This document shows positions 1 to 25,055 of a stretch of 25,055 bases of DNA, in pieces (position 1 is the stretch's first letter; every line of letters starts with the position of its first letter). Location of the stretch: the IMG/VR virus record IMGVR_UViG_3300017986_000127, positions 1 through 25,055 of that record; one strand, written 5' to 3'. The stretch comes from a virus. Under the pieces are notes generated by a model. The model searched no databases and was not told the origin of the DNA. It saw nothing but the letters and a program-made list of their open reading frames with translations. A program made the position numbers and the translations under genes.

Positions 1-122
1 GGATGCCCGATAAAAAGTTTATCAGAGTTACTTGAATACGCGAGTTCGCCTGCCGCTAGACTAGTACTGGGAGCGGCGGTGGTTGTACTGCGCTTAATTT
101 GAATAGTTTGAGTAGTGGCCAT
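1..122 (-). CDS. Tail fibre protein, N-terminal fragment (cut by window edge)
   Basis: Reading the minus strand from the ATG at 122 gives 40 residues before the window ends. They begin MATTQTIQIKRSTTTAAP and continue into LAAGELAYSSNSDKLFIG. This 'xxIQIKRS...LAxGELAYSxxxDKLxIG' pattern is typical of the first module of phage tail fibre and receptor-binding proteins, including those with an Mtd-type N-terminal domain, where it attaches the fibre to the tail. The start is supported by a GGAGA Shine-Dalgarno sequence about 10 bases upstream, in the 20-base gap after the preceding gene. The codons look more G+C-rich than in the two genes before it. It would be the third gene of the unit driven by promoter P1. 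The receptor-binding part lies outside the window, so target and fold cannot be judged. Confidence 0.75.
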   Translation of the reverse strand, partial: MATTQTIQIKRSTTTAAPSTSLAAGELAYSSNSDKLFIGH

Positions 123-142
123 TTAAATGGTCTCCAGCAGCC

Positions 143-541
143 TTAAAAGGCCCCTCCGTCTAATCGACTATCTACTTGAGTTGCAAGCAGGGGGTACCAG
201 TCTGTGATACCATTGATTGTCCGGTAAACGTAAAAAATATCATTTAAAGTATCGTACCAAGTATCGCCCTCTTCTACATTTGTAGTGGGAGTCGAACTTC
301 CACGAAAACTTTGATCTGCAAGCTCTTTTAGAGCTGTATCTAAAAAACCTCCAGAAATTGTATTATAAGCACTTACAGTTACACTAGATGCATCAATAAC
401 TCCAGGTACCGCAGTAGGCACTGCTAAATTATATGCTTCTATAGTAGTTACATCATCGGTGAGATCAATTGAAATTTGATCTCCAGTGGCTGTAATTGTA
501 GTTATGTTTTCAGTAACTTCGATTGTTGTAGGTCCGGCCAT
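143..541 (-). CDS. Small tail fibre-associated structural protein (132 aa)
   Basis: The product is Thr/Ser/Asp-rich, has almost no basic residues in its first half, and lacks a signal peptide or membrane segment. The first 45 residues are a repetitive beta-rich stretch (ITTITATGDQ, ISIDLTDDVT). Residues around 85-118 contain EEGDTWYDTLNDIFYVYR followed by DWYPL. This 'G.xWYDtxxxxxyvy...W.pl' pattern recurs in phage fibre and baseplate proteins, often as a small beta-module that links fibre parts. Its ATG overlaps the previous gene's stop by one base (TAATG), indicating translational coupling. Its position between two fibre-like genes suggests a minor tail-tip or fibre-adaptor protein. Exact role unknown. 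Confidence 0.6.
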   Translation of the reverse strand: MAGPTTIEVTENITTITATGDQISIDLTDDVTTIEAYNLAVPTAVPGVIDASSVTVSAYNTISGGFLDTALKELADQSFRGSSTPTTNVEEGDTWYDTLNDIFYVYRTINGITDWYPLLATQVDSRLDGGAF

Positions 542-912
542 TATCTAGTCACTTCTGGATTAACTGTAGCAGTTCCTTGCATAATTCTTTTTACTACTGC
601 ATCTGCATTAGTGAAAATTTCTAAATCATAGACATACTGTCCGGCAGGAATATCTTTGCTCCCTTGCTGAGCAGTGCCTTCAGAGTCGGTCCAGTCTCCA
701 TTTGGAATTTCTACTTTTAAAGCCCCTCCGGTGGGATTTGTTTTTGTGACTTTAAAATACCCTGCTATCGTAGTAGACTCATGAGCTGAGCGCAGTTGCC
801 CACGACCGGAGTAATTGGTCAAATCCATGGTGGAACCATTTTCCTTAATTACTAAGTCAATAGCAAAGTCGGATCCTTGGTCAATGAATAAGTTGTAAGT
901 AGCTGCGCTCAT
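541..912 (-). CDS. Putative beta-sandwich tail/baseplate accessory protein (123 aa)
   Basis: This is the first gene after promoter P1. Its ATG at 912 is preceded by GGAGAG about 6 bases upstream, inside a leader of only about 14 bases. Visible elements are an N-terminal FIDQGSDFAIDLVIKENG strand pair, a central LTNYSGRGQLRSAHES segment, and AGQYVYDLEIF followed by a final strand ending TATVNPEVT. The pattern 'DxGxxfxixlxxkdxxGxxxDLTgyxxxxqlR...xGxYxYDlei...G...v.PevT' is common in small phage structural proteins near fibre genes. It resembles the Ig-like N-terminal domain of baseplate upper proteins. An accessory tail-tip or fibre-attachment role is inferred. Family assignment is from pattern only, so the function is tentative. 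Confidence 0.6.
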   Translation of the reverse strand: MSAATYNLFIDQGSDFAIDLVIKENGSTMDLTNYSGRGQLRSAHESTTIAGYFKVTKTNPTGGALKVEIPNGDWTDSEGTAQQGSKDIPAGQYVYDLEIFTNADAVVKRIMQGTATVNPEVTR

Positions 913-932
913 TTAAATCTCTCCATGATGAA

Positions 933-961
933 ATTATAACAAAGGGGACATTTTATGTCAA
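933..961 (-). promoter_or_regulatory. Promoter P1, perfect sigma-70 consensus, before fibre genes
   Basis: On the minus strand, TTGACA (961-956) is separated by a 17-base spacer (taaaatgtcccctttgt) from TATAAT (938-933). Both hexamers and the spacing equal the sigma-70 optimum. An A/T-rich tract lies upstream of the -35 box. It fills the only gap (913-981) between the gpJ-like gene and the fibre genes. Transcription would start near 926, leaving a very short leader before the ATG at 912. No hairpin terminator for the upstream gene is visible in the gap. The spacer shares its CCC core with the promoters at 16219-16247 and 24306-24334. Confidence 0.85.
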
Positions 962-981
962 GTTTTATTTTTTTGGTGGTA

Positions 982-3900
982 TTAAGATAGCTTTCCTAGG
1001 ATTACTCGTTCAACTGAGTTGCCATCAGTAATTACAATTCTTTGACCACTTCCTTCAATCTTTACACTCCCGGAGCCGCCTCCCACAATTATTTCTCCAT
1101 CTACGTTATTTGTACCAGCAGGACTTAGAGTTATGCCTGTATTCGTTCCTGAACCTACTTTTAAAGTGCCAGTAACTGTACTACTTCCTTGTACCTCTAG
1201 ATTTCCTTTAAAGCCTGCTAGCGGGGCGCCACCAGTAATAGATGGATTAACATAAAAGTTTGTACTTAAAATTCTAGAATTTATAAAATCTATTTCCATT
1301 CCACTACTTGTATAAGTAATCTGACCATTACTAGGAGCTAGACTAGCGGGGCCGGAGGTAGTGGTTACAACTCCATTCGCATCGGTACTAGTAGTTCCTG
1401 CATTATTATTTAAATATCCTAAGTTAGGCCCCGTAACCTTACCTGTAGTTATCCAAGCACCATCAATAGCTGTATAGTTAAATTCATAGTCAGCACTATC
1501 CCATTTAAGAGTCCTGCCAGAAAAAGTTACAAGACCTTCGAAAGCTATTGTTTGTCGTACATTAATAAAGCTAATAGAGCCACCGGTACCAGAAGTATCT
1601 CCAGTTCCTGTTTTTACTCCATTTGCATCAGTAGTATACCCCTCTTTGGCAACCATAGTAGCAGCGTAATATTTGTAAAAATCTCCATTACTATCTAAAG
1701 GCTCAAAGTTAGGTGCACTAAAGCTCCAATTAGGCGGGGCTCCCGCAGTGAACGAAAAACTATCAAAATCAAAAACTGTATCTACATTATTATTTGTAGT
1801 ACTTATTGAGGGCGGAGTATAGGTTCCATTTATAGAAGGAAGTACTCCGTTTTGATGATATATTAGTGTACTAACTTCTCGTAATCCAGCATCTCCATCA
1901 ACTCCATCAGGGCCTGGAGTAGTAGAAACAGCGCCAGTTTTAGACTTACTAAAAGTTTGAACTTTTGATATTCCTGCAACAATATCTCCTCTCTGAGTTT
2001 TTGCCGCGATTGTCCAGACAAGGGTTCCACTGTTTCCGGTTCCGCCAAAATTTCCACTGCCTGCCCCTGCATCTCCATAAACTAAAGTTGTATTATTTGA
2101 AACGGAAGGTGTTGCAGGGACAATTCCCGCACTACTTGAAGGACCTCCAGTGATTCTCCATTCCCCGTTTGACAGACCTTGATTAGTATTAGCCGTACTA
2201 TTGTATGTAAGATAAGTAGCACCTTCAAAAACAGATAAACTTGTGCCAGAGCCGTTCATAACAGGGTTACTACCATCATTGTCAGCAGAGGCTGTAAAAT
2301 TATCATTTGATAAAGAAACAGTAATTGCTTCTCCACCATCAATAAGTTTTTCAATAGTTTCACTATCTGAGTAAGTTGTTCCATCAAATGAAACACTTGC
2401 TGAAACACTTACAGAAGTTGTGGTTGGAGAAGATACGGAACTGCTTCTTAAATATACAGTATCTCCCGTAAAAGTTGATTGATTTATAGGATTGCCGCCC
2501 GTGGCTGCAGCATACAAATCTGCACTCGAACTCCAGCTTGCAGCGGTTGTTCCGATATTTTGTCTATTTGCAGTAATTGCAATGTAAGAAGGTTCAATAG
2601 TATTATTTTTTCGCAATACAAAGTTTTGTGCGCTCGTAGATAAAGATAGCTGTTTCGCAGTTGAAGGAAAAGCATTATCAATTATTGCAGTAGACCAGTC
2701 CCCTGTATTTATTGAATCAGTCTCTACATTCGAGATAGCGGCTGCGCTAATTCTCCATAAATATTTCTGACTAAGAGTCGGAGCCGCCCTAGATTCGCCC
2801 CACCCATTTAAAACAGTCGCTGTGGGGGTTGATGATTCAGTACTCAAACTACCATTTGCAAAATTATACGAAAGGGACTCGGTTGGATCATTGGGAGCAT
2901 TTGCATCATCATTGCTTAGTTGGTAAAGAACAATAGTTGCTTGATTATATCCATCAATTCCCGTAAATTGAGTTGGAGGATCTGACCACTCATTATATTC
3001 GATAAGGTCATACGCACCACTTCCATTTGCTGTTGCAGCAATAGCCCAAACTTTTTCAGTTGAAGTAGGACTAGTTCCTGCTGCCGTAGTATACCAATCT
3101 GCTGCAGGATCAGTATTATTTGTTCCACCCGAGGTACCTTCCGTATAATATCCAGTTATATTTGAGTCTGTTACAATTGTACCCGTAGCCAGATCAACTT
3201 TTATATCTGGAAAGCTTGATTGAGGCTCACTCGGTCGATTTTCTGCTGCCGCATATAAAAATACAATACTTGCGGAAGAGCCTGGATTACCATTTACTCC
3301 TGCTTTTGCAAGACTGAAGGTTTGTACTGCTGTTGCTGTTAAATCAGATTTACCTGCCCCTTGGGGAACCTCAATAGCGTAAGTAATTGATTCTTGGTCG
3401 TCAAGTGCGTTTACTGAACTAAAGGTATGGTCGGGCACATTCGCCACTACTGGTCCTGATCCTGACGTAGTAGGAGTACCAGGAGTAATGTCAGCGCCGC
3501 CAGTATCACTTATACTTGAAATTGTCCATTGACCCAAAGTCGGGCTTGATGTAACATAATCTAATCCTACACCTCCTGAAAATACTTCAATAGTAGTGCC
3601 AGAACCAGTGTTACTAGAAACAACTCCAGTATCATCAGCAGTAAGAGAGTGAGTGGGGTTTGATAGCACTATTGCTAGACCACCTTGACCTATCTGAACA
3701 GCAAGTAGGCTGGCACTATCGCTTGCCTCTATTTCAGTAGGATCATTTACTCCTTGGGTCCAAGAAGTAGGTTCTTCTGCAACTTCTACACTAAATACAC
3801 GGGTACCTCCTGTGCCTGAACCCCATGTAGAAATATTAGTAGGAACAGTATACGTTTCGGTAGAAATATTACTTGCGGAAGAAACCCAATTGCCTTGAGT

Positions 3901-6900
3901 ACCATCTATTGTAAATCTAAATAAAGGATTCGCAAATCCTGTAGAAGCTGTGGCCGTAATTGTAATATCGCCTGCGTTTCCACTTGAATTATTAAACTGA
4001 GGATTTTCTCCATCAGCATCATATACAATACTATAATCTTCCAGCTCCAGATTGACTATTTTTGCACCTGAACCTGCTGCTACATCTTCTACTTTTGGAA
4101 TTTCTAAAGTATCCGTAGAGTATTTATCAGAATTTCCGGGGTCTTTTCCTTCTATTACATCTACTTGAATTCCATAAGCACTTCCACTTCCATAAGAAAG
4201 CAGATCATCTTCATCGTAGATATAAATTGTTTTTTCATATTTAAAAGGATTACTTCCACTGGGAGCACTATATCCAGTATCTTCAGCTTCAAAAGCAGAG
4301 TCTGCAGTATTATAAGTTATTTTAAATAGAGGCTGCTCGTATCCTGTTGCGGTTGCATCTACAATTAACTCATCTGGCAACAATACTGGTTCTGGAGTTG
4401 CTTTTAAATCAAACTGAACGTATGCAGTATTTGTATCAAGAAATACTGAGCGGCCTGCTGCGAGAGAAGGGTCAAGAGTTAGAAAGTTAACAAATTTATA
4501 GGCTTCAGTGGTTGTATTATAAAATACTTGACCAAGGATAACATCTTTACGAAAATCTGGAGCATATTGTTGAACTCGTACAGTGCCACTAAAACCATTG
4601 TCACTATCAAGAGGTCTATTTAAGTAAAGAACTGTGTCGCTTTCTATATAAGCTACCCTTGCCCCCTCTACTACTGTTCCATCATCAAACTTTAACTTAT
4701 TTAAGTTATTTAGTGAAGTAAAAGTAGTATTAGTTCCTACTACTTTATTCGACCCTGCTGCTACAGTGGCACTGCCAGCTAGAGAAGTCCAAACAGCATT
4801 TGCATCTGTAGGACTATATTGATTTAAATCTTGCCAATAGAAAAGATTTAGGCTATCATCAAAGGTTGCTTTTATTAATTTTAACGCTTGAGTGCTATGG
4901 TCTAAAACAACATATGCAGCTTTTGGATTTGCGGTAGGAACTCCTGGAAAGTCGCTGCCCAAAGTAGCCATTACGCTACAGTTTAAAGAATATCCGGCTG
5001 TTAAAGAAACGGTGTCGTTACTCCTAAATCTGCTTGGAGCTAAAACGGCATTACTACTTTCATCTGTAAACTTAAGCACACCGTGTTCGTAAGCTCTCCA
5101 AGTACCTGGAGAATTACTGTTATCATTCGATACAGAAACATGGCCTACATTAGAGTCAGAACCCGCTAAAAAGTAAAAAGAACCATTAGTGCCGTCTCTT
5201 ACAATGTCATTTGCATTATATGTAACAGAACCTGAAGTGTCGTAAACACCTCTATTTGTTCCTATGTGATTTGTAATATAAGGAAAGTTTGTAGTTAAAC
5301 CCTCTGTTTGAATTCCTTTAACTCTGTTTACATTATCTGTAAACGGATCATCTACCACATAACGAGCTGTTACCCAGTTGGATAGTTTACCAGAGACACT
5401 TATAGATCTAACTCTAAAAGTGTAAGTGCCATTAGGAACATTTGTAAAAGTATAGGCTCTTGCCCTTTTTCCTGTTATTATTCTATCTTCTTGCCCAGGT
5501 ATATTGTTATAAATTTCGAAAGAATCTAAAAATCTTCCTGTTTCTAAACCGTTGCTATCTACAGCAGGGTACTCCCACTGCAATCGTAATTCTTCATCGG
5601 GCCGAGTAGCATCAGAGTTTTGAAGAACAAACAAAGAAGTAGGGTCCGTTATATTTTCACCTTCTGGAGGAAATACCGTTTCGGGAATATCAAAAGTAGA
5701 ATCCGGATCGTCTACTATATCATACTTTTCGGAGTAATATTCAACTGCACTAATAGTATAAATATTTTTGCTATCTTGAGCGACTCCCAAAACTTTATAT
5801 GGCTTAGCAGAGCCTACACTGGGGCTATTTCCCACGGTCTCTTGGATTACATAAACCGTATTTTTCTTTGGCAAAGTATCAAAAGTACTAGTGGTAACTT
5901 CGCCGGGGTCTGTTATAGTAAAAGACTTAGTTTCTACATAAGACTCCTCCTTGAAGGTAAGAGCAATTAATTCACCCCCAGTAGCAGAAGTCCAAGCATT
6001 GGAAGCGCGTATTTCTGAATCAATAGTTCGAAGAGTTCTCGTACCTCCATTTGCTGTTTCATCTGTATCTACATATGCTTGAAGTACTTTATCCCCCCTA
6101 CTATATGTCGTGCTTCCTATAGTAATATCTTCTTTTCCTATATAGAAAGCCGCGGGCTCTGTTATAAGAACAGAAATCTCATAAGTACCATTTTCTAAAT
6201 TTAAATTCCTGTCTAAAGTTAGTACACAATTATTAATATCTTGGGCAACCGTTGCAATTCGACCACTATACTTAGCCCCATATCTTGCAGCATCTTGAAT
6301 ATTTATTACATCTCCGGGACGTATAAATGCTCCATCTAAGGCTGCTTGAAAAGAGACTACCTCTGTCTGATTTTTTGCAGTAAAAAGTTTCCATTTAGCA
6401 TATCTTTTTGCTTGGCCTTCAGAAGTACAGCCAAAAGCTACAGCCTCTTCTTTAACAATTCTTCCAAGCTGAATTATAGATTCTTTATCTTCCACTACTA
6501 AGGTGGTTAACTCATAGCCTATTTCAGGATTATTCCAGCTTACGACTACTTGATTCGCACGAGTTTTATTGCCTGTAGTTTCATATGTAAAGTTTCCATC
6601 AATAACATTTGCACGAGAAAAGTTGTATACAGGATCGGAAGGAGAATCCAAGACAGTGGTCATTTTACCGTCCATCCAGTATACCATGGACGTAAAGATA
6701 GTTGCCATGTCTTTTAGAACTTTGTACGCATCAGTAGCTTTAGCTAAGAATATATTTGCTCTAAATCGTGGTTCGTAGCCCCCTTTGCCATCTTCTACTA
6801 ATTCATCGCAGTATTTTGAGATTCTATAGAGAGAATATACGTCAATATCAGAAGTCTCAACCCATTCCCCCGCCCCAAATCGATCGTTTGTAACAATATC

Positions 6901-8637
6901 GTAAAAAATCCAAGCAGGATTATCAGTATAAAACTCGTCATCTGTCATGCTCCCATCCCAGAATTGAGCATATACAGAAGTTGAATAATCTACGCCTCCT
7001 TTTGTTTCAGTAGCACTTGAGTACTCTCTAGGAGTATAGGCAGTGGGTATTTTTACTTTTAAACCCCTAACTTCATAGCTTCTTTTTGGAACACTATTAA
7101 ATTCTCTAGAGTCTAAGAATACTCCTGCATGAGCAGTATATGGGTAATAAAATCTATCTTTATTTATTCCAGTAATATTACTAATTGTACTAGTTGCATC
7201 TCCTTGGGTAAAAGTAGGGTCTCCATCATTTTCGGTGCCTCCCATATTTGCACCGCCCACAGCATACGAAGAGCTTCCTGGCTTAATTGCTCCTCCCTTG
7301 TGACGAGTCAGTCGAGTTATTCTAACTTGAAAATCTACAAAAGGTTTGATAAAGTCTAAATCAATAAAATGTTCGAAAGAAACTGCGCTCTTGTTTCTTC
7401 CTCGATGGGGGACTTGACCTACGGGAATATTATTTCCATTTGCATCAATATCTTCCGAACGGAATGCGTGTCTCCAAGGGCCAAAGCTGTCCCCAACTTT
7501 TGTTTTCTTTCTTATTTGAAAAAGATATACAGCACCATTCTCCCTTTCATCTCCATTTGTAGTATCAACAGCAATAAAGCTATTATAAGATATAGATACT
7601 CTTATCTCGTCAAGAAGGGGAATATTTGAAGCTGTTCCTCCGCAAAAAGCCTGTGCATTAATTATTGAAGGTAGAGAGTTAGAAGCTTGTGCATAGCTTT
7701 CCCCACTAGGATACTGGTCAGTTTTATAGCCTTGACCCGTACCAGAATTATAAACTAAAGAAAGTATCGAGTTATCTAAGTTTGCAGTATTATTATAATC
7801 TATTTGCCTTAATGTAGGTCCCCCACCTCCCACATCTGTAGCAGGATTTCCTGTCCAAGAAACTCCCCCACCCACACCATTTAATTCATTAATAGGTGAT
7901 TGAATTCCATGACCATTTCTAAACTGAACTTTAAAATCCGGGGTAGGATTTTCTGCTTCTTCATCCTCAACGTTAGGAGAAGTTTCAGATCCTGTTAATC
8001 TAATAGTATAAGTGCCATTTCCTAAAGAGGGAGCACTTTCTAATGTAATTTCCGTGGCAGAATCAATTGAAGCTATTGGAACCAATTCTATGAGAGCTAC
8101 TTCGAAGGATCTTCCTCTCAGAATCTCAATATTTTTTGCTGATGAAGTGTCTAAAAGAGTAAAAGTAATTTGATCATTATTAGAATTACGGTCTGACCCC
8201 TCTCCTAAAGCAATTATCGATTTTGTTAGGGGATTATATAGAGCTAATACTTTTAAAGGAGCATCGGAGGTATCCCAAGAAGAGTCAAAGGAGTTAGCAG
8301 TATCAACAGTAATAGTAAAAGAATTATCGTCATTTAGTATCACACCTGTACTAGTTTTTGTAATACCAGCACTTCTAAGAGATACATAGTTGGTATTTTT
8401 TGGAGTACCAATCATGCCTGAAGGTATAAGCTCAGAACTAGTAATTTCTAAGTCTGTTCCTGTGACGGTTGCAGTAGCATTTACGGGGTCAAAAGCGGAG
8501 TCTGATGACAAAGGAGCAAGTCTATTTCCATTTAAAAATACAGAACTAGAGCCGTATAGGAGTCCTTGAATGGGCCCTTCAGACAAAGAGTCATGAATAA
8601 AAATGTGCTGTTGATTACTTTTTACTGGAGTTGTCAT
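982..8637 (-). CDS. gpJ-like host-specificity / central tail-tip protein (2551 aa)
   Basis: This is the lambda gpJ equivalent: the central spike under the tail tube that contacts the host receptor. At 2551 residues it is more than twice the length of lambda J (about 1130). The N-terminus has the gpJ pattern 'xxDSLSEGPIQGLLYGxxxVFLNG' (residues 15-40). The conserved core spans roughly 515-860, including RGLKVKIPTAYTPREY, NPAWIFYDIVTNDRFGAG and DGAFIRPGDVINIQD. A fibronectin-III-like domain (about 1000-1092) contains FLDSFEIYNN and GTYTFRVRSIS. The remainder is long, Ser/Thr/Gly-rich and repetitive: two copies of an LSN...QTFS.xK domain (about 1655-1783 and 2104-2250), each followed by a short collagen-like Gly-Pro run, and small GW/LW-containing modules. 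The C-terminus is a Gly-rich beta segment (GNLEVQG, KVEGSGQ-like). A GAGAA sequence precedes the ATG, 11 bases after gpI. Identity of the first 1000 residues is secure. The C-terminal receptor specificity is unknown. Confidence 0.93.
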   Translation of the reverse strand: MTTPVKSNQQHIFIHDSLSEGPIQGLLYGSSSVFLNGNRLAPLSSDSAFDPVNATATVTGTDLEITSSELIPSGMIGTPKNTNYVSLRSAGITKTSTGVILNDDNSFTITVDTANSFDSSWDTSDAPLKVLALYNPLTKSIIALGEGSDRNSNNDQITFTLLDTSSAKNIEILRGRSFEVALIELVPIASIDSATEITLESAPSLGNGTYTIRLTGSETSPNVEDEEAENPTPDFKVQFRNGHGIQSPINELNGVGGGVSWTGNPATDVGGGGPTLRQIDYNNTANLDNSILSLVYNSGTGQGYKTDQYPSGESYAQASNSLPSIINAQAFCGGTASNIPLLDEIRVSISYNSFIAVDTTNGDERENGAVYLFQIRKKTKVGDSFGPWRHAFRSEDIDANGNNIPVGQVPHRGRNKSAVSFEHFIDLDFIKPFVDFQVRITRLTRHKGGAIKPGSSSYAVGGANMGGTENDGDPTFTQGDATSTISNITGINKDRFYYPYTAHAGVFLDSREFNSVPKRSYEVRGLKVKIPTAYTPREYSSATETKGGVDYSTSVYAQFWDGSMTDDEFYTDNPAWIFYDIVTNDRFGAGEWVETSDIDVYSLYRISKYCDELVEDGKGGYEPRFRANIFLAKATDAYKVLKDMATIFTSMVYWMDGKMTTVLDSPSDPVYNFSRANVIDGNFTYETTGNKTRANQVVVSWNNPEIGYELTTLVVEDKESIIQLGRIVKEEAVAFGCTSEGQAKRYAKWKLFTAKNQTEVVSFQAALDGAFIRPGDVINIQDAARYGAKYSGRIATVAQDINNCVLTLDRNLNLENGTYEISVLITEPAAFYIGKEDITIGSTTYSRGDKVLQAYVDTDETANGGTRTLRTIDSEIRASNAWTSATGGELIALTFKEESYVETKSFTITDPGEVTTSTFDTLPKKNTVYVIQETVGNSPSVGSAKPYKVLGVAQDSKNIYTISAVEYYSEKYDIVDDPDSTFDIPETVFPPEGENITDPTSLFVLQNSDATRPDEELRLQWEYPAVDSNGLETGRFLDSFEIYNNIPGQEDRIITGKRARAYTFTNVPNGTYTFRVRSISVSGKLSNWVTARYVVDDPFTDNVNRVKGIQTEGLTTNFPYITNHIGTNRGVYDTSGSVTYNANDIVRDGTNGSFYFLAGSDSNVGHVSVSNDNSNSPGTWRAYEHGVLKFTDESSNAVLAPSRFRSNDTVSLTAGYSLNCSVMATLGSDFPGVPTANPKAAYVVLDHSTQALKLIKATFDDSLNLFYWQDLNQYSPTDANAVWTSLAGSATVAAGSNKVVGTNTTFTSLNNLNKLKFDDGTVVEGARVAYIESDTVLYLNRPLDSDNGFSGTVRVQQYAPDFRKDVILGQVFYNTTTEAYKFVNFLTLDPSLAAGRSVFLDTNTAYVQFDLKATPEPVLLPDELIVDATATGYEQPLFKITYNTADSAFEAEDTGYSAPSGSNPFKYEKTIYIYDEDDLLSYGSGSAYGIQVDVIEGKDPGNSDKYSTDTLEIPKVEDVAAGSGAKIVNLELEDYSIVYDADGENPQFNNSSGNAGDITITATASTGFANPLFRFTIDGTQGNWVSSASNISTETYTVPTNISTWGSGTGGTRVFSVEVAEEPTSWTQGVNDPTEIEASDSASLLAVQIGQGGLAIVLSNPTHSLTADDTGVVSSNTGSGTTIEVFSGGVGLDYVTSSPTLGQWTISSISDTGGADITPGTPTTSGSGPVVANVPDHTFSSVNALDDQESITYAIEVPQGAGKSDLTATAVQTFSLAKAGVNGNPGSSASIVFLYAAAENRPSEPQSSFPDIKVDLATGTIVTDSNITGYYTEGTSGGTNNTDPAADWYTTAAGTSPTSTEKVWAIAATANGSGAYDLIEYNEWSDPPTQFTGIDGYNQATIVLYQLSNDDANAPNDPTESLSYNFANGSLSTESSTPTATVLNGWGESRAAPTLSQKYLWRISAAAISNVETDSINTGDWSTAIIDNAFPSTAKQLSLSTSAQNFVLRKNNTIEPSYIAITANRQNIGTTAASWSSSADLYAAATGGNPINQSTFTGDTVYLRSSSVSSPTTTSVSVSASVSFDGTTYSDSETIEKLIDGGEAITVSLSNDNFTASADNDGSNPVMNGSGTSLSVFEGATYLTYNSTANTNQGLSNGEWRITGGPSSSAGIVPATPSVSNNTTLVYGDAGAGSGNFGGTGNSGTLVWTIAAKTQRGDIVAGISKVQTFSKSKTGAVSTTPGPDGVDGDAGLREVSTLIYHQNGVLPSINGTYTPPSISTTNNNVDTVFDFDSFSFTAGAPPNWSFSAPNFEPLDSNGDFYKYYAATMVAKEGYTTDANGVKTGTGDTSGTGGSISFINVRQTIAFEGLVTFSGRTLKWDSADYEFNYTAIDGAWITTGKVTGPNLGYLNNNAGTTSTDANGVVTTTSGPASLAPSNGQITYTSSGMEIDFINSRILSTNFYVNPSITGGAPLAGFKGNLEVQGSSTVTGTLKVGSGTNTGITLSPAGTNNVDGEIIVGGGSGSVKIEGSGQRIVITDGNSVERVILGKLS
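1885..3675 (-). repeat. Duplicated domain within the gpJ-like protein
   Basis: Two stretches of the encoded protein, residues about 1655-1783 (bases 3675-3285) and 2104-2250 (bases 2328-1885), follow the same plan. Each has a start of the form VLSNxxxxxTADD/ADND-G, then SGTxxxVFxGxxxLxY, then GxWxIxx, then IxPxTPxxS, then a strand rich in I/A, then QTFSxxKxG and a Gly/Pro-rich collagen-like run (GVNGNPG; PGPDGVDGDAG). They have diverged considerably at sequence level. Small GW/LW modules lie between them. This fits modular growth of the distal spike by domain duplication. Confidence 0.6.
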
Positions 8638-8648
8638 ATTTTTCTCTA

Positions 8649-9374
8649 CTACTTAATCTTTGTTTGGATTGACCCCGGCCCACCACCACCAAACTGTCCT
8701 CCTCCCTGTGCTCCTCCCCCGAAAGAGTAATTGGCAAATACATTTTCTTTATTACGAATCTCAAATCCTATAGGTCTGCCCGGAATTCTGAGTTGCCCGT
8801 ATACTATAGGAACTGGGTCTCCTTCAAGAATGTTTTGTTCTGCACCACTAAATAAATAAGTATTCTCTGCAATTGGAGTATCTGGAGTATCTACAGAAGG
8901 GTCGGGGGCCATCATCTGCTGTATTCCTGTAAGTGCTAAGTTTACTGCAACCCCTATTAAAACCGGAGTGGCTGCCATCGTAAAACCAGCTATAGACATT
9001 CCAATAGACCCTGCGGCCCCTCCAAGGTTAGCCGAAGCAAGCATTAATTGAGGGGCAAAATATACCAATGCTATAATAGCTACTGCGGCAAGTATTTTTC
9101 CCAAAGCACTTTTAGAGCCTGCGGGCTGAGGAGATATATAAACATCTCCCTCTTGCAAAGATAGTAAAAGTTCTTCTTCGTCATCTAGTCCTTTATGCCC
9201 TATTTGACATAGAAATCCAATATCTTTTTCATGGCAATCGATAAGATACTGTCGAAGCTCGGGAAAGTTACATTCAAGACAACGAAAAACATCAGACATT
9301 CTCTCAGCATAAATAGTAAACTCAGAGCCAAACCTCTCTGCCATTTCGCCCTCAAGATAAACTTTACGCATCAT
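8649..9374 (-). CDS. gpI-like tail assembly protein (241 aa)
   Basis: This is the lambda gpI equivalent, required with gpK, gpL and gpJ for building the tail tip. Residues 1-82 look like the ubiquitin-like (beta-grasp) fold of the family, ending LQEGDVYISP. Two hydrophobic Gly/Ala-rich segments follow (about 90-117 and 122-150), predicted to insert in or pass through a membrane. Next comes the conserved LFSGAEQNILEGDPVPIVYG segment (about 174-193) and RIPGRPIG. The last 25 residues are Gly-rich (GGGAQGGGQFGGGGPG). The start overlaps the end of the gpK-like gene by 11 bases, as in other lambdoid tails. It lies 11 bases before the gpJ-like gene. Family membership is clear from architecture and position. 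Confidence 0.9.
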   Translation of the reverse strand: MMRKVYLEGEMAERFGSEFTIYAERMSDVFRCLECNFPELRQYLIDCHEKDIGFLCQIGHKGLDDEEELLLSLQEGDVYISPQPAGSKSALGKILAAVAIIALVYFAPQLMLASANLGGAAGSIGMSIAGFTMAATPVLIGVAVNLALTGIQQMMAPDPSVDTPDTPIAENTYLFSGAEQNILEGDPVPIVYGQLRIPGRPIGFEIRNKENVFANYSFGGGAQGGGQFGGGGPGSIQTKIK

Positions 9375-10050
9375 ATCTATAAACTCCTGCTAAATATTTT
9401 AACCATAGAGCATTTAGTGGCTCTCTGCAAGATAAACGTTGCTCTGCATGATGGAAAAATACATTATTACCTAAATAGATACCACAATGATTTGGTACAT
9501 CAGATTGAATTTGAAATAGTAGTACATCATTTTTTTCTGGAATTTCTACCTTTTTAAAGTTCCACTCGTTCATTCTTTTTTCTGAAAAATAATTTAATCC
9601 CTTTTTCCACCAATCATCTTCAAAAGGCTCTCGTTTAGGAATAGATATATTTTCTTTAGCTAACCAGTCTCTTGCGGCTTCAAAACAGTCTTTTACCCCA
9701 AATTCGTACTCTCTACCTATAAGAGGGTGACTAAGTTTTTGTGGTTCTACTATATTTAAATCCATCGCCGGATAGCTAAATATCCAATAAGGTATTCCTA
9801 ATGCATTACAGTAGTTCGTGTCGGTAATACTAGGCTCATTGCTTGCATCCGGATGACTATGCACTATTGCCAAAATATCACAACGTTTTACTATATCAAA
9901 ATAATCTTCTGAAGAAAGTATAAAATCATCTTCATCTTCTGCTACGTTTCTACAAGGAAACCATCGTTTCTTTCCTTTTACAATTCCGATTATTCCACAC
10001 CCCTCTCGGGGGTATTCTTTTTTAAAATGCTCTTGTATCTCTTCAATCAT
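9364..10050 (-). CDS. gpK-like tail protein: JAMM peptidase + NlpC/P60 hydrolase (228 aa)
   Basis: This two-domain enzyme occupies the lambda gpK slot. Residues 1-105 form a Mov34/JAMM metalloprotease-like domain with a complete zinc motif: E16 (PREGCG), H64-S-H66 (IVHSHPDAS), S74 and D77 (SITD). Residues 113-228 form an NlpC/P60 cysteine hydrolase domain: nucleophile candidate C122 in YEFGVKDCFEA, histidine H188 in NHCGIYLG, and a further histidine pair at 200-201. In this family the NlpC/P60 domain is thought to cut peptidoglycan cross-links during DNA entry. The JAMM domain may process a tail protein. Both active sites appear intact. The gene starts 2 bases after the gpL-like gene's stop and overlaps gpI by 11 bases. 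Confidence 0.93.
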   Translation of the reverse strand: MIEEIQEHFKKEYPREGCGIIGIVKGKKRWFPCRNVAEDEDDFILSSEDYFDIVKRCDILAIVHSHPDASNEPSITDTNYCNALGIPYWIFSYPAMDLNIVEPQKLSHPLIGREYEFGVKDCFEAARDWLAKENISIPKREPFEDDWWKKGLNYFSEKRMNEWNFKKVEIPEKNDVLLFQIQSDVPNHCGIYLGNNVFFHHAEQRLSCREPLNALWLKYLAGVYRYDA

Positions 10051-10052
10051 TA

Positions 10053-11012
10053 TTACTTAAACTTACGACTTCCAGGAAATCCTCCAAAAGGTAAAGGAAT
10101 ACTGCTTGCCGTACTAGCACCTCCATGAAATCTTAATTTACACGCTTGAATTGTTTTTGCACATACATCATCCGCAGCCCTTGCCGTAGTGCTTGCACCG
10201 TCTACAGTATATCCTCCTCCGCTCCAAGTACACCCAGACTTTGTTGTATCTTTTACAGTATTATCGTCATTTAAAGCACCCCTATACTCCCATGAGCAAA
10301 ATTTTCCTATAACATAACGATTGGGAATCTGTAGACCCTCTACATCGAAAGGGCTTGATAACTCAAACTGTACTAAAAGATTATTTTCTGCCGCCACTCT
10401 ATCAAGAATATACTTTCCTACCGGGAATTCTTTAGGAGAGGGAACAGGGTCTGTTGTGGCAATACCATTTTGTTGAGTTTCTCTATCTGTATATGCATAA
10501 TATACAGCATTAGAATTTGACTCAAGTTTTACATAAGTATTTTTTCTTAATGTTTTTCTGTAAGTTACTTTGGAGCCTAAAATTTGCTCATTCGACGTTA
10601 TTCCTAAACTATTCAGTAAGGTATCCTCTTCAGAATCGTATCCGCCTCCTCCAGAAAAATTAGTCTCTCCATCGGCAGCAGTATTAGAAGAAGCTATTGG
10701 ATAGTCGGAAATATTTCTAGCTAAAGATACAACATTGGCAATTGATAAAGTTGGTCGAGCCATCGCTCCCGAACTATCAATAGAGACTCCCTCTAATGCT
10801 ATAGGACAGGCCAAATACTCTGCCCATACATTTGTGCTGCCATTAAAATAAGGCATCACTAAATTATATTCGCCATCTTCCAGACCGTCTATTAGGTGAA
10901 TAGTTTGAGTTACACTTGTTGAGCCATTATACCAAACGAGATTAAGATCAAATAACTCAATATAAGCGTCATCAATTTCTAGTTCCTGTACTGTATCGAT
11001 TAGATCTGTCAT
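10053..11012 (-). CDS. gpL-like minor tail protein, predicted iron-sulfur protein (319 aa)
   Basis: This is the lambda gpL equivalent, part of the ring at the tail tip on which the tube is nucleated. The N-terminal half (1-230) is beta-rich with the ELFDLNLVWYNG and GVSIDSSGAMARPTLSIANV segments seen in the family. The C-terminal domain holds four cysteines, C239 (GKFCSWEYRG), C261 (SGCTWSGG), C284 and C291 (DVCAKTIQACKLRFHGG). These match the four cysteines that ligate a [4Fe-4S] cluster in lambda gpL. The protein ends LPFGGFPGSRKFK, a typical family tail. The ATG overlaps the gpM-like gene's stop by one base. A Gly-rich loop (SGGGGYD, about 120-126) is an unremarkable local feature. Confidence 0.92.
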   Translation of the reverse strand: MTDLIDTVQELEIDDAYIELFDLNLVWYNGSTSVTQTIHLIDGLEDGEYNLVMPYFNGSTNVWAEYLACPIALEGVSIDSSGAMARPTLSIANVVSLARNISDYPIASSNTAADGETNFSGGGGYDSEEDTLLNSLGITSNEQILGSKVTYRKTLRKNTYVKLESNSNAVYYAYTDRETQQNGIATTDPVPSPKEFPVGKYILDRVAAENNLLVQFELSSPFDVEGLQIPNRYVIGKFCSWEYRGALNDDNTVKDTTKSGCTWSGGGYTVDGASTTARAADDVCAKTIQACKLRFHGGASTASSIPLPFGGFPGSRKFK

Positions 11013-11458
11013 TAGGTAGCAGGCTCATATACTCGTTTAAGGGTAGCTTGAATAGACACAGCACTTTCTTGTAAATAAACTAAATTATACCCTTCACAAG
11101 TAACACGAATTGTTTCAGGCGTTCCGTCAGATGTGCTATTTTCAGGGTCAAATAAAGTGTTTGTTACTTTTAAGTCAAAGTTTAGACCCTGTTTTAGATC
11201 AAAAAAAGCAGCAATTAAATTTGCTTCCTTGTAGTCCCTGTTATTAAATGAAATAGATATATTTTCTTGTTTTGTATTTATGCCGTCTAAAGCTCGCTGT
11301 TCGTACCCATCTCCAAATTTTGCAGTTAAAAGAGAGTAGCTTACTTGGCGATTTAATCCTCTATCTGCTTTAACTTCGTAGGTTTGAGTTCTTCCAGTGT
11401 CTCCAAAAATACTTTGTAAATCTGCTGTGCTTATTGTAAAACTATATTGTTTTGCCAT
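11012..11458 (-). CDS. gpM-like minor tail protein (148 aa)
   Basis: This is the lambda gpM equivalent, a small tail-tip subunit placed between the tape measure and gpL genes. The family hallmark AKFGDGYEQRALDGIN is at about residues 46-61. It is followed by the alternating pattern of a beta-sandwich, AAFFDLKQGLNFDLKVTN and a closing strand (IQATLKRVYEP). Its length is close to the family norm of 110-150 residues. Start and stop overlap the neighbouring genes by one base each (TAATG), so it is probably translationally coupled to the tape measure. No membrane segment or unusual residue is visible. Confidence 0.92.
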   Translation of the reverse strand: MAKQYSFTISTADLQSIFGDTGRTQTYEVKADRGLNRQVSYSLLTAKFGDGYEQRALDGINTKQENISISFNNRDYKEANLIAAFFDLKQGLNFDLKVTNTLFDPENSTSDGTPETIRVTCEGYNLVYLQESAVSIQATLKRVYEPAT

Positions 11459-14400
11459 TATGCGGCTCCATAAGGGCTAAGAATGCCCCCTGAACGTTTT
11501 TGATTTTGTAACTCTTTCTGTACCGCTGCTGCAATAACATTTCCTAAATTTTTTCCTTGCTGCGAATCACTTCCTGCAATATTTTGCTGTGCATTTCCAT
11601 TTCCATCAATGTTTACATTTACTACAACATTATTACTTTGATTATTTCCTCTCATCTCTACAGGAATAGCATTTCCATTTGGAAGAGGTACTACGGCTTC
11701 TGTTCCGTGAAGAATTGCAGGATACCCAGCATTTCGACCTCTTGCTATTCCTCCAGTAGCATATCCAGGGACGGGCTCAAACATTCCTCCTGTTCTACCA
11801 TAAAGTAGCCCCACGCCCTGTCCACTAGCACCACTATTTGTAAAGCCGGACATAGTATCTATATTTGTAGGAATACCACCGGCTCCAGCACCTAAAACAG
11901 GAACACCTAATCCAGGTAAAAAGCTAGATATAAGTCTAAAAGCTATCATCTTTGCAATCATTTGTGCAATATAGTTAAGAATACTTACTGCCATTTCTTT
12001 AAAGGCTTGTTTTGCGGACTTAGTACCTGCTATAATACTAGTAAATGCATTTTCAAACCCGCCTCGTATTTGATCGTAAAGACCTGAACGAGCTTCTATA
12101 ACCATATTTAACTCGTATTGTGCTTCGTATTCTTCATATATTTTTGATTTTTGCTCCTCTGAAAGGGATATCCCTTTTAGCTTTTGTTGAAGTATAAATT
12201 CATTTGCTTGCTGAAGTGCGGGATTTAAAGATAAAGTTTGTTTGGTTAATCTTAACTCGTCAGTTTTTCTCTGAAGAGAAACTACAGCTAATTCGGCTTG
12301 GCGTTGCTGCAAAAATATCTCTGCCTCAATGCCTGCAAGTTTAGCCTTTTGCACGTCTATTTCTGCTATGGCGTTAGCTCTCTCCTCAACCCCTACTACA
12401 GTACTAAGATTAGTTTCTAATTCAAAAATCTGTTGAGCTTGCTGCCTTCTTTTATCCTGTAAATCTAGCAATCTTAATTGCTGTTCTAGCTCTCCAGACT
12501 GTACTGCTCTAGTAGAGAATGCTCCTGCAACAGTTAATCCTGTTCGAGTTTGGGTACTTCTTGTATCTTGATTTAGTTGTTTTGTCTTTTCTGCGGTTAT
12601 AAGTTTTTCTACCGCGAGCTTTCGCTCTTCATAAGAGAGTCCTTCTTCTTGCAGCCTTACCTGTGCCTGAGTAACTGTTAATGTCGATAAAGCTTGCTGA
12701 TACGCTGCTTCGGCATTTACTTTTTCTTCTTGGGTTGAGTTACTTCCTTCAGCAAGAGCAGCGTTTCTTCTAGCGGTGGCGGTAGTTAAATTTTGCGATG
12801 CTGTTAATAGCTTTGTAGCTAAACCAAATCTTTTTGCCTCAATATTCTGTGCTTTTTCTGCAAAACTTCTGCCTAAAGTTTGTAATTGTACCTCTCGCTG
12901 TTTAAACTCATTTATCGTTTTTTGACGCGCTACTAGCTCCTCCGAAAATGCTAAGAACGCGGCTTGCAACTCTTCCTGATAAGCCAGCTGCTGTGTTTCT
13001 TTTTCAATAGCTTTTAAATTCTCTTCATTTTGCGCAGTTCTATTAGCTTCGAAGTCCGCCAGTGCTTTGGCTTTGTCTATTTCGAGTTGGGCCAGTCTTG
13101 CTTTCTTATTTTCGGCTCGTGTAGACCCGGTTCCTCCCAAGAAGCCGCTTCCAAATTCGAAAAAGTCATCAGAACGTATATTAGTAAGTCTATCTATTTC
13201 TTTTTGTAAGGCATCAGCTTCTGTATTAGTTGACTCAGCTATTCGTTTTGCTTCTCTCTGTAAACCCTCTAAAGATTGTCGACCTTCTATAATTGATTTA
13301 TCTAAAGAGGTACGAAGATTCGTAGTAGGGTCGACTGTTAGTCCAGTACCTGTTAATTTATCCAGCTCTATAAATACATCTTTTGTAGTTTGTGCAAATG
13401 CTTTGGCTGAAGCCCCTGTAGTAATATATCCTTGAGAGATTTGTAATAGCTGGTCTCTTACTTCCTCTGGTACATTTTTCAAGTCTAAATCTTTTGCTAA
13501 ATTTGCAAATGTTGTATCATATCGACCAAGAATTCTTAAAGTTTGTTCAAAGCCTGCTGCAGCCTTTGCAAACTTATCACTATCTTTGTCTAATGCATTT
13601 AATTCTCTAAATTGAGTGGCTAAGTCGGCGCTAGCAAAAGCATTTCCTGATTGAATAACTCTTTCTTTTAAGTTAAGCAGCCCTTTAGCTGCATCTAATT
13701 GCGTGAATCTTTCTAATTCTTCATTTAAAGTTTTACTTCTTTCTGAAAACGCATCTAAAGCTTCTTCAGATTTTTTAACCTCTTCAGGCACAGGATTTAA
13801 ATAGTCGTAAAAAGATTTAATAGCTTGTCCAGCAAGAAGCAAAAGACTAATCCAACCCGCTATAGAAAATGCAGCACTTAAAGCACCTGCAATTTTAGAA
13901 GAAGCCTTGGCAGTAAATTTTTGCAGGCTAGCTAGACCTGCTTTAGTTTTAATAATGTATCCTTTTACATGAAGGTTAAGTTTTGTATACATAGAAGCGT
14001 GTTGCTTCTCAAACTTAGTTATAACTGCCACCCTTTCTACATAGGATTTTCTTAAATCAGCTATTTGTTGAGCATTTGCACCCTTTAGTTTGCCTGATAT
14101 AACTACAGTATGTTTTTTAATCTGAGCTTCTGCATTCTTTAAAATTTTGTCAGCATTTGCTTGAGCAGTTTTAGAGGTTGCTCCTCCAGTTAAAAAGTCT
14201 GCACCGCTTTTACCAGTAGCTCCAAATTTTTTAGTATCAATTCCTATATCTTTAAATACTTGCTTACTTGCTTTTTGATTATTTTTTAGTACTGTATCTT
14301 GATCCGCCCCTAAATTTTTAATGGTTCCTCTAATTTTATCATAAGATTTGTCCAAGTCTGCAAGTTTAGCTTTTTGAATATCAAAGCTTTCAGCCGCAGC

Positions 14401-15336
14401 ATCCCCCCAATCTTTAAAGCTAGGTAAAATACTTTTAATTATAGGAAGGGCAAAAAGAGTCAAAGCTCCACTAAGAGCCAGAGTATTTTTAGATAAGAAA
14501 TCAAAAATTGGAGTTAAACTTCCTGCAACTCCAATTTTTATGCTATTAATTAAATTATCAAAACTAACTAAAAACCTGTTTAAAGAGGAGGCAGTAGGAT
14601 TCATTATTTTTTCAATAGCCCCAAACTTTTTCTCTGCCTGAGTTAAAACATCATTAGCTACTGCTTGGGTTCTTTCTAGTTGTGTAAGCTCTTTTACCGG
14701 CTTATTTAAAGCTCTGGCATATTCTTCTGTTGCATCGGCAAGTCTAAGTGTAATACCTAATTCGTCTAAAAGTTCTGGTTCTGCTTTTGTAACACCTCGT
14801 ACTAAACGATTAAAAGAATCTGTTAAATCTCTGCCTAAAGCAAATGAAGCATTTTTTGCTGCGTTACCTAAAGCATCCAATTGGCTAGGATTCAGTCCTG
14901 CGGCAGTACCAATAGCTGCTGCTCGTGCCGCTTCTGCATAACTTATTTGACCATCTGTAGCTTCCTTAATACTATTTGTAATAGTTTTATAAGCAACTCC
15001 AGTAACAGCTCCTAAAGCCTCTTGACCTGCTATCAAATTTCTAACTTCACTAGCATTTCTCAGAAATTGAAAAGCCGCACTAACAGCAAAAACTTGAGCG
15101 GCAAGAGTAGCATATGCAGGAACAAGCCCTCCAGATATGCCTTGAGCCATTTTAGAAAAGTTTTTAGTGCCATTTGCAGAAGCTTGAGCAGCTCCTTTTA
15201 GATTTCTATCAGCAGTACGAGCGGACTTGCCCGTCTTTTCTAAAGCAATTCCAAGCTTTTCTGCATTTACGGCTACACGTTTTGTAGTGCCTTTATCATC
15301 TACAACTACGTCAATAAATACTTTATTTTTTGCCAT
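11458..15336 (-). CDS. Tape measure protein (1292 aa)
   Basis: This protein fills the tail tube, sets its length and is ejected ahead of DNA. With the usual 1.5 Angstrom per residue, 1292 residues predict a tail of about 190 nm. The N-terminal 250 residues are Ala-rich and helical, with SFALGRDLTDSFNRLVRGV typical of the family. Hydrophobic segments at about 71-90, 286-302 and 483-507 are candidates for inner-membrane insertion. A long Gln/Glu/Lys/Ala-rich coiled coil spans roughly 600-1090. The C-terminal part has another hydrophobic stretch (about 1110-1155). It ends with Gly-rich sequence and the characteristic AILHGTEAVVPLPNG. The start overlaps the end of the chaperone T frame by one base (TAATG), and gpM follows with the same overlap. 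No lytic transglycosylase motif was recognised. Confidence 0.95.
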   Translation of the reverse strand: MAKNKVFIDVVVDDKGTTKRVAVNAEKLGIALEKTGKSARTADRNLKGAAQASANGTKNFSKMAQGISGGLVPAYATLAAQVFAVSAAFQFLRNASEVRNLIAGQEALGAVTGVAYKTITNSIKEATDGQISYAEAARAAAIGTAAGLNPSQLDALGNAAKNASFALGRDLTDSFNRLVRGVTKAEPELLDELGITLRLADATEEYARALNKPVKELTQLERTQAVANDVLTQAEKKFGAIEKIMNPTASSLNRFLVSFDNLINSIKIGVAGSLTPIFDFLSKNTLALSGALTLFALPIIKSILPSFKDWGDAAAESFDIQKAKLADLDKSYDKIRGTIKNLGADQDTVLKNNQKASKQVFKDIGIDTKKFGATGKSGADFLTGGATSKTAQANADKILKNAEAQIKKHTVVISGKLKGANAQQIADLRKSYVERVAVITKFEKQHASMYTKLNLHVKGYIIKTKAGLASLQKFTAKASSKIAGALSAAFSIAGWISLLLLAGQAIKSFYDYLNPVPEEVKKSEEALDAFSERSKTLNEELERFTQLDAAKGLLNLKERVIQSGNAFASADLATQFRELNALDKDSDKFAKAAAGFEQTLRILGRYDTTFANLAKDLDLKNVPEEVRDQLLQISQGYITTGASAKAFAQTTKDVFIELDKLTGTGLTVDPTTNLRTSLDKSIIEGRQSLEGLQREAKRIAESTNTEADALQKEIDRLTNIRSDDFFEFGSGFLGGTGSTRAENKKARLAQLEIDKAKALADFEANRTAQNEENLKAIEKETQQLAYQEELQAAFLAFSEELVARQKTINEFKQREVQLQTLGRSFAEKAQNIEAKRFGLATKLLTASQNLTTATARRNAALAEGSNSTQEEKVNAEAAYQQALSTLTVTQAQVRLQEEGLSYEERKLAVEKLITAEKTKQLNQDTRSTQTRTGLTVAGAFSTRAVQSGELEQQLRLLDLQDKRRQQAQQIFELETNLSTVVGVEERANAIAEIDVQKAKLAGIEAEIFLQQRQAELAVVSLQRKTDELRLTKQTLSLNPALQQANEFILQQKLKGISLSEEQKSKIYEEYEAQYELNMVIEARSGLYDQIRGGFENAFTSIIAGTKSAKQAFKEMAVSILNYIAQMIAKMIAFRLISSFLPGLGVPVLGAGAGGIPTNIDTMSGFTNSGASGQGVGLLYGRTGGMFEPVPGYATGGIARGRNAGYPAILHGTEAVVPLPNGNAIPVEMRGNNQSNNVVVNVNIDGNGNAQQNIAGSDSQQGKNLGNVIAAAVQKELQNQKRSGGILSPYGAA

Positions 15337-16180
15337 TAGCCCCGCACATTATGGGTGTAGGTTTTTCCACCTCCTGCAGATTTAGATTTTCTTTCGTCTG
15401 CTTTACGCTTTCTTTCTGCTTCTTCGTATCTATACTGTATTAAAATTCTTTCATACATTTTTGTAAAAAAGAAAATAATTTTAGGGTGTTCTAATTCAAA
15501 TGTTGATATAATATTTGGAAACTCATCCCAATTTTTTCCTAGATAAGTTCCCGACATTCCTTCCCAATTATCAGACATAAAGCTGAATACAAAAAATGCC
15601 ACTTGGACCTCGGCAGGAAAATCCTCGAGATCGAGCGGCATTTTTGATGGATCAGGCTCTTGTCCAAGCTGCTCACACATATGTAGATATTTTTCTACGT
15701 CTATCTGTGAGCTTTCTCTTACGTATCGTTCAAGTAGCTTTTTTATTTCGGCTACTTGTTGCTCGTAAAATTTTCCAGATCACCTACTGTTTCGGTTACC
15801 CAAGAATCAAATTCAGTGCCATTTTTCATAAGAAGCTCTGCATTCTCTTGTGTAAACGGCAGTTCATTATTAGGATCAAGTTCAGAAATATCCACCAAAA
15901 GAAACTCTTCTAGGTATCGAAATTTAAAACCTTTCCATCCTTTAATTACTGCTTTACAATACTCTATTAAAAACTTTTCTTCATCTAACTCTTCTTGAGG
16001 TTGTCTGGTTTTTTTATCAAACTTTGTAGTAATACATTTTTTACGAAGTTTTAACAACTCCTCACGCGCTAAATAGCAAAGATCTACTTGCATTCCCTGT
16101 TTTCCGGGAAAATCAATTGTTACTGTTTTACTTGGAGTCATGAGACTCGCGAGAGAGATAGGCTTTTTGTTGTCTGTCAT
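15336..16180 (-). CDS. Tail assembly chaperone G-T fusion made by -1 frameshift (281 aa)
   Basis: A minor fraction of ribosomes translating the G-like gene should slip back one base at the heptamer at 15773-15767 (A AAT TTT). They then continue in the frame that ends at 15336. The -1 frame is open from the slip site: after residue F138 it reads YEQQVAEIKKLLERYVRESS and continues to the last codon, adding 143 residues. In lambda the G-T product recruits major tail subunits (via T) to the tape measure (bound via G), and it is absent from mature tails. The T part here is acidic/aromatic in the middle (FFVFSFMSDNWEGMSG) and ends in a basic tail (ERKRKADERKSK). The first ATG in the T frame, at 15680, has no Shine-Dalgarno sequence and lies inside the open -1 frame. 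It is therefore unlikely to be a real start. Fusion efficiency cannot be read from sequence. Confidence 0.87.
15731..15773 (-). promoter_or_regulatory. Programmed -1 ribosomal frameshift signal
   Basis: All three classical parts are present on the minus strand. The slippery heptamer A AAT TTT is at 15773-15767 in the G frame (X XXY YYZ form). An 8-base spacer (acgagcaa) follows. Then comes a perfect 8-bp inverted repeat CAAGTAGC (15758-15751) / GCTACTTG (15738-15731) around a 12-base A-rich loop. The G stop codon TAG lies inside the 5' arm. After slippage the AAA and TTT codons still pair well with the tRNAs. Confidence 0.87.
15752..16180 (-). CDS. Tail assembly chaperone G (142 aa)
   Basis: This is the zero-frame product in the lambda G position: between the major tail protein and tape measure genes, followed by an overlapping -1 frame. 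The start at 16180 has AAGGA 7 bases upstream. It is the first gene after promoter P2, with a leader of about 30 bases. The protein starts MTDNKKPISLASLMTPSKTV, is about 140 residues long, helical and of mixed charge, with no membrane segment, as is usual for G. It ends FTSNK at a TAG that lies within the frameshift stem. G chaperones coat the tape measure during tail assembly. Sequence conservation in the family is low, so the call rests on position, size and the frameshift signal. Confidence 0.88.
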   Translation of the reverse strand: MTDNKKPISLASLMTPSKTVTIDFPGKQGMQVDLCYLAREELLKLRKKCITTKFDKKTRQPQEELDEEKFLIEYCKAVIKGWKGFKFRYLEEFLLVDISELDPNNELPFTQENAELLMKNGTEFDSWVTETVGDLENFTSNK

Positions 16181-16218
16181 AGTTAGTCCTTAAAGGTTTT
16201 TATTGATTTATACCACAT

Positions 16219-16247
16219 ATTATATCGAAGGGCAGGAAAAATGTCAA
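16219..16247 (-). promoter_or_regulatory. Promoter P2, perfect sigma-70 consensus, before tail chaperone genes
   Basis: TTGACA (16247-16242), a 17-base spacer (tttttcctgcccttcga) and TATAAT (16224-16219) on the minus strand give an exact sigma-70 consensus. It lies in the 136-base gap (16181-16316) between the major tail protein and chaperone genes, 25 bases past an intrinsic terminator. An A/T-rich stretch precedes the -35 box. The expected leader is about 30 bases and includes AAGGA before the ATG at 16180. It should reset transcription for the chaperone, tape measure and tail-tip genes. Confidence 0.87.
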
Positions 16248-16271
16248 GAATTATTTTTAACACCTGGAAAG

Positions 16272-16294
16272 AAAAAACCCGCCGAAGCGGGTTT
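16272..16294 (-). terminator. Intrinsic terminator after the major tail protein gene
   Basis: On the minus strand, AAACCCGC and GCGGGTTT pair perfectly around a TTCG loop, forming the very stable C(UUCG)G tetraloop. The 3' arm runs into a T tract (TTTTTT overall, 16277-16272). It starts 22 bases past the major tail protein stop at 16317. The plus strand has only three T after the stem, so termination is directional. Confidence 0.93.
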
Positions 16295-16316
16295 AGTAAG
16301 TAGTATTATTTTTATA

Positions 16317-17897
16317 TTAAGGATAGCTCTCTTGATTTGCAGTAGCTGTATCACCATAGTAGGTAAGTACAAGCTCGTCGGCTTTATCAAAGTCGTTTGT
16401 ATAAGCTCCGAATCCAGTTTCAACAGAGATAACATCTTCAACTGAGTGAACTGGTACATCAATATGTACTCTCGGCATATTAATATACAAGCGAGGAACA
16501 TTTACAGTAGCTCCTCCAATCTGGAAAGTAACTTGGAAATCGTTTACAACTTTATCTAAGCCTGCTCCGGATTCTGTCATGTCATTAAATAAATCTACTG
16601 AAGAGCCTTTATCTACACCAGCAGTATCAAGAGTTAAGTAGCAAGTAAAGTTGCCTGTTACTGTTCGACCACCGGTTACACCTTCAATTGGAATGTTAAC
16701 ATTGCCAAGCTCCTCTGGAACAAGATAAGTAATGTTATTTGAAACTGTAACATTACCTCCGGTAAGAGTCAGATAATAATCTCCAGAACCAAAGGCAGCA
16801 GTGTCAGTAGTACTTACAATACACTGAGTGAGTCGATTTCGAATAAAGTTAGACGTTGAGTCTACTCCAGAGTCAATTGCAGTTACGCCAGTACCAGTAC
16901 CTGTTGAAGTAAACAGAGAAAACTGCATGTCACTATCTGTTTTTAAGTGAATTTGTCCTGCTGTTCCTGCTTGCGAAGCAAAAGCTGTAGTGTTTGAAAT
17001 TACATCACCAGCAGACTGTCTATCTACAATATTTTTTGCAAAACCAGACCAATTAATTGTTGCGATGCCGTCTACATCAAAATCAATAGAAGCTTCGTTA
17101 ACTGCAGCATTTTCAAGCTTATATACCATTGGGTTGGAAGTGCTTGTTTCCATTACAAAGTACAAGTTAAAATTCGCAAGTACTGAGCGATTCGACTGTC
17201 CAAAGTTAATACTATTATTTGTATCAGTAGGCATTGAAACAAATTCGCCGAAATCTGAGTTTGCGTCTACATTTGAATTTCTATAAAAAGCATAGCTACT
17301 TCCTGCGTCAACTGTAGAAATTGTTATGGTAAGAGTACCCGTGCCTCCACCTACAAGAGAAGCTGGAACTGTAAAAGTTTCTGAAGCAGTATAATCAGTA
17401 CCCCCACTAACTACTTGTATAGCATCCGCGGTGCCACTAGAATTTACAGAAATTTGAAAAGTTGCGCCTGTGCCTGCTGAACCACTATAAGTAGTATCGT
17501 CAGCATCTACAACGTAGGTTCCTTGCTCACGGTCTGTTGCAGTATCTGTAGTTAAAGCAACAGTATCAATAGACCCTGCAGAAGATACAGTTCCAAACTT
17601 ATCAGCACCCGCCATAGCAGCCCACAAGACCTCTTCTACTGCATGGTGTTCCGAACCTGAGTAAAAAGGACGTACATAAGTACTAAAAGACCACTCTGCC
17701 GGAGCAAGAGAGTCAGTAAAAAGTCGTCGACCTCGACGGCTAATTCCATCTGATCCTTGCATTTCTGCAAGAGTAATGTCAGAGGTGTTAGTAGACTGCG
17801 AAAAACTGAATCCATCCAGTACAGGAACTTCCCACACTTGACTATCGAATTCTACATAGAGTTTCGAGTCTCTACTAAAATATAATTGTTGAGCCAT
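16317..17897 (-). CDS. Major tail (tube) protein with inserted beta domain (526 aa)
   Basis: This forms the stacked rings of the tail tube. It is identified by position (after the tail terminator gene, before the chaperones) and by its N-terminus YFSRDSKLYVEF, the RRGRRLFTDSLAPAEWSFSTYVRP stretch (about 55-77) and VEEVLWAAMAG, which resemble large tube subunits of marine siphophages. At 526 residues it is much longer than lambda V or HK97 tube proteins (about 230-250). Part of the excess is a Gly/Thr-rich module at about 117-195 (YSGSAGTGATFQISV, VVSGGTDYT, GGGTGTLTITIS) that looks like an inserted surface beta-sandwich. A strong AGGAGAT Shine-Dalgarno sequence precedes the ATG, consistent with abundant synthesis, and an intrinsic terminator follows. 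The 62-base gap upstream shows no clear promoter. A fibre-like role is possible but less likely given gene order. Confidence 0.85.
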   Translation of the reverse strand: MAQQLYFSRDSKLYVEFDSQVWEVPVLDGFSFSQSTNTSDITLAEMQGSDGISRRGRRLFTDSLAPAEWSFSTYVRPFYSGSEHHAVEEVLWAAMAGADKFGTVSSAGSIDTVALTTDTATDREQGTYVVDADDTTYSGSAGTGATFQISVNSSGTADAIQVVSGGTDYTASETFTVPASLVGGGTGTLTITISTVDAGSSYAFYRNSNVDANSDFGEFVSMPTDTNNSINFGQSNRSVLANFNLYFVMETSTSNPMVYKLENAAVNEASIDFDVDGIATINWSGFAKNIVDRQSAGDVISNTTAFASQAGTAGQIHLKTDSDMQFSLFTSTGTGTGVTAIDSGVDSTSNFIRNRLTQCIVSTTDTAAFGSGDYYLTLTGGNVTVSNNITYLVPEELGNVNIPIEGVTGGRTVTGNFTCYLTLDTAGVDKGSSVDLFNDMTESGAGLDKVVNDFQVTFQIGGATVNVPRLYINMPRVHIDVPVHSVEDVISVETGFGAYTNDFDKADELVLTYYGDTATANQESYP

Positions 17898-17959
17898 AGT
17901 TTATCTCCTATGAACTTTGAAAAGGCTTGGACGTGAACGTTTGTTCGTGCCAGCCGTCT

Positions 17960-18421
17960 CTAGTATCGAACCTCAATAAGAATTTCTCCAACCCCTAAAG
18001 GCTCTAACACACCCTCATCAGTATCAATACTAATGACTGTGATTTGTTGAGTGTACTGCTCCAGACCCATTCTGTCGTAGTACACAAATCTACTGTTTTC
18101 TTCTAAAACTGTTTCTACATCTTCGAGTAGCTCGTCCAAAGCGTCTACTGCATCCTCCTGATTTACATAGCATCGAATTGTAATATTTAAAAACCGATCT
18201 TTGTATCCTCCGCCTTGATATTGCCTGCTTTCGGATCCTGCATTTAAGTGCACTGCAGGAAACTCTTCTACCTCGTCCCAGAATTTAAGTCTAGGACTTA
18301 CTTCTGCAACTGCAGTATGATAGATACCGCGACCATCAATACCTTCAATTTTCTCTGCCAAGGCTTTAGTGATAGCAGCGCGGCGGCTTGTATACTGTCT
18401 ATGTACTGCTTTTTCCGCCAC
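17960..18421 (-). CDS. Tail terminator protein, gpU-like (153 aa)
   Basis: This gene sits immediately before the major tail protein gene, the normal place for the ring protein that caps the finished tube and joins it to the head. The N-terminal helix (RRAAITKALAEKIEGIDG) is followed by an RGIYHTAVAEVSPRL loop, a PAVHLNAGSE strand, RFLNITIRCYVNQED, and a long helix (ALDELLEDVETVLEE). The closing strand is GVGEILIEVRY. That alternation matches the alpha/beta fold of lambda gpU-type terminators. The length is close to the family norm. Translation starts at a GTG whose G is the last base of the preceding TAG stop, so it should be coupled to the upstream gene. Confidence 0.8.
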   Translation of the reverse strand: MAEKAVHRQYTSRRAAITKALAEKIEGIDGRGIYHTAVAEVSPRLKFWDEVEEFPAVHLNAGSESRQYQGGGYKDRFLNITIRCYVNQEDAVDALDELLEDVETVLEENSRFVYYDRMGLEQYTQQITVISIDTDEGVLEPLGVGEILIEVRY

Positions 18422-19773
18422 TATACTCTCCTAGTATAAAATCTTCCTAAAGCCATTTCTGCTGCAACTTCTCGAATAGATGCGTCAATAAGTTTTCGAG
18501 GATCTCTATCATTTGTCGCCCAGGGCGCTTTTCCTCTTCCTACTTCAAATACTTCATAGGGGTCTGTTTGATAGGTGTAGCCAAAACTAACAAAACCTTG
18601 TCGAGTTTGTGCAACATCTGTAAGCCTTACGCTTCTTAAAAATCTTCCTGTTCTATTCTCAAGTCTTGGATAGTTCATATTCTTTTCCAAAACTCGTGGT
18701 AACTTTTGATTTATCATTGCCATAATAGAAAACATACTTTGTCTATTATTTTTTTGAAATTTTGGAGTACTTACAGGCGTAGTATCTTTAAATACTGCTC
18801 CTGCTAATACTTTATTTGTTTTCTTCTTGCCTTTTCCTGAGCTTTTTGAGTCTTTAATTTTTTGATCTTTAATACTTGATCGTATATTTTTATCTTTTTT
18901 GGCAGATTTTGCTAAAGGGCTTAAGACTTTTTTTCGTGCCTTTGATATTTTAGAATCTGATCCTTCTTGTCCTGCCCAAAAATCTGCCCCAAAAGAGTTC
19001 ACTATAACTTGTAAATCTTTATTTATATCTTGTAGTATCTTCTTTTCTTCTTTTCCACCCTTTCTTCTATTGAGAAACTTACTTTCAAGAGCGACTGATA
19101 TAGTATCAATAGAGTCTCCTGGATTTTTAGTTATTACAAAATTTGTCTGTTCTGATACGTTTCGAATAAACTTTCGTACTTGAGGGTCTTTTTGAGCAGA
19201 AGACCACTCAAATAGTGCTCTGTTTACCTCTCTAGCTCTTTGCTCTGAAATACTGTGTCCCTCTTCATGTCCAATATCAAGAAAGCTGGAGTTTATTTGT
19301 TCAATTTCTTTGACCCTTTTCCCGCCCTTATTAAGTTTTGTAATTTGAGCTCTTAACTTTCTTAAAAGAGTTCTTTGATGCACTTGTTTTACTTTTCGAA
19401 ATTGATTAAATACATTTACTTCATAACTTGGTTTTGCAGCTATTGTAAAAGTGAATCTTTTTGCATTTCCTGTTAATTCAGATACCTCTGTTCTTTTTGC
19501 CTCTGTATTAAAGTTTTTGAAATCTTGATACATTCCAGAGCACATCTTTGGAACTTCAGTTTCAATAATATCAACAATACTTTGAGGAAGCTTTCCTTTT
19601 TTATAGCCCCCTCTTTTTTCCATCTCTGTCTTTACTTGAGTCATGATTCTTTGCTGACTCACTAAAATATTATGTACTTTCTTGTCCGAGACTAATTTTC
19701 TATAAGAATTTGAAGTTTGCTCCATTAATTCTTGAATTCTTTTAACTGTGGCTTGTAAATCTTTTTTTGCCAT
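18421..19773 (-). CDS. Large basic protein in the neck/tail-completion slot (450 aa)
   Basis: It lies between the head-tail connector and tail terminator genes, where HK97-like phages encode a gp10-type completion protein of only 100-150 residues. Only the last ~95 residues here (NRTGRFLRSVRLTDV, VSFGYTYQTDPYEVFEVGRG, RDPRKLIDASIREVAAEM) resemble such a protein. The first ~350 residues are very Lys/Arg/Gln-rich and helical. They include a lysine-dense low-complexity stretch at about 290-330 (KSAKKDKN, KSSGKGKKKTNK). A HEEGH sequence at 169-173 fits the zinc-protease HExxH pattern, but no third ligand is evident. The start overlaps the connector stop by one base and the stop overlaps the next GTG. 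A neck role is inferred from position. The N-terminal extension is of unknown function and might bind DNA or head proteins. Confidence 0.6.
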   Translation of the reverse strand: MAKKDLQATVKRIQELMEQTSNSYRKLVSDKKVHNILVSQQRIMTQVKTEMEKRGGYKKGKLPQSIVDIIETEVPKMCSGMYQDFKNFNTEAKRTEVSELTGNAKRFTFTIAAKPSYEVNVFNQFRKVKQVHQRTLLRKLRAQITKLNKGGKRVKEIEQINSSFLDIGHEEGHSISEQRAREVNRALFEWSSAQKDPQVRKFIRNVSEQTNFVITKNPGDSIDTISVALESKFLNRRKGGKEEKKILQDINKDLQVIVNSFGADFWAGQEGSDSKISKARKKVLSPLAKSAKKDKNIRSSIKDQKIKDSKSSGKGKKKTNKVLAGAVFKDTTPVSTPKFQKNNRQSMFSIMAMINQKLPRVLEKNMNYPRLENRTGRFLRSVRLTDVAQTRQGFVSFGYTYQTDPYEVFEVGRGKAPWATNDRDPRKLIDASIREVAAEMALGRFYTRRV

Positions 19774-20363
19774 TAAAAGTTTTTATAAAGATCAAGAACG
19801 CGTTTAATATGGTCAGGAAATGCCACATTATTACGCTGACTTGAACTTGCTTGATTCTGAATACTAGCGCCAGCAATAGACCGTCGCTCTTTATGTTCAT
19901 CTTTCAAGTAGTAAGTAATCAAATCCATAACAGCAAGGCGTAAATCAGTAGGAATACTAGCGTAGCCTGCTGTATAAGTTACTCGTACTGCCCCTGGGCC
20001 ACGTCTCCAATTTTTATAACTACTTCCACCCGTTGTGCGAATAACACTATCTGTAACAGCATCAAAATAATATTCATGCGCAGCAGTAGTTAAAGTATTA
20101 TAAGAGTCTTCGTAAGTATCTCTTTCTTCCACAGATACAATAGTATTTACGGGACTCTCTGTTAGTTGTACAATGTGGGTATCCCAATCGACATTAATTG
20201 TATCTACTTTATTTGTTGAATAATAATCTACAAAAGTATTACCACAATAAGTCTTTACTAATTGGCTCACTGACGGAATGATAAAATTAAGCTGCTCGTC
20301 GTTCTTAGGAGTATTAATCCCTTCGGCGGCTTTATATTCTACAAGAGTAACTAAATCTGTCAT
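19773..20363 (-). CDS. Head-tail connector (adaptor) protein, gp6/gp15-like (196 aa)
   Basis: This adaptor forms the ring that binds below the portal. The family pattern is visible. It has an N-terminal helical stretch ending IIPSVSQLVKTYCGNTF (about 28-44), a beta region with TESPVNTIVSVEERD, and GPGAVRVTYTAGYASIPTDL (about 122-141). A helix follows, RLAVMDLITYYLKDEHKERR, and a C-terminal helix ending VLDLYKNF. The length is normal for gp6-like connectors. The start codon has no recognisable Shine-Dalgarno sequence and lies only about a dozen bases past the U-tract of the preceding terminator, suggesting low expression, which suits a 12-copy ring. Its stop overlaps the next start by one base. 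Confidence 0.85.
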   Translation of the reverse strand: MTDLVTLVEYKAAEGINTPKNDEQLNFIIPSVSQLVKTYCGNTFVDYYSTNKVDTINVDWDTHIVQLTESPVNTIVSVEERDTYEDSYNTLTTAAHEYYFDAVTDSVIRTTGGSSYKNWRRGPGAVRVTYTAGYASIPTDLRLAVMDLITYYLKDEHKERRSIAGASIQNQASSSQRNNVAFPDHIKRVLDLYKNF

Positions 20364-20375
20364 AAGCTAATTAGT

Positions 20376-20403
20376 AAAAACTTGGGGAGGCGAACCTCCC
20401 CAG
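20376..20403 (-). terminator. Intrinsic terminator after the protease-capsid gene
   Basis: On the minus strand GGGGAGG and CCTCCCC pair perfectly (20401-20395 with 20390-20384) around a TTCG loop. AAG and a TTTTT tract (20380-20376) follow. It begins 14 bases past the capsid stop at 20417. On the plus strand the stem is followed by AGTTTGC rather than a T run, so it acts on the leftward transcripts. Downstream genes must rely on read-through, because no promoter lies between it and the next ATG at 20363. Confidence 0.93.
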
Positions 20404-20416
20404 TTTGCAAGAGCTA

Positions 20417-21817
20417 TTAAGCTACTGCGTTGAGTCGAACTACGGAAACGTCCGTTGAAGTATCAGCTACGAGCTGGTTAAAGCCCAGAGACTGAGTAGC
20501 AACGATAACGTTACGCTGGTTCATTACTTCGTAATCTTGCTCAACATTTACACCACGCAGACGTGGGATAGCAAAGTTACGAACGTTGACTGCCAGGCCA
20601 ACACAAGCATTGTCAGCTTCCGCGGGGAAGTTGTCAGATACGATTACGGGCGTACCGAAAATCGCACCTACCTGACCGGTCAGCTTGGTAGCAACGTCAG
20701 AACCTACATCAGTGATATCGGCGAAGCCGGCATCAGCGATCAGGTCATAGTAACGCTTCTGAGATACAACGTATACCAGCTCATCAGGCATCATGCCATA
20801 CTTACCCATCAGCTTACGAGCAGACAGGAAGTCAGCAGCGTCTACTGAAGTAGTAGCCAGAGCAGCGGCAGATACAGAAGTATCAAAGATATTAGTACCT
20901 GCAAGCTTAATCAGACCGTCAAAGTCGTCAGAGCCAGCAGTGTCGTGGTTCAGCAAAGCATCGTCTACAGCGCGAGCGTGTGAACGTGCAACTGATTCTA
21001 CGAGCATAGGCATCAGATTGATCAGGATTTCCTCGTCAACGTGGTTATCCATCAACGTGGTTGAAATCAATCGGTAAGCCTTCAGGACTACCTGAGCAGG
21101 CTGAGGAGCAGCGCCGCCTCGAGTCTGCAAGTTACCTGAAGTAGCTGCACCAGTCTGGAATGTAGCCAGACCTGTATCCTGTTGGATAGGCAGTACTTGA
21201 GCCTGTGAGTTGATCTGGATCTCACGGAACGCACGAGCCAGTCGCAGTTCACGCATGATTTCCTTCTCAATTTGGCTAGATACTTCAGTGGCGATGTTGG
21301 GAGCAGAAGATGAATAAGTTACACCAGCTTTCTCAAGGATACCGCGACCGTATGAAGTGTCTTCCATGCCTTTACCAGTCATTACACCCAGCAGGTGAGC
21401 GTGCATGAACTCTTTGCCCCACTTAGAGATTGAATCGCCTTCTGAACGATCAGAGAATACACGCTTAGACTCACGCATTTTGGTGATTTCTTCGCTCTTC
21501 TCTTCCAGTTGCTTCTGATACGACAGAATTACTTCGTCGATCTTAGCATCTTTCTCAGACAGCTTAGCTTCGATGTCAGCCATCAGGCGCTCAGCACCTG
21601 ACTCAACACCAACGCTTACAGCCGCCTTAACTTCTTCTTCTTGAGCAGCTTTCTCAGCAGCTTCTTGAACTGCCTTCTCTTCTGCTTCTTGAACTGCCTT
21701 TTCTTCGGCAGCCTTTGACTCAGCTTGCTTCATAGCGATCTTAGCAGCAGTCTCCTCTGCTACTTTCTTCGCAAAAGCTTCCAAGTCGATTTCGGGAGTT
21801 TTTACTTCTTCCGACAT
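20417..21817 (-). CDS. Major capsid protein from predicted internal start (466 aa)
   Basis: The in-frame ATG at 21817 (residue 204 of the fusion, MSEEVKTPEIDLEAF) follows an excellent Shine-Dalgarno sequence, AGAGGAG, with 6-7 bases spacing. The full-length start at 22426 shows only a stop/start overlap. The product would be scaffold domain plus capsid domain, 466 residues. This is the composition and order of a normal HK97-type capsid precursor that lacks a separate scaffold. High-level initiation here would give many capsid subunits per protease-bearing chain, solving the stoichiometry problem of a one-to-one fusion. The downstream codon usage fits strong expression. No separate promoter is visible. 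This is inferred from sequence only. Confidence 0.65.
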   Translation of the reverse strand: MSEEVKTPEIDLEAFAKKVAEETAAKIAMKQAESKAAEEKAVQEAEEKAVQEAAEKAAQEEEVKAAVSVGVESGAERLMADIEAKLSEKDAKIDEVILSYQKQLEEKSEEITKMRESKRVFSDRSEGDSISKWGKEFMHAHLLGVMTGKGMEDTSYGRGILEKAGVTYSSSAPNIATEVSSQIEKEIMRELRLARAFREIQINSQAQVLPIQQDTGLATFQTGAATSGNLQTRGGAAPQPAQVVLKAYRLISTTLMDNHVDEEILINLMPMLVESVARSHARAVDDALLNHDTAGSDDFDGLIKLAGTNIFDTSVSAAALATTSVDAADFLSARKLMGKYGMMPDELVYVVSQKRYYDLIADAGFADITDVGSDVATKLTGQVGAIFGTPVIVSDNFPAEADNACVGLAVNVRNFAIPRLRGVNVEQDYEVMNQRNVIVATQSLGFNQLVADTSTDVSVVRLNAVA

Positions 21818-22426
21818 TTTGATCTCCTCTTTCGCGGAAATTTCCGCTTCGTCCGGTGTTTCACTAGCTACCGATGAATTTTCATCCTTAGCCAGAGACT
21901 GACCGGCTAGATCTACACGATTGGTGAAAGTTTTCTTGAATTCATTGTACTCTTCAATAGAGTCAAATGACTTCGCCAGAGAAAAAGTTGCTGCTTGATT
22001 ACAGGGTACGGAAACAACCGACACCTCAAACAACTCAGCATCCTTAATCTTTAATCCGTCAGTTTCCGTTAGATAATCAGCATCCTTGACTCGGAAACCA
22101 ACAGAAAAAGCTCCAAGAATGCCTTCTTTTACAAGTTGCGCCACATGATCCGGCGCGGATTTAGAAATTTTAGCCTTCAACTCAAGACCGTTTTCAGTGA
22201 CTTTAAGTCCTGTTGCGCGTCCGATCGGCTTATTATAGTCATGATTGAAAAGAATAATAGGATTCTTCTCAAAGTTGTTCAGACCACCCTTAGTCCAAGC
22301 TTCTGCGTCGATTGTATCACCAGCACGATCAAAATCGCTCGTACTCGCCATACCACAGATGTGAACTCCTCCATCATCCTCATCGAGAGCTTTGAAAGTG
22401 GAGGTAAGATTAAAAATCTTTTCCAT
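20417..22426 (-). CDS. Prohead protease - major capsid protein fusion (669 aa)
   Basis: One reading frame carries two proteins usually encoded separately. Residues 1-155 are an S78-family prohead protease: GMASTSDFDRAGDTIDAEAW, catalytic His candidate H62 in ILFNHDYNKPIG, Ser candidate S108 in LGAFSVGFRV, and ELFEVSVVSVPCNQAA. Residues about 156-205 form a linker. Residues about 206-325 are an Ala/Glu/Lys-rich coiled coil resembling the HK97 scaffolding (delta) domain. Residues about 330-669 are an HK97-fold capsid protein, with REIQINSQAQVLPIQQDTG, DELVYVVSQKRYYDLI and IFGTPVIVSDNFP. The ATG at 22426 overlaps the previous stop by one base. A strong internal start at 21817 could release the capsid half separately. 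The capsid part is visibly richer in G+C and in codons such as AAC, GGC and CTG than its neighbours, as expected for high expression. A terminator follows. Confidence 0.93.
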   Translation of the reverse strand: MEKIFNLTSTFKALDEDDGGVHICGMASTSDFDRAGDTIDAEAWTKGGLNNFEKNPIILFNHDYNKPIGRATGLKVTENGLELKAKISKSAPDHVAQLVKEGILGAFSVGFRVKDADYLTETDGLKIKDAELFEVSVVSVPCNQAATFSLAKSFDSIEEYNEFKKTFTNRVDLAGQSLAKDENSSVASETPDEAEISAKEEIKMSEEVKTPEIDLEAFAKKVAEETAAKIAMKQAESKAAEEKAVQEAEEKAVQEAAEKAAQEEEVKAAVSVGVESGAERLMADIEAKLSEKDAKIDEVILSYQKQLEEKSEEITKMRESKRVFSDRSEGDSISKWGKEFMHAHLLGVMTGKGMEDTSYGRGILEKAGVTYSSSAPNIATEVSSQIEKEIMRELRLARAFREIQINSQAQVLPIQQDTGLATFQTGAATSGNLQTRGGAAPQPAQVVLKAYRLISTTLMDNHVDEEILINLMPMLVESVARSHARAVDDALLNHDTAGSDDFDGLIKLAGTNIFDTSVSAAALATTSVDAADFLSARKLMGKYGMMPDELVYVVSQKRYYDLIADAGFADITDVGSDVATKLTGQVGAIFGTPVIVSDNFPAEADNACVGLAVNVRNFAIPRLRGVNVEQDYEVMNQRNVIVATQSLGFNQLVADTSTDVSVVRLNAVA
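21660..21707 (-). repeat. Tandem 24-base repeat in the scaffold coiled coil
   Basis: Two adjacent 24-base units (21660-21683 and 21684-21707) match at 22 of 24 positions. They encode 8-residue units of the type EEKAVQEA in the delta/scaffold domain of the capsid precursor. The repeat stays in frame and keeps the helical heptad-like character, so it is likely a harmless length polymorphism site in the scaffold helix. Confidence 0.8.
21817..21847 (-). promoter_or_regulatory. Internal ribosome-binding site and palindrome at the protease/capsid junction
   Basis: On the minus strand, the perfect 14-base palindrome GCGGAAATTTCCGC (21847-21834) lies 3 bases before AGAGGAGA (21830-21823). A six-base spacer and ATG (21817-21815) follow. 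The Shine-Dalgarno sequence is among the strongest in the window, although it lies inside a coding frame. The palindrome could form a small hairpin that keeps the site accessible or modulates it. That last role is speculative. Confidence 0.7.
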
Positions 22427-22737
22427 TAGTCTTCACTCTTTTCTTCTGCCGGAGCAGCCTTGCTCAGAGCTTCTAGTGGATCTTTTTTCGGCTCTGGTGC
22501 AGGTTTCGGAGCAGGTGCTGGCTCCGGTTTCTTACCCAATTCGGGGTGCTTCAATTTAAGAGCATGAGTAAGATATTTCCATGCCTTAAAACTTCTTTTT
22601 ACCGAAATAGCGTGAATAGCTTCTTTCGGTCCTACAATATTCACATATGATTTGTAGTCAATATCAAGAGGTAGCTCAAACTCTTTAAAGTGCTTATATG
22701 CTGTATCTAGCACAAGTTGCTTTTGTCGAACTGCCAT
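22426..22737 (-). CDS. Small head-module protein of unknown function (103 aa)
   Basis: No family was recognised. The first ~65 residues are well mixed and probably helical (LDTAYKHFKEFELPLDIDY, KRSFKAWKYLTHALKLKHPE). The rest is low-complexity, with a Pro/Ala/Lys run (PEPAPAPKPAPEPKK, about 71-85), and an acidic end (EEKSED). It overlaps both portal and protease-capsid genes by one base (TAATG), so it is translated with them. Its place between portal and protease suggests a head-assembly or packaging-accessory role, for example a minor scaffold or portal-binding protein. That is inference from context only. The extended Pro-rich linker ending in charge resembles flexible tethers rather than an enzyme. 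Confidence 0.7.
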   Translation of the reverse strand: MAVRQKQLVLDTAYKHFKEFELPLDIDYKSYVNIVGPKEAIHAISVKRSFKAWKYLTHALKLKHPELGKKPEPAPAPKPAPEPKKDPLEALSKAAPAEEKSED

Positions 22738-23924
22738 TAATCTTCTCCTTCTTCAATAGGGCGACCGCCCTCGTCTGGATTTGTTGCACTTCCTGCAATA
22801 TTTGCAGGTACTCTTAAGTCATCAAATCCTTCAATCAGCTCGAAGTTAAGTGCTTCACGAGCTTCGTTTGGACTAATAATGCCAGTATTAACAAGAGCTG
22901 AGTAATACTGTGCTTGATCTCGAAGTTCCGGCTGCAGTGCTGGAATTTCAGTTACATCTTCAGTTAATTCAAAACCAAAATATCTTTCAAGAGCAAGGTT
23001 AATTTTTTGTACAATGGGAAGAATTGTCTCAAGGTAGTACATTCGCATATTTGGGCGAAGATTTGCATTATTACCTGAGTCAAGCATGATCGGGGGTATA
23101 CCCAGAGCTTTTAGAATAATTTTCTCATTTTCAGAAATTGCCGCTTGAAAATCTAATTCTCTGAAGTTTACATTTGAAATGGAATCTACTTCAATTCCGC
23201 CATCAAGTATGAGAGGTCTGCGACCCCCTGCATCAGGACGGTATCGAGCTGTCCAAGATTGAATCATGCGCTCTTTAATTTTTTCAGACAAGGTGTTAGG
23301 AGACTTAAGTACAAGACCCGGAACAGCTCCATTCTTAAAGAAGTTGTCCTGGAAGTCCCGCATATTCTTCATAAGAACCATTGTCCGGAGCGCAGGCTTC
23401 AATCGAGAAACTCCTCTATAAATTGAGTAGAAAGAGTTTTCCTTAATATGAATAATCTCACTCGGAGAATAATTCACGCTTTCATTATAAGTAAACCTAT
23501 CAATATAAGTTGTTTCACTTGCATGAATAGTCATTTTACTTGCAGGCAAGTGATAAAGATGTACTCCATCGAAGTAAATAAAGACGTTTCCATCTATAAT
23601 ATAATCTGTAATTAGATTCCGACGAAATGTGCTAATATCCTGAAAAAGGTTTGGTTCTTTGTTCAAAAGAAGATTTACTCTTGAACGTTTAATGCCTTTT
23701 GCTACACTGTTTCCAGGAGATTGTAGTCCAACTTTTACATCAATCTCTGCACAATCATCTACAATCATATTTACGCCACGATTAACGATTTCTAAATCTT
23801 CATACGCTCGCTCATAGCTAAACGTAGGCTCTCGTGACGAGATAGTTTTCTCGGTAAAGTATGGCTGTGCAGGATTTAACTTTTCCTCCACATCTTTATT
23901 CTGCCAAAAGTTATACCAAGCCAT
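22737..23924 (-). CDS. Portal protein, HK97 family (395 aa)
   Basis: This forms the dodecameric ring through which DNA is pumped by terminase, and it joins head to tail. The sequence follows the HK97-type portal. The N-terminus has YEDLEIVNRGVNMIVDDCAE (about 41-60), then LITDYIIDGNVFIYFDG (104-120) and SPSEIIHIKEN. A wing/stem region follows with GVSRLKPALRTM (171-182), FKNGAVPGLVLKSP (196-209), and LKALGIPPIMLDSGNNANLR (271-290), a strongly conserved stretch. LVNTGIISPNEAREALNF follows near the C-terminus. The length of ~400 is usual. A GAGG-type Shine-Dalgarno sequence precedes the ATG, which overlaps the end of the HNH gene by 14 bases. The C-terminal 30 residues are Pro/Gly/acid-rich and probably disordered. 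Confidence 0.95.
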   Translation of the reverse strand: MAWYNFWQNKDVEEKLNPAQPYFTEKTISSREPTFSYERAYEDLEIVNRGVNMIVDDCAEIDVKVGLQSPGNSVAKGIKRSRVNLLLNKEPNLFQDISTFRRNLITDYIIDGNVFIYFDGVHLYHLPASKMTIHASETTYIDRFTYNESVNYSPSEIIHIKENSFYSIYRGVSRLKPALRTMVLMKNMRDFQDNFFKNGAVPGLVLKSPNTLSEKIKERMIQSWTARYRPDAGGRRPLILDGGIEVDSISNVNFRELDFQAAISENEKIILKALGIPPIMLDSGNNANLRPNMRMYYLETILPIVQKINLALERYFGFELTEDVTEIPALQPELRDQAQYYSALVNTGIISPNEAREALNFELIEGFDDLRVPANIAGSATNPDEGGRPIEEGED

Positions 23925-24276
23925 GCTTTCCTCTTTGAATCTCTACCCAACGTTTTTGTTTAGGCGCTGAATGTAGTGTTGGGTTACGCCCATAAATTGA
24001 ATGCAATTTTAAGTGGTGCGCATGACATATTGTGACAGTTTCATCGTATAACTCTTCAATATGTTCATTAATAAACTCATCTCGAAAGTTCCTTATATCC
24101 TCCATGTGGTAGCCTTTTTCTTTAACCCACTTTTGAAGGAGAGGACTTAAGCTGTAATAGTGATGAAAGTCAAGTTGAGCGTCAGTGCCACAGATGTAGC
24201 ATTCGCTTCCTTTCTCGTACCTTGCTTTTGCTTTGTCCCTTATATACTTTACGGGATCTCGTTTTAGCTCTGTCAT
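23911..24276 (-). CDS. HNH endonuclease (121 aa)
   Basis: This small metal-dependent nuclease is encoded between terminase and portal. The zinc-finger HNH layout is visible: C26-x2-C29 (ECYICG), the catalytic His pair at 38-39 (LDFHHYYS), and C84-x2-H87 with H92 (TICHAHHLKLH). HNH proteins next to terminase in HK97-like phages are known to act with the large terminase in cutting DNA for packaging. That role is more likely than a homing endonuclease, because the gene is in the packaging operon and its end overlaps portal by 14 bases. It is the first gene after promoter P3, with a leader of about 23 bases and only a weak Shine-Dalgarno sequence (AAAG). A free-standing homing enzyme is the alternative. 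Confidence 0.85.
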   Translation of the reverse strand: MTELKRDPVKYIRDKAKARYEKGSECYICGTDAQLDFHHYYSLSPLLQKWVKEKGYHMEDIRNFRDEFINEHIEELYDETVTICHAHHLKLHSIYGRNPTLHSAPKQKRWVEIQRGKHGLV

Positions 24277-24305
24277 CTTTGAATCTACTACTTTTTATTA
24301 ACGAA

Positions 24306-24334
24306 ATTATATCGTGGGGGAACTAAATTGTCAA
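24306..24334 (-). promoter_or_regulatory. Promoter P3, perfect sigma-70 consensus, before HNH/portal/capsid genes
   Basis: TTGACA (24334-24329), a 17-base spacer (atttagttcccccacga) and TATAAT (24311-24306) on the minus strand reproduce the sigma-70 consensus exactly. It occupies the 80-base gap (24277-24356) between terminase and the HNH gene. It should drive HNH, portal, the 103-aa protein and protease-capsid, up to the terminator at 20376-20403. No terminator for the terminase gene is visible in this gap. Confidence 0.87.
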
Positions 24335-24356
24335 CTACTATTTTTCTCTGGTCCTA

Positions 24357-25055
24357 TTAAAATCCAGTAGCTGAAGTTTCAAATGAGTATAGTGCATATC
24401 GAAGTGCATCTGCCATGTGCGATGCCATATTGTGCTTGGGCTTTTCTCGAGCCAGATTTGGATTTGGGTCCCACTGATATTGATCGAGTGCTGACATACT
24501 TTCTTTACAGCGCTGGTCTACGATAAGATTATCATTGTCAACAATGCCAGCCACATGAGCAATGCCGTCAAGAACAGACTTTTTGGCATTGGTGGTAGTA
24601 ATATCATAATTCTGAGCAAAGTCAAATCGAGTTTGCTGAGCCGCTGAATCAATGAAGATATAATCGATGTCCCACTTTTCCATAAGTCTTCGAATCTCAA
24701 CTGCGTGTTGTTCAGTAGTTTTTTCAGCATCTAAATATTCATCCAGTAGATAGTATTTATCACTCTCCCAGTCATACCCTAAGACACAAAACGCCGTGGG
24801 ATCGCGATACCCCACGTCAAGCCCTGCAAATATATCCATCTTCGAGGTATCGAGTTCTTCCAAGTTTTCGATGCACTCTTCATGATTGAAGTTCCAAATT
24901 TGTCCTTCGTAGGTATTGAAATCGGCTTCATATTCTTGTTTAAATTCTGCTTCGGACATACTCTTTCGAGCCTCCGTAATATCGCTTTCAGACATTCGAG
25001 GATTATCTTTATAAGTTGCTCGTATCGAAGCCCATTCTGCAAATTCATCTGTAAA
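24357..25055 (-). CDS. terL: Terminase large subunit, C-terminal nuclease part (partial)
   Basis: This is the motor and nuclease that packages DNA. The frame is open from the window edge at 25055, giving 232 residues. An ATG at 24995 is internal and not the real start. The ATPase domain lies outside the window. The RuvC/RNase H-like nuclease domain is complete enough to show three acidic centres: D80 in IFAGLDVGYRDPTAF, D136 in DYIFIDSAAQQTRFDF, and D216 in HMADALRYALYSF (numbering from the window edge). This pattern is diagnostic of the phage terminase large subunit. It ends at TAA followed directly by TAG (tandem stops). Promoter P3 follows 22 bases later and starts a new transcript with the HNH gene. 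Confidence 0.96.
   Translation of the reverse strand, partial: FTDEFAEWASIRATYKDNPRMSESDITEARKSMSEAEFKQEYEADFNTYEGQIWNFNHEECIENLEELDTSKMDIFAGLDVGYRDPTAFCVLGYDWESDKYYLLDEYLDAEKTTEQHAVEIRRLMEKWDIDYIFIDSAAQQTRFDFAQNYDITTTNAKKSVLDGIAHVAGIVDNDNLIVDQRCKESMSALDQYQWDPNPNLAREKPKHNMASHMADALRYALYSFETSATGF

Follow-up and report, generated by a model that had tools for sequence, protein, structure and literature searches.

The DNA analyzed here, referred to as the window, is a virus record of 25,055 bases from a marine phage. It contains the gene order major tail (phrog_3575), G (phrog_313), T (phrog_3914), and tape measure (phrog_3779), and the features described in this and the following paragraph lie on its minus strand. 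Gene G (15752..16180; phrog_313, E 1.9e-13) encodes a tail assembly chaperone of 142 amino acids and begins with an ATG preceded by a Shine-Dalgarno-like AAGGA that was found by motif scan (16187..16191). Further upstream, we identified a candidate sigma-70 promoter, TTGACA-17-TATAAT, with 12 of 12 consensus matches (16219..16247) and, by scan, an intrinsic-terminator-like hairpin that separates the major tail gene from G (16275..16294). The T domain (15336..15767; phrog_3914, E 1e-11) comprises the 143 residues that follow a Phe codon of G in the -1 frame, and its first ATG is located at 15680. The gene for the tape-measure protein (11458..15336; phrog_3779, E 2.1e-48) starts with an ATG that overlaps the T stop by a single base (TAATG, 15336-15338) and has no Shine-Dalgarno sequence.

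At the end of G, the strand reads GAA AAT TTT ACG AGC AAC AAG TAG. This stretch includes, in the phase of G, the slippery heptamer A_AAT_TTT (15767..15773), which would place the Asn codon AAT in the P site and the Phe codon TTT in the A site. It is followed by an 8-nt spacer, ACGAGCAA (15759..15766), and a predicted stimulatory stem composed of the 5' arm CAAGTAGC (15751..15758), a 12-nt loop (15739..15750), and the 3' arm GCTACTTG (15731..15738). All eight pairs of the stem are Watson-Crick, and the stop codon of G, TAG (15754-15752), sits within the 5' arm. A sequence-only reading of the window had proposed this anatomy, including the stop inside the stem, and it proved exact base for base. 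Translation also bore out the open -1 frame that this reading had described: from the heptamer, the frame reads F|YEQQVAEIKK... as far as TAA at 15338-15336. The predicted product of the -1 frameshift, GT (15336..16180), has 281 residues, namely 138 residues of G through the Phe plus the 143 of T, and our count of 29 residues between the Tyr and the first ATG agrees with that given previously.

The sequence-only reading had assigned the pair to the tail chaperones G and GT. This assignment is supported by the family matches, the synteny, the conserved heptamer, and a stem that is kept beyond coding need. A tblastn search with G matched 902 phage records, with a best identity of 40% (E 8e-25), and T matched 891. 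The records matching G were mostly phages of Vibrio, Salmonella, Escherichia, and Klebsiella; G was less than 60% identical in all 902, a set that may leave out records very near the window. The structure of G was modelled with AlphaFold2 from a 50-row alignment (pLDDT 81.7), and the model strongly matched models of T5-like 'tape measure chaperones'. Its resemblance to solved chaperones was weak (yqbN 3klu, Z 5.5; HK97 chaperone 2ob9, Z 5.0; Foldseek best E 0.26), and Pfam PF08890 scored 17.9 on G, below the cut-off of 27. A sequence profile compared with solved structures yielded nothing convincing, the best match being 6m6z (molecule TMH4C4) with E 0.0043. Two other genes on the minus strand of the window were also noted. 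A 669-residue gene (20417-22426) matches the caudovirus prohead protease family PF04586 with residues 33-153, and by size and position the remainder is probably the major capsid protein, which would make it a putative protease-capsid fusion. A tail gene at 9364-10050 combines an N-terminal JAB/MPN-like domain with a C-terminal NlpC/P60 domain.

The heptamer by itself proves nothing, as AAATTTT is common in such AT-rich DNA; the window contains 18 matches, with 17.1 expected. We compared the site across homologous loci. Two scans of viral contigs provided 66 and 65 loci, and 130 of 133 sequences, the window and one further locus included, have both G and T. The distinct junctions from these two scans number 96; T is at -1 with an in-phase AAATTTT in 94 of them and at +1 in two. 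Two further scans and annotated phage loci enlarged the set to 228 sequences, 225 of them with G (four without a G stop within the locus), and to 159 distinct junctions. An alignment query built from 12 diverse G proteins was unusable for contig scanning because it held no conserved stretch, and single-protein queries were used instead. One locus of the -1 version, with a G that is 84% identical, lies on a MAG contig labelled Gammaproteobacteria (CPC27; L229, 5001-5426). This contig is a hint at the host or at a binned phage and is too little for naming a host.

All 100 distinct junctions with T at -1 carry A_AAT_TTT, 95 as GAAAAT_TTT_AC and five as TCAAAT_TTT_ACC; at the protein level, they correspond to 100 distinct -1 fusions, including that of the window. 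The AAT and TTT codons occur at the shift site in 100/100 cases each, compared to usages of 0.68 and 0.83. AAT is not required by the protein, since the +1 relatives prefer AAC at the same Asn place (34 AAC versus 16 AAT of 59). Motifs of the type H_HH.U_UU.Y, which include A_AA.U_UU.U, are counted among the most efficient -1 motifs of E. coli, and A_AA.U_UU.U is outside the 21 motifs picked for the gene search of the same study (PMC4066793). We conclude that the site is not a product of chance, because the heptamer keeps its place in every one of the 100 distinct -1 sequences and the stem exceeds what coding alone would give, as detailed below.

The 100 distinct -1 sequences contain 85 distinct 51-nt sites. 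All eight pairs of the stem are formed in 58 of these sites and at least seven pairs in 70. When the T codons were redrawn synonymously, the corresponding frequencies were 5.7% and 33.7%. In an ungapped alignment of the sites, the covariation score was 0.221 versus 0.123 in shuffles, the number of cells changed on both sides was 41 versus 13.1, and the proportion of paired cells was 89.1% versus 82.9%; none of the 500 shuffles reached any of these values, and all three were lower when the register was slid by 1-3 columns. Two further measures were unexceptional and were equaled by a slide of -3: the number of pairs changed on both sides (three; reached by 189/500 shuffles) and that of further pair types (11; reached by 102/500). 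Covariation is supported on three of five measures. The innermost pair alone was seen as CG, AU, UA, GC, UG, and GU.

The stem is AU-rich and shifts its register in some rows, and RNAalifold returned no consensus stem on all 85 sites. It gave -0.08 kcal/mol on 81 rows, a subset from which four of the five stemless rows had been removed by name, and -0.55 kcal/mol on the 73 rows with at least six pairs. The 91-nt segment around the window site had a folding z of -3.5, and 0/200 dinucleotide shuffles were as stable. With mononucleotide shuffles, the downstream segment reached a mean z of -3.55 in 88 rows of the -1 set compared to -0.70 in 43 marine +1 relatives. Some -1 sequences do without the hairpin: the L214 group (five distinct sites) has the heptamer but no such stem; unusual folding was not detected further downstream in this group either (z -0.1 to -1.9). 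The position of the G stop within the stem is a clade habit and dispensable: in L129 and L130, 40 nt separate the stop from where the heptamer begins, versus the usual 19, and the stem is nevertheless retained. Judged by these comparisons, both the heptamer and the stem are under selection.

The best-surviving alternative, which we nonetheless regard as very unlikely, is that T is made separately, either from the ATG at 15680 or by ribosomes that re-initiate past the G stop, and that the heptamer is incidental. An ATG is indeed present in frame at 15680, ORF calling and the PHROG family start T there, and each of the 100 distinct -1 sequences offers some ATG, GTG, or TTG among the first 45 codons of T. 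However, none of these 100 sequences has a Shine-Dalgarno-like motif before an in-frame start within the first 45 codons; for the window, this confirms the earlier remark that ATG 15680 lacks one. In the +1 set, such a motif precedes some in-frame T start in 5/59 cases. The position of the first start is scattered from codon 11 to codon 44 in the 98 -1 sequences listed, and in 63 of the 65 loci of the second viral-contig scan, T matches from the shift codon onward, ahead of any ATG. The selection on heptamer and stem likewise argues against an incidental site. The sequence-only reading had named homologues with an intact T start of their own and no slippery site as evidence against frameshifting. 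Homologues without A_AAT_TTT do exist, but a recognizable separate T start is absent from them, and they carry a +1 shift site at the same codon.

The same reading had predicted that standard annotation would start T at the wrong codon, and this was found to be the case for the PHROG family. Position 2 of phrog_3914 falls on T residue 31, which is the first ATG; the family therefore seems to have been assembled from T sequences that begin at internal ATGs. Two separate genes are listed in T5 and in ten relatives with usable annotation at the locus. After the G stop, divergence by codon position was weakly periodic in the -1 set (0.498, 0.375, and 0.575; 86 rows), with a clearer periodicity in the marine +1 relatives (0.287, 0.25, and 0.565; 34 rows).

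Slippage of the RNA polymerase rather than the ribosome, at the short A4T4 run AAAATTTT, is extremely unlikely: the runs are just four bases long, slippage during transcription would mix the frames whereas the relatives keep an in-phase heptamer and, in most cases, a hairpin at constant spacing, and most +1 relatives do not have such a run (e.g., AAC_TTT_CGT). Frame breaks in metagenome contigs are often errors, but a break introduced by sequencing or assembly, or by decay of a gene in which G and T were continuous, has practically no probability here. It is refuted by the comparison, in which 100 distinct -1 sequences break at one and the same codon and 59 others break there in the opposite direction.

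We consider it highly probable, from the comparative data, that the site mediates a programmed -1 ribosomal frameshift yielding the tail chaperones G and GT. Most ribosomes translating G would terminate at TAG, four sense codons past the heptamer, and release the 142-residue G. A minority would pause with tRNA-Asn on AAU and tRNA-Phe on UUU, aided by the hairpin 8 nt downstream. Both tRNAs would then slip back by one base (AAU to AAA and UUU to UUU), and translation would continue in the -1 frame to give the 281-residue GT. By analogy with lambda, G would coat the tape-measure protein, and the T part would bring in the major tail protein. That slippage occurs, its efficiency, and the roles of G and GT are what we infer from the conserved anatomy and from this analogy.

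The control regions of the operon were compared in the same loci. A Shine-Dalgarno-like motif precedes G in 96 of 97 distinct -1 sequences, as called by a script that preferred an ATG with such a motif. Of 87 distinct -1 sequences, 65 have a promoter with at most one mismatch in the 130 nt that precede G, and the same search gave 0/59 in the +1 relatives and 0/87 in shuffles. At a looser threshold, promoter-like sites were not enriched (1 versus 0.7 in shuffles); terminator-like hairpins in the scanned stretch numbered 2, with 0.2 expected. The ATG of the next long ORF overlaps the T stop by one base in 84 of 97 -1 sequences, as TAATG in the window and in the examples printed. A Shine-Dalgarno motif of the tape-measure gene was found neither at the start (0/89) nor at in-frame starts within the first 40 codons (0/84). 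Coupling by overlap looks like a habit of the window phage, because other genes of the window that are overlapped by one base also lack the motif in several cases. It may be hypothesized from this arrangement that the frameshift gates tape-measure synthesis, too. G would be strongly transcribed and initiated on its own Shine-Dalgarno sequence, while the tape measure would start inside the T stop. Mainly ribosomes that have slipped would re-initiate on the tape-measure gene, and a single slip rate would set the G:GT ratio and the tape-measure supply together.

The relatives with T at +1 include cultured phages and many marine ones (L065 and L063 among them). In the first 12 phage records opened (L133-L144), ten of which are classed as Demerecviridae, T is at +1, and in 12/12 TTT_CGN takes the place of the window's TTT_ACG. 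In 11 of the 12, the +1 frame runs through the junction without a stop. In the twelfth, Aeromonas phage Akh-2 (L139), the site is TTT_CGA, and T is uninterrupted if its amber codons are translated, as in the related phage TS3. Akh-2 was considered as a breach of the +1 rule and rejected, as it fits with amber read-through. Among 59 distinct +1 fusions, a set whose membership required TTTCG and thereby skipped L139 as the sole locus, TTT and CGN were found in 59/59 (CGT 52, CGA 4, CGC 3), while arginine codons elsewhere in the +1 genes are 34% CGN and 59% AGA. A -2 shift was considered for these relatives. It would need poor re-pairing (UUU to ACU in AAC_TTT contexts), whereas the +1 shift gives UUU to UUC.

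The late structural genes of the two cultured T5-like Aeromonas phages, Akh-2 and vB_AdhS_TS3 (OP820700; L230-L233), are full of in-frame amber codons. Within 25.6 kb of TS3, ORFs of at least 300 amino acids span 1.5 kb under the standard code and 21.6 kb when TAG is read as sense, a count of ten ORFs of which two lie on the opposite strand and may be spurious. A single 1276-residue ORF holds 77 TAG codons, and a 489-residue ORF, by its position the annotated major capsid protein, holds none. The record lists a tRNA with the anticodon CTA, named tRNA-Pyl. Stop-codon reassignment in Demerecviridae has already been mentioned (PMC11210395).

The fusions of both kinds are colinear over the junction, as illustrated by F|YQEQLEE at -1 (L214) and F|AQEQIEY at +1 (L063), and one +1 locus, L192, has GAAAAT_TTT_CGT, i.e., the heptamer and the +1 site together. 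We calculated a maximum-likelihood tree from 87 of the 159 fusions (49 at -1 and 38 at +1), thinned at 82% identity. The tree requires one change of direction. The -1 set forms one side of a branch with a support of 99/94 that recurs in 98% of 200 bootstrap trees, in an analysis whose bootstrap was unsettled and which contains several long branches. Midpoint rooting, the only root considered, makes the +1 state ancestral. Most likely, judging from these sequences, the clade exchanged a +1 for a -1 mechanism at the same Phe codon. A change of direction within one orthologous chaperone pair was not stated in those parts of the open-access literature that our search covered. The fuller scenario is that the clade went from +1 to -1 at one Phe codon with the proteins remaining colinear, gained the hairpin and the consensus promoter, and uses the frameshift to gate the tape measure as well. 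We offer it tentatively, as a possibility that falls somewhat short of even chances.

The locus adds a well-supported case of such a site in phages to which the searched collection offers no close cultured relative, and it shows annotation losing the transframe part of T. An orthologous pair in which one and the same codon serves a +1 shift in some phages and a -1 shift in others amounts to a natural experiment on selection: the fusion point, and perhaps the ratio, would be held constant, and the decoding mechanism would be free to change. If the tape measure is indeed coupled to frameshifted ribosomes, this would be a simple way to match the amounts of chaperone and tape measure.

Like G/GT of lambda, the window has two overlapping ORFs between the major tail and tape-measure genes, with T at -1 without a start of its own and a slippery heptamer near the end of G. 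The lambda heptamer is G_GGA_AAG, whereas that of the window is A_AAU_UUU, and the window differs further in a hairpin that holds the G stop. The roles of lambda G and GT and their ratio of 30:1 have been described together with a likely +1 case, HSTV-2 (PMC5009743). Other tail-chaperone pairs shift otherwise, probably by +1 in HSTV-2 and by -2 in Mu (PMC5009743, PMC3498833); they are likened to the window pair by shift direction only, as separate phages. Backward and forward shifts have also been counted in a set consisting mostly of tail chaperones (PMC10885494).

The T5-like phages (Demerecviridae), represented by T5.143/T5.142 with the shift site ACT_TTT_CGT, share homologous G and T with the window (G is 25-40% identical in the listed places) and the handover at the same Phe codon. 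They differ in having T at +1 on UUU_CGN, where the window has TTT_ACG and T at -1. The 43 marine +1 relatives that were folded, unlike the window, have little downstream structure (mean z -0.70). That T5-like chaperones frameshift has been thought of before, as the record of Salmonella phage Shivani (KP143763; L235, 93207-94038) already contains a joined chaperone CDS; the words frameshift and chaperone are absent from the text of the Shivani genome paper as searched. A Shivani chaperone is listed at 277 amino acids, presumably the joined product, and a +1 shift predicts 276. This excess of one residue may mean that a -2 shift was entered in the record by its depositors. The tetranucleotide of the +1 relatives, as opposed to the window site, is that of the eukaryotic PA-X system of influenza A, in which UCC_UUU_CGU supports a +1 shift by P-site slippage of tRNA-Phe from UUU to UUC before CGU (PMC3498833). 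On its own, the -1 site of the window belongs to a well-known kind; it is the switch of direction and the possible gating of the tape measure that go further.
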